Positions 1 through 64,000 of a stretch of DNA of 64,000 bases are shown here, piece after piece. Made by a program: the position numbers and the translations under genes. Source of the stretch: Marivirga tractuosa DSM 4126 (GTDB lineage Bacteria > Bacteroidota > Bacteroidia > Cytophagales > Cyclobacteriaceae); the NCBI RefSeq assembly GCF_000183425.1, contig NC_014759.1, positions 3,689,001 to 3,753,000 on the forward strand, in the 5' to 3' direction. The notes beneath the pieces are model-generated. The model saw nothing but the letters and a program-made list of their open reading frames with translations, searched no databases and was not told where the DNA came from. The first letter of the stretch is position 1; each line of letters opens with the position of its first letter.

Positions 1-79
1 GTGCAATTTTACCAGATTTTACACCCTTTGTCAGTTGTTCTTTTAAATCAGTAAGTCCTGGTATGTCGGCAAAAAGCAT
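1..79 (-). CDS. holB: DNA polymerase III delta-prime subunit, N-terminal fragment (cut by window edge)
   Basis: Only the first 26 codons are inside the window, starting at the ATG whose complement is at 77-79. The visible protein begins MLFADIPGLTDLKEQL and runs to KSGKIA, which resembles the N-terminus of the clamp-loader delta-prime ATPase in Bacteroidota (a short helix, then K-x-G-x-[IV]-x-HA before the Walker A loop). The clamp loader places the sliding clamp on DNA during replication. It lies 10 bp downstream of tatC on the same strand. The call rests on a short stretch, so a related AAA+ subunit is possible. Confidence 0.6.
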   Translation of the reverse strand, partial: MLFADIPGLTDLKEQLTKGVKSGKIA

Positions 80-89
80 AAACTTATTT

Positions 90-932
90 TTAGCTATCTT
101 CTAATTTCTTTAATGCTGCTTCCTTTTTATCTTTCCTTTTATGAATAACTGCTGAAATATAAATACTTATTTCATATAATATCAAAAGTGGGAAAGAAAT
201 CAACAACTGGCTGATTGGATCTGGAGGTGTTATAAAAGCACTGATCACCAAAATCACAACAATCGCAATCTTTCTATATTTTTTCAGAATTTGTGGATTG
301 ATTATACCCGCTTTACTCATAAAAAGAATTACCATGGGTAATTGAAACATCAGCCCGCATGCTAAAACAAGCATCGTTAAAGTGGAAACATAAGATGTGA
401 TGTCAAATTCATTCAGAACAGAAGCATCCACCTGATAATTTGCCAAGAAGTTTATTGAAATAGGAGATACTATATAATAGCCAAATAATACTCCAGACAT
501 AAAGAGTAAACTCACAAAGAAGGTAGCTCCTCTGCTTGTTTTCTTTTCATTTTCATATAATGCAGGGCTTACAAATCGCCACATTTCCCAGAAGAAATAG
601 GGGAAAGCCACTATAATTCCCAAAACAATGGAGGAAGTAATATGCATGCTAAACTGCCCTGTCATTTTTCTACTTTGAATAATGAAAGGCAATTCATCTA
701 TACAAAAAGCAGTTGAATTAGCCATAGTTTGGCCCAGTTGACAAGCCATTTGGTAAAACCAAAAATCAGGTCTGGAAGGACCTAAAATCAAGGTTCCAAA
801 GACAAATTCTTTAGAAGCAAAGGCTACAATAGATAAAATTACAACAGCGGACAAAGCTCTTACGATATGCCATCGGAAGGCTTCCAGATGATCTAAAAAG
901 CTCATCTCCGCTTGTGGTTGATCTGCTGGCAT
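90..932 (-). CDS. tatC: Sec-independent (Tat) protein translocase subunit TatC
   Basis: TatC is the inner-membrane receptor that binds twin-arginine signal peptides and recruits TatA to export folded proteins. The 280-residue protein starts with the conserved cytoplasmic FLDHLEAFRWHI segment (residues 12-23). It has the FWEMWRFVSPALYENEK segment near 113-129, the ITPPDP motif near 234, and about six hydrophobic segments. The first periplasmic loop (about 45-95) is long, as is usual in Bacteroidota TatC. No tatA is in view. A plausible client is the aldo/keto reductase at 54920-56101, which carries an RRNFL Tat signal. Confidence 0.95.
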   Translation of the reverse strand: MPADQPQAEMSFLDHLEAFRWHIVRALSAVVILSIVAFASKEFVFGTLILGPSRPDFWFYQMACQLGQTMANSTAFCIDELPFIIQSRKMTGQFSMHITSSIVLGIIVAFPYFFWEMWRFVSPALYENEKKTSRGATFFVSLLFMSGVLFGYYIVSPISINFLANYQVDASVLNEFDITSYVSTLTMLVLACGLMFQLPMVILFMSKAGIINPQILKKYRKIAIVVILVISAFITPPDPISQLLISFPLLILYEISIYISAVIHKRKDKKEAALKKLEDS

Positions 933-1008
933 ATATTGTTATATGAAATCTAAATTATACGTAGATGAAAATTTGATGATTATATATGATTAACATGCGA
1001 ATTCATAA

Positions 1009-2280
1009 TTATTTAAATAGAGGAAATTCTACCATCCATTCATTAATCTCATTTTTCACAGAAGTAATTTTTTGCTTATCCTCATGTTGAGTGATCACTG
1101 TATCGATGAAATCAACAATTTTCTCCATATCAGCTTCTACCAATCCTCTTGAAGTGACTGCTGCAGTTCCGATTCTCATTCCTGAAGTAACAAATGGTGA
1201 TTTATCATCAAATGGTACCATGTTTTTGTTGATGGTAATATCAGCTTCACCTAAAACCGCCTCAGCAATTTTTCCCGTAATGCCTTTAGATCTTAAATCA
1301 ATTAGCATTAAGTGGTTGTCCGTTCCACCAGAAATGATTTTATAATCTCTTTCCATAAATGCTTTAGCCATAACCTCAGCATTTTTCTTAACTTGCAAAA
1401 TGTAATTGAAATAATCATCAGTTAAACACTGTCCGAAGGCCACTGCTTTAGCTGCAATTACATGCTCTAATGGCCCACCTTGCGTTCCAGGGAATACACC
1501 TGAATCCAATAATTGAGTCATTTTACGTAACTCTCCTTTTGGGTTTTTGTATCCAAAGGGATTTTCAAAATCATCACGCATCATAATCAATCCGCCTCTT
1601 GGTCCACGTAAAGTCTTATGTGTTGTGGTAGTTACAATGTGGCAATAATCTAATGGATCATCTAATAAGCCTCTAGCAATTAAGCCACTAGGGTGAGAAA
1701 TATCAGCTAATAAAATAGCTCCTACTTCATCGGCAACTTCTCTTAACTTTTTATAATTCCATTCACGGCTGTATGCTGATGCACCGCAAATAATCATTTT
1801 TGGTTTTTCTTTCTTTGCTGTGACCTCAACTTTATCCCAATCAATTAAACCAGTTTCTTCTTCCACTCCATAAAATGATGGTTGGTATAATTTTCCTGAA
1901 AAATTAACTGGAGAGCCATGTGTTAAATGCCCACCATGAGATAAGTCAAATCCTAAAATTTTATCTCCGGGATTAAGGCAAGCCAGCATTACTGCAGCAT
2001 TAGCTTGAGCTCCAGAATGTGGCTGAACATTTGCCCAAGTGGCGCCAAATAGTACTTTAACTCTTTCTATTGCTAAATTTTCGACCTCATCTACTACTTC
2101 ACATCCTCCATAATATCTTTTTCCTGGTAGGCCTTCTGCATATTTATTGGTTAATACACTTCCCATAGCTTCCATAACTTCTGGCGAAGTAAAATTTTCA
2201 GATGCGATTAACTCAATACCTGTTTCTTGTCTTTTTTGCTCCTTCTTTATGAGGTCAAATATTATATTATCTCTTTGCAT
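1009..2280 (-). CDS. glyA: Serine hydroxymethyltransferase
   Basis: This cytoplasmic pyridoxal-phosphate enzyme interconverts serine plus tetrahydrofolate and glycine plus 5,10-methylenetetrahydrofolate, the main source of one-carbon units. The 423-residue length is normal. Family landmarks include ELIASENF (about 23-30), KRYYGG (54-59), the SGAQAN segment (about 89-94), HGGHLTHG (115-122) and the PLP-lysine motif [14 protein letters not shown] with Lys about 222. It stands alone on the minus strand and its stop is 76 bp from the tatC start. Nothing unusual is seen. Confidence 0.98.
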
Positions 2281-2405
2281 TTTGTAAACGAATTTGAGCC
2301 TAAAATTAGCGCAGAATTACGGGATAAACAATTGAATGGCTTGAAGCTTTTTATTTGGACTAATAAAATTATGAATGGAATCATAAAAACGGCCTTAAAA
2401 CTAAA

Positions 2406-2438
2406 AAAGCATGCTTCTAATTAAAGAAAGCATGCTTT
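2406..2438 (-). terminator. Rho-independent terminator of the HNH gene
   Basis: A perfect 11-bp inverted repeat (AAAGCATGCTT at 2406-2416 and AAGCATGCTTT at 2428-2438) with an 11-nt loop lies 26 bp past the stop of the 2465-3001 gene. On the minus strand the hairpin is followed by a T-run, so it should end that transcript before glyA. Confidence 0.7.
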
Positions 2439-2464
2439 AAATTTATGATAAAAGTGATGATTAA

Positions 2465-3001
2465 TTAATCATCAATTGTTACATGTCCCCAATTGTGTCC
2501 TTTTCTAATTCTGTTTAATTGTGTATGCGTGATTCCAAATTGTCTGGCGATTTGACTGTACCTGGTCTTTTCGTTTTTTAGCATTTTTTTGATCACTTTA
2601 ACATCTGATTCGGTCAATTTATAACCAGTAACCCTTTTCTTTAACACTTTAGGATTTTTATTATTGTGATCAGCTAATTCTCTTTCAGAAACCCACTTTA
2701 AGTTACTTATATGATTGTTTGATTTGTCATAATCTAAGTGAGTAACATACACCTGATTGTCATTATCCTTCGGGATAAATGATTCAGCAACCAGACGGTG
2801 TACATAATAGCTTTGTGTAATTCTTTTATCAAAGCGTACCATGATAGCTTGATAGCCGTTCACATTTGATCCTTTGATGATTTTTCCGGTTTCACGTGTC
2901 GAATAACTCTTTATCCTACCGTAATTCGAGACTTCGTATTTGGCATGAGGGAGATCCACATTAAATTCAATCTCTTTCCACTTTTCCAGTTTTGGATCCA
3001 T
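2465..3001 (-). CDS. NUMOD4/HNH endonuclease-like protein with C-terminal helix-turn-helix
   Basis: The 178-residue protein has three visible parts. Residues about 6-55 look like a NUMOD4 DNA-binding module (WKEIEF, then YEVSNYGRIKS). Residues about 67-105 look like an HNH nuclease core (VHRLVAESFIP, then THLDYDKSNNHISNLKWVS). Residues about 128-172 look like a helix-turn-helix with a 'TRYSQIARQFGITHTQLNRI' segment. Such proteins are usually homing or phage endonucleases, but this one is not inside an intron or intein. The usual N-H-I of the HNH signature is T-H-L here, so nuclease activity is uncertain and a DNA-binding role is possible. A TATA-poor 90-bp gap separates it from rarA. Confidence 0.75.
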   Translation of the reverse strand: MDPKLEKWKEIEFNVDLPHAKYEVSNYGRIKSYSTRETGKIIKGSNVNGYQAIMVRFDKRITQSYYVHRLVAESFIPKDNDNQVYVTHLDYDKSNNHISNLKWVSERELADHNNKNPKVLKKRVTGYKLTESDVKVIKKMLKNEKTRYSQIARQFGITHTQLNRIRKGHNWGHVTIDD

Positions 3002-3091
3002 GTTCTTTCTTAGTTATAGTTTATGCTTAGTTTTTTATTAAAATTAAAGGTAGGTAATTAAATTAATAAAAAAAATACCATAATTCTTAGA

Positions 3092-4369
3092 TTAGTCATA
3101 ATTATACTTTTTTCGCCAAAGATTTTGTAGGGTTTGTCGAAAATCTTTCTCTCTAGCATTGTTCTGAGGCTCATAGAGGGTGTTTTTACTAATTTCTTCT
3201 GGCATAAACTCTTGATAAGCAAAATTCCCAGGAAAATCGTGAGAATACTTATATCCGCTACCGTAATTCATATCTTTCATCAATTTTGTTGGGGCATTTC
3301 GTAAATGCAATGGAACGGATAAATCACCTGTATCTCTAACTAATTGCCTTGCTTTTTTAATGGCTAGATAAGATGCATTACTTTTTGGTGAACAGGCTAA
3401 GTAGGTGACACATTGCGCCAATACGATTTCCGCTTCAGGGTAGCCAATCATGCTAACCGCTTGAAAAGTATTAGTGGCAATTAATAAGGCATTAGGGTTA
3501 GCTAGTCCGATGTCTTCAGATGCAGAAATTAACAATCTGCGAGCAATGAATTTCACATCCTCTCCACCTTCTATCATTCTGGCGAGCCAATAAAGTGCGG
3601 CATTCGGATCACTTCCTCTTATACTTTTAATAAAGGCAGAAATGATATCATAATGCTGTTCACCTGATTTATCATAAATCGCCATTCTATTTTGAGCGAT
3701 TTCTTTGACCTGATCATTGGTGATTTTGATTTTTTCATCTTTTCCATAAGCATCAATTACCAATTCAAATAAATTCAAAAGCTTTCTGGCATCACCGCCT
3801 GAAAGCTGAATTAAGGCTTCGTATTCTTTGATTTCAATATTGAGCTCTTTTAATTTTTCATCATTTTCTAAAGCGGTATTCAATAATCCTTTTAAATCCT
3901 CTAATTCTAATGCTTTAAGTGTATAGACCTGACAACGAGAAAGCAAAGCGGAATTGACTTCAAAAGATGGATTTTCTGTTGTGGCACCAATTAAAGTAAT
4001 GACTCCTTTTTCTACAGCGCCTAAAAGTGCATCTTGTTGGGATTTATTGAAGCGGTGAATTTCATCTATAAATAAAATGATTTTTCCAGATCGGGAGGCT
4101 CTTTGGATAACTTCCCTAACATCTTTAACTCCAGCACTTATTGCACTTAAAGTTTGAAATGGCGCTTTCACCTGATTGGCTATGATATTGGCAATGGTGG
4201 TTTTGCCTACACCTGGAGGTCCCCAGAAAATCATAGAAGGAACTTTTCCTTGAGCAATTGTCAATCTTAAAACACCTTTTTCGCCTACCAAATGCTGTTG
4301 TCCGACTAATTCTTCCAGTTTAGTTGGGCGCATTCTTTCTGCCAGTGGTTTATCTTCTCCGAATATCAT
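3092..4369 (-). CDS. rarA: Replication-associated recombination protein A (AAA+ ATPase)
   Basis: RarA/MgsA is a clamp-loader-like AAA+ ATPase that acts at stalled replication forks and single-strand/double-strand junctions. The 425-residue protein has Walker A GPPGVGKT at 50-57, Walker [11 protein letters not shown] at about 98-107, a sensor-1 ATTENPSF segment, and the C-terminal MgsA tetramerisation region with [14 protein letters not shown] and SYLAIKKA. The start ATG is 53 bp from the divergent EamA transporter gene. No truncation is seen. Confidence 0.96.
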
Positions 4370-4422
4370 AAGCTTGTAAATTTAGAACCTGCAATATCCA
4401 TATAATCCCTTACTTTTGCCAA

Positions 4423-5328
4423 ATGAATAAGACCTGGCAAATTCATGGAGCACTGGCACTAGTAGGTTTAATCTATGGCGCAAATTATGTCATCGCAAAA
4501 GGCGTGATGCCTAATTACATGAGTCCCAATGCTTTTATTTTACTAAGAGCTACGGTGGCAACTATTCTTTTCTGGATTTATCATGCGCTTACTTCCTCAG
4601 AAAAAGTAATTAGAAAGAAAGACTATTGGCTTTTTGCCAAATGTGCAGTTTTTGGGGTTATGGGAAATCAGCTGATTTTCTTTAATGGACTGAGCTTGAC
4701 GAGTCCAGTTAATGCCAGCATCATTATGACGGCTAATCCGATTATTGTTCTAGTGATTTCCTTTTGGTTATTGAATGAAAAAATCACTTGGCGTAAAATC
4801 ATCGGGATTTTAATTGGAGCTGTTGGCGTGATTCTACTAGTGCTAAATAAGGAAGTGAGTATAGATAATGATGCCTTTTTAGGGGATATTTTTATTTTCC
4901 TCAACGCCACTTTCTATGCGATTTATCTTGTGATGGTAAAACCTCTCATGCAAAGATATGAGCCTATCACGGTAGTGAAATGGGTATTTCTTTTCGGAAC
5001 TTTGATGATTGTCCCTTTTGGAATAGTCCCAATTTTTGATGTTGAATTCCAAGCTTTTCCCTCAGGAATTTGGTGGAGCATAGTTTATGTAATTATTGGA
5101 ACTACATTTTTGGCTTATCTTTTAAATGCCATGGCTTTAAAGCATGTGAATTCTACTATAGTGGGCTATTATATTTATTTGCAACCCGTATTTGCAACTT
5201 TGATCACCATTATTCTGGGGCAAGAAGTTTTCCGCTGGGAAAAGACTGTATTTGCATTGATGATATTTTTTGGAGTATATTTAGTAAGTCAACAAAAGAA
5301 AACTAAAAATGAAGAAGCGACTAATTGA
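4423..5328 (+). CDS. EamA/DMT-family membrane transporter
   Basis: The 301-residue protein has about ten hydrophobic segments arranged as two EamA repeats (residues about 8-140 and 150-290), typical of drug/metabolite exporters in the inner membrane. A conserved GxxYGANYVIAKG-like start and an ASIIMTANPIIV segment at the end of the first repeat fit the family. The substrate cannot be read from sequence. It overlaps the next gene by 20 bp, which indicates co-transcription. Confidence 0.9.
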   Translation: MNKTWQIHGALALVGLIYGANYVIAKGVMPNYMSPNAFILLRATVATILFWIYHALTSSEKVIRKKDYWLFAKCAVFGVMGNQLIFFNGLSLTSPVNASIIMTANPIIVLVISFWLLNEKITWRKIIGILIGAVGVILLVLNKEVSIDNDAFLGDIFIFLNATFYAIYLVMVKPLMQRYEPITVVKWVFLFGTLMIVPFGIVPIFDVEFQAFPSGIWWSIVYVIIGTTFLAYLLNAMALKHVNSTIVGYYIYLQPVFATLITIILGQEVFRWEKTVFALMIFFGVYLVSQQKKTKNEEATN

Positions 5329-5788
5329 AATAAAATGGGGATTAATCTTTGTGATTATGATGCTCGTATGGATGTATTTTGAAAAAGCCATGGGGTGGCA
5401 TGATGAAAATATAGCAGATCATCCAACTTACACCAATTTCGTTGCCATCCCTTCTATAATTGTCTATGTGCTGGCTTTGCTGGAAAAGCGAAAGAAGCAT
5501 TTCAATAATGTGATGAGCTGGAAGCAAGGCTTTATTTCAGGTTTGATTATTACCGCTGTAGTGGTGATTTTGACACCTTTTAGTCAGCTGGTAACTCATG
5601 AATTAATCACACCAGAATATTTTGAGAACGTGAAAGCCTTTGCCGTAAGCCGAGGGCAAATGACCCAAGAAGAGGCGAACAATTACTTTAATTTAACTAG
5701 TTATTTGTGGCAAAGTACAGTTGGGGCTTTAATCATGGGAGCTATAACAGCTGCAATAGTAGCCGTTTTTGTCAGAAAAAAGGAGTAA
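5309..5788 (+). CDS. DUF4199 family membrane protein
   Basis: This is a 159-residue protein with four hydrophobic segments (about 9-24, 44-58, 72-92 and 135-155) and the amphipathic 'RGQMTQEEANNYFNLTSYL' stretch before the last one, as in DUF4199 proteins found almost only in Bacteroidota. The function is unknown. The ATG at 5309 sits inside the end of the EamA gene, so the two are probably translationally coupled. Confidence 0.82.
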   Translation: MKKRLIEIKWGLIFVIMMLVWMYFEKAMGWHDENIADHPTYTNFVAIPSIIVYVLALLEKRKKHFNNVMSWKQGFISGLIITAVVVILTPFSQLVTHELITPEYFENVKAFAVSRGQMTQEEANNYFNLTSYLWQSTVGALIMGAITAAIVAVFVRKKE

Positions 5789-5851
5789 TAGATTCATATT
5801 AATATTACATAATCATTCTTTTTAGAGATTATTTCCCCTTAATTTTACCGC

Positions 5852-7102
5852 ATGGGTGAATTCTTTTATCGATTGGGTATTTCATTATTAGGCATTGGGG
5901 TCAAGATCCATGCGCTGATAAATGCCAAATCCAAAAAGTTTGTAGAAGGTCGGAAAGATTTGTTTTCTCAGCTGGAGGAAAGGTTTAAATCTGTTGACCA
6001 GCCAGTAGTTTGGTTTCATTGTGCTTCTTTGGGTGAATTTGAACAAGGTAGACCTTTGATTGAAGCTTTTAAACAAGAACATCCTAATTTCTTTATTCTA
6101 TTGACTTTTTTTTCGCCTTCGGGTTATGAGGTTCGTAAAAACTATGAACTGGCAGATTATATCTGTTATATGCCTTTGGATACATCTCACAATGCGGAGC
6201 AATTTGTAAAAATTACCCAACCCAAACTGGCATTTTTTGTAAAATATGAATTCTGGCATTATCACCTGAAAGCATTATCAGAAGCGGATTGCTGGGTATA
6301 TTCTGTTTCTGCTATATTCCGTTCTAACCAGCGGTTTTTTAAATATTATGGAGGCTTTTACCGAAAAATATTAAAGCAGTTCGATCATATTTTTGTACAA
6401 AACAAAACAGTGGCTGCTTTGCTAAAAGGCATTCATATTCATAATGTGAGCGTAAGTGGTGATACAAGGTTTGATAGAGTAAAATCCATAACCGATAGTG
6501 TGAAACCTCAGGAGATGTTTACTGAATTTTCCAAAGATCAGCCTGTTTTAATAGGAGGAAGTACGTGGGAGCAAGACATAAAAGTAATAGCACCTTTTTT
6601 ACAGCAAAATCCTGAATGGAAAGCCATTATTGCCCCACACGATATTAGTGAAGCTAATTTAAAACTGCATGAGGAGGTTTTGAAAATTCCTACTAGTCGT
6701 TATAGCAAAATAGATTCTGAAGCAACAACGAAACCAAGAGTGATCCTAATTGACAATATAGGAATGCTTTCTTCCTTATATCAATATGGTAAAATAGCTT
6801 TTATAGGTGGAGCTTATGGAGACGGCTTGCATAATACTTTGGAAGCCGCTTGTTTTGGCTTGCCCGTATTTTTCGGAAATAAAAATTACCGTAAATTTCA
6901 GGAAGCATTGGATTTATTAGATGCTAAAGCTGCTTTTAAAGTAGCAAATGCTCAGGAATTTTTATCTATTATGAATTCAGATGACTTTAAAATTGAGGAA
7001 TCTTCCCAAAGAGCTTTGGAATATGTCAATCAAAATATTGGAGCAAAGGATAAAATTATGAAGCATATTGCACCTATCATCCAAAAAATGAAGCTATCAT
7101 GA
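5852..7102 (+). CDS. waaA: 3-deoxy-D-manno-octulosonic acid (Kdo) transferase
   Basis: WaaA (KdtA) transfers Kdo from CMP-Kdo to lipid A precursor at the inner-membrane surface. The 416-residue protein begins with a hydrophobic anchor (about 6-22), then WFHCASLGEFEQGRPLIE (about 54-71) with the family's general-base Glu, and a GT-B C-terminal domain with IGGSTWEQDI and GGAYGDGLHNTLEAACFGLPVFFG. It overlaps rsgA by 4 bp (ATGA type). It shows that the cell makes lipopolysaccharide. Confidence 0.95.
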   Translation: MGEFFYRLGISLLGIGVKIHALINAKSKKFVEGRKDLFSQLEERFKSVDQPVVWFHCASLGEFEQGRPLIEAFKQEHPNFFILLTFFSPSGYEVRKNYELADYICYMPLDTSHNAEQFVKITQPKLAFFVKYEFWHYHLKALSEADCWVYSVSAIFRSNQRFFKYYGGFYRKILKQFDHIFVQNKTVAALLKGIHIHNVSVSGDTRFDRVKSITDSVKPQEMFTEFSKDQPVLIGGSTWEQDIKVIAPFLQQNPEWKAIIAPHDISEANLKLHEEVLKIPTSRYSKIDSEATTKPRVILIDNIGMLSSLYQYGKIAFIGGAYGDGLHNTLEAACFGLPVFFGNKNYRKFQEALDLLDAKAAFKVANAQEFLSIMNSDDFKIEESSQRALEYVNQNIGAKDKIMKHIAPIIQKMKLS

Positions 7103-8016
7103 TGAAGGGAAGAGTTTTTAAATCGACAGGGAGCTGGTACACTGTATTGGCGGAGGGAAAATTTTATGAGTGCCGATTGAGAGGTAAGCTCCGCTTGGAT
7201 GATGAAAAAGTCACCAACCCTGTGGCGGTGGGCGATTGGGTGAATATTGCACCTGAAAATGACACGGAAGCCATTATTAAGGATGTACTCCCTAGGGAAA
7301 ATTATATCATTAGGAAATCAACTCGGAAAAAGAAACATAGCCATCGTCTGGCAGCTAATATTGATCAGGCAGTTTTAATAGTGACTTTGGCTTTCCCCAG
7401 AACAAGTTTGGGCTTTATTGACCGATTTTTAGTGAGTTGTGAGTCCTTCAGAATCCCTGCTGTATTGGTATTTAACAAAGCAGATTTATTGGATGAGGAG
7501 GGATTGGAATATTATGAAGCACTCAAATTCGATTATCAGGAATTGGGCTATAAAGTGTTGCTAGTCTCCGCTGAGGAAAATATTGGGATGGAAGAATTGA
7601 AAGCCGTTTTGGAAGGAAAGACCTCACTTTTTGCAGGTCATTCGGGAGTCGGGAAATCTACTTTACTGAATTTGATTTCGCCTCATATTGACCAAAGAAT
7701 AGGGGAGGTGTCGGAATCAGTAGGCAAAGGAGTACATACCACCACTTTTGCGGAAATGTTTGAAGCCTGGGAAGGAGCTTTTGTAATTGATACGCCTGGA
7801 ATAAAAGAATTGGGGCTTTGGGATATTGGCAATGAGGAGCTAAGCCACTATTTTCCTGAAATGCGGGAATATATAGGAGAATGTAAATTTAATAATTGCA
7901 CGCATACTCATGAGCCAGGCTGTGCTTTCAGAGAAGCGATGGAAGAAGGAAAGATTGCACCAAGCCGATATGAAAGTTATTTAAGTATTTTGGAAGATGA
8001 GGATAGTCATCGATGA
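7099..8016 (+). CDS. rsgA: Small ribosomal subunit biogenesis GTPase RsgA
   Basis: RsgA is a circularly permuted GTPase that helps 30S subunit maturation. Its 305 residues contain an N-terminal OB fold (about 1-75), G4 NKAD (126-129), G1 GHSGVGKS (180-187), G3 DTPG (231-234) and a C-terminal zinc knuckle with Cys262, Cys267, a His at 269/271 and Cys275. The order G4-G1-G3 is diagnostic. Two ATGs (7099 and 7102) are possible starts. The first overlaps the waaA stop, implying a two-gene operon. Confidence 0.97.
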   Translation: MMKGRVFKSTGSWYTVLAEGKFYECRLRGKLRLDDEKVTNPVAVGDWVNIAPENDTEAIIKDVLPRENYIIRKSTRKKKHSHRLAANIDQAVLIVTLAFPRTSLGFIDRFLVSCESFRIPAVLVFNKADLLDEEGLEYYEALKFDYQELGYKVLLVSAEENIGMEELKAVLEGKTSLFAGHSGVGKSTLLNLISPHIDQRIGEVSESVGKGVHTTTFAEMFEAWEGAFVIDTPGIKELGLWDIGNEELSHYFPEMREYIGECKFNNCTHTHEPGCAFREAMEEGKIAPSRYESYLSILEDEDSHR

Positions 8017-8175
8017 TGATTAAACCTTCACTGGAAATGTCGGACATAAACAATGAGACAGCCTAAGACTTTGATTAACCGCAAAGGCGCCAAGTCGCAC
8101 AGAAAGTAAGAAAAATATAAAGACAGCTATAAGCTGGAATTTAACCGCAAAAGAGTCAAAAGAAAACAAAAGGAA

Positions 8176-8191
8176 TTTCGATATATCGAAA
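8176..8191. repeat. Perfect 16-bp palindrome
   Basis: TTTCGATATATCGAAA is fully self-complementary. It lies in the 231-bp spacer between rsgA and the convergent DUF1648 gene, beside two copies of TTAACCGCAAA (near 8074 and 8142). No function is assigned; it may be part of a degenerate repeat element. Confidence 0.5.
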
Positions 8192-8214
8192 ATTATGCCC
8201 TGTTTTACCTCCTA

Positions 8215-8235
8215 GTCTTAGCGTCTCGCTAAGAC
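8215..8235. repeat. Short inverted repeat GTCTTAGC-N5-GCTAAGAC (copy 1)
   Basis: This is an 8-bp perfect inverted repeat with a 5-nt loop, 13 bp from the end of the DUF1648 gene. The same hairpin with a slightly longer stem recurs at 8944-8966, so it belongs to a dispersed palindromic family. It may double as a terminator for the convergent genes, although there is no strong T-run. Confidence 0.55.
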
Positions 8236-8247
8236 CAGAAAAGCTAT

Positions 8248-8748
8248 TCATTTCTTCTTAAATGCTTTAGCTAGAAAGTATAGTCCTGGTATATTGATGA
8301 TGATAGTAACTGCAGGTAAAAACCACTCGCCTAGTGTTTCAGAATTTTCTGTTCTAGCATTTACAGTTTTATAAATTATAAAAGCAAATACTAAAACTAT
8401 AATTAGGTTCAATATTCTGATTAAGTTAGTGGCATTTTTGTATTGCCTTTCAGCATTTTCCTCGGTGATTTCTGTGGGATAATTAAAGATGTGTGGATAT
8501 TTATTTAAAATAAATAATCCAATAAAAATGACTATTCCTAACAGCGGGAGAAAAAAAATAGATTGTTTATCTCCATATCTATCAGCTTCTCCTGAGGCAT
8601 TAAAATGAACTGGAATTTCGCTATCAAGCTCTGAATATGACAGGAGAACATAAACCCATGCCAGCACAAGAATTGCTAAGGTGGCAATCTCAATCAAGTA
8701 ATTAAAGGTTGTTTTTTGAAGTTTAATTTTAGGTCTGTTTTTCTGCAT
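8248..8748 (-). CDS. DUF1648 domain membrane protein
   Basis: I take the ATG at 8748 as start (MQKNRPKIKLQK). An upstream in-frame start at 8832 would add 28 residues of poor quality. The 166-residue protein has about four hydrophobic segments and the DUF1648 signature LDSEIPVHFNASGEADRYGDK after the first one. DUF1648 proteins relate to the SdpI immunity/membrane family; the role here is unknown. It is flanked on both sides by palindromic repeats. Confidence 0.78.
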   Translation of the reverse strand: MQKNRPKIKLQKTTFNYLIEIATLAILVLAWVYVLLSYSELDSEIPVHFNASGEADRYGDKQSIFFLPLLGIVIFIGLFILNKYPHIFNYPTEITEENAERQYKNATNLIRILNLIIVLVFAFIIYKTVNARTENSETLGEWFLPAVTIIINIPGLYFLAKAFKKK

Positions 8749-8912
8749 ATTTTGTTTAATTAGACCATTACTAATTTCAAATATAATACAAAACCAACAT
8801 AATTTGATTTTTCTAGAAATCCTGACCAGCACCCTTAAAGGTGTTTTTACTGTTAAGTTCTGAGGAGGTTTGTCAGCCTTGATAGATTAAGTTTCGGTGA
8901 AAACCTGCAATG

Positions 8913-8932
8913 GCGCAAGCGTCCGCTTGTGC
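8913..8932. repeat. REP-like palindrome GCGCAAGCG-TC-CGCTTGTGC
   Basis: Two 9-nt arms (8913-8921 and 8924-8932) pair across a 2-nt loop with one G-T wobble. I recall similar 'GCAAGCGGACGCTTGC' palindromes as dispersed repeats in Bacteroidota. It sits 11 bp before a second hairpin at 8944-8966, giving a two-hairpin unit downstream of egtD. Confidence 0.55.
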
Positions 8933-8943
8933 ATTCCTGACAA

Positions 8944-8966
8944 GGTCTTAGCAAGACGCTAAGACC
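8944..8966. repeat. Short inverted repeat GGTCTTAGC-N5-GCTAAGACC (copy 2)
   Basis: A 9-bp perfect inverted repeat with a 5-nt loop, the second copy of the hairpin at 8215-8235. The loop sequence differs (AAGAC against GTCTC) while the arms are kept. It ends 15 bp past the egtD stop and may also act as its terminator. Confidence 0.55.
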
Positions 8967-8981
8967 AGTGAAGGGGTTTAA

Positions 8982-9944
8982 CTATTTCCTGATCACCACA
9001 TCAGCAAAGTATTCCTTTTCATCATAAAAATACTTTTCAACGGTCAAGCCGGCTTCTTTAGCCAAGTTTTCAATCATATCTTCATCGAATTTTTGGGATA
9101 CTTCTACATGAATATGCTCCCAGGCTTTGAAATGGATTGTACTGTCAATGCCTTTTAATTTAACAGTTTGCTTTTTTTGAGAAATTAAAAAACTCTTCGT
9201 GGTTCCCGTTTGTGGATCATAAGATGGGTAATGTTTGAATTGCTCCAAATCAAAATCGGCATCTAATTCATTATTTAATCTTGTCAACAGATTCATATTG
9301 AATTGGCGCGTGATACCTTGAGCGTCATTGTATGCACTTCTAATCATTTCAGGATCTTTTTTCATATCAAATCCCATAATGATTCTATCACCGTTTCTCA
9401 ATTTATTGGCAATTTGATTTACAAAAGAATGTGCATCTTCAATTTCAAAATTGCCAATATTTCCACCCATAAAAAGCACTACCATTGGGTTTTTTCGATC
9501 TTCATTAAGCGTATCAAGAGCAGAAAAATATTCTTTATTGATGGGTTCTATATCCAAATCGGGAATGGATTTTTGCATTCGTTCCTGCAATAAATTCAGG
9601 ACATTTTTTGAAATATCTACTGGCTTATAATTGAAAGTAGCGTTTTGTTTAGCAAAATGCTTTAGCAAGATTTCAGTTTTTAGTCCATCTCCTGCACCAA
9701 ATTCTATCAGATTAAAACCAGCTGCGTCAGAAGAAATAATGGATAAGATATCATCTTTATGTTTTTGGAATATGTTATACTCACAATTCGTGAGATAATA
9801 CTCTGGCATATTCATGATTTCTTGAAAAAGTCGGTCTCCTTCCGCATCATAAAAAAGCCAGCTAGGAAGAGATTTTTCTTTTTTAGTAAGTCCTTCTTTT
9901 ACAGCATCTGCTACGGAGAAGTTGATTTTTTCGGTTGTTGTCAT
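8982..9944 (-). CDS. egtD: L-histidine N-alpha-methyltransferase (ergothioneine synthesis)
   Basis: EgtD trimethylates histidine with S-adenosylmethionine to make hercynine, the first step of ergothioneine synthesis. The 320-residue protein has the family's N-terminal LPSWLFYDAEGDRLFQEI segment (about 26-43), MPEYYLTNCEY (46-56) and the SAM-binding EFGAGDGLKT loop (81-90), followed by VVLFMGGNIGNFE. Its start overlaps the egtB stop by 4 bp, so the two form an operon. No egtA, egtC or egtE is nearby. Confidence 0.94.
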   Translation of the reverse strand: MTTTEKINFSVADAVKEGLTKKEKSLPSWLFYDAEGDRLFQEIMNMPEYYLTNCEYNIFQKHKDDILSIISSDAAGFNLIEFGAGDGLKTEILLKHFAKQNATFNYKPVDISKNVLNLLQERMQKSIPDLDIEPINKEYFSALDTLNEDRKNPMVVLFMGGNIGNFEIEDAHSFVNQIANKLRNGDRIIMGFDMKKDPEMIRSAYNDAQGITRQFNMNLLTRLNNELDADFDLEQFKHYPSYDPQTGTTKSFLISQKKQTVKLKGIDSTIHFKAWEHIHVEVSQKFDEDMIENLAKEAGLTVEKYFYDEKEYFADVVIRK

Positions 9945-11098
9945 AAATCTTTTGCTAATCTTATCCCACTAAAATGCCACTGCAAATGTGGGTGAAAGAA
10001 GTTTCTATATGTTTTTCTTGAATGATTTGATGAAGTGGCGCGTGATGAACCTCGCATCACCATCTGGTTGACCATAAATTTGCCATTGTATTCTCCAATA
10101 GCACCTGCTGGCTTTGTATAGCCTGGATAGGGGAGGTATGCACTTCCAGTATGCTCCCATCTTTTTCCCCAATCGAATAAATTAGCAGCTGTTTCCCACT
10201 CAAATTCAGTTGGTAAACGCATGCCTTTCCATTCTGCGAAAGCATAGGCTTCATAAAAGCTGATATGCATTAAAGGAGCATCTTTATTGATAGGTTTTAA
10301 ACCGGCTAAAGTATAGTAATGCCAATTTCCTTCTATTTTATGCCAGTATAATGGAGCGGAAATCTCAGTTTCTTCTAACCACGCTCTGGCATCAGAATGC
10401 CAGTATTCATGCTTTTCATAGCCTTTGGCTTCAATAAATTCAGCATATTCGCCATTAGTAACTAGTCGATTGCTGATTTTTGCACCTTCCAAATGCACCT
10501 CATGGTAGTTGTGTTCATTGTCAAAGGAAAACCCCTTTCCTTCAAACCCAATTTTATAATTTCCTTTATTGATTTGTACCCAATCGTGCTCCCAATCTTC
10601 CGTGAAATATTCTTCAAAGTCTTTGTCATAAGCTGGGAAAAGTGGATTGTGTCCTAAAATATATTTGATGTCGTAGAAAAGTAATTCCTGATGCTGTTGT
10701 TCGTGGTTAAAACCGATCTCCAGAATATTTTTCATCTCATCTGTAATGATATGAGATAGTAATTCCCCAACGGCTACATCTACATATTTTCTGTATTGAT
10801 AAATTTCCTCCACGGTAGGTCGGGTCATGTTTCCTCTGTTGGGGCGCAACATTCTTTCGCCTGCGCTCACGTAATAGCTATTGAAAAGGAATGCGAATTG
10901 AGGATGAAATTCTCTGTAATCTTTAGAAAATTCTTTTAGTAAAAAAGTTTCGAAAAACCAGGTGGTATGTGCCAAATGCCACTTAGGCGGACTTACATCC
11001 GATATAGGCTGAGCAACATAATCCTCTGTCGCTAAAGGTTCGCAAAGGCTTTCAGTTGTTTTTCTAATTTCTTGGTAACGATTAAGATAATTTTCCAT
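9941..11098 (-). CDS. egtB: Ergothioneine biosynthesis protein EgtB (iron sulfoxide synthase)
   Basis: EgtB is a non-haem iron enzyme that joins hercynine to a thiol donor through oxidative C-S bond formation. The 385-residue protein has a DinB-like N-terminal domain with the iron ligands in HLAHTTWFFE (41-50; ligand His 41 or 44) and NHEQQHQEL (His132, His136). A C-terminal formylglycine-generating-enzyme fold spans about 155-385 and ends HFSGIRLAKDL. It is first in the egtB-egtD operon. A C-S lyase (EgtE-like) step must be supplied from elsewhere. Confidence 0.94.
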   Translation of the reverse strand: MENYLNRYQEIRKTTESLCEPLATEDYVAQPISDVSPPKWHLAHTTWFFETFLLKEFSKDYREFHPQFAFLFNSYYVSAGERMLRPNRGNMTRPTVEEIYQYRKYVDVAVGELLSHIITDEMKNILEIGFNHEQQHQELLFYDIKYILGHNPLFPAYDKDFEEYFTEDWEHDWVQINKGNYKIGFEGKGFSFDNEHNYHEVHLEGAKISNRLVTNGEYAEFIEAKGYEKHEYWHSDARAWLEETEISAPLYWHKIEGNWHYYTLAGLKPINKDAPLMHISFYEAYAFAEWKGMRLPTEFEWETAANLFDWGKRWEHTGSAYLPYPGYTKPAGAIGEYNGKFMVNQMVMRGSSRATSSNHSRKTYRNFFHPHLQWHFSGIRLAKDL

Positions 11099-11355
11099 AG
11101 AAACTTTAAACTAGTAAAATATGCTTCAAAATGGGAGAAAAATAATTAATTTCCTCGGATAAAGACTACTAATTGAAATCTGAGCGATTTAATAGTATTA
11201 ACTAGTGGTATAAGGATTAGTTTAAATAGAAAGGTGATTTCATCCTAAATTATACTGAGAAGCTTGCCCTTTTGTTCTCAAAGTATAAAAGAGTGGTAAA
11301 AAAAAAGCGAATTTGAAAAAGCAGGTTTATGACTTACTTATTTGAATGCCACTAA

Positions 11356-12312
11356 CTACATAAAATGGTTAAATTTAGGACAAGTTACATTATCATGAAT
11401 ATCTCTTATGCGTACTCTGTAATTGATCATAAACTCATGCGTACCATTTGAAGCATTTCTGATTGCTGAAGTTGTCCAGTCGTATGAATAGCTAAAATGA
11501 AATGACTCGTTTAGTTTAAAGTCTATATAGGATACTACAGCATCAATATTTCTGTAGGATACTCCAACGTTTAATAGGTCATAAAAGAGAAAACTAGCAT
11601 TAATGTCAAAATTAAGCGGAGCACCTTCTTGCCCTCTTATTAAGGCAGATGGCTGGAAATACAAGGTTTTCTCGAGATTCATGGGTAGCATAAAACCTCC
11701 ATTTAAATAATAGTATCTAGCTGACCTTACTTCACTAATAGCATTTTCAATGTTCAGGTTTCCATAGCCGTTGTTCAACAAGAAAGGGACTGAAAAGCCA
11801 GCGAAGAATTTTTTGTTATAAAAGTATGCACCCGTGCCAAAGTTAGGTTTTAGACTATTGAAGCTAGCAAAAGAATTATCTCCTACGTCATCCAAATTAA
11901 GATCTTTAAAATCGGATGCTAGTATATTCACCCCAGCCTGAAAACCCAGAGCTAGCTTACCTTTAGGAGTCTTTATTATGAAGGAGTAACTCCCGTATAT
12001 ATTTTGACTAGCATAACTCCCAATTCTGTCATCATTAATCAAAAGACCGACACCCATTCTCTCCTTCATAAGAGAGGTATGTGCACTGAAAAATAGTGTT
12101 TTAGGTGATCCATCAAAATTCACCCATTGATTTCTATACATTGCAGAAGCACTTAACTGAACATGACTTCCAGCGTATGCCGGATTTAGCACAAGACCGT
12201 TGAAAATATATTGTGAATAAATTGGGTATTGCTGAGCCTTCAGTGTTCCTCCTAATAGAAATAAGGAGATTATGATATATAAAGACTTGTTTTTTAGATA
12301 GTTGCTGCGCAT
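11356..12312 (-). CDS. PorP/SprF family type IX secretion outer-membrane protein
   Basis: The 318-residue protein begins with a signal peptide (about 1-26, ending LKAQ) followed by the family opening QYPIYSQYIFNGLVLNPAYAG. It continues with YRNQWVNFDGSPKTLFFSAH and an amphipathic beta-strand pattern to the C-terminus. PorP/SprF proteins are beta-barrels that bind the T9SS PorK/N ring or help surface type B cargo. It starts 5 bp after the 2033-residue adhesin gene, so the pair is very likely cargo plus cognate SprF-like partner. Confidence 0.92.
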   Translation of the reverse strand: MRSNYLKNKSLYIIISLFLLGGTLKAQQYPIYSQYIFNGLVLNPAYAGSHVQLSASAMYRNQWVNFDGSPKTLFFSAHTSLMKERMGVGLLINDDRIGSYASQNIYGSYSFIIKTPKGKLALGFQAGVNILASDFKDLNLDDVGDNSFASFNSLKPNFGTGAYFYNKKFFAGFSVPFLLNNGYGNLNIENAISEVRSARYYYLNGGFMLPMNLEKTLYFQPSALIRGQEGAPLNFDINASFLFYDLLNVGVSYRNIDAVVSYIDFKLNESFHFSYSYDWTTSAIRNASNGTHEFMINYRVRIRDIHDNVTCPKFNHFM

Positions 12313-12317
12313 TTATT

Positions 12318-15300
12318 TTATTTTACGATTTCTAAATAACCATTTTTCGGTTTTGAACCGTCATTTTTATCTATTACATAAAAATAGGTGCCGTCTGGTA
12401 GGGATTCTCCCATTACATTAATTCCCCTATTAGAAATTCCATCGAATTTAACATTATTATTGTCATACCCAATAGCCTCATACACTAAAGTACCTGCTCT
12501 ATTGTAAATCTTCACAATATTATTAGGATATTGACCAATGCATGCAATTTTGAAAAAGCTATTTGAAGCATCACCATTTCTCGAAATCCCATTAAATGCT
12601 TGAATATCTGATAAAATAGTTATATCCTCTTCCACCACACAGTCGTTTCTGGTTTCTATAATTACTGTGTAAACTCCTGCAGCCACACCATCTAAATTGG
12701 GGCCAATAGCTACTCTAGTACCAAAGCTATCGTACCATTCAATTCTAGTAACTTCTTCAGCAAGATCATCAAGGAAAACTACTGCAGAACCGTTATTTTC
12801 TCCACAAATCGAACTTACTGTTTCATATGTGAATTCAGGATAGACTAAATCTTCTGAGATACTTGCAGTAATAGGATCTGAAAGACATCCAGTTCGTAAG
12901 TCAGTAGCTATTACAGTATATTCTCCCTCACCTAAATCAATTATTCTATCTCCAGTTCCGAATAGGCTTCCATTTGTATTGGTACCTCTATACCATTCAA
13001 ATAAAAAGTTGCCAGTATTTCCATTTACATCCACTCTCAGTTCTCCGTTGTCTATTTGACAATTTGTATCATTTGAGACCACCTCAATGGCTGGATCTTC
13101 CACGGCCGGAATTTCTTCAGAAATGGTAATCGTTTCATCACTAAAACATTGAGTTAAATCATTAATTGCTCTCACTGTATAACTTACATCTCTCATGCCT
13201 GAAAAATCAGGGCCAAGATGAATGATAGTTCCTGAAGCTGATGCGCCTTCGTACCATTCAAATGTATATCCTACAAATCCACCATCAACTCTTGCTTTAG
13301 CGGCACCATTTGCTAGTCTTTCATCACAGACCGTAAGTGGTGCTACTTGTTCTAAGGTTAGCGGAGGATTTATTTGTCCATTTTCAATCGTGACGGTGGC
13401 GGTTACTTCACAAAAAGTGTCCGTATTGTCTGTGGCAACCACAGTGTACTCTCCAACTGGTAGATTATTGACTTCTTTGCTTGTTCCTACAGTATTTCCA
13501 TTAACGTTTGTCCATAGATAGGAATAACTACCTCCTGAAGTTACAGTTGCGAAAACTGATCCATTCGGGGAATCACAATTTGTAAGCGGAGTAGCCGATG
13601 CCGAAATATTCAAAGAATTGATTTCAGTTACTAATTCATAGGTTTCTACATAAACACAATTTGAGATGCTATCTCTAATGGCTACAGTATAGACATCTGC
13701 AGAAAGATTTAAATATTCAGGACCGGTATGTGCTACAGCAGAAGTAGTATCGGGTCCATCGTACCAGTTATAAGAGAATGTCGTATTAGGAGCACTTGCG
13801 TTGACTCTCAAAAAACCAAATTCATCTCCAGGTGACTGCAATGCACATCTTTCAGGATTTTTGAACTCCAAAGAAATAGTAGGCTCAACAATATCAGTTT
13901 CAATTGAAAATTCTATTAAGGCAGTTTCGCACTCGCTATCAATATTTCTCGCACGAACAAAATAAGTCCCTTCAGGCAAGCCAACAATTGAATCGGAAGT
14001 ATTTGGTGAACCCGCATTTGGTAAGATGTCCATATTGGCATTATACCATTCGAAAGTAAAATCATTAATATCGGCAGCAACCCCATTTTCAAATACATTA
14101 TTGATGGTTACTTCACTATTGGTAGTGTCACATCTTGTGATTGCTGTGATATCAATTTCTGCGTTTGGAATAGAAACAATGACAGGATTATCGTTGATAC
14201 TGAAAGTTCTTAAAGTGGAGCATTGAGTAGAATCATTGAAAACTTCAACTGTGTAGCTTCCACCAATTAAACTGTCTGCACGCTCTCCATTTACCCCAGC
14301 AGTACTTCCAATTGTAGTACCTAGTGGTGTACTAGTATCAGTTCCCTCATACCAGTTGAAAGTGTATAAGGAAGGTGATGCTTGATTATCAATACTGATT
14401 TCTATAGATCCATTGGCTGAAGTAATGTCACAATTAGTATTTGGCTGAGTTACAGCGTCTGTTATCACAGGGTCTGATACTTCCAATTCAATTTCTATAT
14501 CCAATAAATAAACCGAACAACCCGAAAAATCCGAAAAGGCTTCCACTATGTAAGTGCCTTGTCCAAGATTTGAAAATATTGGCGGATCAGTTCCTGCTAA
14601 AGTATCTACTGCTATATAATCACCATTATTTTCTCTAAATAAATATAATTGGTAATCTGATAATGTTGTTGTACCTGATGGAGTGACTTCAACCTCAATG
14701 CTTCCATCGAAGGGAACACAAGTGGTAGCATTTTGATAGCTAATTGAATCTAATTGATGAGCACCAATAAATGGAAGGTTAAATACTTTTTGATTAGAAC
14801 ATTCATTATCTAAATCTGTTGCTACTACTGTATAGAGTCCTGTAAATAGGTTGCTTGCAGTAGCTACTGTAACCCCATTGTCTGATTGAAATGGACTTCC
14901 AGTAATCGTGGTACCTTCATACCATTCGATTAAGAAACCGGAAACGTTATTAGGAGAATTCACTTCTACTTCTAATACTCCATTATCTTGATCGCAGGCA
15001 GTTGGGATGCTGAGCACATTTTCTTCTTGTTCAATAGTTACAGTAGCTTGATCTATCACCTCTATTGTGACCGCATCAGTCAAGCAGTTTCTTGTATTAT
15101 GGAAGGCCTGCATTGTATAAAATCCTGGCTCTAAGTTTTCAATTATATTTCCAGTTACATCAAAGTCAGTAGAAGATTTTACTTGATCTCCTTTATACCA
15201 GAAAAATGTATAATCTGCAATATTATCTAAATCGACTGATGCTTCAACTCTTCCATTTAATGGGGAACAAGTAGTGACTGGATCTGCTGTAGCACTTGCA

Positions 15301-18300
15301 ACTGGCTGAATAATATTATTATTTATAGTAATTCGATCTGTAACTGAACAGCCTGTAGCATCTTCTGTAACCCTTACTGTATATTCGCCAGCTGATAAAT
15401 CGTTTACTGTTAATCCACTACCCACTTGGGTACCAGTCGTTCCTGCCCCTGCAAACCACACAATAGTGTGGTCTGCTGGACTTCCAACAATAGTAACGCT
15501 CACGCTACCATTTGGCAGGCTTGCATCACATGAAGTATTAGAAGTAGCAGAAACAGCATCGATTTCCGGATTAACGGTTTGGTTAACGGTGACTGGAACA
15601 GGAGTTGATTCACAACTGGAGGTGTTATTAGTAGCTACGACCGTGTATGTTCCTTGAGGTAGATTATTTACTGTACTGCCAGTGAAATCTGCTGTAGGTT
15701 TTACAGAATTTCCAATGAACCAATCAAAAGTGAATCCTGCAGTTGCTCCACCTACTGTGGCAGAAACGCTGCCAGAATTAGTTTGGGAACAAACAATATC
15801 TGTAGCAGTTGCATTAACTATAGGGATGTCTCTGTTGTCCGGTACTTCTATTGAAGTAATCGTTTGACATCCTGTGGCTTTTTCCATAACAAGTACAGTG
15901 TATGCGCCAGATTCTAAGTTGTTGGCTACGTGGCTATTGCTTATTTCTAAACCACCACCCACGGAGTTTCCAACATACCACTCATAAGTGAAATTCCCAA
16001 CGGGTTCACCTCCATTCACGGCTACAGTTAATTTACCATTCGGGTTGTCACAGTCATCATTTCCTCTATCAACGGTTATGTCAGCATTAATTGTTCTGAC
16101 ACTATCAGAAATCACTACTTGGACTGTATCAGAAGAACAACCAGCTAATTTATCAGCAGCATAAACAGTATATGTACCGGCCGCTAGCCCTGTATAAATA
16201 GAACCAGTATAATCAGGAGTATCATCTACAGTAGTTCCATTAAACCAGAAAAAATCATAGTCTGCTGTGATCTCTGAGCCACCTACCAATCGGAAGACTC
16301 TTGCAGAGCCATTCGGTGGAACCGTACCAGCTGCACAAGTAATATTGTTTGTTGTTTCCGTAGATAATATAAATGGTTCTGGGTTTACTTCTGCTGAAAT
16401 AATATTATTGACATAATCACATTCTAAAAAATTGGAATTAGGTAAACTAATTGGAGCAGGCGTGGATGTGCCATTATCATTTAAAACAGCATAAAGTGTA
16501 AATTGGCCTCCTGTTCCATTTATTGTCAAATTCGCTGCATTTCCAACATCACCTACTGTAAAATTATTTAAGGTAATAAAAACAGTATTGAGCTTATTTG
16601 TTCCTGCAACTAATGGATCTCCATCATAAAAAGTTATAGGAACATTTCCAGTTAGTGGGACATCCCCTATGTTTTCGTATTCGAAACTTACTGTAAAATC
16701 CTTATCAGGACAATTAGGAGGAGTTATTGAGAAGGATGTTTCAATAATATTTAAATCAGGGGAGGCGAAAGTAGGACATCCGTCTGAACTTAAAAAAGGC
16801 GATTGATTTAAAAAGCTGTTCAAAGGACGACTAGGGCCGGTAGTACAAATCCCAGTTGAAAAGACTGCTTGATGCTTTTGCTGAATTCTTGGAACGGTCA
16901 AATCATCATTGATATTAACATTGAAATAAGCATGCTGATTCCATACCCTTCTTGCAGGTACCCAAGGTTCAGCACCAGATTTATAAATTCTTACTTCTGC
17001 CGGAGCATCTAGGCTAAGGTTTCTGCCTGGCGTACCTACTCTATGGTCTTCAGTTACGCATACCACACAAATTTCTGTGGAGCCGTCTGCATCCACATCG
17101 GCTACTATAGGATATTCCACGGAAGTTCTTGAACGACAATGTTTGGGAGGGTTTATGGTACCATCTTTCCCGTTGAGGATATAAAGGTAATCTTCATCTC
17201 TATACACCACCTCTGATTGTCCATCACCATTAAAATCAAATAAGGTACAGCCCGTAATACCTGAGGTTTCTTCATTTACAAGTGTCTTCCAAAATAGATT
17301 CCAATTTTCATCTAGAGCATAGAGATACTTCCCAGATACGAATGCAGCATTTAATTGGCCATCCCCATCTAAATCTGCAATGTTTACTCTTCCCGTACCT
17401 TGTCTCCAACCAAATTCATAACCAGCTTCAGCAAAAGGATCACTGAAAGTTTTTACGGTATTGTTGAATACATCCCAAAAGAAAACGGTTGTCACATTAG
17501 AAGAATTTGCACCCGATACAATTACGTCTAAGTTTCCATCTAGATTGAAGTCTGCAATGGAGGTGGTAGAGTTCTGAGGTTGTTGCCCACCAGATTTAGT
17601 TTGGTAAGGGGCAGGCATTGTGGCAAGTAAAGTTAATGAACCAGCATCTTCTGTTCTATCTCCTAAATTAACACCATAAATCCTATTTCCAATCACCAAT
17701 TCTAGGTCGGAATCTCCCACTATGTCCACTGCAACAGGACCTCCTGGTATATTTTTCCAGTTGGCCGTAGTGGTTTCTACTATTCGTGTGCCGTTAATAG
17801 GGTCTCTGATTTCGTCCTTATAATACATTTCAGCTTGCCCATCACCATCAAAATCAGCGAAGCTTAGAAATACTGGATCTTGATACAAGCGCTCCGAAGC
17901 CCAAATAGGATTTAATTCACAATCAAAAGATCTGATATTGTAATTATTACCACTATTGACATTTACTACGAATACTTCACCGCAATTATCATCTTGAAGG
18001 TTGACCATTGCAGCATTATTATAATAGGGGTTATTTGTTGTTCTTTCATGTTTGACAGTAGCAGAATCACCATTTAAAAGAAAAATTTTGTCATCATATC
18101 GATTGGTCGTCAAGATTTCAGGGATTCCATCTCTGTCTAAATCACCAATTGCTATTCTACTCAAAGCAGTAGTTACATCGTCACGAGATGTTGGTCCTAA
18201 TTCTAGTTCAAAAACTGGAAACTCCTCTGGTTCTGCTTCGCAAGAGGCATCGTTTCCTAAATAGAAACCGTCACAAGCTGCAGTATCCGTACAATCGCCA

Positions 18301-18419
18301 TCAAAACAGTCAACAAATCCGTCACCATCATTGTCGATTCCATCATCACATATTTCTTGAGCAATGGATAAACTTAGCGATGCCAGACTAAAAATAAAGA
18401 GGAGTAAAATTTGTTTCAT
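12318..18419 (-). CDS. Giant SprB-like surface adhesin with T9SS type B sorting domain (2033 aa)
   Basis: Residues 1-20 are a signal peptide. Residues about 22-46 form an acidic DGxDNDGDGxxDC motif that looks calcium-binding. About 55-480 hold FG-GAP/VCBS-type propeller repeats with many D-x-D-x-D-G loops. About 545-685 resemble a CARDB-type beta domain. About 690-1930 consist of fourteen repeats of 80-95 residues, each starting with a conserved Cys and an N-G-S/x-V strand and ending 'G.YTV.A.D..T.C'. The last ~80 residues (IVKIYNRAGTLVYEA, then LPDGTYFYVID) form the gliding-motility-associated type B C-terminal domain. It is probably exported by the T9SS and displayed on the surface for adhesion or gliding. 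PorP/SprF follows 5 bp downstream. Confidence 0.9.
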   Translation of the reverse strand: MKQILLLFIFSLASLSLSIAQEICDDGIDNDGDGFVDCFDGDCTDTAACDGFYLGNDASCEAEPEEFPVFELELGPTSRDDVTTALSRIAIGDLDRDGIPEILTTNRYDDKIFLLNGDSATVKHERTTNNPYYNNAAMVNLQDDNCGEVFVVNVNSGNNYNIRSFDCELNPIWASERLYQDPVFLSFADFDGDGQAEMYYKDEIRDPINGTRIVETTTANWKNIPGGPVAVDIVGDSDLELVIGNRIYGVNLGDRTEDAGSLTLLATMPAPYQTKSGGQQPQNSTTSIADFNLDGNLDVIVSGANSSNVTTVFFWDVFNNTVKTFSDPFAEAGYEFGWRQGTGRVNIADLDGDGQLNAAFVSGKYLYALDENWNLFWKTLVNEETSGITGCTLFDFNGDGQSEVVYRDEDYLYILNGKDGTINPPKHCRSRTSVEYPIVADVDADGSTEICVVCVTEDHRVGTPGRNLSLDAPAEVRIYKSGAEPWVPARRVWNQHAYFNVNINDDLTVPRIQQKHQAVFSTGICTTGPSRPLNSFLNQSPFLSSDGCPTFASPDLNIIETSFSITPPNCPDKDFTVSFEYENIGDVPLTGNVPITFYDGDPLVAGTNKLNTVFITLNNFTVGDVGNAANLTINGTGGQFTLYAVLNDNGTSTPAPISLPNSNFLECDYVNNIISAEVNPEPFILSTETTNNITCAAGTVPPNGSARVFRLVGGSEITADYDFFWFNGTTVDDTPDYTGSIYTGLAAGTYTVYAADKLAGCSSDTVQVVISDSVRTINADITVDRGNDDCDNPNGKLTVAVNGGEPVGNFTYEWYVGNSVGGGLEISNSHVANNLESGAYTVLVMEKATGCQTITSIEVPDNRDIPIVNATATDIVCSQTNSGSVSATVGGATAGFTFDWFIGNSVKPTADFTGSTVNNLPQGTYTVVATNNTSSCESTPVPVTVNQTVNPEIDAVSATSNTSCDASLPNGSVSVTIVGSPADHTIVWFAGAGTTGTQVGSGLTVNDLSAGEYTVRVTEDATGCSVTDRITINNNIIQPVASATADPVTTCSPLNGRVEASVDLDNIADYTFFWYKGDQVKSSTDFDVTGNIIENLEPGFYTMQAFHNTRNCLTDAVTIEVIDQATVTIEQEENVLSIPTACDQDNGVLEVEVNSPNNVSGFLIEWYEGTTITGSPFQSDNGVTVATASNLFTGLYTVVATDLDNECSNQKVFNLPFIGAHQLDSISYQNATTCVPFDGSIEVEVTPSGTTTLSDYQLYLFRENNGDYIAVDTLAGTDPPIFSNLGQGTYIVEAFSDFSGCSVYLLDIEIELEVSDPVITDAVTQPNTNCDITSANGSIEISIDNQASPSLYTFNWYEGTDTSTPLGTTIGSTAGVNGERADSLIGGSYTVEVFNDSTQCSTLRTFSINDNPVIVSIPNAEIDITAITRCDTTNSEVTINNVFENGVAADINDFTFEWYNANMDILPNAGSPNTSDSIVGLPEGTYFVRARNIDSECETALIEFSIETDIVEPTISLEFKNPERCALQSPGDEFGFLRVNASAPNTTFSYNWYDGPDTTSAVAHTGPEYLNLSADVYTVAIRDSISNCVYVETYELVTEINSLNISASATPLTNCDSPNGSVFATVTSGGSYSYLWTNVNGNTVGTSKEVNNLPVGEYTVVATDNTDTFCEVTATVTIENGQINPPLTLEQVAPLTVCDERLANGAAKARVDGGFVGYTFEWYEGASASGTIIHLGPDFSGMRDVSYTVRAINDLTQCFSDETITISEEIPAVEDPAIEVVSNDTNCQIDNGELRVDVNGNTGNFLFEWYRGTNTNGSLFGTGDRIIDLGEGEYTVIATDLRTGCLSDPITASISEDLVYPEFTYETVSSICGENNGSAVVFLDDLAEEVTRIEWYDSFGTRVAIGPNLDGVAAGVYTVIIETRNDCVVEEDITILSDIQAFNGISRNGDASNSFFKIACIGQYPNNIVKIYNRAGTLVYEAIGYDNNNVKFDGISNRGINVMGESLPDGTYFYVIDKNDGSKPKNGYLEIVK

Positions 18420-18684
18420 AATTTAAAATCTTTAGTTCAACATACTTCATAGGTTTCAATTGAAATGCATGATAGTAAAATAATAAATTCTAGGTTAGGC
18501 TATAAGTAAATAATATCCACACGTGTAATGAATTCGACCAAATTGATCTAAAAGTAGATGAATAACACCTTTTTATCTACAAAAATATAAGTATTTACGA
18601 TTAAATTAACTGAATAGCCTAACTAATCTTATGCAAGATATTAAAAATGACAGTTTTAACTATTATAGTAATTAATGCATTGGC

Positions 18685-19473
18685 TTATTTATTTTCGTAA
18701 TATAATTTCTTCTCTTTCTTGCCTTTATTAATGATGTCAAATACGTAAGCCACTGAGACTTGGATTCCTTGAATACTGGCATTTAAATTATCTCTATAGG
18801 CAATAACGCTTGCGAAAGTTCCTTCTGAAGAAGACATGTTACTGTGTCCCCATTCATAGCGAAAATCAATCATTAAGGATTGGCCAGGCGCAGGCTCCAA
18901 AACTATACCCGCAGATGCAATTAAGCCCACTTGTACTTTATTGTACTCGTTAATATAGAGTCCTTCAAACTCTGGACTAGCCGGTATTTTTTCAAATATC
19001 ACTCTATATTCAAGCTCATCAATGCTTGTTTCCAATAACTCTACCGTACTTAAACGACCGTTTCCTCCTAACCAAAAATTCACATTTGGTCCAGCCCCGA
19101 TATACCATTTAAATGTTTTTCCACCTATTGCCTGTAGAAAATCCACCTTATATACGATAGGAGTATTAAGAAAATGATATTTTGCATGATTACTCAATAC
19201 AGGATCAGTTATGCCAGTAACGTTCTTTCCACTTTGAGAATACATAATGTCCAACTGTATTAAAAACCTTTTCTTCACTTTGTAGGCAGCGGTGATTCCA
19301 GCGCTCCATCCAAAGAAAGGGCTTTTTTCATAATCTTCAGATGCAAAATCTTCATAATTCATCCAATTATATCTAGCACCTGACTTTGCTCCTAATAGGA
19401 TTTGAGCATTAGAACTGGAGTAACTTAATATAAGTAGGAATGTAATGAAAAATGCTTTTGTTAAGGCTTTCAA
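18685..19473 (-). CDS. Outer-membrane beta-barrel protein (PorT-like fold)
   Basis: The 262-residue protein has a signal peptide (about 1-24, ending SNAQ), then ILLGAKSGARYNWMNYED and alternating strands through GWSAGITAAYKVKKRFLIQLDIMYSQSGKNV, as in outer-membrane beta-barrel domain proteins of Bacteroidota. Its strands end with an aromatic-rich VSVAYVFDII followed by a lysine-rich tail. It sits between the giant adhesin and a divergent PorP gene, so a role in envelope or T9SS function is plausible but unproven. Confidence 0.75.
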   Translation of the reverse strand: MKALTKAFFITFLLILSYSSSNAQILLGAKSGARYNWMNYEDFASEDYEKSPFFGWSAGITAAYKVKKRFLIQLDIMYSQSGKNVTGITDPVLSNHAKYHFLNTPIVYKVDFLQAIGGKTFKWYIGAGPNVNFWLGGNGRLSTVELLETSIDELEYRVIFEKIPASPEFEGLYINEYNKVQVGLIASAGIVLEPAPGQSLMIDFRYEWGHSNMSSSEGTFASVIAYRDNLNASIQGIQVSVAYVFDIINKGKKEKKLYYENK

Positions 19474-19721
19474 AATTTATGATGGTTAATTTTATTTATA
19501 AATTCAATTCTATACATAAACTGGGAATATTCCAATTTTAACATTAACTAAATGTATTTATAATTCTTTGATTATTTGTCAAATAATAACTTAAATTTGA
19601 TTGACGTTATATCATTATTTTAATTTGTATTTAATACTTTACTATTTTGTTGTATAATTGTCTATTCTATATTTAACTGCAATTTAACATCAAAATTTGG
19701 AGAATAAATTCACCCTATTTT

Positions 19722-21023
19722 ATGCTTAGGTATTTATTTGCGTTATTTTTTTTATTATCCATCAGCGATTCTTTGACTGTAGCGCAGAATATGCCTGTTT
19801 ATAATCATTTTTATTCTACACCCTATCTATATAATCCAGCAGAAGCAGCAGCGTATTCTTTCCGAAATGTTTCATTGAACCACCGTCAGCAATGGAGAGG
19901 AGTAGAGGGAGCACCAGTTGTGACTACTTTAACTTTTGAATCCCCTTTTGATTATAAAAAATATGGTTTAGGCGTTACGCTGAACAATTATAATAGGGGA
20001 CTTTTATCAACTACTGATTTTTTAGCAACTTATTCGTACTATGTGGACATAACCAAAACTGCTACTGTACATTTTGGGATTTCAGGAGGGCTGACAGCAA
20101 GCAGTATTGATTTGTCTCAGATTTCAGACCTAAGTGACCCCGCAATATCAACATATCTTGAGAATAATCTTCAACCAATTTCTAATGTTGGCTTAAAGCT
20201 TGAAACGGCTAGTGGTATTAATTTTGGAGCCTCTTTGCCTAGTTTATTTAATCCTGTTTATAACAATACTCAAAATTTTGAATCCTTTGAGTTTTCGCCT
20301 TTTGGAGATATCACATTAATGGCGTATTACAAGAAAAGAATAGATTACAAATTTGTAACGAGATATAATGGAAGATATAAAAAGCGTGTAAGGCTTGAAA
20401 ACGTCTACTCTCCATTTCAAATTTATGCACTATATCACTACTCTGAATTAGTTGGTCAGAGACTAGAGTTGCTTAGTACTTTGAATTTTAATGAACTTTT
20501 CTGGCTGGGAGCTTCTTACAGACTTAATTACGGCATGTCTGGGATTGTAGGGTTCAAAATGAAGCAGTTAGAATTCAGCTATGCATACGAACCCTCTAGT
20601 AAATTAGTGGAAGGAGTTGCTAATGGCTCTCATGAGATTCAACTAAAGTTTGTAATAGGCGATAAAATTAAAAAGCTAGTTGAAAGACCTAAATTAAAAC
20701 CTCTGACAAGAACAGAAGAAAGAGCACCAAGATTCTCAAGCCAAGATGTACAACACGGAGGAGACGAGAATCAGGTTCAGCAAAAGAAATACTATGTAGT
20801 TGTGAAAGAATTTAAGGACTTTAATTCAGCCGATCAATTGGTTAAAAAGTTGAAAAAGGATGAAGACATAACTGCTGATATATTCTTTAATCAGAAAAAC
20901 GGAATTTATTATGTTTATATTTATGAGACCTTCTCAAGAAGAGATGCATATAAAGATAAAAAGGCGGCAGAGGAATTATTAAACTTCAAAAATATTCAAG
21001 TAATTGTAGTTGATGTTAATTAG
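19722..21023 (+). CDS. PorP/SprF family protein with C-terminal SPOR-like domain
   Basis: Residues 1-21 are a signal peptide. About 22-315 match the PorP/SprF barrel: PVYNHFYSTPYLYNPAEAAAY, NHRQQWRGVEGAPVVTTLTFE, then a final SHEIQLKFVIG strand. A charged linker (about 318-352) leads to a ~75-residue tail with YYVVVKEFKDFNSADQLVKKL and YYVYIYETFSRRDAYKDKKAA, which has the beta-alpha pattern of SPOR peptidoglycan-binding domains. The protein could tie an outer-membrane T9SS partner to the cell wall. It is 30 bp upstream of the 1062-residue type B cargo gene. Confidence 0.88.
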   Translation: MLRYLFALFFLLSISDSLTVAQNMPVYNHFYSTPYLYNPAEAAAYSFRNVSLNHRQQWRGVEGAPVVTTLTFESPFDYKKYGLGVTLNNYNRGLLSTTDFLATYSYYVDITKTATVHFGISGGLTASSIDLSQISDLSDPAISTYLENNLQPISNVGLKLETASGINFGASLPSLFNPVYNNTQNFESFEFSPFGDITLMAYYKKRIDYKFVTRYNGRYKKRVRLENVYSPFQIYALYHYSELVGQRLELLSTLNFNELFWLGASYRLNYGMSGIVGFKMKQLEFSYAYEPSSKLVEGVANGSHEIQLKFVIGDKIKKLVERPKLKPLTRTEERAPRFSSQDVQHGGDENQVQQKKYYVVVKEFKDFNSADQLVKKLKKDEDITADIFFNQKNGIYYVYIYETFSRRDAYKDKKAAEELLNFKNIQVIVVDVN

Positions 21024-21053
21024 TGTGATTTAAATAGGTAGTTATGTGTTAAT

Positions 21054-24000
21054 ATGATGAAATTTTTACCTACATATCTGTTCTTTATTGGGTTAGTGTT
21101 TTTCGCTAATCAGAGCTTCGGGCAAACCTCATATATTGAGTCTGTAAATCCTAAAAATGGATACTCAGGTCAAATCATTAATATAAGTGGGGTCGGTTTG
21201 GCTGGTGCAGATAAAGTGTTTTTTGGTAGTGTAGAAGGAAAAATCATAAATGTTGAAGATCAACTAATCGAGGCCGAGGTGCCTGCTGGTACCACTTACG
21301 ATAATATAACCGTTTTAAAATCCTCAACTAGACTTTCTTATAGTGGAGAGCATTTTTTGTTAAGTTATGGTGGCGAGCAAGGTGTATCAAGTTCCGATTT
21401 TGATGACCAAGTCGATGTTTTTGCTGATGATGGGCTTTATGATGTTACACTTAGCGATCTTGATGGAGATGGAAAAAATGATATAATTGGAGCGAACTCT
21501 AAATCTAATTCGGCTACCATATTGAGAAACCTAAGCACCCCTTCTAACTTAAGCTTTGATCAAAGAAATATTGGGATTGGTGCTCCGACTTTAAATATCA
21601 CTGCTGGAGACCTGAATGGAGATGGCAAACCTGATGTGGTGTTTTCTGAAGCTGGTGATGGCAACAGGCTTATTATTTTAGGTAATAATAGTTCACCAGG
21701 AAGCTTAAACTTCTCAATTCAAACGATCACTCTAGAGGGCTCTTCCACTAAGCGAGTAGTAATAAAAGACTTGGATCTTGATGGAAAACCAGATCTAGTA
21801 GTTTCTGATCAAGTAAATAATAGAATTTTAATTATTAAGAATACTTCTTCAGCAGGAACACTATCTTTTAGCCCAGAAATTATAGAACTCACTGTTGAAA
21901 ATGCAGTAAGTACTGCAGGTTTAGATGTGGAAGACCTAAATGGTGATGGTAAGCCGGAAATTATAACACATCAATTTCAAACGGATGCAGGAGGGTTTTT
22001 TATTGCGACTAATCAAAGCAGTCCTGGAAATTTTTCCTTTACTGATTTTAATAAGTATAGTACACCTGGCACCTTGATTAATCTCAAAGTAGGAGACATA
22101 AATCAGGATAATAAACCAGATATTGTAGCTACACTGTTTTTAAGCTCTTCCGTTGCGGTTTTCAATAATGAAACTACGGACACCGGGAATGTGCCTCAAT
22201 TTGGGTCTGCTCAAAATTTAGCGACTGACGTTAGACCATGGGGTTTAGATTTTGGTGATATGGATGGTGATGGAATTAAGGATATTGTAGTAGCGACTGT
22301 TGGCACTGATAAAACAATCAATATTTTAAATAATGACGGCACCGGTGGATTGAATTATTCAAAAGTATCAATTCCAGTTACCTATATCAATAGAAATATA
22401 AAGATTGGCGATATTGATGGAGATAGTAAACCAGACATCGTTTTTACTAGTGTGGATGATGACAATAATCAAATTACAGCATCAAATATCTCTATACTAA
22501 GGAATAATCAATGCATCATACCCGTGATAACACCGGAAGGGCCTATCAATGCCTGTGAAGGAAATCCAGTAAGACTAGAAACCCAAAATATAGAGGGGTT
22601 AACCTTTGAATGGTTTCAAGACGGAACTTCAGTAAAAACAGGTACAGAAAATTTCATCGAATTGAATGATGTTTCAGCTACTGGAAGCTATACGGTTTCA
22701 ATAATTTCTGATGGAGGAAGCTGCCAAGAAATATCCGAAGCAATTGAGGTAAATATTATTTCAGAAGGTGCTTTGCCTAGCGCTACGATTAGCTCAAATG
22801 ATCCTATCTGTAATGGAGGTATACTCACCTTGAACTCATCAGATGTTGGCGCAACAGATTACAAATGGCGTGGTCCACAAGGTTATACTGCTGAAGGTAT
22901 TACTGTAGAAGTTGATGATTTTGATGTAGACAAAGCGGGTCGTTATTACCTGGATGTTTATTCTGGAGATTGTATTATTGAAACCACAAGTATAGTAGTA
23001 GAGGTGATTCCATCACCGAACTTCTCTGTTGAGCAATCAGGTGCAGGGACTTATTGTGAAGGTGAATCTGTGACACTTAATGTAAGCCCCAGTGAAAATG
23101 GTTTTGGCTTTCAGTGGTATAGAGGTACATCTACTATATCAGGAGCAACCTCTGCAACGTATAATCCAACTACAGATGGTGACTATTATGTAGAAATTAC
23201 GGATCAAGTAAATACAGGCTGTCCTAAGATTTATTCTGACACTTTACAGGTTGCATTTTTAGAGACTCCAGAGGTTTATTATGATCTACCTTCTAGCGCT
23301 TGTGTTGGAATTCCTGTTTCCTTTACTAATGATGCAGTGGTAGCAGATGAATCACTCGCTGAGTATAGATGGGATTTTGGTGACGGAAATTTTTCATCAG
23401 AAGGAAACCCTACTCACACTTATAATACCGCAGGAACGTATGTGGTAAACTTAGAGATTTCTTATGATGGAATAACAAACTGTTCAGCAGATTTATCAAA
23501 ACAGTTTATTGTTAATGGGGAATTAAATTTGACTTTAAACTCAACAACAAGTTCTCTTTGTGAAGGAGATAGTGCAGTACTATCTTTAGATAATACATAT
23601 GAATCGTATGCATGGGATACTGGGGAAACGACTCCAACTATAACTGTAAATGAAGGAGGAACTTATTCAGTTTCTGTGGTTGATGAGAATGGATGCGAAG
23701 GATCTTCTGAAATCTCAATACAGACATTGCCAATTCCTGATGTTTCTTTAGATGCTTCTAGCACTGCGATTAATGCAGGTGATACGGTGACCTTATCTGC
23801 CTCAGGGCTGCTTGATTATATATGGTATGCCGATTCCACTGAATTAGAATTAACGGATGATCAAATTGAGTATGCCCCAACTAATACAACTACCATCAGA
23901 GTGGAGGGTCAAGATGAAAATGGTTGTTTCGGTAGTGCAGAAATTCTTTTAAATGTTGAGGAGACCAATATAGGAGATAGAATTGAACCCATGAAGTTTT

Positions 24001-24242
24001 TTTCTCCGAATGGGGATGCTATTGCGCAATTTTGGAGAATTGAAAATATTGAGGATTTAACGCAATGTGCAGTGGAGATTTACGATAAACAAGGGAATAA
24101 GATTTTGGAAGCTAAGCCTTACAATAATGATTGGGACGGCCAAATAAATGGCAGGCCAGTACCTGATGGTGTATATTATTATGTGATAAGATGTGACGAC
24201 ACCGGAATTGTAAAATCAGGAAGTATTACTTTATTAAGATAG
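21054..24242 (+). CDS. Large T9SS type B cargo with IPT/TIG, FG-GAP and PKD domains (1062 aa)
   Basis: A signal peptide covers about residues 1-24. About 25-105 look like an IPT/TIG domain (IESVNPKNGYSGQIINISG). About 120-480 hold at least six FG-GAP/VCBS repeats with D-x-x-x-D-G-K-P-D calcium loops. About 485-760 are Ig-like beta domains. A PKD domain with YRWDFGDGNFSSEGNPTHTY lies near 775-845. The final ~80 residues (KFFSPNGDAIAQFWRIENI, YDKQGNKILEA, VPDGVYYYVI) are a type B sorting signal. It is probably surface-exposed, with the PorP-SPOR protein just upstream as its likely partner. Confidence 0.9.
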   Translation: MMKFLPTYLFFIGLVFFANQSFGQTSYIESVNPKNGYSGQIINISGVGLAGADKVFFGSVEGKIINVEDQLIEAEVPAGTTYDNITVLKSSTRLSYSGEHFLLSYGGEQGVSSSDFDDQVDVFADDGLYDVTLSDLDGDGKNDIIGANSKSNSATILRNLSTPSNLSFDQRNIGIGAPTLNITAGDLNGDGKPDVVFSEAGDGNRLIILGNNSSPGSLNFSIQTITLEGSSTKRVVIKDLDLDGKPDLVVSDQVNNRILIIKNTSSAGTLSFSPEIIELTVENAVSTAGLDVEDLNGDGKPEIITHQFQTDAGGFFIATNQSSPGNFSFTDFNKYSTPGTLINLKVGDINQDNKPDIVATLFLSSSVAVFNNETTDTGNVPQFGSAQNLATDVRPWGLDFGDMDGDGIKDIVVATVGTDKTINILNNDGTGGLNYSKVSIPVTYINRNIKIGDIDGDSKPDIVFTSVDDDNNQITASNISILRNNQCIIPVITPEGPINACEGNPVRLETQNIEGLTFEWFQDGTSVKTGTENFIELNDVSATGSYTVSIISDGGSCQEISEAIEVNIISEGALPSATISSNDPICNGGILTLNSSDVGATDYKWRGPQGYTAEGITVEVDDFDVDKAGRYYLDVYSGDCIIETTSIVVEVIPSPNFSVEQSGAGTYCEGESVTLNVSPSENGFGFQWYRGTSTISGATSATYNPTTDGDYYVEITDQVNTGCPKIYSDTLQVAFLETPEVYYDLPSSACVGIPVSFTNDAVVADESLAEYRWDFGDGNFSSEGNPTHTYNTAGTYVVNLEISYDGITNCSADLSKQFIVNGELNLTLNSTTSSLCEGDSAVLSLDNTYESYAWDTGETTPTITVNEGGTYSVSVVDENGCEGSSEISIQTLPIPDVSLDASSTAINAGDTVTLSASGLLDYIWYADSTELELTDDQIEYAPTNTTTIRVEGQDENGCFGSAEILLNVEETNIGDRIEPMKFFSPNGDAIAQFWRIENIEDLTQCAVEIYDKQGNKILEAKPYNNDWDGQINGRPVPDGVYYYVIRCDDTGIVKSGSITLLR

Positions 24243-24302
24243 TAGCAATAATTTGTTCGTGTCTTCTAATTGTAAAATGTGTATTGAGTTCGTTAAATGA
24301 AA

Positions 24303-24331
24303 AAACCGTATGAGGATTTCCCACACGGTTT
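24303..24331 (-). terminator. Terminator downstream of clpB
   Basis: AAACCGT (24303-24309) pairs with ACGGTTT (24325-24331), with further partial pairing inside the loop. Read on the minus strand, the hairpin is followed by a T-run, 21 bp past the clpB stop. Confidence 0.65.
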
Positions 24332-24351
24332 CTGATTAGTATCTTAATAGC

Positions 24352-26976
24352 TTATTCTATTTCTACATCTTCAACATTTTTGAAGACAATTTCATCATTC
24401 TCCATTTCTACTAGCACTGTGCTGTCATTACTGATCTCGCCAGCCAGAATTTGTTTAGAAAGTTGGTTCAGAATAGTACGCTGCATTACTCTTTTTAATG
24501 GTCTGGCGCCAAATTGAGGATCGTATCCTACTCTTCCCAAGTAATCGAGCACATCATTGGTGGCATCTATTTGAACACCATTTTCTTTTAAGCGCTTCTG
24601 AACTTCCTTCCACTGAATGCTTACAATTTGTCTTAAAATTTCTTCATTCAAGGGTTCGAACATGATGGTTTCATCAATTCTATTTAGAAATTCTGGCTTC
24701 ACCGAACGCTTCAATAATTCAAACACTTCATTTCGGGTTTGATCCATGATTTCGGCTTTCTTCCATTCATCTCCCATATAATTCTCAGGGCTTAGGCGCT
24801 CTTGAATTAAGCTGGAGCCAATGTTTGTGGTCATGATGATAATAGTATTTTTGAAATTCGCCAATCGCCCTTTATTATCAGTCAATCGACCATCATCCAA
24901 AACTTGCAGCAGGATGTTAAAGGTGTCCGGATGTGCTTTTTCAATTTCATCTAACAGGATTACTGAATACGGTTTTCTACGAACCGCTTCTGTTAACTGA
25001 CCACCTTCATCATAACCTACGTAGCCTGGAGGCGCACCTACCAATCGGCTGACTGCATGTCTTTCCTGATATTCGGACATATCGATTCTGACCATCGCAT
25101 TTTCGTCATTGAATAAATATTCAGCCAATGCTTTTGCTAGTTCCGTTTTACCTACGCCAGTTGTACCCATGAAAATGAAGGATCCAATCGGCTTGCGAGG
25201 GTCTTGCAATCCTGCTCGGCTTCTTCTTACAGCATCAGATAAAGCACCAATGGCTTCTCTTTGCCCTGCTACTCTTTTGCCTAATTCCTTTTCAAGATGC
25301 AAGAGTTTTTCTCTATCACTTTGTAGCATTTTGCTAACTGGAATTCCAGTCCAACGAGCCACTACGTCTGCAATTTCTTCTGCTCCTACTTCCTCTTTTA
25401 GCAAAGTATGGCTGGAATTCTGCATCTCCACCATCTTGCTTTGGAACTCATTTAGCTTGGCTTCTGCTTCGGTTAATTTACCGTATCGGATTTCAGCTAC
25501 TTTTCCAAAATCACCCGAACGCTCAGCTTGCTCAGCTTCCAGTTTTAGCTTGTCAATATGTTCTTTCTGCTTTTGGATGCCTTGAATAACTTCTTTCTCG
25601 CCTTGCCATTTAGCTTTTAAATCCTGTCTTTTTTCATTCAGATCAGCTAAGTCTTTATTGACTAAGTTTTCTTTATCTTTATTTTTTTCACGCCTCATGG
25701 CTTCTCGCTCAATTTCCAACTGCATGATTCTTCTGTTGAGCTCATCAAGTTCTTCTGGAAGAGAGTCTATTTCAATTCGCATCTTGGAAGCGGCTTCATC
25801 CATTAAGTCAATGGCTTTATCTGGTAAAAACCTATCAGATATATACCGGCTAGATAATTCTACAGCAGAAATTACAGCATCATCTTTTATGCGCACACCA
25901 TGGTGAACTTCGTATTTATCTTTGATTCCTCTTAAGATGGAAATAGCATCCTCTTGAGAAGGTTCATCCACTATTACAGATTGGAATCTTCTTTCTAGTG
26001 CTTTGTCTTTTTCAATATGTTTCTGATACTCTTTTAAAGTAGTAGCACCTATCGCATGTAATTCTCCTCTAGCCAGCGCAGGCTTCAATAAATTTGCGGC
26101 ATCCATGGCACCTTCTCCACCACCGGCTCCAATCAAAGTGTGGATCTCATCTATGAATAAAATAATTTGTCCATCAGAATCGGTTACTTCTTTGATTACT
26201 GATTTTAATCTTTCCTCAAACTCTCCTTTGTATTTGGCACCGGCAACCAAAAGCCCCATATCTAGAGAAATAAGGATTTTCTCTTTCAAGTTTTCAGGTA
26301 CATCACCATCTACAATTCTCTGTGCCATTCCTTCCACTATGGCAGTTTTACCAACTCCTGGTTCTCCTAACAGAATAGGATTGTTTTTAGTCCTTCTGGA
26401 TAATATTTGCAAAACCCTCCTGATTTCCTCATCTCTACCTATAACTGGATCAATTTTTCCCGCTTTGGCTTGCTCGTTCAGGTTAATACTATAGCGCTCT
26501 AATGATCGGTATTTAGATTCTGCGTTTTGGTCTTTAACGGAGTCTCCGCCCCTTAATTCTTTAATGGCTTTGATCAAGTCTTTTTCTGAATAACCTGCAT
26601 CTTTTAATAAATTGGATGCTTTGTCTCCTGTTTTTAAGATACCTAAGATTAAATGCTCAATGGCAACATAATCATCCTTGAATTCTTTCAGGAATTTCTT
26701 GGCTTCCGTCATCGACTTATGAGCATCATTGGATAAATAAGGTTGTGCCCCACTTACTTTAGGATAGCTCTCTACCAATTCATTCAATTTAGTTTCTAAC
26801 TGAGCTTTATTAATGTTGAGTTTCTTATTTACAAAAGAGAGAACATTCTCATCCGTTTGCTGAATGGCTTTCAATAAATGGCCGGTTTCAATAGCCTGCT
26901 GACCATTTCCCAGCGCAATCTCAGCAGCTTTTTGAATAGCTTCCTGCGATTTTATGGTATATTCGTTTAAATTCAT
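24352..26976 (-). CDS. clpB: ATP-dependent disaggregase ClpB
   Basis: ClpB is the hexameric Hsp100 that pulls proteins out of aggregates with DnaK. The 874-residue chain has a Clp N domain (1-145), a first AAA+ module with Walker A GEPGVGKT (204-211) and [14 protein letters not shown], a long coiled-coil middle domain (about 415-530), and a second AAA+ module with Walker A GTTGVGKT near 610 and VILLDEIEKAHPD. It is a single gene with its own terminator. The 313-bp upstream gap is shared with the divergent sensor gene. Confidence 0.98.
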   Translation of the reverse strand: MNLNEYTIKSQEAIQKAAEIALGNGQQAIETGHLLKAIQQTDENVLSFVNKKLNINKAQLETKLNELVESYPKVSGAQPYLSNDAHKSMTEAKKFLKEFKDDYVAIEHLILGILKTGDKASNLLKDAGYSEKDLIKAIKELRGGDSVKDQNAESKYRSLERYSINLNEQAKAGKIDPVIGRDEEIRRVLQILSRRTKNNPILLGEPGVGKTAIVEGMAQRIVDGDVPENLKEKILISLDMGLLVAGAKYKGEFEERLKSVIKEVTDSDGQIILFIDEIHTLIGAGGGEGAMDAANLLKPALARGELHAIGATTLKEYQKHIEKDKALERRFQSVIVDEPSQEDAISILRGIKDKYEVHHGVRIKDDAVISAVELSSRYISDRFLPDKAIDLMDEAASKMRIEIDSLPEELDELNRRIMQLEIEREAMRREKNKDKENLVNKDLADLNEKRQDLKAKWQGEKEVIQGIQKQKEHIDKLKLEAEQAERSGDFGKVAEIRYGKLTEAEAKLNEFQSKMVEMQNSSHTLLKEEVGAEEIADVVARWTGIPVSKMLQSDREKLLHLEKELGKRVAGQREAIGALSDAVRRSRAGLQDPRKPIGSFIFMGTTGVGKTELAKALAEYLFNDENAMVRIDMSEYQERHAVSRLVGAPPGYVGYDEGGQLTEAVRRKPYSVILLDEIEKAHPDTFNILLQVLDDGRLTDNKGRLANFKNTIIIMTTNIGSSLIQERLSPENYMGDEWKKAEIMDQTRNEVFELLKRSVKPEFLNRIDETIMFEPLNEEILRQIVSIQWKEVQKRLKENGVQIDATNDVLDYLGRVGYDPQFGARPLKRVMQRTILNQLSKQILAGEISNDSTVLVEMENDEIVFKNVEDVEIE

Positions 26977-27289
26977 TTTTGTAAGTTTTTGATTTTACTA
27001 TACTCTGTATTTAACAATTCTTTTACCAAGCACTAAAAGCTGACTTATTGACTTATTTCAAAGTTTAATTTCATTTATTTAAGACTTTTTGTCATTATTC
27101 TTTGCTTTACTGAAGTTTTTTGTACTGATTTTTTACTTTATTTAACGAAAAAAAAGTCACTTGAGGTCATAGTTTTGGCTAGAGGTAAAGGGAATATCAG
27201 TTAAACTTAAATTGATGTCTTTAGTCGGTGTTTTAAATTGAATTATTTCAATACCTTTATAATGATTTTAATTTATCAGTAATATTTTA
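26977..27289. other. Divergent intergenic region, clpB / propeller sensor
   Basis: This 313-bp A+T-rich gap must hold the promoters of both clpB (leftward) and the 936-residue sensor (rightward). A TACCTTTA block about 40 bp before the sensor start weakly resembles the Bacteroidota -7 element TAnnTTTG, but I see no convincing -33 partner. No CIRCE-type inverted repeat, RNA gene or small ORF is evident. Confidence 0.5.
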
Positions 27290-30100
27290 ATGCGTCAAAT
27301 GAGGTTTATACGTCCCTTAGTGTCTCTAATGTTATTTAGCCAAGTCCTAATGGCTCAAAGCGGAGATGTTGTTCTTAATCATTTTGAAGTGCCATTGCCT
27401 CCTCAAGATTATCTTTATCAGGATATGGATATTGACTCGCAGGGTAGGTTATTAGTGGCTTATAAAAAAGGGGTTTTACAATTTGATGGCAATTCCTGGG
27501 TAAAGGTAAAAGTGAATAGTAGCCCTATTAAGTTTTTAGAAGTACATAATAAAAATATCTTGTTAGCTAAAGATGGGATTTATGAAATAGTAGAAGATCA
27601 ATTTCACAGTAATAAATTAGTACTACTTTATCAAACACCATTGTTATCTCCTATTGTTGATTTAGTGTTTTATGGAAACCAATATTATTTGTTGGCGAAT
27701 GAACAGATAACTGCTTTTAGTGAGGAATTTGAAAAGCTCAATACTTTTGAATCTAAATTAGGCTTTAAAGATGTTTTTGTTTGGAATGAGAAATTATATG
27801 CCTTTGAAGATAATTACTTAGTCGAGAATGTTGAAGGAACATGGGTAGATTTAAATCTATTTGCCCCTGAAAATAGTGATTTTGTTTTTTCTGTAAAAGG
27901 TTCAAAGCAATTATATTTTTCATATGACAATGGAGACTTTTACTCTTTTGATGGGCAAGAATTTAGCCCTTATTCATCCGCTCTAAATGAGTATTTAAGG
28001 GAGAACTACCCCATTTCAGGTAAATATTTTGATGGTAAAATTATTATTTCCACTTTAATTGGTGGAGTGGTTTTAGTAGATGAAAATTCTGGCAATATCA
28101 TCTCCACCATTCAAAATTACAATGGATTGCCAACTAACGAGGTCAATGCCATAACCATGGATCATCAAAAAGGCTTATGGCTTGCTCACCCTTATGGATT
28201 GTCGCGTGCTGCTTTAAATATTCCACTAAAAGATTTTCAGTTCTATCCTGGATTGGAGGGCTTGCCAGAAACCACTGTTTTAAGTGGTGATACTTTGTGG
28301 GTTGGCACTACTGAAGGCTTGTTTTTCTTGAAGGAAGTTAAAGATTATGAAACCCTCCAGAAAAAGATGATTCAAAAGGTCAAAATAAATCGCTCAAATG
28401 AATCTACTTTAAAAAATGGGGATGAGGATAATGGTTTTTTACAAAACTTATTTAGCTCTCAAGATGATTCTGAAGAGCAAAAGTTTATTGATGAAGAGCT
28501 AAAAAAATTCCGAAAGATCTATAGGAATGATGGGATTCGCTTCAGAGCATTAAGGGAAAAATTGGAAGAAAAGGAACGGCAATTAAAGGACTCTTTACAA
28601 AAGCATGCGCAAAGCGCATCAAAATCTAAGCAAAGTAGGTCGCAAAATATTAAGCCAAAATACAAATCGGTAGTAAAAACCATAGATATTTCACGTTTAA
28701 AATCTATCAAATTTGAATTTCAAAAAGTTAAGTCCGTTGCTCCACATGTAGAGTCTTTGCTAGAAACAGAAAAAGGGTTAATTGCTAGAAGTAATACTGG
28801 ACTCTATTTAGTTAAGGGGGGAGAAGGAGTAAAAATCTCAGATCTAAGAATGACAAAGAAAATGCTTTTTGATACTGAGAAGCAATGGTTATGGTTAAGC
28901 AATAGAGATGGATTGTTTACTGTAGATTTAAGTGACAAAGATTTTAATCTGCAGAAACATTCTGAAAATAAATTCCATGACCTGCTGATTCAAGAAGGTC
29001 AATTGTCAGCAGTTGGTGAAAATATTTTAGAAATTTTTGCTATAAAGTCTGATGGTTTGGAGCCGATAAACAAGATAAATATTAATAATAGTTTTTCAGA
29101 GGAGATGCTATTGTTCTATGAAGCAGGAAAAGTGAAGTTACTAAGATCCGATGGTATTTTAGCTTTAGATAATGCAGGGCGCAAATTAGAATTTGATACA
29201 CTATTCAGAAAGCCTCTAAAGTATTTTTTGAAGGATCAGAATGAAGATATTTGGCTTTTGACTAGTGCGGATGAATGGATGTCACTACAAAATAAAATTC
29301 CATTGCAATTAAAAGATTGGATACATATAGTCCCCTCTATTAAAAGTCTTTATAAACCAAATGACACAACAGTCTATTTGGTGACGAACCAGCGAATTGT
29401 CAGATGGAAATACTCACAAGAAAAGGAATATCCTTTACCTAAGACTTTTATTGATGGCGTGATGGTTGAAAATGAGTGGTTGCTTGATACTGAGGTTGTC
29501 AAAATGGAACATGGTCAAAATAATTTGAAAATCATCTTGAGTACACCAGAATACTTGTTTAAAGATGATGTAGAATATCAATATTATGTAAAAGGGCTAA
29601 TGGATGATTGGTCAAGTTGGTCTTCTATTCGGGAAATAGATTTCCCTTATATTCCAACGGGAGATTATTTATTGGAAATCAGGGCTAAAACTTTTTTACA
29701 TGATAATGTAAGAAGTTTTGATTTTAAATTTGAAGTCTTACCACCTTACTGGCAGACTTGGTGGTTTTATATGTTGGAGATAGGGTTTTTCAGCATCTTA
29801 ATATTAATATCTATCAAGTTAAATACTACCAACCAGAGCTCTTATTTAACCAAAACCTTCACATTCTTAACCCTAATTCTTTTTCTAGAATTTATTGCAA
29901 CTATTTTTGAAAATAATTTAGAGGGGTATTTAGATGATTCACCTGTTTATACTTTCGTGATCAATGTAATATTGGCACTTTCAATATCCCCAATTGAGAA
30001 GGGCGTAAATAAAGTTTTGGTCACTATCAATTCTGCCAGATCCAAAGAATTGATCACTAAAATGCGGGCAAATCAAAAAGAAAATAATAAAAATGAGTAG
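27290..30100 (+). CDS. Beta-propeller/Y_Y_Y sensor-like membrane protein lacking a kinase domain (936 aa)
   Basis: The protein has a signal peptide (about 1-22). It has two blocks of propeller-like repeats (about 25-360 and 480-700; for example 'GLWLAHPYGLSRA', 'LWLSNRDGLFTV') split by a charged, coiled-coil-like stretch (370-460). A Y_Y_Y-type domain (about 715-790, YQYYVKGLMDDWSSWS) is followed by several membrane segments (about 797-890). This is the sensory half of hybrid two-component proteins, but it ends about 45 residues after the last membrane segment with no histidine kinase, diguanylate cyclase or HTH module. ATGs at 27290 or 27299 could start it. It overlaps the thioesterase gene by 8 bp. 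Confidence 0.82.
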   Translation: MRQMRFIRPLVSLMLFSQVLMAQSGDVVLNHFEVPLPPQDYLYQDMDIDSQGRLLVAYKKGVLQFDGNSWVKVKVNSSPIKFLEVHNKNILLAKDGIYEIVEDQFHSNKLVLLYQTPLLSPIVDLVFYGNQYYLLANEQITAFSEEFEKLNTFESKLGFKDVFVWNEKLYAFEDNYLVENVEGTWVDLNLFAPENSDFVFSVKGSKQLYFSYDNGDFYSFDGQEFSPYSSALNEYLRENYPISGKYFDGKIIISTLIGGVVLVDENSGNIISTIQNYNGLPTNEVNAITMDHQKGLWLAHPYGLSRAALNIPLKDFQFYPGLEGLPETTVLSGDTLWVGTTEGLFFLKEVKDYETLQKKMIQKVKINRSNESTLKNGDEDNGFLQNLFSSQDDSEEQKFIDEELKKFRKIYRNDGIRFRALREKLEEKERQLKDSLQKHAQSASKSKQSRSQNIKPKYKSVVKTIDISRLKSIKFEFQKVKSVAPHVESLLETEKGLIARSNTGLYLVKGGEGVKISDLRMTKKMLFDTEKQWLWLSNRDGLFTVDLSDKDFNLQKHSENKFHDLLIQEGQLSAVGENILEIFAIKSDGLEPINKININNSFSEEMLLFYEAGKVKLLRSDGILALDNAGRKLEFDTLFRKPLKYFLKDQNEDIWLLTSADEWMSLQNKIPLQLKDWIHIVPSIKSLYKPNDTTVYLVTNQRIVRWKYSQEKEYPLPKTFIDGVMVENEWLLDTEVVKMEHGQNNLKIILSTPEYLFKDDVEYQYYVKGLMDDWSSWSSIREIDFPYIPTGDYLLEIRAKTFLHDNVRSFDFKFEVLPPYWQTWWFYMLEIGFFSILILISIKLNTTNQSSYLTKTFTFLTLILFLEFIATIFENNLEGYLDDSPVYTFVINVILALSISPIEKGVNKVLVTINSARSKELITKMRANQKENNKNE

Positions 30101-30515
30101 AGTAAAAATTGAAGAGCCAGTAGAATATGTTTTTAAAGCTAGCATTAAAACAAGGATCACCGATTTAAATTATGGAGGACATGTTGGCAATGATCGGATA
30201 TTTGCTTTTATGCATGATGCACGTGTTCAATTTTTCAGGTCATTAGGCTACGAAAGTGAATTAGATTTCGAAGGCTTGGGCAATATACAAACGGATGCTG
30301 CAATTTCTTACAAGGCAGAAGTTTTTGCTCACGAAGATATTGAAATTGCAATAGGGGTTAAGGACATTAATAAATATGGTTGTGACTTCGTTTATAGATT
30401 TATGAAATCAGATGGAAGTTTAGCTGCATTAGGGAAGACGGGAATTGTTTTCTTCGATTATGAAAAAAGGAAAATCGCTTCTATTCCTCAGTCTTTCTTA
30501 GATAAAATAAAGTAG
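30093..30515 (+). CDS. Acyl-CoA thioesterase, hotdog fold (4HBT family)
   Basis: The 140-residue protein has the hotdog signature of YbgC/FcbC-like thioesterases: IKTRITDLNYGGHVGNDR (Asp/Asn and His in the catalytic helix region), FFRSLGY, then a beta sheet with IQTDAAISYKAEVFAHEDIEI. It should hydrolyse acyl-CoA or acyl-ACP in the cytoplasm; the chain length is unknown. The ATG lies inside the end of the preceding sensor gene, so they are co-translated. This links membrane sensing and acyl turnover only by position. Confidence 0.88.
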   Translation: MSRVKIEEPVEYVFKASIKTRITDLNYGGHVGNDRIFAFMHDARVQFFRSLGYESELDFEGLGNIQTDAAISYKAEVFAHEDIEIAIGVKDINKYGCDFVYRFMKSDGSLAALGKTGIVFFDYEKRKIASIPQSFLDKIK

Positions 30516-30523
30516 CCAGGAGT

Positions 30524-33500
30524 TTACCTGACTACATTTACTCCACCCCTTTGTTCATAAGTTCTGCTGTTAGCATCAGTACTTCTGAAGTTGATGATAT
30601 AAGCATACATTCCTGGAGGAACCGCGACTCCACCTAAATCTGTGGCATCCCATTCAAAGTTTTTATCATTAGATTCATAAACAATTGTCCCCCATCTATT
30701 AAAAATAATGATTTGAAATTCTCCTACATATTCATTAGCAAATACTCTAAAAACCCTATTTGCAGCAATTGAACTATTAGGTTTAATTGCATCAGGTGCA
30801 AAAACTTTAGGCTGGCAATCTTCTAAAACAGTTGTGGTAATATTAAACTCACAACCCGAAGCAGTTAATCTAACGCTGTATTCACCAGGTTCATTTGCGA
30901 CAATTCTTCTATTATTGGAAGTGCTACCATCCGGAAGAGTCCAAGTATAAGTGCCAAAAGAACCCGGGTCTAAGGTAACCGTCCGTTCTGATTCCACCCC
31001 TGTTGGGCAAATGAAATAAGTGTCTTGAATTTGCGGTTGAAAAACTTCTTGTACAGTCAAATCTCGCCTAATGATTACTGGGTCACATCCGCCAGGACCA
31101 TTGTCATTTACTGTGAATGTGTAGGTGCTGCTTTCTGTAATGTTCCATTCTAAGGTATTAGAAGTAGGATCCACAGTAGGGATATTGGTTCCTTGTGCAT
31201 TTGTTAAAGAATAATTGAAGTTCCCGCTACCTCCGCTAATGCTTCCTATTAGCAGTATGGTTCCATCTTCGCAATTTGTTTCACTGGTTAAGCTTGCTTC
31301 TACGGCAGTATAGACATTATCCACAGTAACAGATAATTCTGCTGCACAACTAATGTTGCCTCTCGGATTTACAGTCACAGAGTAGGTGCCAGATTGATTG
31401 ACCGTGATGCTTTGCCCTTGAGCTCCATTACTCCAATTGAAAGTATAGTCTGCTGGATCTTGTCCATCTAATATTGCAGTTAATTGATTTCCTCCATCAC
31501 AATCTACCTGGTTTTCAATTTCCAATATACTAGCTTGTGGACTTAATTGAACATTAACAGTTGCATTGCTAGGACATAAACTTCCTTCTGTAGCTACAAT
31601 ATCGTACACTCCACTACCAACAGCATTAGGGTCAGCAGGAGTAGGGGTGATACTGAAAGTAGCATTTGGATTTAAGTCTTGTAAATAAGCTAATAAATCA
31701 TAATCGGTTCCACAACCAAATACATTTTCATCTGGATTGAATGGGACGGAATCATTAAGTGCAATGCCAAAAGAGTCTACAGCTAAGCACAAACCTGCAG
31801 AGTTATCTGTTATTGAAATACTGTAGCTTCCCTCGCTCAATCCGTTCACTTGAAAGTTGCTTGATGATGCTGTTCCATTATCAATAGAATTATTGTTTTG
31901 ATCAAAAATTTCCCATGTGAGATCTAGGGTAAATGAACCAGACACTAGTACATCGACAGTCTGATTACTAGGATCGCAAGTTGGGTTAATTTGATTTGCT
32001 ACAGCAGTAAAGTCAGTATTTGTCAGAGGAACCGTTTCCACGGTCGTACAGCCAGATAAATTGTCAGTTACGGTAATGTTGTAAGTGCCAGCTTCAAGGT
32101 TGTTGGCAGACATTTGATTTTCAGGTACTGTAGTTGGACCTGACCAACTCACGGTATAATCACCTGAGCCGCCAGAAATGTTAGTAATTTCTAATGAGCC
32201 ATTATTACTCCCACAACTTGGAGGAGTAACAATATTAGTCGAAACGGTAGGGTTGCCATTCACAATTACCTCAATTTCATCCTCTGCAAAACAACTTGGG
32301 TCAAGTGGATCTGGAATTTCTACTCTGATTAAAAATGTTCCAGCTGTACTTGTATTGACATCAAAATTCTGACCACTGGCAGATTGCTGAATATCATCCA
32401 CAAACCAACGGTATTCGCTTGCATTTCCACTTGCATTTAATCTTAGCTGCTCGTCTTGACAAACGGCTCTATCGCCTCCTAAATCAGCTTCATAAGGAGG
32501 GCCTACAAATATTTCAGCTGTTGAAACGCAACCATTTATACTGGTAATAGTCACGTTGTAGATGCCTGTTTCTGTAATTTCTATGGTTTGAGTTGTTTCG
32601 CCCGTATTCCATAAATAAGTATGACCAGGTTCATCTACTATATCTTCTCCTAAGGTTAAAGTACTACCACAAAAGTTTCTTGGGCTAATGACATTGCTAA
32701 CATCTGGGCTTGGGAAGATTTCAAAATTCTCCACTAATAGTTCATCATATCCACATTCATTAGTAATTCGTAATGCCGCCTCGTAAACTCCTGGCTCGAG
32801 ATCAATATCTAAGGTATCATTTTGATTATTTGAAGTATATACACTGCTACTACTGTCTGCAGGAGTAATGGTCCAATTAAACTGATCGAAATTTGTTTTA
32901 CCCGTAGCTCCTAAAATGATAGGTTCAGAAGAACAATTAGCAGTTACACTTATGCTTGGTTCTTGCTGTGGAGTTGAAAGATTTTGAACGAAATTAGGTA
33001 ATCCTAATCGGCTGTTTCTTCCTGCTAAATCGAAAGCTTGTAAAGTACTGGCTAAATTACTGCCGTTTTCGGGTGCAAATCTTTGGTCTGGTGATCCAAT
33101 AGTATAAACATTGGGACTATTGTTTGCAGCAATATATAATTGTCCATTTGGACCTGTTTGAATAGCCCCAGCCTCAAAATCTAAGTCTGCTACGGTAACG
33201 CTATCTGGATTCTCAATCTCATCAATAGTGTAATTATCATTTACTGGGATTTGCAGTAAAACTGAATTAGCACCATTATTGATTGTGGCATAGAGAAGAT
33301 CAGCACTTGGAGAAAATTCAATTCCATACACTTCTCCTCCAAAATTGACGTCCAATAATGCTTCTTCCCAGTTGTTCAGGCTATCCCGTCTTATGAAATC
33401 AATAAAAGCACCCCCGGAGTTATAGGCTTGGGCAACTTTGTCCCCTCCAGCTGCATATTTTAAATATCCAGTAGCAGATGAGTTGGATAAGTAGTCGCTT

Positions 33501-35665
33501 CCTTGTGAAATGTACTCAGCTGCATTTATCCCTTCAACATTTACAGGATAAAATCTGTAGCTATTACTTCCCAATTCATGGGTCAAAACATTGGTGTTTT
33601 CATTACCCTGCGCAGCTACTTTTTCAGTACTTCTGCTGTATATTTTTCTGTTTTTCAATACTACATCCCCTAAGCCACCATTAAGTTTCAAGTCCACTAA
33701 TGCATAGGAAAAATTGCTAGTATCTGAACTTATGTCTTGATTTAAGAATAGATAATATAAAGAAGGGTCACTTCCATGAGCTACTGCAATTACGCCTTGT
33801 GAAGCAGCTGGATCACCACCTAAATCAGTCCCATTTGCCATTACATTGTGTTCCGAATCCCAAATCACATCTCCATTTGTATAAAATAGGAGATCTCCAT
33901 TGTCATCTGAAACAGTGGTACAGCCCTCTTCAGCTTGAATATTCCCATCCGTGACCGCAACTGGGCCACCTTGATTATTAAAATCTATTCCAGCTCCATC
34001 TCCAAAATACCAATAATTAGATTTTTGTTTTTCTTCTTCGAATAATGTTAATTCAAAACTAGCCGTTACCGTACAATTACCTACAGTAACAGCAGCAGAA
34101 TAAACTCCAGATTCTAAAAAGGTAGCTGTTCCATCACCATTATCAGTGAATTTCTGAGGGTCAGGATTTATCCATACTACTTGATCGGGCTCTGAACCAT
34201 CGCCAAGTGTAGGGCCGTAATTTTCTAAAGGAAGCTGACAAACTGTAGTATCCTGAAGTTGTACTTCTGAATCAAATTGTTCAACTGTTACTAAAGCAGA
34301 ATCAACAAAGAAATTTCCACCAGCATTTACGGTTAAAATGACATTATAGCTTCCCGCTTGCTCATATATGAAATTAGGACTTATCGCATTTGAAGACTGG
34401 CCATTGCCGAAATCCCATTCTAAAGAAGTGATATCAGCGAATTCACTGTAGTCGGCAAAAAATGACACAGGATTGTTTTGACAAATCGATTGATTAAGTG
34501 TAGTCGTGTACCAATCAAAAGATATTTCACCATCAATCAGAGCAGGAGGAGCAATCGTAGGAAAATTACCTGCCGATCCAAATGATTGCATGTTGAACAA
34601 GTCCCATTGAATATTTAAGGAATCAGGAATAGAGTCAGTTTGAGAAATTCTGCTTAAAAATTCTTCCGCTCCATTGTTATACAAGTAATATAAATTTCCA
34701 TCGGGGCCGTTCTGTAAAGCTTTAATCTCTGTAACTGTTCTATCTAACACATTTTCAGAAGTTGCGCTATCCAAATTAAGTTGGATCAATCGACTTTCTG
34801 AAGTAACAGTGTTATTCCTGCTATAATATAAATTCCTGCCCCCAACTGACCATTCAACATCTGTGATAAGTTGATTTACAAAACCTGTATTTTCTAGAAT
34901 GTTTTCATTTTGAAAAAGGGGAGTAGTGGGGTCGGCTAAATTTAATTCCAGTAAAACCAGATTCTTAGGGTTAGTATTGACATTGGCAGATGTTAAGGCT
35001 AGAGTAAGAGTGTCACTCATTGAGTTTCTTACGGATACATTGCTGAGTGCGTAGTCAATAGAGAATTCGTGAGATGCTGTGCTAATTAATGAGCCATTAT
35101 TTTGAACTTGTACTAACTCCAAAGAATTATTTTCTTGAAAGAGCAAGAAATAATTATCTCCAAGTTTAAATGAGTTTATGTAATCTGATAAAGAAGAAAA
35201 CCCTGTTCCTTGAGCTGATGCAGTAACTTCTCCAAAATCTCCTATAGACAAATCTACACTTAAAAATCTGAGCTCATTTGACCCATCAATGATGTAGATG
35301 TAATAGATGTCGTCATTCGGATTTGATGAAGGGACTATCGCTGCTGGATGACGCAATGAATTATTTCCTCCGATTACATTTCCTCCAGGCAAGATTTGGT
35401 GATTTTTGCCGTATACATTATCACCGTCCGTATAAAAAAGAAGTTGCCCATCAACCCCATTTGCAGCTACAGCTGCGCCTCCGTTTCCAAAAGGGGTAGC
35501 TTGATTTTGAATTAAATTAGTATTTCTATCTGCATTTCGGTCAAATTGAATAGCAGCATTATTGTTTCCAAAATACCAAAAAGATTCTGAAAAATCTTGC
35601 GCTTGCGTATTACTAGCTAAAATGGCTAAAAAAAGGAAGAAACTTCTAAATAATTTATTGCTCAT
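30524..35665 (-). CDS. Large T9SS type B cargo with duplicated propeller region and PKD domain (1713 aa)
   Basis: I use the ATG at 35665 (MSNKLFRSFFLFLAIL, a good signal peptide ending TQAQ) over the upstream in-frame TTG at 35683. Two related regions begin 'SFWYFGNNNAAI' (about residue 25) and 'SNYWYFGDGAGI' (about 545); each continues with 'GQLLFYTDGD' or 'GDLLFYTNGD' and propeller-like strands. A PKD domain (LEWDFGNGQSSNAISPNFIY) lies between them near 410-460. SprB-like Cys-containing beta repeats fill about 960-1600. The C-terminus (FQIIIFNRWGTIVYES, then VPPGMYAYIINF) is a type B sorting domain. The protein is probably secreted by the T9SS. The partner is likely the divergent PorP/SprF gene at 35919. 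Confidence 0.9.
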   Translation of the reverse strand: MSNKLFRSFFLFLAILASNTQAQDFSESFWYFGNNNAAIQFDRNADRNTNLIQNQATPFGNGGAAVAANGVDGQLLFYTDGDNVYGKNHQILPGGNVIGGNNSLRHPAAIVPSSNPNDDIYYIYIIDGSNELRFLSVDLSIGDFGEVTASAQGTGFSSLSDYINSFKLGDNYFLLFQENNSLELVQVQNNGSLISTASHEFSIDYALSNVSVRNSMSDTLTLALTSANVNTNPKNLVLLELNLADPTTPLFQNENILENTGFVNQLITDVEWSVGGRNLYYSRNNTVTSESRLIQLNLDSATSENVLDRTVTEIKALQNGPDGNLYYLYNNGAEEFLSRISQTDSIPDSLNIQWDLFNMQSFGSAGNFPTIAPPALIDGEISFDWYTTTLNQSICQNNPVSFFADYSEFADITSLEWDFGNGQSSNAISPNFIYEQAGSYNVILTVNAGGNFFVDSALVTVEQFDSEVQLQDTTVCQLPLENYGPTLGDGSEPDQVVWINPDPQKFTDNGDGTATFLESGVYSAAVTVGNCTVTASFELTLFEEEKQKSNYWYFGDGAGIDFNNQGGPVAVTDGNIQAEEGCTTVSDDNGDLLFYTNGDVIWDSEHNVMANGTDLGGDPAASQGVIAVAHGSDPSLYYLFLNQDISSDTSNFSYALVDLKLNGGLGDVVLKNRKIYSRSTEKVAAQGNENTNVLTHELGSNSYRFYPVNVEGINAAEYISQGSDYLSNSSATGYLKYAAGGDKVAQAYNSGGAFIDFIRRDSLNNWEEALLDVNFGGEVYGIEFSPSADLLYATINNGANSVLLQIPVNDNYTIDEIENPDSVTVADLDFEAGAIQTGPNGQLYIAANNSPNVYTIGSPDQRFAPENGSNLASTLQAFDLAGRNSRLGLPNFVQNLSTPQQEPSISVTANCSSEPIILGATGKTNFDQFNWTITPADSSSSVYTSNNQNDTLDIDLEPGVYEAALRITNECGYDELLVENFEIFPSPDVSNVISPRNFCGSTLTLGEDIVDEPGHTYLWNTGETTQTIEITETGIYNVTITSINGCVSTAEIFVGPPYEADLGGDRAVCQDEQLRLNASGNASEYRWFVDDIQQSASGQNFDVNTSTAGTFLIRVEIPDPLDPSCFAEDEIEVIVNGNPTVSTNIVTPPSCGSNNGSLEITNISGGSGDYTVSWSGPTTVPENQMSANNLEAGTYNITVTDNLSGCTTVETVPLTNTDFTAVANQINPTCDPSNQTVDVLVSGSFTLDLTWEIFDQNNNSIDNGTASSSNFQVNGLSEGSYSISITDNSAGLCLAVDSFGIALNDSVPFNPDENVFGCGTDYDLLAYLQDLNPNATFSITPTPADPNAVGSGVYDIVATEGSLCPSNATVNVQLSPQASILEIENQVDCDGGNQLTAILDGQDPADYTFNWSNGAQGQSITVNQSGTYSVTVNPRGNISCAAELSVTVDNVYTAVEASLTSETNCEDGTILLIGSISGGSGNFNYSLTNAQGTNIPTVDPTSNTLEWNITESSTYTFTVNDNGPGGCDPVIIRRDLTVQEVFQPQIQDTYFICPTGVESERTVTLDPGSFGTYTWTLPDGSTSNNRRIVANEPGEYSVRLTASGCEFNITTTVLEDCQPKVFAPDAIKPNSSIAANRVFRVFANEYVGEFQIIIFNRWGTIVYESNDKNFEWDATDLGGVAVPPGMYAYIINFRSTDANSRTYEQRGGVNVVR

Positions 35666-35918
35666 ACAGTTGCGTGTTGTCAATAGTTTATTCTTAACGT
35701 AATTTGATGTCGATTAATTTTCTTTATCAGAAAATATATTATTTACGTATTAGTTACGTTTACTTAATTAAACCGAAATTTAAAAATAAATAGATTAAAG
35801 ACGGGAATAATTTACTGTTTTTCAATTTTTTAAAAGAATTAATTAAAATATTTATTGTGAATATCCCTCTTTCTGACTTATTTCATATCTTTCGGTAAAT
35901 TTGAATATAATTTGTGTT

Positions 35919-36962
35919 GTGGGTAAACTAATTAATAGTCAAAAATTTCTCGTATTTTCAATATTGATTTTGTTTTTAATTTCATTTGATGAGGTTAAAG
36001 CGCAAGATCCTCAGTTCTCGCAGTTTTATGCGGCTCCATTATATTTGAATCCAGCATTTGCAGGAAACACACAGATGAGTAGGGCAGGAATTAACTACCG
36101 AAATCAATGGCCAAGTATAAATGCTAATTTCACCACTTACTCAGCTTATTTTGATCATTATTTTGATATGATCTCAAGCGGTGTCGGATTGATTATTTCC
36201 AGGGATGAGGAAGGAATTGTAGGACTGAGATCCACATCTGTAGGAGCCCAATATGCATACCAGTTGCGTTTGAGTGAGAATTTAACCTTCAGGCCAGGAG
36301 TGCAGGCTGCTGTTTACAATAGGAATTTAGATTTTAGCAGATTAACCTTTGGTGATCAGTGGGATCCTGAAACACAATCTTTCCAAAACCCAACAGGAGA
36401 AGCGCCTACTGGGGAAAGTAAAACATTTTTTGATTTGTCCTTTGGTGGCGTACTTTATTCCGAAAACTTCTGGTTTGGATATTCAGTATTTCATTTGAAT
36501 CAACCTAATCAATCTATAGTAGGTGATGAAAGTAGACTACCCATGAAACATTCATTTCATGCAGGCTACAAAATCCCGTTGAAAACAGGATATAAGAAAG
36601 GATTCACAAGAAGTGGAGATGAAAGAAGTATTACCCCTACTGCACAATATAAAATGCAAGGAGGTTTTCAACAACTTGACCTAGGAATTTATAGCACTTT
36701 GGAACCAATGGTTGCAGGATTATGGTATAGAGGTATTCCTTTTCAAACTCCAAATGGTTTTTCTGCCTCAGAGTCCTTAGTTTTGTTATTGGGTTATGCT
36801 TATGAAAAAATATCTGTAGGCTATAGTTTTGACTACACATTGTCTGATTTAGGAATCCGCAGTGGTGGTGCCCATGAAATTTCCATTTCCTATGTTCTAT
36901 CACTTACCGATCCTCGCAGACCACCTGCAGATAAATTAAGAATACCTTGTCCTAAATTTTAA
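35919..36962 (+). CDS. PorP/SprF family type IX secretion outer-membrane protein
   Basis: The protein has a signal peptide ending VKAQ, then DPQFSQFYAAPLYLNPAFAGN, INYRNQWPSINANFTTYSAYFDHYF and a terminal HEISISYVLSL strand, all PorP/SprF hallmarks. There is no ATG before the signal peptide, so I choose GTG at 35919 (347 residues); a TTG at 35901 would add six residues. The conserved C-terminus (RRPPADKLRIPCPKF) resembles that of PorP proteins paired with PorE-like genes. It lies 8 bp before the M48 protease gene and divergent from the 1713-residue cargo. Confidence 0.92.
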   Translation: MGKLINSQKFLVFSILILFLISFDEVKAQDPQFSQFYAAPLYLNPAFAGNTQMSRAGINYRNQWPSINANFTTYSAYFDHYFDMISSGVGLIISRDEEGIVGLRSTSVGAQYAYQLRLSENLTFRPGVQAAVYNRNLDFSRLTFGDQWDPETQSFQNPTGEAPTGESKTFFDLSFGGVLYSENFWFGYSVFHLNQPNQSIVGDESRLPMKHSFHAGYKIPLKTGYKKGFTRSGDERSITPTAQYKMQGGFQQLDLGIYSTLEPMVAGLWYRGIPFQTPNGFSASESLVLLLGYAYEKISVGYSFDYTLSDLGIRSGGAHEISISYVLSLTDPRRPPADKLRIPCPKF

Positions 36963-36970
36963 ACTTAGAA

Positions 36971-38215
36971 ATGATATTTACCGCAGATCAATTTTTTACG
37001 ATCATTATTGTGATTGTAGTGGCTGACTATGCCATTAATACTGTAATTGATATTTTAAATCTTAAAAAATCAAGTGCTAAGTTGCCTGAAGATTTGAAAG
37101 AGATTTATGATGAAGAGAAATATCTTAAAGCAGTAAAATATCAAAAAGCCAATACTAAATTCGGACTTTTGAGTGGCTTTTCTAGTGTCCTTATTATGTT
37201 CTTGGTATTGTATTTTGGCATTTTGGGAGAGTTGGATTCTTGGATAAGAGTTCGATTTGATTCTGTTGTTACCCAAACCTTAGCTTTTTTTGGGATTGTA
37301 TACATTATCAATGATATATGGAATATTCCCTGGCAATGGTATTCTACCTTTACTATTGAAGAGAAGTTTGGATTCAATAAGTTAACTCCGGCCTTGTTTT
37401 GGAAGGATAAATTGAAAGGTTATTTGTTAACAGCATTATTGGGTGGGATTTTACTAAGTGTATTAATTCTACTGATAATGTGGCTTGGTCAGTCTTTCTG
37501 GTGGATTTTTTGGCTAGTAATCGTTTTGTTTATGATCGGTGCTAATTTCTTCTATACAAGCTGGATATTGCCTCTTTTCAATAAATTAACGCCACTTGAA
37601 GATGGGACATTAAGAGAAAAAATATTACAGTATGGAAAATCTGTAAATTTCCCGATAGAGAATATTTACATCATGGATGGCTCTAAACGTTCTTCTAAAG
37701 CGAATGCCTTTTTTTCTGGCTTTGGGAAGCGAAAGAAGATTGTGTTGTTTGATACACTATTGGAAAAGCATACCGATGAAGAACTAGTAGCAATCTTAGC
37801 GCATGAGGTTGGGCATTATAAAAAGAAACACACTATTTCCGGAATGATTAGTGGTGTTGTGCAGACAGGAGCGATGCTGTTGATCATGTCTTACATGATA
37901 TTTAATCCTAATTTAAGCATTGCATTGGGTGCTGAACAACTAAGTTTTCCTGTGAATTTCATAGCATTTGGAATAATTTACACACCAGTAAGTATGATTT
38001 TATCACTGTTTTCCAACTTCATTAGTCGAAAACATGAGTTTCAGGCAGATAAATTTGCGGCAAATACTTACAATGGAGAAGAGCTTCAAAATGCACTTAA
38101 AAAGCTCTCTATTGATAGCTTAAGTAATTTAAAGCCACATAAACTGTATGTGATCTTTCATTACTCACATCCACCTTTGCTTCAAAGATTGCAGGCTATC
38201 GATAAGCACAAGTAA
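36971..38215 (+). CDS. M48 family membrane metallopeptidase (Ste24-like)
   Basis: The 414-residue integral membrane protease has several transmembrane segments (about 8-28, 66-84, 100-116, 150-172, 178-196, 295-312, 325-345). The zinc motif is HEVGH at 278-282, with a downstream third ligand in SRKHEFQADKFA. The N-terminal half matches the CAAX prenyl protease 1 N-terminal domain. In bacteria such proteases clip membrane proteins during quality control; the substrate is unknown. It follows porP by 8 bp, but the link to secretion is only positional. Confidence 0.93.
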   Translation: MIFTADQFFTIIIVIVVADYAINTVIDILNLKKSSAKLPEDLKEIYDEEKYLKAVKYQKANTKFGLLSGFSSVLIMFLVLYFGILGELDSWIRVRFDSVVTQTLAFFGIVYIINDIWNIPWQWYSTFTIEEKFGFNKLTPALFWKDKLKGYLLTALLGGILLSVLILLIMWLGQSFWWIFWLVIVLFMIGANFFYTSWILPLFNKLTPLEDGTLREKILQYGKSVNFPIENIYIMDGSKRSSKANAFFSGFGKRKKIVLFDTLLEKHTDEELVAILAHEVGHYKKKHTISGMISGVVQTGAMLLIMSYMIFNPNLSIALGAEQLSFPVNFIAFGIIYTPVSMILSLFSNFISRKHEFQADKFAANTYNGEELQNALKKLSIDSLSNLKPHKLYVIFHYSHPPLLQRLQAIDKHK

Positions 38216-38289
38216 AGATTGCATTTTTTTTAAAGAAAAAATATATCTTTATGCTTTAATAGTACCAAAACCACTTTAAAAGGTTATAT

Positions 38290-38340
38290 TTCTCTTGAAT
38301 AAACAAGAGAAGAATATCTTCGTTATTCTTAGGTATCTTT
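38290..38340 (+). promoter_or_regulatory. Candidate promoter/operator of the PorE-like gene
   Basis: An 8-bp perfect inverted repeat, TTCTCTTG (38290-38297) and CAAGAGAA (38304-38311), is followed at once by TATCTTCG and, about 13 bp on, by TATCTTTG, which fits the Bacteroidota -7 consensus TAnnTTTG. The inverted repeat overlaps the place expected for the -33 element. It could be a regulator site; there is no T-run to make it a terminator. Confidence 0.35.
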
Positions 38341-38380
38341 GAAAGCTATGAAATTAATACTAAATAAAAGCCATAATATC

Positions 38381-40696
38381 ATGAAAAAATCACTTGTTTT
38401 TCTATTCTGCATGCTCATCTCATCAGTGGTCTATGCTCAACAGAATAAAATAGATGACTTAATCTATAGAGGTGAGAATCTTTTCAAAATTAAAAACTAC
38501 GAAGGTGCAGTAAAATCACTTTCTGAAGCTGTGGAGCTAGGAGCAAATGAGCCTTATGTGAATTATATGTTAGGGGTTTCTTATCTTAACATGCCCAACG
38601 CAACAGATCAGTTAAAAGCATCACCCATTTTTGAAAAGCTTGAGAAGCAGGGCAATTTTGAACAGATTCCAGATGAAGTTTATTATTACATGGCTCAAGC
38701 ATTTCATAAGGATTTGAAGTTGCAAAAGGCAACAGAGTACTATGATAAGTATCTCAAGACCTTAGGTGGTAATGATGCTAAATTAAGAGCAGAGGTCGAA
38801 TTGGAAAAGGCGAAAAGTGAAAATGCTAAGCGTTTACTAAGTCAAAAGAAGGACATTAACATTCAAAGAATGGCTCCTCCGATCAATTCTGAATTTACGG
38901 AATATAATCCAGTTGTTTCGGCTGATCAATCAGTTATGGCTTTTACTTCTCTAAGGCCAAACGCTAGGACGGGAAGAGCAGCAGAAGAGGTTTACATTAC
39001 TTATAAAAGTTCAGGCGATTGGGGAGAGCCTTCTAAAATTGAAATTAGAACTGATGAAAATGTTGGTACTGCTGGAATATCTCCTGATGGTCAGCAGATG
39101 TTGGTATTTATAGGTTCTGGAAATAGAGGGAATTTATTTATGATGAAAAAGGATGGTAAGGGCTGGAGCCAACCATCTGCAATAGAAGGCTTAAATTCAC
39201 GGGATTTAGAAAGTACTGGTTCTATTACTCCTGACGGGAAGAAAATTTATTTCGCAAGTAATCGACCAGGAGGATTTGGCGGAATGGATATTTGGGTAGC
39301 AGAAAAACTAGCAAACGGTAATTGGGGCAATATTGAAAACCTAGGAGCCGAAGTTAATTCAAAATATGATGAAGATGCTCCCTTCATTCACCCCGATATG
39401 AAGACCTTATATTATACTTCCAATGGTGAAAAGTCAATGGGCGGTAGAGATATTTTCAAAACCAATGTGCTAGGAGGGAAGTGGACAACGCCTGAAAATA
39501 TGGGATATCCAATTAATACTCCGCTCAATGATAATTATTTCACTTTGTCAGCGGACGGAAGTAAAGGGTATTTTTCATCTGATAGAGAAGGGGGTTATGG
39601 AGGACAGGATATCTATATTTTCGATATGCCTGAGAAATATGCTAATATTCCACTAACCATGCTAAAAGGGAAAATTACTGCCGGTGAGGACGAGCAGCCT
39701 GTTCCTACTAAAATTAAATTAGTAGACAATGAAAATAACACCAAAGTGGATTATGTATATGATCCTGATCCTAAAACAGGGAACTATTTGATAATTCTGC
39801 CTCCAGGCAAGAACTACGATTTGATTATTGAATCAGAAGGGTACTTACCCTATACTTTAAATATTAATGTGCCTAATCAAACCTACTTCTATGAGCTCTA
39901 TCAAAAGATTAATTTAAAGTTAATCAAGCAGTTTGATGTAGTGGTTGGGCAAGAAGTATCCGTTAATAATGCTTTTTATGATACTAAACAAGGTGGGGAC
40001 TCCTATACTCCAAGGCAAGCTAATGAGGCCATGTTAGTACAAGGGGATAGCTTGGATGTTTATGATATGATGGATGCTATTATTGCCGCTGAGGATACCG
40101 CTGCTTTCAATTACATGATGGAATTAATGTATAAAGTAAATCCCATTGAGGATGTTGATTTCAGTGAGAATGAGGATGAAATGGAAATTGCTAGTAGAAC
40201 TTATTATTATGATGAGAGCGATACCACTACTTTGAAAAGTAGAGTTGTGGAAGGCGAAACCATTTATTCCTTACCTACTATGTATGTTACTGAAGAAGCT
40301 GAAAAGCAGAAGAAAGAAAAGGAACAAAAGCCAAAAGCTAACTACGATAAATCATTGTTAGAACCTGTATATAAAATATATTTTGATGTAGGAGCTTCCG
40401 AATTTGATGCTAAATACAATGAACAATTGCAGGAGATTTATCAGAAAATTAAAGGTAATGAGCAGTTAGGTATACAAATTTCAGGTTACGCATCTGCAGA
40501 AGGTGATCCTGAATTTAACAGGAAGTTATCTAATAAAAGAGCTATAGAGGTGGTAAACTTCTTTAATTACAAAGGAATAGTAAGAAGGAGGATTATTGCA
40601 AAAGGATATGGTTCTACAAGAGCAGATACTAAGGATGCAGCTGAAAATAGGAGAGTTGAAGTTCAAATTGTAGATTTGAATAATATAGATCGATAA
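38381..40696 (+). CDS. PorE-like OmpA-family protein (TPR, WD40/PD40 propeller, regulatory beta domain, OmpA)
   Basis: I start at the ATG at 38381 (MKKSLVFLFCMLISSVVYAQ, a clean signal peptide); in-frame TTG 38339 and ATG 38348 lie upstream. Domain order is TPR repeats (about 23-155), a PD40 propeller (about 180-420, with 'ASNRPGGFGGMDIWVAE' and 'SSDREGGYGGQDIYIFD' blades), a carboxypeptidase-regulatory-like beta domain (about 430-515), an acidic linker, and a C-terminal OmpA peptidoglycan-binding domain (about 660-768; GYASAEGDPEFNRKLS, NRRVEVQIV). This is the architecture of PorE, which anchors the T9SS to peptidoglycan. The nearby porP supports the role, but several paralogues with this layout are common. 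Confidence 0.9.
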   Translation: MKKSLVFLFCMLISSVVYAQQNKIDDLIYRGENLFKIKNYEGAVKSLSEAVELGANEPYVNYMLGVSYLNMPNATDQLKASPIFEKLEKQGNFEQIPDEVYYYMAQAFHKDLKLQKATEYYDKYLKTLGGNDAKLRAEVELEKAKSENAKRLLSQKKDINIQRMAPPINSEFTEYNPVVSADQSVMAFTSLRPNARTGRAAEEVYITYKSSGDWGEPSKIEIRTDENVGTAGISPDGQQMLVFIGSGNRGNLFMMKKDGKGWSQPSAIEGLNSRDLESTGSITPDGKKIYFASNRPGGFGGMDIWVAEKLANGNWGNIENLGAEVNSKYDEDAPFIHPDMKTLYYTSNGEKSMGGRDIFKTNVLGGKWTTPENMGYPINTPLNDNYFTLSADGSKGYFSSDREGGYGGQDIYIFDMPEKYANIPLTMLKGKITAGEDEQPVPTKIKLVDNENNTKVDYVYDPDPKTGNYLIILPPGKNYDLIIESEGYLPYTLNINVPNQTYFYELYQKINLKLIKQFDVVVGQEVSVNNAFYDTKQGGDSYTPRQANEAMLVQGDSLDVYDMMDAIIAAEDTAAFNYMMELMYKVNPIEDVDFSENEDEMEIASRTYYYDESDTTTLKSRVVEGETIYSLPTMYVTEEAEKQKKEKEQKPKANYDKSLLEPVYKIYFDVGASEFDAKYNEQLQEIYQKIKGNEQLGIQISGYASAEGDPEFNRKLSNKRAIEVVNFFNYKGIVRRRIIAKGYGSTRADTKDAAENRRVEVQIVDLNNIDR

Positions 40697-40720
40697 ATTA
40701 TTTAAAATACTTCAAGACAT

Positions 40721-40748
40721 AGGCTATCCATTTGGGTAGCCTTTTTTA
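40721..40748 (+). terminator. Terminator of the PorE-like gene
   Basis: AGGCTATCC (40721-40729) pairs with GGGTAGCCT (40734-40742) around a 4-nt loop and is followed by a T-run, 25 bp past the stop codon. Confidence 0.85.
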
Positions 40749-40961
40749 TTGATTATGTTTTTTGAAAAGGATTTGTTAAACAAGTGCTTATAGTTTGCCT
40801 ATAAAAAATTCGTTTTTCTTCTTACCTGTCCTATCTTTGAATGATTTTAAAAAGTGCCTGTTGGGTAACTTTACAAAAAAGAGTTGGAAGAAACCACTAT
40901 TCAGTATTGTACAGCAATTTTTTGTAATATTTGATTTTGAAATTATATAATAGATTTTACT

Positions 40962-42551
40962 ATGGGAAAAGACGATATGGAAAAACCTGTTTATACCAAA
41001 CCGACCAATAAAGGGAAAAACGAATTATTAGCTCAGAAAAATGAGGCCGCCTTAAAGGGTGGAGGTGAAGACCGAATTGAAGCTCAACATAAAAAAGGAA
41101 AATTAACAGCAAGAGAAAGGATTGACCTTTTGATGGACGAAGGTTCATTTGAAGAGATTGGCAAATTTGTAATGCACCGTTGCAAGGATTTTGGACTGGA
41201 AAAGCAGCATTATCCTGGAGATGGAGTAGTGACTGGATACGGAACCGTATCTGGGAGATTAACTTATGTGTTTTCCCAAGATTTCACAGTATTTGGAGGC
41301 TCCTTATCCGAAACCCATGCAGAGAAGATCGTGAAGATTATGGAAATGGCTATGAAAAATGGCGCTCCATTAATTGGGTTGAATGATTCGGGTGGTGCCA
41401 GAATTCAGGAAGGCGTAGTTTCATTAGGTGGATATGCTGATATTTTTTATAGAAATGTAAGAGCTTCGGGTGTTATACCTCAAATTTCTGCAATAATGGG
41501 GCCATGTGCTGGAGGAGCCGTATATTCACCAGCCATGACGGATTTCATTATGATGGTGGAAAACACAAGCTATATGTTTGTAACAGGTCCTAATGTTGTG
41601 AAAACCGTAACCCAAGAAAATGTAACTTCTGAAGAATTAGGTGGAGCTAGTACGCACAGTACCAAAAGTGGTGTTACGCATTTCTCTTGTGCAAATGAAT
41701 TGGAATGTATTAACAATGTAAAAAGGTTATTGAGTTATGTACCTCAAAACTGTGAAGATCCTGTTCCTTCAGTTCCCTACGAATTGAAGGATGATGAAAG
41801 CAGGGGGGAATTAAATGATATCATTCCTGATAATCCTAATCAGCCTTATGATATGCGTGAGGTTATAGAAGGGACTGTAGATGCTGGCAGTTTTTTTGAA
41901 GTACATAAGAATTATGCAGAAAACATAGTGGTAGGCTTTGCTCACTTAGCAGGTAGAAGTATAGGGATAGTGGGTAATCAGCCGGCTTCTTTAGCTGGGG
42001 TATTGGACAATGATGCTAGTAAAAAAGCGGCTCGTTTTGTCCGCTTCTGTGATAGTTTCAATATTCCATTATTAGTATTTGAAGATGTTCCTGGCTTCCT
42101 TCCTGGCACTGACCAAGAATGGAATGGAATTATTTCTAACGGAGCTAAGTTGCTTTATGCATTTAGTGAAGCTACAGTTCCAAGAGTAACTGTGATTACA
42201 AGAAAAGCTTATGGGGGTGCTTATGATGTAATGAACTCTAAACACATTGGTGCTGATATGAATTATGCTTGGCCTACAGCTGAAATCGCAGTGATGGGCG
42301 CTAAAGGTGCAGCCGAAATTATATTCCGTAAGGAGATTGCCGCTGCAGACGATAAAGAAGCAAAGCTTGCCGAAAAGGTAGAGGAATATACTGAAAAGTT
42401 TGCCAATCCATATAGAGCAGCTCATAGGGGTTATATCGATGAAGTGATCCTTCCTTCTAATACAAGGAAAAAGCTAATCAAAGCATTTTCCATGTTGGAA
42501 AATAAGGTGGATACCCTGCCGAAGAAAAAGCATGGAAATATTCCATTGTAA
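40962..42551 (+). CDS. pccB: Acyl-CoA carboxylase beta (carboxyltransferase) subunit, propionyl-CoA type
   Basis: The 529-residue protein is the biotin-dependent carboxyltransferase that carboxylates propionyl-CoA (or acetyl-CoA). It shows [21 protein letters not shown] (about 46-66), the acyl-CoA-binding [14 protein letters not shown] (about 139-152), [13 protein letters not shown], and the C-terminal half with [23 protein letters not shown] and [12 protein letters not shown]. No alpha/biotin subunit is adjacent, so it must pair with products from elsewhere. Its own terminator follows. The symbol is by family; the substrate is not certain. Confidence 0.92.
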
Positions 42552-42559
42552 AATTTAGA

Positions 42560-42582
42560 GCCTCCTTTCGGAGGCTTTTTTC
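42560..42582 (+). terminator. Terminator of the carboxylase beta gene
   Basis: GCCTCC (42560-42565) and GGAGGC (42570-42575) form a 6-bp stem with a TTTC loop, followed by a T-run, 9 bp past the stop. Confidence 0.9.
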
Positions 42583-42669
42583 TTTCCAAGTATTTTTTAA
42601 ACGTAACATCAGTTACAGTATTCTGAACAGCTTTTGTCTTATCTTCGTTATAGAAGCCAAATAAGAGAA

Positions 42670-43542
42670 ATGGAATACATCGATATATTTATCACCTCCT
42701 TTAAAGACTATGCCCGATATGTGGGGAATGAAGTTTTCAACCTGCATTGGGGTAATTATTTGTATTGGTTAATCGGCATTTCAATTTTCTTTTATACTTT
42801 GGAATTAACGATGCCTTGGAGAAAGGACCAACCCAAAATCAGAAAAGACTTTTGGTTGGATGCTTTTTATATGTTTTTCAATTTTTTCTTATTTTCATTG
42901 GTAGGCTACTATGCTATCTCCAATGTATTTGTAGAGCTTTTCAATGACTTTTTAGGCTTATTTGGAATAGAAAACCTAGTCGCTATTGAAATCAATACCT
43001 GGCCAGTCTGGGCACAGCTATTGACATTATTTATCCTTCGGGATTTCATCCACTGGAATGTGCATAGATTATTACATAGGGTGCCTACCTTATGGGAGTT
43101 CCACAAAGTTCATCATTCTGTAGAGCAAATGGGATTTGCTGCGCACCTAAGATTCCATTGGATGGAAACCATCGTTTACAGAACCATAGAATATATTCCT
43201 TTAGCCATGATAGGTTTTGGAATACAGGAATTCTTATTGGTGCATTTATTTGCATTGGCAATTGGTCATTTTAACCATTCAAACATCCGTGTTCCTTTAG
43301 GGCCTTTCAAGTATATTTTCAATAATCCGCAAATGCATATTTGGCATCATGCTAAACATATTCCTTCTAAAACAGGGGTTAATTTCGGAATTTCTTTAAG
43401 CATCTGGGATTATATTTTTGGGACGAATTATATTCCTAAAGATGGAAGAGATGAAAAATTGGGCTTTGATGATATGGATCAGTTTCCATCAGAATTGAAG
43501 GATCAGTTGATTTATGGCTTTAAGCGTAGAAAGGAAAAGTAA
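42670..43542 (+). CDS. Sterol desaturase/fatty-acid hydroxylase family membrane protein
   Basis: I start at ATG 42670 (MEYIDIFITSFK); an in-frame TTG upstream at 42634 gives an unlikely leader. The 290-residue protein has three to four membrane segments and the di-iron histidine clusters of the family: HWNVHRLLHRVP, HKVHH, and HIWHH near the C-terminus, with a further HFNHSN. It should hydroxylate or desaturate a lipid in the membrane; the substrate is unknown. It is the last core gene before the tRNA and the island. Confidence 0.9.
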   Translation: MEYIDIFITSFKDYARYVGNEVFNLHWGNYLYWLIGISIFFYTLELTMPWRKDQPKIRKDFWLDAFYMFFNFFLFSLVGYYAISNVFVELFNDFLGLFGIENLVAIEINTWPVWAQLLTLFILRDFIHWNVHRLLHRVPTLWEFHKVHHSVEQMGFAAHLRFHWMETIVYRTIEYIPLAMIGFGIQEFLLVHLFALAIGHFNHSNIRVPLGPFKYIFNNPQMHIWHHAKHIPSKTGVNFGISLSIWDYIFGTNYIPKDGRDEKLGFDDMDQFPSELKDQLIYGFKRRKEK

Positions 43543-43642
43543 AAATAATTTATTAATTCCTTGATTTTATATTGCGCAATTAAGTGCAATTCCGTAACAT
43601 TGCAATCCGAAAAACAGACAGCCAGTCGGTTGTGTATTTTCA

Positions 43643-43716
43643 GGGCCTATAGCTCAGCTGGTTAGAGCACTTGACTCATAATCAAGTGGTCCCTGGTTCG
43701 AGTCCAGGTGGGCCCA
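43643..43716 (+). tRNA. tRNA-Ile2 with CAU anticodon (lysidine-modified type)
   Basis: A full cloverleaf can be folded. The acceptor stem pairs GGGCCTA (43643-43649) with TGGGCCC (43709-43715), with discriminator A43716. The D arm has AGCTCAGCTGGTTAGAGC. The anticodon arm is CTTGA-CTCATAA-TCAAG, and the T arm is CCTGG-TTCGAGT-CCAGG. The CTCATAATC anticodon loop and body match the minor isoleucine tRNA (k2CAU) rather than elongator or initiator Met. CCA is not encoded. Its 3' end is duplicated at 63645, marking an integration site. Confidence 0.95.
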
Positions 43717-43775
43717 CTTTCAGTATTAATCTGAACACAAAAAGCCTTAAATCTTACGATTTAGGGCTTTTTTGT
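43702..43775 (+). repeat. Left attachment repeat (attL) of the genomic island
   Basis: These 74 bp cover the T-arm 3' half and acceptor 3' strand of tRNA-Ile2 plus its downstream terminator. They match 63645-63718 with only three mismatches (43724, 43728 and 43756); the first 22 bp are identical. Integration of an element at a tRNA 3' end creates exactly this arrangement. Confidence 0.85.
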
Positions 43776-43776
43776 T
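43738..43776 (+). terminator. Terminator of tRNA-Ile2
   Basis: AAAGCCTTAAATC pairs with GATTTAGGGCTTT (13 bp with one wobble) around TTAC and is followed by a T-run. The same terminator is copied at the right end of the island. Confidence 0.9.
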
Positions 43777-43865
43777 TTAAAGACGACAGCCAGCTAGAAT
43801 ATTTTTTGAGTCTTATAAGAGAAATTATTTAATGAAAGAATTTAAATGGTGAGAATAAACAAAAC

Positions 43866-44384
43866 TCAACTTTTACAATTGTAATCCTTCATAGAGTTCA
43901 CAGGCAACTTACTTCCAGCGTCTTTAACCCTCTTGATAAAATTATCGCAATCGGTTTCAGACATAATATTTTTCGTTTTGGCTTCACAAAGGAAATCCAT
44001 AGTAGTCAAATAATCTAGTTCATGCATTTTGCAATAACTTGCAATGTCTCTTAGATTACTGCTTGCCAAGATATCTTTAGTTTTACGAACAACAGCAAGG
44101 CAAGCAGCCTCTCCGTCTCCCTTAAACATTACCTTCTTTATATGCATATACTCTTTCCTTATTTCGTGATTCTCCTCTGGAAAATCAATCTTTTCAATAA
44201 GTTTGAATCTCAATAAATTATCTACTTCAGCTTTTTTATTTCTAAATTTTGATAGTTCATCGTAAACTTTATCAAGTATCTTTATTTTATTTTTAAAAAT
44301 TGTGGGCAATAGAGTTATCGCTCCACCAGTAATAAAATGTGAAACGACATCCGCATCGATGAGTATTATTTTTTTACTCTTCAC
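43866..44384 (-). CDS. PIN-like domain protein, candidate RNase/toxin
   Basis: The 172-residue protein opens with IILIDADVVSHFI, a typical PIN strand with acidic residues at about 10 and 12. It then has a Glu-containing KVYDELSKF helix, FKGDGEAACLAVV with a central Asp/Glu pair, and SSNLRDIASYC with the fourth acidic residue. These are the metal-binding positions of PIN ribonucleases (similar to DUF3368-type). Its ATG lies 11 bp inside the end of the ImmA/IrrE gene. In family terms it may be the effector of the three-gene module; VapC-like tRNA or mRNA cleavage is possible but unproven. Confidence 0.72.
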   Translation of the reverse strand: MKSKKIILIDADVVSHFITGGAITLLPTIFKNKIKILDKVYDELSKFRNKKAEVDNLLRFKLIEKIDFPEENHEIRKEYMHIKKVMFKGDGEAACLAVVRKTKDILASSNLRDIASYCKMHELDYLTTMDFLCEAKTKNIMSETDCDNFIKRVKDAGSKLPVNSMKDYNCKS

Positions 44385-45117
44385 TGTTCTCGAGAGCTTC
44401 TATTTCACTACTATTCATCCCTAAATCAAGTAATAATGAATAATAATGGCTTTGCGAAATAATTTCTTTATCAAAAAGGTCTCTAGCTAAACTACCATAG
44501 TCACCAATTACTTCATGATGATTTCCGTCTTCATATAACTTAGTGGAATATCCATATCCAATAGCTCCCTTTTTTACATTTGGTCTAAGCTGCTCAAGTT
44601 TATCAAAACTAATGATTTTCAGTTCCTTTAATCTATACAATAAAGCAGCTCTGGAGCATGAGAAATAGTGCTCAATTTTTAAGAGTGTACCTAATTTGAT
44701 TTTATCTTTACTTAATTCGTTATCAGGTATGAGTGATTTTATACCATTTTCAGGCAATAACAAATGAGCTGCAAACAAGTCAGCATTATACTCTTCCTTA
44801 TCTTTTCTTTTAAATTCTCCAGCTATACATACCATTGAACTAAAATTCTCTTGAATAAATAAGTGATACAACTCATGACAAATGGTAAAATGCTGATGCC
44901 CTAATGTTTTGCTACTATTAATTAAAACGAATCGTTTGGTCTGAGCGTCTTTATCAATTTTTAAAGCCATACCTGATATTCCGTCTCCTAATGGCTTGAA
45001 CACAGTCAAAACATCTAGCTTATGTAGTAAACTCTTCAGTCTAATACTATCGTTACTACCAAAGCCATGATGATTTCTAAAATCATTTGCCTTTTTCTCA
45101 AGAATAAGCGGGTTCAT
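44374..45117 (-). CDS. ImmA/IrrE-family zinc metallopeptidase
   Basis: The 247-residue protein carries HELYH at 81-85 (CHELYHLFIQ), followed by the EEYNADLFAAHLLLP helix with the third zinc ligand, the ImmA/IrrE (COG2856) signature. Such proteases cleave a partner XRE repressor to release transcription, as in ICEBs1 ImmA and DdrO/IrrE. It overlaps the XRE gene upstream by 20 bp and the PIN gene downstream by 11 bp. The C-terminal ~110 residues include a helical region ending DLGMNSSEIEALENSEE. Confidence 0.9.
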   Translation of the reverse strand: MNPLILEKKANDFRNHHGFGSNDSIRLKSLLHKLDVLTVFKPLGDGISGMALKIDKDAQTKRFVLINSSKTLGHQHFTICHELYHLFIQENFSSMVCIAGEFKRKDKEEYNADLFAAHLLLPENGIKSLIPDNELSKDKIKLGTLLKIEHYFSCSRAALLYRLKELKIISFDKLEQLRPNVKKGAIGYGYSTKLYEDGNHHEVIGDYGSLARDLFDKEIISQSHYYSLLLDLGMNSSEIEALENSEE

Positions 45118-45454
45118 TGACTGCGGCTTTTTTCATGGCTAAATAATTAAGAACAATTTTTCTAAAATCAGCTATTTGCTCAAGATCCTCTTTACCTAAA
45201 GAATCAGCTCTAAATGCCAATGCTACTTTGGCGTCATTGTGCTCAGGATCACTTTCATACAAATCGAATTCATCTATACCAAAAAGCTTAGCAGCCTTTT
45301 CAATTAGCTTTACTGGCATGGTTCTTTTACCATTTTCATAGTAACTAATTTCCTCTCTATTAATACTTAAATAATCCGCTAATTGCACTTGTGACAATCC
45401 TAGACTTTCCCTATACCTCTTCAAGTTGAGTCCAATTAATTTATTCTGATCCAT
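45098..45454 (-). CDS. XRE-family HTH transcriptional regulator
   Basis: The 118-residue protein has an HTH_3 domain at about 8-62 (LKRYRESLGLSQVQLADYLS, REEISYYENGKRTMPVKLIEKAAKLFGI) and a helical tail that may hold the cleavage site for its protease partner. It is first in the XRE-ImmA/IrrE-PIN operon. A perfect TGTTAC-AAA-GTAACA palindrome lies 22 bp upstream of its ATG, suggesting autoregulation. It may be repressor and antitoxin-like at once. Confidence 0.9.
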   Translation of the reverse strand: MDQNKLIGLNLKRYRESLGLSQVQLADYLSINREEISYYENGKRTMPVKLIEKAAKLFGIDEFDLYESDPEHNDAKVALAFRADSLGKEDLEQIADFRKIVLNYLAMKKAAVNEPAYS

Positions 45455-45892
45455 AAGTTTATCCAGTCGATTACTTGTTACAAAGTAACATTAAATTTTT
45501 CGTACTTCAAATATTGTAACACGAATTCAACTCAATTTAGTTCTCTTCAAATTATTTAAAAAGGTAATAAGTTATTCATTTTCAGCTGTTGAAGTACCAA
45601 TCAAATCGAGAGCGTTGTGAAGCAAAACGCGTTCGTACTACTCGTCATAAATTTCGAAAATGCCCGCTGGCAAACGTGTCACTTGTGTCTTTAACCTGTA
45701 CACAAATACAACCAACAGCTTATAAAGTGTAAAGCTTCAGTTGTTCAGCAGGCCGCTCACCAGCTCAGTAAATGGCTTAATTTTGTATAGTTTTATATCC
45801 TTTTAAGCATCCATTTGTAGTTAAAGCCTAATTAATTATATTTAAATTCCATAACCAAACGAAATCACATAATCATTGACTATTCCCAACTT
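45455..45892. other. Intergenic region with operator and a degenerate hairpin core
   Basis: This 438-bp gap holds the XRE operon promoter side (see 45476-45520) and, further right, a non-coding stretch. CCGCTCACCAGC at 45753-45764 is a 12-nt match to the core of the hairpin at 53742-53753, and GCCCGCTGGC near 45662 recalls the spacer at 49640. No ORF with a credible start is seen. It probably contains the left remnant of the cassette spacers and the promoter of the WG-repeat lipoprotein gene. Confidence 0.5.
45476..45520 (-). promoter_or_regulatory. Candidate XRE operator
   Basis: TGTTAC (45476-45481), AAA, GTAACA (45485-45490) is a perfect 6-3-6 palindrome 22 bp upstream of the XRE gene start. 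An extra GTAAC half-site lies near 45515. The position and size suit a dimeric XRE repressor site overlapping the promoter. Confidence 0.6.
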
Positions 45893-48304
45893 ATGACAAA
45901 GTATTTTTTATTTTCAATCGTAAGCTTTTCTTTACTCTACACAAGTTGCACAGAAAATTCTAATCAATCTGAAGAGGAATCAATCTCAGAAACCTCCCTG
46001 TCATATGTTGAAAAAGATACCTCTTTTGTATTAAAGCAATTCGACCCCAACCAAATATGGCCTTTTAAAAGTAATGATAAATGGGGGTATAAAAATAATG
46101 AAGATGAATTCGTAATCAGACCTATATTTGATGGTTGTGGCTTTTTCTCAAAGGGTTTTGCCTGGGTGAAAGAAAATGAAACTTATAAAATCATAAATAA
46201 TAAAGGAGATTATATTGATAAATCTGCAAGTTTTGACGCTGTAGGAAAAACCAAAGCCGGTATAATACCCACAAAAAAGGGAAAATTATGGGGAGCTGTT
46301 GATACGACAGCTAATCAAATCATAGAGTATAATTATGAAGAAATAAAGATACTGGATAGCAATTTAGTATTAATTAAGAAAAACAGAAGCTGGGGTCTTA
46401 TAAACAGAGTGGGGGAGGAAGTCTGTCTTCCCGTGTACGATAGAGAAATTGTTTTCGAAGATGGTCTTGCCATTGTTACAAGGAACTATCGTGATGTAGG
46501 AATTATTAATAAATCAGGAAAAGAAATTGTTAAATGCCAGTACGAAGATGTAGCGATAATTAATGATTCAACCTTTCGAATTGCCGTAAAAAGTAATCGC
46601 AGCCAAAATAGCTACGGCCTAATTGTAAATGAGAAGATTAAGTATCCTGCAGAATATAAACGAATAGCCTCTTTCCAAGACAGTCTACTGGTGCTAACGA
46701 AAGATAGCATTTCCGGTATCCTGAACATGAAGGGAGATACCATAATGAATTTCAAGTATTCCGATCTCAAACCCGGAAACACCAACATACTAGCTGCCGA
46801 GGCAAATAAAAAATGGGGGTATATCAATATTGATAGCGATACTATAATCGATTTCAAATTTGATGAAGCTGACCCATTTAGAGGTGACCTAGCAATAGTA
46901 TATAATGGTCCAACAGATCGCTATACATCAAAACCTACTAACAGTGCTTTGATTAATTTCAAAGGGGATATAATACTTCCCTTTGAAACAAGAAAATTAA
47001 AATTCTTATCTGCCAATCTGTTGATGAGGTATAAATACAATTACAATATTAATCTTTACAAGAAAGATGGAGCCCCAATCGATTCTATTTACTACGACAG
47101 TCAGCAGTTCAATTCACCGGAAGATCCCATAACAGGCTACCTGGAAGATGAGATTGAATTTTACAAATTCACAAACGGCTTTGCCATTATTGGACATAAG
47201 GGCAGAATGGGAATGGTAAATGAAAAAGGCGACATTGTGATCCCATTAAAATACCATCACCTGGAACCCATGAATGAATATGGTTATACAAAAGCTCAGT
47301 ATCTGGATAAATACGGAATTGTAGACAGCGAAGGAAATGAGATTGTACCGATAGGATACGAACACATTGGTTACGATGATGAAAACGATTTATTCTTTCT
47401 ACAGAAAGAGGATGACAGTAGAGACTATGGAGACAGATTAGTAAATGAAGGCTACTGGAATTATGAAGGCGAATTATTGAGCAACTCTCCTCTAAAATCA
47501 CCAAAGGTTTACGATTTAAAAGAGCAGATAGGCAAAATAAGGCAAGCTTACAACAACATTGAAAGTGAAGCTAAGCAGTCAAATTTCTCTACATTCAAAC
47601 TAGAGAAGGGTAATATCGAAATGAAAAAAAGCTATAATAAAATAATCGTAAACGATAGCGCTAAAGGAATCCAATACGAAAATTTTTATAATTCAAGCCT
47701 CAATAAATACGGTCCTTTTTTCATTTTTAAAGTAGAAGGTGAAAAAGAAAACAGGTACTATTATCAGCATGGTAGGATTATTAGGTGGTTAGATAAAGAT
47801 AAAAAGGACAGATTAATTTCAGATGCGATATACTCTCCCGAGCATGATGAACATGTGCGAGCAAGAAGGTTTAAGTCAAAGGGAGAGAATAAAGAATTAA
47901 CAGAAAAATATGGATTAGATACTGTCAGGAATAAAATTGACAGTTTATGCACCTTTATTAACGAAAACATTGCTAAAGGCATCTATAAAAAAGGGGATAC
48001 CAAAAGTAGATCGATGGGCGAATACCAAAGGTTAGAGGAGGTTTATATAGATTCACTGCAAAATGTGATGTATAAGCTTGATGCAGGTTCTGATGAGGGC
48101 GGTAGTGCGAAGGAAGAAGAATTTTATTTTAACGGTGAATTAATCCGGAAATACTCCGATAAAAATTACTTTGATAATTCGGACAATGTACCAGATGCTC
48201 AGTGGGTTTCAGGGCAATATGCAGTCACAAAATACTACAATAATGGAAACTTAATTTTCACTGAGAAAACAGAGAATGGAGTAATGACAATCAAAAAGAA
48301 TTAA
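45893..48304 (+). CDS. WG-repeat lipoprotein (803 aa)
   Basis: The protein starts with a lipoprotein signal ending LLYTSC (Cys19). Residues about 45-520 contain repeated WG motifs (for example NDKWGYKNNEDEFVIRPIFDG, KGKLWGAVDTTANQIIEYNYEE, RSWGLINRVGEEV, KKWGYINIDSDTIIDFKFDEA, GRMGMVNEKGDIVIPLKY), each a beta-rich unit of about 40-55 residues. The last ~280 residues are a different, charged region without a recognised domain. WG-repeat proteins are common in Bacteroidota surface and accessory loci; no biochemical role is clear. It is first of five co-oriented cassette-like genes and has its own terminator. Confidence 0.85.
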   Translation: MTKYFLFSIVSFSLLYTSCTENSNQSEEESISETSLSYVEKDTSFVLKQFDPNQIWPFKSNDKWGYKNNEDEFVIRPIFDGCGFFSKGFAWVKENETYKIINNKGDYIDKSASFDAVGKTKAGIIPTKKGKLWGAVDTTANQIIEYNYEEIKILDSNLVLIKKNRSWGLINRVGEEVCLPVYDREIVFEDGLAIVTRNYRDVGIINKSGKEIVKCQYEDVAIINDSTFRIAVKSNRSQNSYGLIVNEKIKYPAEYKRIASFQDSLLVLTKDSISGILNMKGDTIMNFKYSDLKPGNTNILAAEANKKWGYINIDSDTIIDFKFDEADPFRGDLAIVYNGPTDRYTSKPTNSALINFKGDIILPFETRKLKFLSANLLMRYKYNYNINLYKKDGAPIDSIYYDSQQFNSPEDPITGYLEDEIEFYKFTNGFAIIGHKGRMGMVNEKGDIVIPLKYHHLEPMNEYGYTKAQYLDKYGIVDSEGNEIVPIGYEHIGYDDENDLFFLQKEDDSRDYGDRLVNEGYWNYEGELLSNSPLKSPKVYDLKEQIGKIRQAYNNIESEAKQSNFSTFKLEKGNIEMKKSYNKIIVNDSAKGIQYENFYNSSLNKYGPFFIFKVEGEKENRYYYQHGRIIRWLDKDKKDRLISDAIYSPEHDEHVRARRFKSKGENKELTEKYGLDTVRNKIDSLCTFINENIAKGIYKKGDTKSRSMGEYQRLEEVYIDSLQNVMYKLDAGSDEGGSAKEEEFYFNGELIRKYSDKNYFDNSDNVPDAQWVSGQYAVTKYYNNGNLIFTEKTENGVMTIKKN

Positions 48305-48394
48305 GTCCCAAATACTTGTAATTGGTTGACTGTGTAACTACCTCGACCTTATCTTATACAAGTCAATGACTTTGTAAGGTTTTGGTTGAAATAT

Positions 48395-48425
48395 AAGCGC
48401 TGGGTGGGGATCCAGCGCTTTTTTA
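48395..48425 (+). terminator. Terminator after the WG-repeat gene
   Basis: AAGCGCTGG (48395-48403) and CCAGCGCTT (48412-48420) form a perfect 9-bp stem with an 8-nt loop and a following T-run. Confidence 0.9.
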
Positions 48426-48454
48426 ATTTTACAATTATAAATATTTAGCCCTAC

Positions 48455-49573
48455 ATGAAATTAAACTTTAATATAAAACACGATTTATCTCTCCTAGCCC
48501 TCTTCATCACCTTTGGAGTTTTAAACTTACTTCCGCATTCATTAAAATCGCAATCAATTGAATTTAAATCAGTAGAGTTCCCCAATGACTCCCATATTCC
48601 AATAGCAGTAGGTACAAATGAAAAATTGATCGAAACTATTAATGAAACCATTAGAAATGAATTTAATATCAGTAGCCTAGATCCTGAAAAAGTTGAAAAT
48701 TTCAATTGGGTTAGTTTATTTCACGATATAGTGGTTGCAGAAGATGTAGCAAAAATTGCTTTTAGTGGAGAATTAGAGACAAACACCATATACTATATTG
48801 ATAGAGAATTCTTTGTAGATCTCGAAACTGGAAAATTAATCGATCCTACATTTATTCCATTTCATCAGTTGTTTAAGGCAGATTCTTATTTTAATTTTTT
48901 AGAAAAATATTGGTTAACAGGGATCAAAGAAACAATAAAGGAATTTGAAAAATGTGCAGGAAAAGGTTCCTTACCTTATTGTAGCTTTTATGATATACAG
49001 TATGGCCCCACAGACAATAACACTATTTTGCTTTCATTGAATGATGATGACTGTGTACCAAGAGTAATTCAGGCATGCACTCCTTCCTATTCAAACAGTA
49101 TACTGTTTGATAGTCTAAAGAATAATCTCAATGATTATGGAAGACAGGTTCTTATTGATGATCAATACTTGTCAATGAACCGAATTGAGAAGTTAGCATA
49201 TTCACATAAAACACTTTCCTTAGCTCCAAAAAACATATTTATTACAGGGAAAATCGATAACAAATACGCTTTTAAAATGGGGCTTCAGATTAAGAAAGAC
49301 AATACGATTTCAGGTAGCTACTATTACGATAGCAACAAAGTTGCACTTCAATTAAATGGCTACATTAATGATGGAGAAATATATCTCAAGGAAAGTCATG
49401 ATGGAAAAATCACGGGGAGTTTCAAATTTAAAATTTCAAAAAACTATAGCTCAGACGCCATAAATTATAACGGTAAATATTTAACAGGCAATTGGTCCTC
49501 TCCAGATAAATCTAAAACTTATACCATAGATTTTGAGGATTTGATAGCAGATAAAATAGCCAACAATTACTAA
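48455..49573 (+). CDS. Exported protein of unknown function (372 aa)
   Basis: I do not recognise a family. The N-terminus has a basic start and a hydrophobic core (about 10-28) ending SLKSQ, a likely signal peptide. The middle has an acidic region with several Cys residues (KCAGKGSLPYCSFY, NDDDCVPRVIQACTPSY), and the C-terminal ~120 residues are beta-rich with repeating G-x-Y/F strands (ISGSYYYDSNKVALQLNGYINDGEIYLKE, LTGNWSSPDKSKTYTIDF) as in small lipocalin-like or DUF-type beta domains. It is the second gene in the cassette-like series. Confidence 0.7.
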   Translation: MKLNFNIKHDLSLLALFITFGVLNLLPHSLKSQSIEFKSVEFPNDSHIPIAVGTNEKLIETINETIRNEFNISSLDPEKVENFNWVSLFHDIVVAEDVAKIAFSGELETNTIYYIDREFFVDLETGKLIDPTFIPFHQLFKADSYFNFLEKYWLTGIKETIKEFEKCAGKGSLPYCSFYDIQYGPTDNNTILLSLNDDDCVPRVIQACTPSYSNSILFDSLKNNLNDYGRQVLIDDQYLSMNRIEKLAYSHKTLSLAPKNIFITGKIDNKYAFKMGLQIKKDNTISGSYYYDSNKVALQLNGYINDGEIYLKESHDGKITGSFKFKISKNYSSDAINYNGKYLTGNWSSPDKSKTYTIDFEDLIADKIANNY

Positions 49574-49612
49574 TGATAAATACTATAAATTCAGATATAG
49601 CTGCTAAAGTGC

Positions 49613-49785
49613 TTGGCTATAACCTCTGTAATTGAGCCCCGCTGGCTTCCCAGCTTATGCCCAAACATTTCTCTCCAAAACCTCTTAAAATCACATCATT
49701 TTTAACTAAGTTTAATTTATCAACTAAAGTAAGTATCAAAACCATAAAGAAAGTGCACCAGATCTGCAGTAAATGCTATAGCCAA
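49613..49785. repeat. Structured cassette spacer A, bounded by TTGGCTATA / TATAGCCAA
   Basis: A 9-bp inverted repeat (49613-49621 and 49777-49785) frames a 173-bp spacer. Inside, 49646-49717 matches spacer B at 51608-51676 over about 70 bp (shared CTTCCCA, TGCCCAA, CATTTCTCTCCA and TTTTTAACTAAGTTTA blocks). The layout of outer inverted ends and a conserved interior next to single-gene units recalls recombination sites of gene cassettes, but canonical integron attC motifs are not clear. Confidence 0.6.
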
Positions 49786-49802
49786 TAATTAATGATATAA
49801 GT

Positions 49803-50615
49803 ATGAAACGAACCATATTAATTTTATTAATCTTTCCACTGTATTTATATAGCCAAGATAAAGCTATAATTAATGATCCAGACGGCTACACAAATGTCCG
49901 GAATCAACCTGCCGGTAATGTCATCGATAAAATATATGAATATGAAATTTTTACTGTGCAGTCAAAAGAGGGGAGCTGGTGGTCAGTTAAGCTATTTAAT
50001 GGTACGACTGGATATGTTCACAGTAGCAGAGTGGAAATAATAGATGTTAATAATTGTTCCTGGTGTTGGGAACCGAATTTACATATACCAACTGCAAAAG
50101 GAGCGATTCTGGCAACAGGTTACCGTCCTGAACGCCTCAGTAAAAATAAATACGTAGTTTCAGAAACTAGAATTGGCTTGACCAATGAGGATCAAAAACT
50201 AATCGAAGTTAGAGCCGCTGATCACGCAAACATAGTGATTAGAGAGGATGAAATTATGATTGAATCATTGGTTTGGTTGCCTAAAGACGATAGTTGGAAG
50301 ATGGGTTTTTTACCACTTAAGAAATTCATTATATCAAGAAATGAGCCCTTAGATTTAAAAGAATCGATGGTTTTATCTCCAGCATGTCAATCCTCTGAAG
50401 TATTGCAAAAATTCCTGTCCGAATATGTTGAGAACCCACCCTCAAATGCTGGTGAATTTGAAGGAGCAATGTATAAACTTTTTATGGCAGCATTAGCAGG
50501 TTACCCAGAAGCCAAAGAGAAGCTTAAAAATCACGATTTTGTTCTTGATGGTTATCTTCAAATTGACCACAGTAAATTATTAAAATATCTTTCCTATTAC
50601 GAAGAAAATAAATAG
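49803..50615 (+). CDS. Exported protein with N-terminal bacterial SH3 domain
   Basis: The 270-residue protein has a signal peptide (about 1-17, ending YLYSQ) and an SH3b domain (about 20-80: DPDGYTNVRNQPAGNVIDKI, WWSVKLFNGTTGYVHSSRVEI), which usually binds cell-wall peptides or acts as a protein-interaction module. The remaining ~190 residues are not recognised and include ILATGYRPERLSKNKYVVSETRIGL. It is preceded by spacer A and followed by a 99-bp gap. Confidence 0.8.
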   Translation: MKRTILILLIFPLYLYSQDKAIINDPDGYTNVRNQPAGNVIDKIYEYEIFTVQSKEGSWWSVKLFNGTTGYVHSSRVEIIDVNNCSWCWEPNLHIPTAKGAILATGYRPERLSKNKYVVSETRIGLTNEDQKLIEVRAADHANIVIREDEIMIESLVWLPKDDSWKMGFLPLKKFIISRNEPLDLKESMVLSPACQSSEVLQKFLSEYVENPPSNAGEFEGAMYKLFMAALAGYPEAKEKLKNHDFVLDGYLQIDHSKLLKYLSYYEENK

Positions 50616-50714
50616 GCCATAACATCAAGTAAAGTTGTGGCAAATATGAAGTTTACCATTTACTTCACGCAAAAGTGTCTGCTTATACCAAATCAGTAAC
50701 CACTCTTTATATTT

Positions 50715-51539
50715 ATGAGACAATTCACAACCGTATTTTTGATCATTTTTATCTCAGCTCATTCATTTGCTCAGGGAAAGTGGTCAATCGATCATGAAAT
50801 AATATTTGACAGATATATAGTTTACGAAGGAGCTATAAATAAAAAATACCCAATCATTATGAGGCTTGAAGAATCCAGTGAAGCTTGTACCAATATGGTA
50901 AGTAAATGGACTCCAAGATTAGTTTATGGTTGGTATATGTATAAAAAAATTGGCAAGAAAATCCCCTTAGTGGGATCCGTTTGTTATACAGACCAATGTG
51001 AAATCTCTAAAAAACTATTCGTTCCATCCGACCCAATCAATTATTCATTCACTGGTGAATGTCAAATAAATGAGTTCAAAGAACAGTTTATTCAGCAGAA
51101 AGGCCATCAAGACTTTTTGTGGAAGCAAAAAGATGGAGATACCTATCCTGTCCGAATAAATGTAAAACATGAATATAGCTGGAAAACGACTGCAATATTG
51201 AAGTTTCAAATAAATGACTTGTCCATCTCAGAAATCAATTTAACTCAACTATCAAAAAACGATTATATAGAGGGAATAAAAATAATTTCACAAAAAAGGG
51301 TTTCTGGTAAGTTTCATATATTGCTTCAGTATTATCATCAATCAAATCCAGGTTCGTATGGACATGGATCTTGTGGTGCTGGCTTAGAAGAATATGCTGC
51401 TCATTTAACTATAAATGAAAGGTTTGAAATTGAATCTTTTGACAAACTTTTATATATAAGTTGTATCAATAGCATTTTTGAAATTAAAGCTCCATACAAT
51501 GTAGAAAAGCCAGAGCTTGGTCTAATCACTAAAGAATAA
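50715..51539 (+). CDS. Exported protein of unknown function (274 aa)
   Basis: The N-terminus MRQFTTVFLIIFISAHSFAQ is a clear signal peptide. No domain is recognised. Notable features are eight Cys residues including SSEACTNMV, VCYTDQCEISKK and HGSCGAGLEEY, and a beta-rich middle. It is the fourth co-oriented gene in the cassette-like series and is followed by spacer B. Confidence 0.7.
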   Translation: MRQFTTVFLIIFISAHSFAQGKWSIDHEIIFDRYIVYEGAINKKYPIIMRLEESSEACTNMVSKWTPRLVYGWYMYKKIGKKIPLVGSVCYTDQCEISKKLFVPSDPINYSFTGECQINEFKEQFIQQKGHQDFLWKQKDGDTYPVRINVKHEYSWKTTAILKFQINDLSISEINLTQLSKNDYIEGIKIISQKRVSGKFHILLQYYHQSNPGSYGHGSCGAGLEEYAAHLTINERFEIESFDKLLYISCINSIFEIKAPYNVEKPELGLITKE

Positions 51540-51607
51540 ATATAAACCTCTTTGAAAATATTTACTATTCATTAGGCTAAGCCCAGCATTCAACCTGATG
51601 GCGCAAA

Positions 51608-51676
51608 CTTCCCAACTTGTGCCCAATCATTTCTCTCCAGACCCCTTAAATTAAAGTCTTTTTTAACTAAGTTTAT
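51608..51676. repeat. Cassette spacer B, related to spacer A
   Basis: This stretch repeats the interior of the 49646-49717 spacer with scattered changes (for example CTTCCCAACTTGTGCCCAA against CTTCCCAGCTTATGCCCAA). The flanks differ from spacer A. Finding the same non-coding block after two unrelated genes suggests that the spacer travels with the genes or is a recombination site. Confidence 0.65.
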
Positions 51677-51771
51677 GTTAGAAAGAACACTTGAACACAA
51701 AACTGCAGTCCAGTCAAATCCACCTTTGAGAAGCTTTAGCATTTCGTTGGTGGTAATTAAAATTCACTGTT

Positions 51772-52524
51772 ATGAAAACTTTTCTACCTTTTCTAATTGT
51801 CATGTTATCAATCTTAGGTTGCGGGAAAAAGCCAGAGAAAGCTGCCCACGAGGTTATCAATAATAACATTGAAAAAGAAGTTCTTGTTCAAGAAAAGGCC
51901 AGTATAGAAGTAAAAAAAGAACCTAAACTGGAAATCTATCACCCAAAAAATATTGATAGCTTAAAAATAAATGAAATCAATAGTTATCAAGATTCACTTT
52001 TAAAGGTAAGGGATAGTTTTTATCTAATAGAAAAAGACCATCAGGATTTTGAATGCTTTAAGACGGACTCTATCTATTTTACTGAAAAGAAAAATATAAT
52101 CTTAAATATATCTCGTTTTGGGTGTTTAGATGAAGAAAGTTTAGTTACCAAAGTATATTCAGAAAATGAATTGGTCTATTTTAGTGAAACGAAACTAGGT
52201 GACCTAATAATGCTAGAAAAAAAAGTAATTTATTTTAACGAGCGAAAACCAATACTTATAACAAATTATGAATATGATGTTGATTGGACAAACAGAGTTA
52301 TTATAGATTCAACTACTAAATATTTGAAACCTGAGAATTTGAAAAAGCTACAGTATCAGAGTGACAGCTTTACTGCTACGATTTTTTCAGAAATTGATTC
52401 CCTTCAGGATTACAGGTCTAATACAAGCGATTCGCTTGTCATTTATAAGGATACTGTATCGTATGAGCAAAGTTCAATAACTTACATTATGGATTCTATC
52501 AGTTATAATAAATTGGTTAAATGA
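51772..52524 (+). CDS. Putative lipoprotein of unknown function (250 aa)
   Basis: The start MKTFLPFLIVMLSILGCGKK is a lipoprotein signal with Cys17. The mature part is lysine- and glutamate-rich (about 18-95, likely helical), then beta-rich with repeated I/V-x-D-S and Y-F-x-E motifs. No family is recognised. It is the fifth and last of the co-oriented cassette-like genes. The ATG at 51772 is preferred because the signal peptide starts there. Confidence 0.68.
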   Translation: MKTFLPFLIVMLSILGCGKKPEKAAHEVINNNIEKEVLVQEKASIEVKKEPKLEIYHPKNIDSLKINEINSYQDSLLKVRDSFYLIEKDHQDFECFKTDSIYFTEKKNIILNISRFGCLDEESLVTKVYSENELVYFSETKLGDLIMLEKKVIYFNERKPILITNYEYDVDWTNRVIIDSTTKYLKPENLKKLQYQSDSFTATIFSEIDSLQDYRSNTSDSLVIYKDTVSYEQSSITYIMDSISYNKLVK

Positions 52525-52855
52525 ACTACCGCCACCACCACAATATACCTTATACAGGGTAAGGCATTAAAATAAAATTGTGTTCATTTAATTTAGCTTG
52601 ATACGGCTATAAAAGAAAGTACCTCGAAACCTGGTACCAAACTAAATGCTTCACGTCTTAATCCTATAATACATTCTCCGATTGCCCATTCCCCCACCAT
52701 GCACATTGCCTAATTTCCCTACATCCAGTGCTCACTCCAAAAAATTAGCCAAAGCCCATGGCTCCCACAGCCGAAAGCCTTTAATTTCCCTAAAGGGTAA
52801 ATCAAAGGCCCTCAGATAACCTTCCGCACTTACCCGCACAATCCTTCCCTCATAG

Positions 52856-52903
52856 CTTTTGCTTTTTTTCTGTTAAGCAGATAAAGAGGTAAAAAAGCAA
52901 AAG
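52856..52903. repeat. Hairpin with 13-bp perfect arms
   Basis: CTTTTGCTTTTTT (52856-52868) and AAAAAAGCAAAAG (52891-52903) are exact reverse complements around a 22-nt loop. Nine bases later, CTTTTTGGCT-CCCA-AGCCAAAAAG (52912-52935) forms a second perfect hairpin. Confidence 0.65.
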
Positions 52904-52962
52904 GAAGCGGTCTTTTTGGCTCCCAAGCCAAAAAGTTGTTGTTTGATATACCAGCCGCACTG

Positions 52963-53139
52963 CCAGGCACTATGGTGTGCTGCACTTGGGCTGCGGCAAA
53001 GGGTCTCGCCAGCATTGGCTTCAGGCTTTAAATAATTGTTGATTTATAAGGTTTTTAAAGCCAAAAGCCAACCCCTTCGGGGCAAGTGCTGTCATGCCCC
53101 TTGCAGCTTAGCCCAAGTGCATCACGGCAACCTACCTGG
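52963..53139. repeat. Large nested imperfect hairpin (~177 bp)
   Basis: Outer arms 52963-52992 and 53110-53139 pair at 23 of 30 positions, with a run of 12 perfect pairs. Nested inside, 53015-53032 and 53054-53071 pair at 16 of 18 positions. The result is a long cruciform or RNA hairpin with an A+T-rich tip. Confidence 0.6.
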
Positions 53140-53153
53140 TCTGTTCCTTTAAA

Positions 53154-53445
53154 ATTCCGTAAACTCCATTTAAAAGTAACATCCCCCGGTTGCCAGTGTT
53201 AGGCTCGCCTGCGGGCGCCCCCGGGCTTCGGCTTGTCATGGTTTTTCAAAAAAAGCTGTTAGAATTTAATATTTAAACGGCTACAGCTTTTTTAACTAAA
53301 AACCACGCCAAGCCTTGCTCGCTCCGTTACTCTCCGCTCATAGCTAGCCCCCGTTTCCTTCGGTCACTCTCGGTCTACCACCCGGGGTCGCACTCGCAGA
53401 CGGCTCGACACACAGCGGATTGCAAACCATTCCGTAAACTCCATT
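53154..53445. repeat. 17-bp exact direct repeat ATTCCGTAAACTCCATT (two copies)
   Basis: Copies are at 53154-53170 and 53429-53445, framing the hairpin at 53230-53314. An exact 17-mer repeated in 290 bp of non-coding DNA is unlikely by chance and marks a repeated unit. Confidence 0.6.
53230..53314. repeat. Nested hairpin (85 bp)
   Basis: Outer arms GGCTTGTCATGGTTTTT (53230-53246) and AAAAACCACGCCAAGCC (53298-53314) pair at 15 of 17 positions. Inside, AAAAAAGCTGT (53249-53259) and ACAGCTTTTTT (53283-53293) pair perfectly over 11 bp. Confidence 0.62.
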
Positions 53446-53660
53446 ATTTGCAACCGCTCTTCCTGCGTTCACCCTCCCACATCTGCCCGCATGGGTGCCT
53501 TGATCAAACTGTTGTGCTAATACGATAGGACAGCATTCCACATCCATTCCCAAATTCCCCACCACCCGTTTAAGGTGCGGCTTTAGGCCGCATTGAGTTT
53601 GCCCCAGGAATTTGGACGCTCTTAATTTCCTGATTCAGATAAATATCTTTTCAAAAATAA

Positions 53661-53826
53661 AATAAAAGAGGAAAGCAAGTTAGGGTTGAATTGCTTTTCG
53701 GCCGCAAGTCCAAGCCTTTCAGGTTTTTTAAAAAATCTCCTCCGCTCACCAGCGGAAGTATTTTCCAAAAAAGACTTGCCCCCGAAGCGATTCACCCTAA
53801 AAGAAAAGCTTTCTCTTTTCTTTTTT
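53661..53826. repeat. Constant-core hairpin 1 (~165 bp)
   Basis: Long imperfect arms (53661-53710 and 53773-53826) include TAGGGTTGAATTGCTT, whose partner on the other arm is AAGCGATTCACCCTA, and GCAAGTC paired with GACTTGC. At the centre, 53730-53764 carries A-run, TCTCC, TCCGCT-CACC-AGCGGA, AGTATTTT. The same core occurs at 54518-54552 between unrelated arms. Confidence 0.65.
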
Positions 53827-54042
53827 TTTCTTTTTTTTCTTTTCTCTTTTGAAAATATTTCCCTGTGGTGTGTAGGTTATTCGATAGGTATTTTTCTATA
53901 GATACAGATCTGTAATTTATTTTTAACAATAATTATAAATAGTTTTTCCTATAATAGCACTCTAATTGAGTTATCATTACCTTTTTAAAACAATAGAAAG
54001 TGTAGGAGTATATAAAACATCTTTCAATACAATTTTTCGAAA

Positions 54043-54342
54043 ATGCGCTACCTAATTTTATCAATAACTATCATCCTGTTATTATCAATCTATATACTGT
54101 CAATCATAAGAATAAAGTATGTTCTTAGACATTTTATTTCCAATTTTTCTACTTTAATGAGAAAAAGAAGATCGGGATTTTCAGTAAAAAAAAGAGTGAA
54201 CTTGTTAATTAAAGAAAGCGATTTAAACTATGAAAACAAACACGTTGAAACTCTAATCAGATTAGAATATGCTCAGATAATAGTTTCAATACTGTTTTTT
54301 ATTTTTGCCTTTGTCAGTATGTATTTATTTATGGAAAGATAA
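54043..54342 (+). CDS. Small two-helix membrane protein (99 aa)
   Basis: The protein has a hydrophobic helix at about 3-23, a basic middle (LRHFISNFSTLMRKRRSGFSVKKR) and a second helix at about 73-95 ending MYLFMER. Composition and codon use look like a real gene rather than a shadow, but no family is recognised. It lies between the two constant-core hairpins, so it may be the cargo of a cassette, or a small membrane effector. Confidence 0.5.
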   Translation: MRYLILSITIILLLSIYILSIIRIKYVLRHFISNFSTLMRKRRSGFSVKKRVNLLIKESDLNYENKHVETLIRLEYAQIIVSILFFIFAFVSMYLFMER

Positions 54343-54481
54343 ATATATTCAGAGGAGGTAGCTTTCCAAAGCTAAGTTTCTGCCATAATGCTCAAGTTCT
54401 AAAACAGCTCTTTAACGGCTTTTCTGCGACTCGACAGTGAAAAAATCAATCCAAACATAGTGAAATTTACAGGCATGCGGA

Positions 54482-54579
54482 TGAGAAAGATGCAAGAGTT
54501 CGCTTTGCCGGCTACAAAAAAAATCTCCTCCGCTTACTAGCGGAAGTATTTTTTATGTGCCGCTCTTGCATCTATCTCA
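54482..54579. repeat. Constant-core hairpin 2 (98 bp)
   Basis: Arms TGAGAAAGATGCAAGAG (54482-54498) and CTCTTGCATCTATCTCA (54563-54579) pair at 16 of 17 positions. The centre (54518-54552) repeats the core of hairpin 1: A-run, TCTCC, TCCGCT-TACT-AGCGGA, AGTATTTT. The arms show no similarity to those of hairpin 1, so core and arms evolve differently. Confidence 0.7.
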
Positions 54580-54775
54580 CCGGTCCTGTGTGGATGCGCA
54601 CTATGTTTAAATTAATTTTTAGAGTGCGCATCGCCAGCCGGTGGTTGGTGGCGTACATTCGTCTTCGTCCAGCGTTTAGTTTAACGCGGTTTCGTGTTCA
54701 GTCTGAAGGTTATTATTTCCTTCGGTTTTTGTGGTTTGAGATTAATTTATCGCCATTGCCGTTTTAGTTTTATTG

Positions 54776-54806
54776 CCTGGTGGGTTTAGCCTGCCAGGTT
54801 TTTATT
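54776..54806 (+). terminator. Rho-independent terminator
   Basis: CCTGGTGGG (54776-54784) pairs with CCTGCCAGG (54790-54798), with two wobbles, around TTTAG and is followed by a T-rich run. No annotated gene precedes it closely, which hints at a non-coding transcript in 54343-54775. Confidence 0.65.
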
Positions 54807-54841
54807 TTTTTGTTAATTCCCCTGAAGATTGGACATAAAAA

Positions 54842-54864
54842 AACCGTAGCTAAAAACTACGGTT
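54842..54864 (-). terminator. Terminator of the aldo/keto reductase gene
   Basis: AACCGTAG (54842-54849) and CTACGGTT (54857-54864) form an 8-bp stem; on the minus strand a T-run follows. The 25 bases at 54838-54862 match 61411-61435 at 23 positions. Confidence 0.8.
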
Positions 54865-54919
54865 ACTTGTGTAAAAATAGAAAGCCACAAGGGACGTTTT
54901 ATTTAATGGTACAATACTC

Positions 54920-56101
<1,182 letters not shown>

Positions 56102-56261
56102 GACTTTAAATTTTATATGTCTATTTTACTTTTTCCGAGACATTTGATATTTATCCCAGATATTAAATAACTACACTCTATACAGTTTACTTACTGATTT
56201 AGCACTCAATTTGAAAGATGAAATACAAATCACAATAAACTTTAAAAGTTGTTCAACGGTA

Positions 56262-57518
56262 TCAAGCTTTCCTTTTTAGGGGTTGCCATTTTAAGTACGT
56301 TCCCGAACGCCACAACCACTCTAGTGGACCGTATAAAAAATACTTCAACCATATTCTGCTTAATAGAATTTGGAGAACAAAAATGATGATGCCGAGTACA
56401 AATAATTCTGTGGCACCCCAACTACTGAATACACACCCAAAAGCCCAAGCAGAAAACAAAATGGCTCCAATAACCCCTTGCATTTCATAATTAGTCAGTG
56501 CCATTCGACCATAAGGAGATAATACGTCAAGATATTTGCTAAAACTGCTGGTATTATACAGAATAATAAATCCCATCCCCAAAGCAGCTGAGAAAAATAC
56601 TAAATTGAGATCTCCCAAAGTTTTAACCACCAACATCATCGCAGGTATATATTCATCACCCGGTCTCATTAATGACCGCACTTCTACAGCAGGCAAGAGG
56701 CTTTCAATCCAATTCACGAAAAAGGAAGCAACTGCAAAACTGACAAACATGAATAGGTTCCGTCTTTTTCTTTCCCCCACAGTCTCAAAAAAGCGGATTC
56801 TACCCACAACCAATCCTAATATAAACAAGGCAAAAGTAACATAGCCTCGCCCATACATACCAAATTGATAATTCAGCTTCCCTTCAAATCTTTCAGCATA
56901 ATTGTGCTTTACAGAATTAATAAAAGAGGGGTTTTGGATATGCGGTGGAATTTCCCTTGCTTCAGGAGAACCGCTTTCAGTTGGGTTTTCTGCAGTTTGC
57001 TCTTTCAGATTACTATTATGAATGCTAGACTGGATAGCTCGAGGCGTTCCAATTAGCAGAAGAGCAGCCACCAGTAGTAAACTCCAGTTTCTCAGAGAAT
57101 AAAGAGGGATCAATAACAGTCCAAAAACGGCATATATGGAAATGATTTCAATACTGTAAAATGAATGGCCAACTACTCCAATCAGTAACAAAATGAACAT
57201 CCTCCATATAAATCGCTTTCTAAAATCTACCCCTTTCTTGGCTGCCCTGTCCATCTGAATAAAAAAACTGAGTCCGAAAAGAAAAGCAAAAATATTGATA
57301 AACCTGCCCATAATCAGGTTGCTGCCAATCCATTGAATCACTTTATCCATTTCCGGAAAGCGAGATTGAGCTTGATCAACTGAAACTTCAAATATTCCGA
57401 AATTTTGCAACATATGCATCAGAATAACACCCAGAAGGGCAAAACCCCTTAATGCATCTAGGACTGTAATTCGTTTTAAAGGTTGGGTTAATGTGGTGGG
57501 TTGACTTACATTTTTCAT
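56262..57518 (-). CDS. DUF418 domain membrane protein
   Basis: The 418-residue polytopic protein has about ten hydrophobic segments. Its N-terminal RITVLDALRGFALLGVILMHML resembles the heparan-alpha-glucosaminide acetyltransferase/DUF418 group, and its C-terminal DUF418 part runs through SPYGRMALTNYEMQGVIGA to GPLEWLWRSGTYLKW. The family is predicted to handle acyl transfer or transport but is not well defined. The 39-bp element shared with the hydrolase promoter lies 51 bp upstream. Confidence 0.88.
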   Translation of the reverse strand: MKNVSQPTTLTQPLKRITVLDALRGFALLGVILMHMLQNFGIFEVSVDQAQSRFPEMDKVIQWIGSNLIMGRFINIFAFLFGLSFFIQMDRAAKKGVDFRKRFIWRMFILLLIGVVGHSFYSIEIISIYAVFGLLLIPLYSLRNWSLLLVAALLLIGTPRAIQSSIHNSNLKEQTAENPTESGSPEAREIPPHIQNPSFINSVKHNYAERFEGKLNYQFGMYGRGYVTFALFILGLVVGRIRFFETVGERKRRNLFMFVSFAVASFFVNWIESLLPAVEVRSLMRPGDEYIPAMMLVVKTLGDLNLVFFSAALGMGFIILYNTSSFSKYLDVLSPYGRMALTNYEMQGVIGAILFSAWAFGCVFSSWGATELFVLGIIIFVLQILLSRIWLKYFLYGPLEWLWRSGTYLKWQPLKRKA

Positions 57519-57568
57519 TTTGATACACTATTTTTATATAACAAATGTAGTGTCCTCAATTCATCTCT

Positions 57569-57607
57569 TACTTATACAGACTACAGCTTAACCTACCAAT
57601 TTTACTG
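57569..57607 (-). promoter_or_regulatory. Candidate AraC operator, copy 1 (before the DUF418 gene)
   Basis: This 39-bp stretch (TACTTATACA ... CTTACC-like half ... CCAATTTTAC) matches 60392-60430 at 31 of 39 positions, in the same orientation relative to the downstream minus-strand gene. Two well-conserved blocks separated by a variable middle are what an AraC dimer site looks like. It sits 51 bp upstream of the DUF418 start. Confidence 0.6.
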
Positions 57608-57612
57608 TTATA

Positions 57613-58236
57613 CTACTTCATGATCTGAAGGCTTTCTAGCCAATCCTTCACTTCACCTTTTACTTCCTTGCGTTTTTCACCCTCCATCACAAAATAGATT
57701 CCGTCTCTTTCTACTCCACCTTTGGTCGAATAGCCTTCCAGAATAGTACTCTCAGGACAAAGCTCCTTTACGGTATTAAAACTACTTCCAACTCCATACC
57801 CAGCATTGGTATTAAATGGGATGACTGTTTTACCACTAAGATCATATTTGGTCAAAAAGCTTTTCATTGGTGGAGGTAATTGCATATCCCAAGTAGGAAA
57901 GCCAATGAAAATAATATCATACCGTTGAATATTTTCGATTTCCGTTTTAAGAGGCGGTAAGTATCCTGTTTCATTTTCTTGGTCTACTTGCGCTACTATT
58001 TCATCATAATCTTCCGGATAAGGGGTTTTCAACTCCAATTCAACAATTTCCCCACCTACTTCCTCATAAATCATCTTGGCAACAGCCTGAGTATTATTCG
58101 TTCTGCTTAGGTACACTATTAGCACATCATCAGACTTATTTGCTTCATTCACGCTCTTATTATCTTTAGCCTGGCTGCAAGCACTAATAGGTATAATGAA
58201 TAAAATACCGACCAAGAAATAATTAAGAAATTGCAT
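57613..58236 (-). CDS. Flavodoxin-domain lipoprotein
   Basis: I start at ATG 58236 (MQFLNYFLVGILFIIPISAC), which gives a clean lipoprotein signal with Cys20; an in-frame start at 58263 adds nine polar residues. The 207-residue protein has a flavodoxin_4-type fold with the FMN phosphate loop LSRTNNTQAVAKMI and the FIGFPTWDMQLPPPM and NTNAGYGVGSS loops. As a lipoprotein it would work outside the cytoplasm, unusual for a flavodoxin but seen in similar Bacteroidota clusters. It is third in the hydrolase-cupin-flavodoxin run. Confidence 0.88.
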   Translation of the reverse strand: MQFLNYFLVGILFIIPISACSQAKDNKSVNEANKSDDVLIVYLSRTNNTQAVAKMIYEEVGGEIVELELKTPYPEDYDEIVAQVDQENETGYLPPLKTEIENIQRYDIIFIGFPTWDMQLPPPMKSFLTKYDLSGKTVIPFNTNAGYGVGSSFNTVKELCPESTILEGYSTKGGVERDGIYFVMEGEKRKEVKGEVKDWLESLQIMK

Positions 58237-58268
58237 TACACTATAGTTATTGATCCTAGTCACTTCAA

Positions 58269-59123
58269 TTATTTACCACTATCGCCACCCAAGAGTTTTG
58301 TAAAGGAGAGTGCGCTCAGCTTCCAATTTCCATCTTCTTTCACATATACCTCAGTCACTTCGAAAGGGTTGGTGACTTCATTTCCACCGACTACAGCTAA
58401 AAGTGTGATGTTATTCAATAGAATGGCGGTGTTGCCCATTACATTAACCGATACTTCTTTGACATCTGCTTTCTTATACCAAATACCCCCACTTTCAATC
58501 ACACTAAGTTCCTTCTCCTTGCCCCAGCTTCCTCCCATGTGGACGAAGACTGATTGCTCATGAAATAAATCATCCAGTTGACCTACATTTTTATCCGCCA
58601 TCCAATCCCATTTCTTTTTGGATAAATCCATGATTTCCTTTTCTACATTTTTTGTATTGGATATAGTCAATTCAATACTATTAAATTCTTCCTCCTTTAC
58701 CGGTTCAAGCCATTCTGTAGGTTCATTACCTGTAATGGCAAGGTAAGTAACACCTGTGTTAGGGGTGGCCGCATGCCAATGCGCTACTCCAGCTGCGCAG
58801 TGCACTACATCTCCTTTTTTTACAGTTTGCACTTGCTTTCCTCTTTCCTGATAAAAACCGATGCCTTCAGTGATAATTAATTGCTGTCCGGCAGGATGCT
58901 TGTGCCAATCGAGTTTTGCTCCTTTAGCAAATACAGCTTGTACGATACTATAATCAAAGGTTTTATCAGCATCACTTACATGATAGAGCCAAACATCCCC
59001 AGTGTGGTGTACATTAGGTGCTTTTTCTCCTTTGGGAAATGTTGAATCATCTTGCGCATTCAATTGCCTGCAAAGCAATAAACTGAATAGAATAGCGGAA
59101 TAACTTATATACTTTTTCATCAT
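58269..59123 (-). CDS. Exported cupin plus SnoaL/DUF4440-like two-domain protein
   Basis: After a signal peptide (about 1-23, ending LNAQ), residues about 28-135 form a cupin barrel with metal-type ligands in LDWHKHPAGQQLIITEGIGFY and GVAHWHAATP. Residues about 150-280 form an NTF2/SnoaL-like domain (KKWDWMADKNVGQLDDLFHEQSVFVHMGGSWG, then NWKLSALSFTKL). The fusion suggests a small-molecule binding or isomerising enzyme in the periplasm. It lies 32 bp upstream of the flavodoxin gene. Confidence 0.86.
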   Translation of the reverse strand: MMKKYISYSAILFSLLLCRQLNAQDDSTFPKGEKAPNVHHTGDVWLYHVSDADKTFDYSIVQAVFAKGAKLDWHKHPAGQQLIITEGIGFYQERGKQVQTVKKGDVVHCAAGVAHWHAATPNTGVTYLAITGNEPTEWLEPVKEEEFNSIELTISNTKNVEKEIMDLSKKKWDWMADKNVGQLDDLFHEQSVFVHMGGSWGKEKELSVIESGGIWYKKADVKEVSVNVMGNTAILLNNITLLAVVGGNEVTNPFEVTEVYVKEDGNWKLSALSFTKLLGGDSGK

Positions 59124-59160
59124 AACAATATTTATATTTCAATTCGTAATGTATTAATAC

Positions 59161-60258
59161 TTAATCAAGTCCTTTTTCTTGTAGCCAATTGAACATAAGT
59201 TCGGCAATCTTTTCATTGTTTAAATCTGACATAGGGAAGTGGCTATTCCCTTTAATTCCAATATCTGGCAAATATATCAGGGTCACATCACCGCCATGTT
59301 TATTGACTGCATTGCTCCATGTCTTAGCCATAGCCAATGCTGCCCTCCATTGCTCTTGTCCTGGATATTTCACAGGCTCAGTTGGAATATAATCACCGTA
59401 ATAAATAATAATCGGGATTTGTGTTAATTTCTTGAAATCCGACATGGGAACCCCTCTGGCACTTAACTTTCCACCAACATATGAAATGGGGTCTGGTATT
59501 TCATTTTCAGGAAAAACAAAATTACTGCCCGGCTCATAGGAGACAATGCCTTTTATATTATCATTTTGAAGTGCGGTTAACCATCCCTGACCTCCACTAT
59601 GCGAATGAGTTACCAATATGCCAGCACCAATTTTATCAAATAATGCGGTTACTGCATTGATGTTAACTTCTATGTCGAGCGGGCCAGTATCTGGTGTAAT
59701 CTGTCTGTAAAAATGGTTTAAAGCCAGTGAATCTTGAGGAAACTGGCTTCCTTTGAAAAACTCATTATCAATTCCCAACCGGAAAATCCCAAACCAGAGC
59801 TGATCATCAGGTTTGGCTGTAATAGTAGTGGGTTCTGTACTTCTCCCTGCTTTTCCTCTCCTCGGTTGATCAATTAAATAAACAGGAAACTGCTTTCTTA
59901 GAAAAATATTCTGAAAACCTTCTCTGCCATCTGGGGTAGTCTCCCAGGTTTTAGCTGATTGCCCGTAACCATGCCAAAATATCAGTGGCAGCTTACGTTT
60001 ATCTTGTGGGATTTGATAGAATACATAAGCGTGATCACCATGCAAAGTCTGTCCTTCTGAAGCTTGATTGGAAGGATTAAAATAACCATGATTTATTGGG
60101 TCAAAGGTGCCTGAAGCTTTTACAATTTCACCACCGACCATAAAACTACCTTGTTCCTCAATAATTAAGGGTTGCTTTTGTGCATGACTTGGAAAAACGA
60201 TCATCATCAGAACCACAGCAAGAAAAGCAAAGAATGAAATGTTATTTTGATAGTGCAT
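59161..60258 (-). CDS. Exported alpha/beta hydrolase
   Basis: I start at ATG 60258 (MHYQNNISFFAFLAVVLMMI, signal peptide ending SHAQ); seven residues lie upstream from an alternative start at 60279. The 365-residue protein has an oxyanion-hole-like FWHGYGQSAKTWE, a nucleophile elbow ILVTHSHSGGQGW (G-x-S-x-G replaced by H-S-H-S-G), and a C-terminal NSHFPMSDLNNEKIAELMFNWL with the catalytic His. It is the first gene of the minus-strand cluster, divergent from the AraC gene. Confidence 0.87.
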   Translation of the reverse strand: MHYQNNISFFAFLAVVLMMIVFPSHAQKQPLIIEEQGSFMVGGEIVKASGTFDPINHGYFNPSNQASEGQTLHGDHAYVFYQIPQDKRKLPLIFWHGYGQSAKTWETTPDGREGFQNIFLRKQFPVYLIDQPRRGKAGRSTEPTTITAKPDDQLWFGIFRLGIDNEFFKGSQFPQDSLALNHFYRQITPDTGPLDIEVNINAVTALFDKIGAGILVTHSHSGGQGWLTALQNDNIKGIVSYEPGSNFVFPENEIPDPISYVGGKLSARGVPMSDFKKLTQIPIIIYYGDYIPTEPVKYPGQEQWRAALAMAKTWSNAVNKHGGDVTLIYLPDIGIKGNSHFPMSDLNNEKIAELMFNWLQEKGLD

Positions 60259-60391
60259 AGTATCCTTTTTGGTTAACAAGCATAATTTACATAATTAATT
60301 AAGAAAATTTTGTTCGTCAATCATTAGCCAAGTCCTTAACTTCAATTATCAATGACAGCTACTACAAATTTGAACCTCTTCTTAATGAGAT

Positions 60392-60430
60392 TACTTATAC
60401 AATCTACTGCTATTCTTACCAATTTTACGG
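60392..60430 (-). promoter_or_regulatory. Candidate AraC operator, copy 2 (between hydrolase and AraC genes)
   Basis: This is the second copy of the 39-bp element (31 of 39 matches to 57569-57607). It is 134 bp upstream of the hydrolase start and 65 bp upstream of the divergent araC-type gene, so one site could serve both promoters. A weaker resemblance (TATACA, CTTAC, ATTT) is seen near 56179-56201, upstream of the reductase. Confidence 0.58.
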
Positions 60431-60494
60431 ATTCAGCAATTGAGGCGCAGGAATTAAAAAAGTATTGTATTAGTTTTGATAAAAAGTAGTTGTT

Positions 60495-61391
60495 ATGGAC
60501 GAGATACAAAAATTTGAAACTGTTAGCCAATACAATGCATACAACAATCATGAAACACTACACCCTCTGGTTACAGTAGTGGATTTTTCAAAGGCTGATC
60601 CAAGGTATCTTAAAAAAACATATTTCGGCCTGTATCTTGTACTCTTGAAAGAGGTAAATTGTGGAGATCTAAGATATGGAAAACAAACTTACGATTATCA
60701 GGAAGGCACTTTGATATTCGTTGCACCGGGGCAGGTCATTTCAATTGATAATAACAACCAACTCTATCATCCCAAAGGACATGGAATTGCCTTCCATCCA
60801 GATCTTATCAAGGGCACTTCACTGGGCAAACACATTGATCTCTATTCATTTTTTAGCTATAATGTAAATGAAGCCCTGCATGTTTCTGAACGCGAGCGAA
60901 AAATGGTCATGGATTGTTTTTCCAAAATCAGCTATGAACTAGAGATGAATGTTGACAATCACAGCAAGAAATTAATTACCTCTAATATTGAATTGCTCTT
61001 AAATTATTGCGATAGGTTTTATGACCGCCAGTTCATTACCCGTGACAATGTGCATAAAGGAATTTTGGAAAGGTTTGAAACTTTACTGAATGCTTACTTT
61101 TCTTCTGACAAACCCGAAACTATTGGCTTGCCTTCTGTAGCTTATTGTGCTGATGAACTCAACCTATCATCAAACTATTTTGGTGATTTGATTAAAAGGG
61201 AAACTGGTAAATCTGCTCATGAGTTTATTCAACTAAAATTAATTACAGTAGCAAAGGAAAGAATATTTGATCCTAATAAATCCCTTAGCCAAATTGCTTT
61301 CGACCTGGGCTTTAAATACCCACAACATTTTACTCGCGTTTTTAAACAGCATGTAGGCGTATCTCCAAAAGAATATCGGAATTTGAATTAA
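60495..61391 (+). CDS. AraC-family transcriptional regulator
   Basis: The 298-residue protein has an N-terminal cupin-like sensing half (about 1-180; YDYQEGTLIFVAPGQVISI) and a C-terminal double helix-turn-helix (about 195-298): YCADELNLSSNYFGDLIKRE, then LSQIAFDLGFKYPQHFTRVFKQHVGVSPKEYR. It should activate the divergent hydrolase cluster, since the two share a 236-bp promoter region with the 39-bp element. The inducer is unknown. Confidence 0.92.
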   Translation: MDEIQKFETVSQYNAYNNHETLHPLVTVVDFSKADPRYLKKTYFGLYLVLLKEVNCGDLRYGKQTYDYQEGTLIFVAPGQVISIDNNNQLYHPKGHGIAFHPDLIKGTSLGKHIDLYSFFSYNVNEALHVSERERKMVMDCFSKISYELEMNVDNHSKKLITSNIELLLNYCDRFYDRQFITRDNVHKGILERFETLLNAYFSSDKPETIGLPSVAYCADELNLSSNYFGDLIKRETGKSAHEFIQLKLITVAKERIFDPNKSLSQIAFDLGFKYPQHFTRVFKQHVGVSPKEYRNLN

Positions 61392-61416
61392 CCCTAATTC
61401 GATTAAAAACAAAAAA

Positions 61417-61435
61417 CCGTAGCTATGAACTACGG
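61417..61435. terminator. Bidirectional terminator between the AraC gene and the small membrane gene
   Basis: CCGTAG (61417-61422) and CTACGG (61430-61435) form the stem. T-runs follow on the minus strand, and a weaker one on the plus strand. It is nearly identical to the reductase terminator at 54838-54862, so near-identical hairpins bracket the whole AraC cluster. Confidence 0.75.
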
Positions 61436-61608
61436 CCTTTCTTCTTGATTTTCTTGACCACCCATTTCATGGCCAAGGACATACAAAAACTAACTAATGC
61501 TCCTACAGCTGCCAGAATACAAGTTTTGATGATATCAGCACTTTGCAAATTGACCAGCACCGTAAGGATTGTTCCCCCAGCTGTGCCTGCCTTACCGTGG
61601 ACTTGCAT
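61423..61608 (-). CDS. Small membrane protein of the DUF5675 cassette (61 aa)
   Basis: I start at ATG 61608 (MQVHGKAGTAGGTILTVL), preceded by an AGGGAG ribosome-binding-like sequence and overlapping the DUF5675 gene end by 17 bp. It has two hydrophobic stretches (about 8-20 and 25-50) and a lysine-rich tail (KWVVKKIKKKGRSS). The small size, glycine-rich start and basic tail recall holin-like proteins, but that is a guess. Its stop lies within the terminator hairpin. Confidence 0.68.
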   Translation of the reverse strand: MQVHGKAGTAGGTILTVLVNLQSADIIKTCILAAVGALVSFCMSLAMKWVVKKIKKKGRSS

Positions 61609-62254
61609 CTCCCTTGTTTTTGACCTCAGGCAGTGGAGGAATTTTGACCTCATTATCCACTGTCACCTGACTTACTGCAGTCAGGACACTGGCACCAACG
61701 GTCAAATATCCTGCAACGGTGATCAAGCCAGCTGGCAATGTGATGGGCGCTCCTAAAAGAGCGCCTCCAGCAGCAGCCAATATCAGACCGACTGTCCGCA
61801 ATTTTCTAAACAACTTTGGAGTGGGCTTTTTAACTCGTTCTAAAATATTCATAGCTGATTTCTCTTTAATAGTGATGTAAATATGATTTTGCTTCTCTTG
61901 AGCCTCTTCAAAGACTTCCAAAAGCCTGTCCATGGCTTCACTCGATCGGATTCCTTTTCCTATTCCTGTTAGCTCCGAGACTGGTGCAATACAGCCTTCC
62001 AATTCTGTCCTAGCATCATTCGCAGGATGGATTAAAATCCAACTTCTTCCAGGAACACTTTTCAATATCAGATGAAATCCCCTCTCATGGGTAATCCTTT
62101 TTTCAAGTAGGTATTTACCTTCTGGGATACAACTAATAAAAGGCTGATTCTCCTTCCACGGAAGTTCAATAGTATGGCAGATTTTTTCACTGCCATACCT
62201 CAAGCTCCCATTGGTTCCGCTGGACCTATAATTTCGAATAAGTTCAAAACTCAT
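61592..62254 (-). CDS. DUF5675 domain protein with C-terminal membrane segments
   Basis: The ATG at 62254 (MSFELIRNYRSS) is the likely start. Residues about 1-130 match DUF5675: a Y-G-x-x-K/x-C-H-T-I-E-L-P-W-x-x-N core, CIPEGKYLLEKR, and WILIHPANDARTELEGCIAP. The His and Cys positions suggest a peptidase-like active site, as in related L,D-transpeptidase-like folds, but no activity is established. About 145-200 are hydrophobic and glycine/alanine-rich. It sits between the MARQKG-type gene (9 bp upstream) and the small membrane gene (17-bp overlap). Confidence 0.8.
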   Translation of the reverse strand: MSFELIRNYRSSGTNGSLRYGSEKICHTIELPWKENQPFISCIPEGKYLLEKRITHERGFHLILKSVPGRSWILIHPANDARTELEGCIAPVSELTGIGKGIRSSEAMDRLLEVFEEAQEKQNHIYITIKEKSAMNILERVKKPTPKLFRKLRTVGLILAAAGGALLGAPITLPAGLITVAGYLTVGASVLTAVSQVTVDNEVKIPPLPEVKNKGDASPR

Positions 62255-62263
62255 TTCCAAATT

Positions 62264-63034
62264 CTATAAAGGTCCGGGAATAGTATTGTCAATCTCTACC
62301 AAGGCAAGAGCATTGTACGCACCGTTTTTAAGCGGGTACATTGTCCCGTTTACTTCCTGCAGGAATTCCACCCCAAAAAGTAAAAAGATTGGAAAATCTC
62401 CTGTTGTAGGAACCGTAGCGGTCAAGTTGATAGCTGATTCCGATTGAGGACCAATAGCAATATCACTGCTTTCATCAGTGTCCAAGTCGAACGATTCACC
62501 TTCAAAGTCCACTTTACTTGCAGCTACAATCAAGCGCATATGGGTAGCCCCTCCAGGAGCAGCAAAAGTATTCTGAGGAATAAACCCCGGAATGTTTACC
62601 GTTGCCTCACCACTTGCACGATCAATGGCAGCCGAAAAAGGCGCATACATGGTTGCATTAAGCTTTCCGTTTTGATTAAACTCAAAACCCTTCAGCAGCT
62701 CAACATCACCTTCACTAGCCGTTCTTTGTCCTCTATCGTTGGATGTATCGCTTTTCACGACCTTGACCATTTCTCTGGTCATTCGGCTGGCCACTCTACC
62801 ATCAGCCGCCTTCAAGAGTAGAGGTCGAACAGAAGTTCTCAAAAGCCTTCCAGCTTTTCCAGCCCTCCCGAATTCAGCGCCATTTTCCCGAGTCCTCTGG
62901 AAAGCAGGGTCATTCTTCATACGCTCTTTGTCAATTCCGCCTTTTTCCCTGGCCAAGTAGCCATCTTTCGTTTTGTAGAAAGACAGATCCCCGATCTTGC
63001 CTTTCAGTTTGATTATACCTTTTTGTCTTGCCAT
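62264..63034 (-). CDS. MARQKG-type conserved hypothetical protein (256 aa)
   Basis: I start at ATG 63034 (MARQKGIIKLKGKIGDLSFY), a start I have seen conserved in hypothetical proteins of Bacteroidota. The N-terminal 100 residues are basic (LAREKGGIDKERMKNDPAFQ, RTRENGAEFGRAGKAGRLLR), and the rest is beta-rich with an acidic segment (DLDTDESSDIAIGPQSES). Phage structural or nucleic-acid-binding roles could be imagined, but none is supported. It is the first gene of the three-gene minus-strand cassette. Confidence 0.75.
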   Translation of the reverse strand: MARQKGIIKLKGKIGDLSFYKTKDGYLAREKGGIDKERMKNDPAFQRTRENGAEFGRAGKAGRLLRTSVRPLLLKAADGRVASRMTREMVKVVKSDTSNDRGQRTASEGDVELLKGFEFNQNGKLNATMYAPFSAAIDRASGEATVNIPGFIPQNTFAAPGGATHMRLIVAASKVDFEGESFDLDTDESSDIAIGPQSESAINLTATVPTTGDFPIFLLFGVEFLQEVNGTMYPLKNGAYNALALVEIDNTIPGPL

Positions 63035-63215
63035 AATTGATAAATATATTTGATGAGTCACCAAAGTATTTCTCAAATGAGCGTTTGTCAAAAACTGACT
63101 TCCGATAAAGGTTGTGTTGTCTTAATTGGCAATTATTGTCGCTAAAGCTTTCAAGAAATTGGCTATATTAGTGTATAGCATCCTTATGGATAAAGTATAG
63201 ATAAAGTATGAAGTC

Positions 63216-63413
63216 ATGATATTGAAAAGAACCGTCATATATCCAAAGGACATACAGCGCATCACGGGTAAGAGCGAACGCACTGGAAGACGAATATTAG
63301 AACGTATAAGAGAACAAAAAGGAAAAGAGAAGCATCAGCTGATCACCGTTTCCGAGTTCGCAGATTACACCGGAATAGATGCTGAAACAGTCCAAGAATA
63401 CCTCACCGATTAA
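63216..63413 (+). CDS. Small HTH-like protein next to the attachment site (65 aa)
   Basis: The 65-residue basic protein reads IYPKDIQRITGKSERTGRRI, then ITVSEFADYTGIDAETVQEY: two short helical motifs that look like MerR/excisionase-type recognition helices. It is divergent from the MARQKG-type gene across a 181-bp promoter region with a repeated GATAAAGTAT. Its place 230 bp from attR suits an excisionase or cassette regulator. The function is inferred only from shape and place. Confidence 0.62.
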   Translation: MILKRTVIYPKDIQRITGKSERTGRRILERIREQKGKEKHQLITVSEFADYTGIDAETVQEYLTD

Positions 63414-63568
63414 GCCAAATTTTTAGGTTCTAATCCAGAAATTTTCCCGCCTTTTATTCATAAAATTTGCCCTTTTTTGCGTATATTTAGTATAACAAAG
63501 AAACGTTCTTTGGCAGTTTTAGCTTCAAAAAGAGCCGATATTTGGTGACAAAAACGATTAAATTTTTA

Positions 63569-63585
63569 GTGCCCTATTCGTGCCC
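63569..63585. promoter_or_regulatory. GTGCCC direct repeats near attR, candidate integrase arm sites
   Basis: GTGCCC-TATTC-GTGCCC places two identical hexamers 11 bp apart, one helical turn, about 60 bp from the attachment core. Such paired direct repeats near att sites often bind tyrosine-recombinase arm domains. This is an inference from position only. Confidence 0.4.
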
Positions 63586-63644
63586 TTTTAAACCATACAA
63601 ATCATAAGTAACTGAATATCAGTTTTAAATAAGGTTTTAGTGTG

Positions 63645-63718
63645 GTCCAGGTGGGCCCACTTTCAGAATTTATCTGAACACAAAAAGCCTTAAATCTTAT
63701 GATTTAGGGCTTTTTTGT
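63645..63718 (+). repeat. Right attachment repeat (attR): copy of tRNA-Ile2 3' end plus terminator
   Basis: This matches 43702-43775 at 71 of 74 positions. It holds only the last part of the tRNA (from GTCCAGG on), so it is not a second tRNA gene. The terminator hairpin is intact (63681-63713) with one change in the loop. The separation of 19,943 bp gives the island size. Confidence 0.85.
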
Positions 63719-64000
63719 GTCATTAGCCGAAATCCTCCTCAACCGCTACAGCCATTTCACAACCAGTGGAATGATTACCCCTGCCGCCACAAACCTTAAT
63801 CCTGATGAACTTGAAAACCTTTACTGAAACAGAGTGAGGTCTCGGATGATAGAAATGTTTAATCTGATACCATTTAATTCAAAAGACAAAATGTTCTGAT
63901 GAGATTAAACATTCATAAGTGCAATAACAAATAAAAAACACGCATAAATGTTTAATTTGATTGCATTTTATTTTACAGATAAAAGAATTTAATGCAATAA

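Follow-up and report, generated by a model that had tools for sequence, protein, structure and literature searches.

DNA hairpins in a tRNA-Met island of Marivirga tractuosa belong to a Bacteroidota-wide mobile-element family of likely single-stranded-DNA promoters

The window analysed here, a 64,000-nucleotide stretch of Marivirga tractuosa DSM 4126 (contig NC_014759.1, positions 3,689,001 to 3,753,000), contains a 19.9-kb island in a tRNA-Met gene (43703-63718), which is bounded by 73-bp att repeats and has no integrase of its own. The target tRNA-Met was located by tRNA search at 43643-43717; attL, comprising the tRNA-Met 3′ end and a terminator, occupies 43703-43775, and attR, an imperfect direct repeat of attL, occupies 63646-63718, all three on the plus strand and the two repeats read directly from the sequence. 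None of the ten Phage_integrase matches in the genome falls in the window, leaving this island with no tyrosine recombinase, and no relaxase was found among its ORFs scanned against Pfam, so the island would need to be moved in trans. The genome has two sister islands, one in tRNA-Arg (att at 544961 and 568547) and one in tRNA-Pro (both tRNAs confirmed by ARAGORN). Both carry a tyrosine recombinase near the tRNA (domains Arm-DNA-bind_5 and Phage_int_SAM_5); the genes after it have relatives in other genera and include an AAA ATPase. Just past attR in the window, at 63720-63890, lies a 57-aa piece of an AAA ATPase gene that is 79-84% identical to the sister-island ATPases, which suggests a decayed tandem element. 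Part of a circular 25,320-bp record from Marivirga sp. BKB1-2 is a related element.

The right end of the island is formed by a module of two minus-strand genes at about 61.4-63.5 kb of the window. The DUF5675 gene (61592-62260; PF18925, E 1.1e-26) belongs to a family whose literature, judged by titles, concerns phage genomes, and its neighbour at 62264-63091 resembles DUF6266 by eye and has no Pfam or NCBIfam match. A sister copy of this DUF6266-like gene (L073, 5586-6356) has at least 7058 homologs (90% clusters, E ≤ 1e-3) with a strongly conserved N-terminus; the AlphaFold model of the protein has a mean pLDDT of 79, no PDB fold was matched at E ≤ 0.001, and no close relatives in viral contigs were confirmed. 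A small plus-strand ORF beside attR (63219-63413), kept in copies of the island and giving weak helix-turn-helix matches that all lie below cut-offs, is excisionase-like by position. Fifteen aligned right ends run into short stretches that read, by eye, as tRNA 3′ ends. Near attR, each aligned island end holds a pair of GTGnnC direct repeats (GTGTCC, GTGCCC, GTGAAC or GTGTAC; 63560-63590 in the window, by eye), possibly integrase arm sites that vary by island.

At three loci of the M. tractuosa genome, in the window island and its two sister islands, the same pair of blocks recurs: a left block (about 1.2 kb) that closes with hairpin 1 and a right block (about 460 bp) that contains hairpin 2. 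The genes between the two blocks differ among the three loci. The left block was found in nine of ten Marivirga genomes, sometimes only as a short part, and the right block in seven of ten (E ≤ 0.001). By alignment, the conserved noncoding left block spans 52696-53654 on the plus strand, with a sharp left end, ACCATGCGCATTGCC, in 14 aligned Marivirga copies; similarity search and alignment place the right block at 54401-54862, also on the plus strand, and the right end module follows it. The slot downstream of hairpin 1 is filled by a 99-aa plus-strand ORF (54043-54342), which has no Pfam match and of which a 99% identical copy occupies the same slot in another Marivirga genome. Two further structures were recognised in the alignment, an intrinsic-terminator-like hairpin with a T run and compensating changes among copies (54776-54812, plus strand) and a terminator-like hairpin common to the right end module (54837-54863, minus strand). 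No plus-strand gene lies between hairpin 2 and the terminator in the window.

Hairpin 1 (53661-53850, plus strand) was delimited by covariance model, DNA fold and alignment of copies, and consists of a purine arm, a branched stem, a tip whose frame lies at 53733-53764, and a polypyrimidine tract at 53809-53850. Hairpin 2 (54449-54610, plus strand), delimited by covariance model and DNA fold, has arms unrelated to those of hairpin 1. The two share an exact 29-nt core, TCTCCTCCGCTNACNAGCGGAAGTATTTT, at 53736-53764 and 54524-54552 (0 matches in 100 shuffles). Folded as DNA and compared with dinucleotide shuffles, hairpin 1 reached z −7.7 and hairpin 2 z −7.3; folded as RNA they reached −4.5 and −6.4, also far better than shuffles. 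The covariance model R1, built from 19 hairpin-1 sequences, matched hairpin 1 at 53693-53823 with 151 bits, a score to be read knowing that the model included a copy of that locus, and matched hairpin 2 at 54481-54613 with 40.4 bits (E 5e-7). Both hairpins are therefore confirmed as real, far beyond chance and related to each other, which bears out the sequence-only reading that had described two hairpins with a common core and mutually unrelated, self-pairing arms on the basis of the letters of the window; the exact core, the strong folds and the compensating changes all agree with it.

That reading had also called the tip constant, and here core match and frame comparison led to a revision. 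The plus-strand tip of hairpin 1 (53730-53764) reads AAATCTCC-TCCGCT CACC AGCGGA-AGTATTTT and that of hairpin 2 (54518-54552) reads AAATCTCC-TCCGCT TACT AGCGGA-AGTATTTT, and among relatives the fixed part is a frame, AAATCTCC-exchangeable stem-NGTATTTT. The frame thus held as constant and the apical stem did not, being swapped freely among TCCGCT/AGCGGA, TCCGCC/GGCGGA, ACCGC/GCGGT, ACCC/GGGT and AGCAT-loop-ATGCT. The arms are kept within each hairpin class across copies and vary in compensating pairs. The M. tractuosa genome (4,516,490 bp, 2 contigs) has seven places within three mismatches of the core; four carry the frame, and the remaining three, with two or three mismatches, lack it. A 12-nt piece of the core noted earlier at 45753-45764 also lacks the frame and gave no model match up to E 1 in a scan of the whole window, and looks like chance. 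The exact core was found in three stretches among wider genome contigs, one of them in Marivirga arenosa, with about two expected by chance (an estimate), and the pattern AAAAATCTCC-gap-GTATTTTT matched at least 120 stretches in viral contigs. On the 3′ side of hairpin 1, the polypyrimidine tract at 53809-53850 is a mirror repeat, CTTTCTCTTTTCTTTTTTT...CTTTTTTCTTTTCTCTTTT, strongly conserved across genera, and could form a triplex or H-DNA.

The R1 model found matches well outside Marivirga. At E ≤ 0.001, matches were present in 21 of 390 genomes sampled from the order, 26 of 395 from the phylum and 33 of 395 from the class, counts that come from overlapping samples and include the M. tractuosa genome itself. 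A BLAST search with one Cytophagales hairpin region matched ten plasmids, nine of them over the hairpin-1 tip, including the M. tractuosa plasmid pMT1; the tenth, from Tunicatimonas, matched over the hairpin-2 part, within an annotated DUF4942 gene. A Parabacteroides query matched eight plasmids, seven of them shared with the Cytophagales query, and a pMT1 query added a 2.8-kb Empedobacter plasmid and a 2.7-kb Elizabethkingia plasmid through a 49-nt tip match that folds as a hairpin. In pMT1 (4,916 bp) the related hairpin lies between rep and mobC, with a weak model score of 19 bits (E 0.037) and an only moderate DNA fold of z −2.95 (3 of 200 shuffles as good); in the Empedobacter plasmid it lies between repL and mobV, and on other plasmids hairpins lie upstream of PcfK/PcfJ operons. 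A Bacteroides ovatus plasmid carries four near-identical copies of about 300 nt (L342, 5989-11745, in a 12-kb stretch), shortly 5′ of small same-strand ORFs and with a DNA fold of z −5.7; as a BLAST query this hairpin matched its own record only, and the four-repeat stretch is a candidate entry (leading) region. The hairpin family is thus carried by tRNA-integrated islands and by plasmids across Bacteroidota. The search found neither a repeat confined to a single genome nor arms that lose their complementarity in relatives, the two outcomes that the sequence-only reading had named as counting against it.

Covariation in the stem was assessed in two alignments. In A4, comprising 43 sequences outside the model, 24 of 30 pairs showed double changes (219 double-change cells), and the covariation score was 0.420, compared with 0.113 for shuffled alignments and 0.040-0.061 for slid structures. 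Strong stem covariation was also seen in A3, which holds 28 distinct sequences, five of whose loci are shared with the model; both alignments were fitted to the model, and their paired percentages lean toward it. Together with the homologues, this covariation agrees with the earlier proposal that selection acts on the structure of the element, whose arms are free in sequence yet stay complementary, and that it probably works in single-stranded form within a mobile island.

The kind of nucleic acid that folds was addressed through the mismatches. Among 1,182 A4 cells, with one constant G·T pair omitted, 1,079 were Watson-Crick, 17 G·T, 20 A·C and 66 other, so that one-sided changes are rare in the stem and neither strand shows a G-U excess. 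RNA helices usually tolerate far more G-U pairs, on one strand. The equal rarity of G·T and A·C tends to favour folding as DNA. Noisier counts gave no clear strand, with GT1 and AC1 at 862 and 1390 in hairpin 1 and at 310 and 364 in hairpin 2; a count of distinct cases, 74 AC against 38 GT, set beside the ratio of 1.0-1.3 expected from base composition alone, points weakly to the minus strand. A strand test from free folds was circular and was dropped. At gathering score, Rfam gave only the tRNA-Met in the window, and ten weak matches lay below it.

Gene context was examined for 43 matches in 40 loci, the best-scoring part of the phylum and class matches, using ORFs of at least 80 aa. The nearest 3′ ORF lies on the same strand in 36 of 43 matches (binomial p 9e-6; this and the other p values overstate significance, since the 42-43 sequences are related to one another and come from the top-scoring matches), and the nearest 5′ ORF does so in 24 of 36, with seven matches having no 5′ ORF. 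Within 1 kb downstream on the same strand, 28 of the 43 have a DUF6943 (20), SSB (4), RadC (2) or PcfK (2) gene. Of ten proteins searched against Pfam, four proved to be DUF6943, two SSB, one PcfK and one RadC, and two had no match. In islands of other Cytophagales genera DUF6943 lies 3′ of hairpin 1, and in the one such island tested the gene after DUF6943 is a true DUF6266 (PF19781, E 1e-109); no literature was found on DUF6943. Upstream of hairpins, mercury-resistance-type cargo (ArsR, MerT-HMA) occurs in more than one genus (L074, 2633-5018; L168, 10376-11349), accompanied in L074 by a pyridine nucleotide-disulphide oxidoreductase.

The Bacteroidota −7 promoter box has the consensus TAnnTTTG. 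A gene-directed box proved to be absent 3′ of the tip, occurring in 3 of 39 sequences against 6.0 in shuffles (the 39 being the 34 of 43 matches in which GTATT was found plus five others), and for this reason the antisense strand was tested. The box was sought in 42 of the 43 matches, one at a contig end (L371) having been dropped, and compared with 200 shuffles. On the opposite strand upstream, in a 291-nt interval spanning the hairpin's 5′ side, TAnnTTTG was present in 33 of 42 sequences against 9.2 in shuffles (0 of 200 shuffles as high), and with a TTG placed 17-23 nt before it in 19 of 42 against 1.7. No enrichment was seen for the opposite-strand box downstream (7 of 42 against 7.5 shuffled) or for the gene-strand box, either upstream (2 of 42 against 5.2) or downstream (2 of 42 against 6.0). 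In 32 of the 42 the box lies 15-34 nt 5′ of the model start, near the hairpin base, and in 28 of these 32 the preceding base, which was outside the search pattern, is G, so that the gene strand reads GCAAAnnTA; several of the other ten matches have one-letter variants of the box. The −33 spacing is variable among loci. Among ordinary genes of the window, the box occurred in 3 of 11 against 1.9 in shuffles, a weak general marker here.

At the level of single loci the box is less uniform. Of 25 Cytophagales loci checked one by one, the base box is exact in 11, a variant in 6 and absent in either form from 8; the box of the B. ovatus copy is likewise a variant. Exact base boxes were found on pMT1 and pMMCAT, and exact boxes also on the viral contig L200 and on plasmid stretches from Empedobacter, Elizabethkingia, Tunicatimonas and Phocaeicola (OY726019). 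Within the window, hairpin 2 has at its base an exact candidate −7 box on the minus strand, TATGTTTG (54452-54459). Hairpin 1 has an exact minus-strand candidate, TATTTTTG, at 53652-53659, which is 41 nt before the model start and so outside the 15-34 nt seen in relatives, and a near-consensus variant, TAACTTG, at its base (53676-53682, minus strand); in Marivirga copies of hairpin 1 the conserved place holds, at best, a near-consensus box.

We propose, with a probability of roughly 0.6, that both hairpins belong to a family of DNA hairpins carried by mobile elements across Bacteroidota whose likely role is that of promoters on single-stranded DNA, comparable to Frpo/ssi but independent of them, with the function inferred from the features described above. 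In conjugative entry one strand would arrive, and the minus strand, the template of the downstream gene, would fold into the hairpin. The stem would then supply a duplex promoter, with the −33 element coming from a conserved CCTTG of the stem and the −7 element at its base. In duplex DNA the box would direct transcription away from the gene; on the folded minus strand, the box and CCTTG would lie on the 3′ arm with the 5′ arm as template, and RNA polymerase would travel out along the polypyrimidine arm and on into the gene, which would be on only while the DNA is single-stranded. Alternatively, the transcript would serve to prime synthesis of the second strand. Applied to the window, this would have hairpin 1 driving the 99-aa ORF, and hairpin 2, with its terminator behind it, yielding a short primer-like RNA. 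Free complementary arms, Watson-Crick covariation, an antisense box, a same-strand gene, uniformly oriented copies and the association with SSB would all follow from a promoter of the folded strand. The proposal is weakened by the exact box being present in only 11 of the 25 loci checked singly. A broader version, plausible and held more tentatively, is that of a phylum-wide promoter, backwards in the duplex and gene-facing once the single strand folds, which would be a sensor of DNA entry evolved independently of Frpo and would mark entry genes (SSB, PcfK, RadC, DUF6943 and many uncharacterised small ORFs) both on plasmids and on islands without transfer genes of their own.

Other explanations share part of this evidence. 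A structured RNA leader, lying in the 5′ UTR and regulating the downstream gene or ending transcription early at the U-rich tract, would account for the same-strand downstream ORF in 36 of 43 matches, the strong covariation, the U-rich tract after hairpin 1 and the plus-strand terminator after hairpin 2. We consider it unlikely given 17 G·T against 20 A·C in 1,182 cells with no G-U excess on either strand, a gene-directed TAnnTTTG upstream in 2 of 42 sequences, under the shuffled 5.2, and no Rfam match at gathering score; the same results speak against the plain regulatory RNA that the sequence-only reading had entertained. A giant structured RNA with an insertion slot had been considered and was dropped after the G·T and A·C counts, the plasmid matches and the promoter-box result. 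Similarly placed is an initiation site for primase or primosome only (ssi/sso), priming the second strand with no gene expression. Such a site would suit the RepL plasmids of 2.7-2.8 kb, which have just one or two genes annotated, the islands with replication-like genes (a role assigned by eye) and hairpin 2 with no downstream plus-strand gene, yet a primase site needs neither the same-strand link to entry genes nor the antisense −7 box, and this too seems improbable to us.

The antisense box in 33 of 42 sequences could also be read as an ordinary duplex promoter for a leftward small RNA, with the hairpin behind it a separate feature; that reading leaves a covarying stem behind the promoter and outside its transcript, the left neighbour ORF is leftward in only 12 of 36 cases, and we regard it as very unlikely. 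Least probable of all, the hairpins would be origins of transfer, or parts of them, recognised by a relaxase, as their positions upstream of mobC in pMT1 and mobV in the Empedobacter plasmid might indicate. Against this, one plasmid has four copies within 6 kb, the islands have two each and no relaxase was found there, and the hairpins occur next to MOBP, MobV and untyped elements alike, which would be expected to have different oriTs; the −7 box would also be left unexplained. A transposon with hairpin ends and an integron-like platform were both dropped on account of the tRNA att sites.

Conjugation moves much of the gut and marine Bacteroidota gene pool. A single-strand promoter signature would point directly at entry genes and, if the proposal is true, would mark islands as conjugation travellers even where they have no transfer genes; it would also open a clean in vitro route to how RNA polymerase, with a sigma factor other than that of E. 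coli, handles folded single strands. No report on entering-strand gene expression in Bacteroidota was found in a search that left most subscription papers and preprints outside its scope, so that novelty is provisional.

Among known systems, integron attC sites are selected as folded single strands with free arm sequence, and the hairpins are alike in single-strand folding and free arms. They differ in that attC has constant outer sites and the hairpins a constant tip frame; no cassette boundaries were seen beside the hairpins, the island terminates in tRNA att sites, and the sister-island recombinases are of the Arm-DNA-bind_5 type beside a tRNA, which does not fit integron attC, so that the integron-like recombination first suggested for the locus finds no support. 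The retron msr-msd is likewise a long hairpin in mobile islands, where a reverse transcriptase would be expected beside it; none was found among the main island ORFs scanned with Pfam, which argues against the retron-like msd that had also been suggested. Single-strand origins and primosome assembly sites of small plasmids are single-strand hairpins that start RNA or DNA synthesis. The hairpin family resembles them in its presence on 2.7-2.8-kb RepL plasmids and differs in its association with gene starts and with a promoter box that is enriched.

The closest likeness is to Frpo/ssi of the leading region of F and other conjugative plasmids, which shares a long imperfect DNA hairpin upstream of ssb or entry genes, an A/T-rich tip, several one-orientation copies per element and, here only tentatively, stem-borne promoter elements. 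For F, PMC11541004 describes Frpo as a promoter formed by a folded single strand, one copy of which precedes an SSB gene, and it describes the entry genes of conjugative elements studied so far as rich in anti-defence functions; the string 'bacteroid' is absent from the main text of that paper. For comparison, the F region upstream of ssb forms one long hairpin with an A/T-rich tip and a DNA fold of z −5.8. The family described here is unlike Frpo in its Bacteroidota-type box, its fixed internal-loop frame with an exchangeable apical stem, and DUF6943 as the commonest downstream family. Searched with R1 with filters off, the F plasmid (48001-68000) gave a best score of 15.5 bits (E 0.039), not above noise and away from the ssb-upstream region. 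Homology to Frpo is thus not supported and, on present evidence, the hairpin family of Bacteroidota islands and plasmids would appear to work like Frpo.
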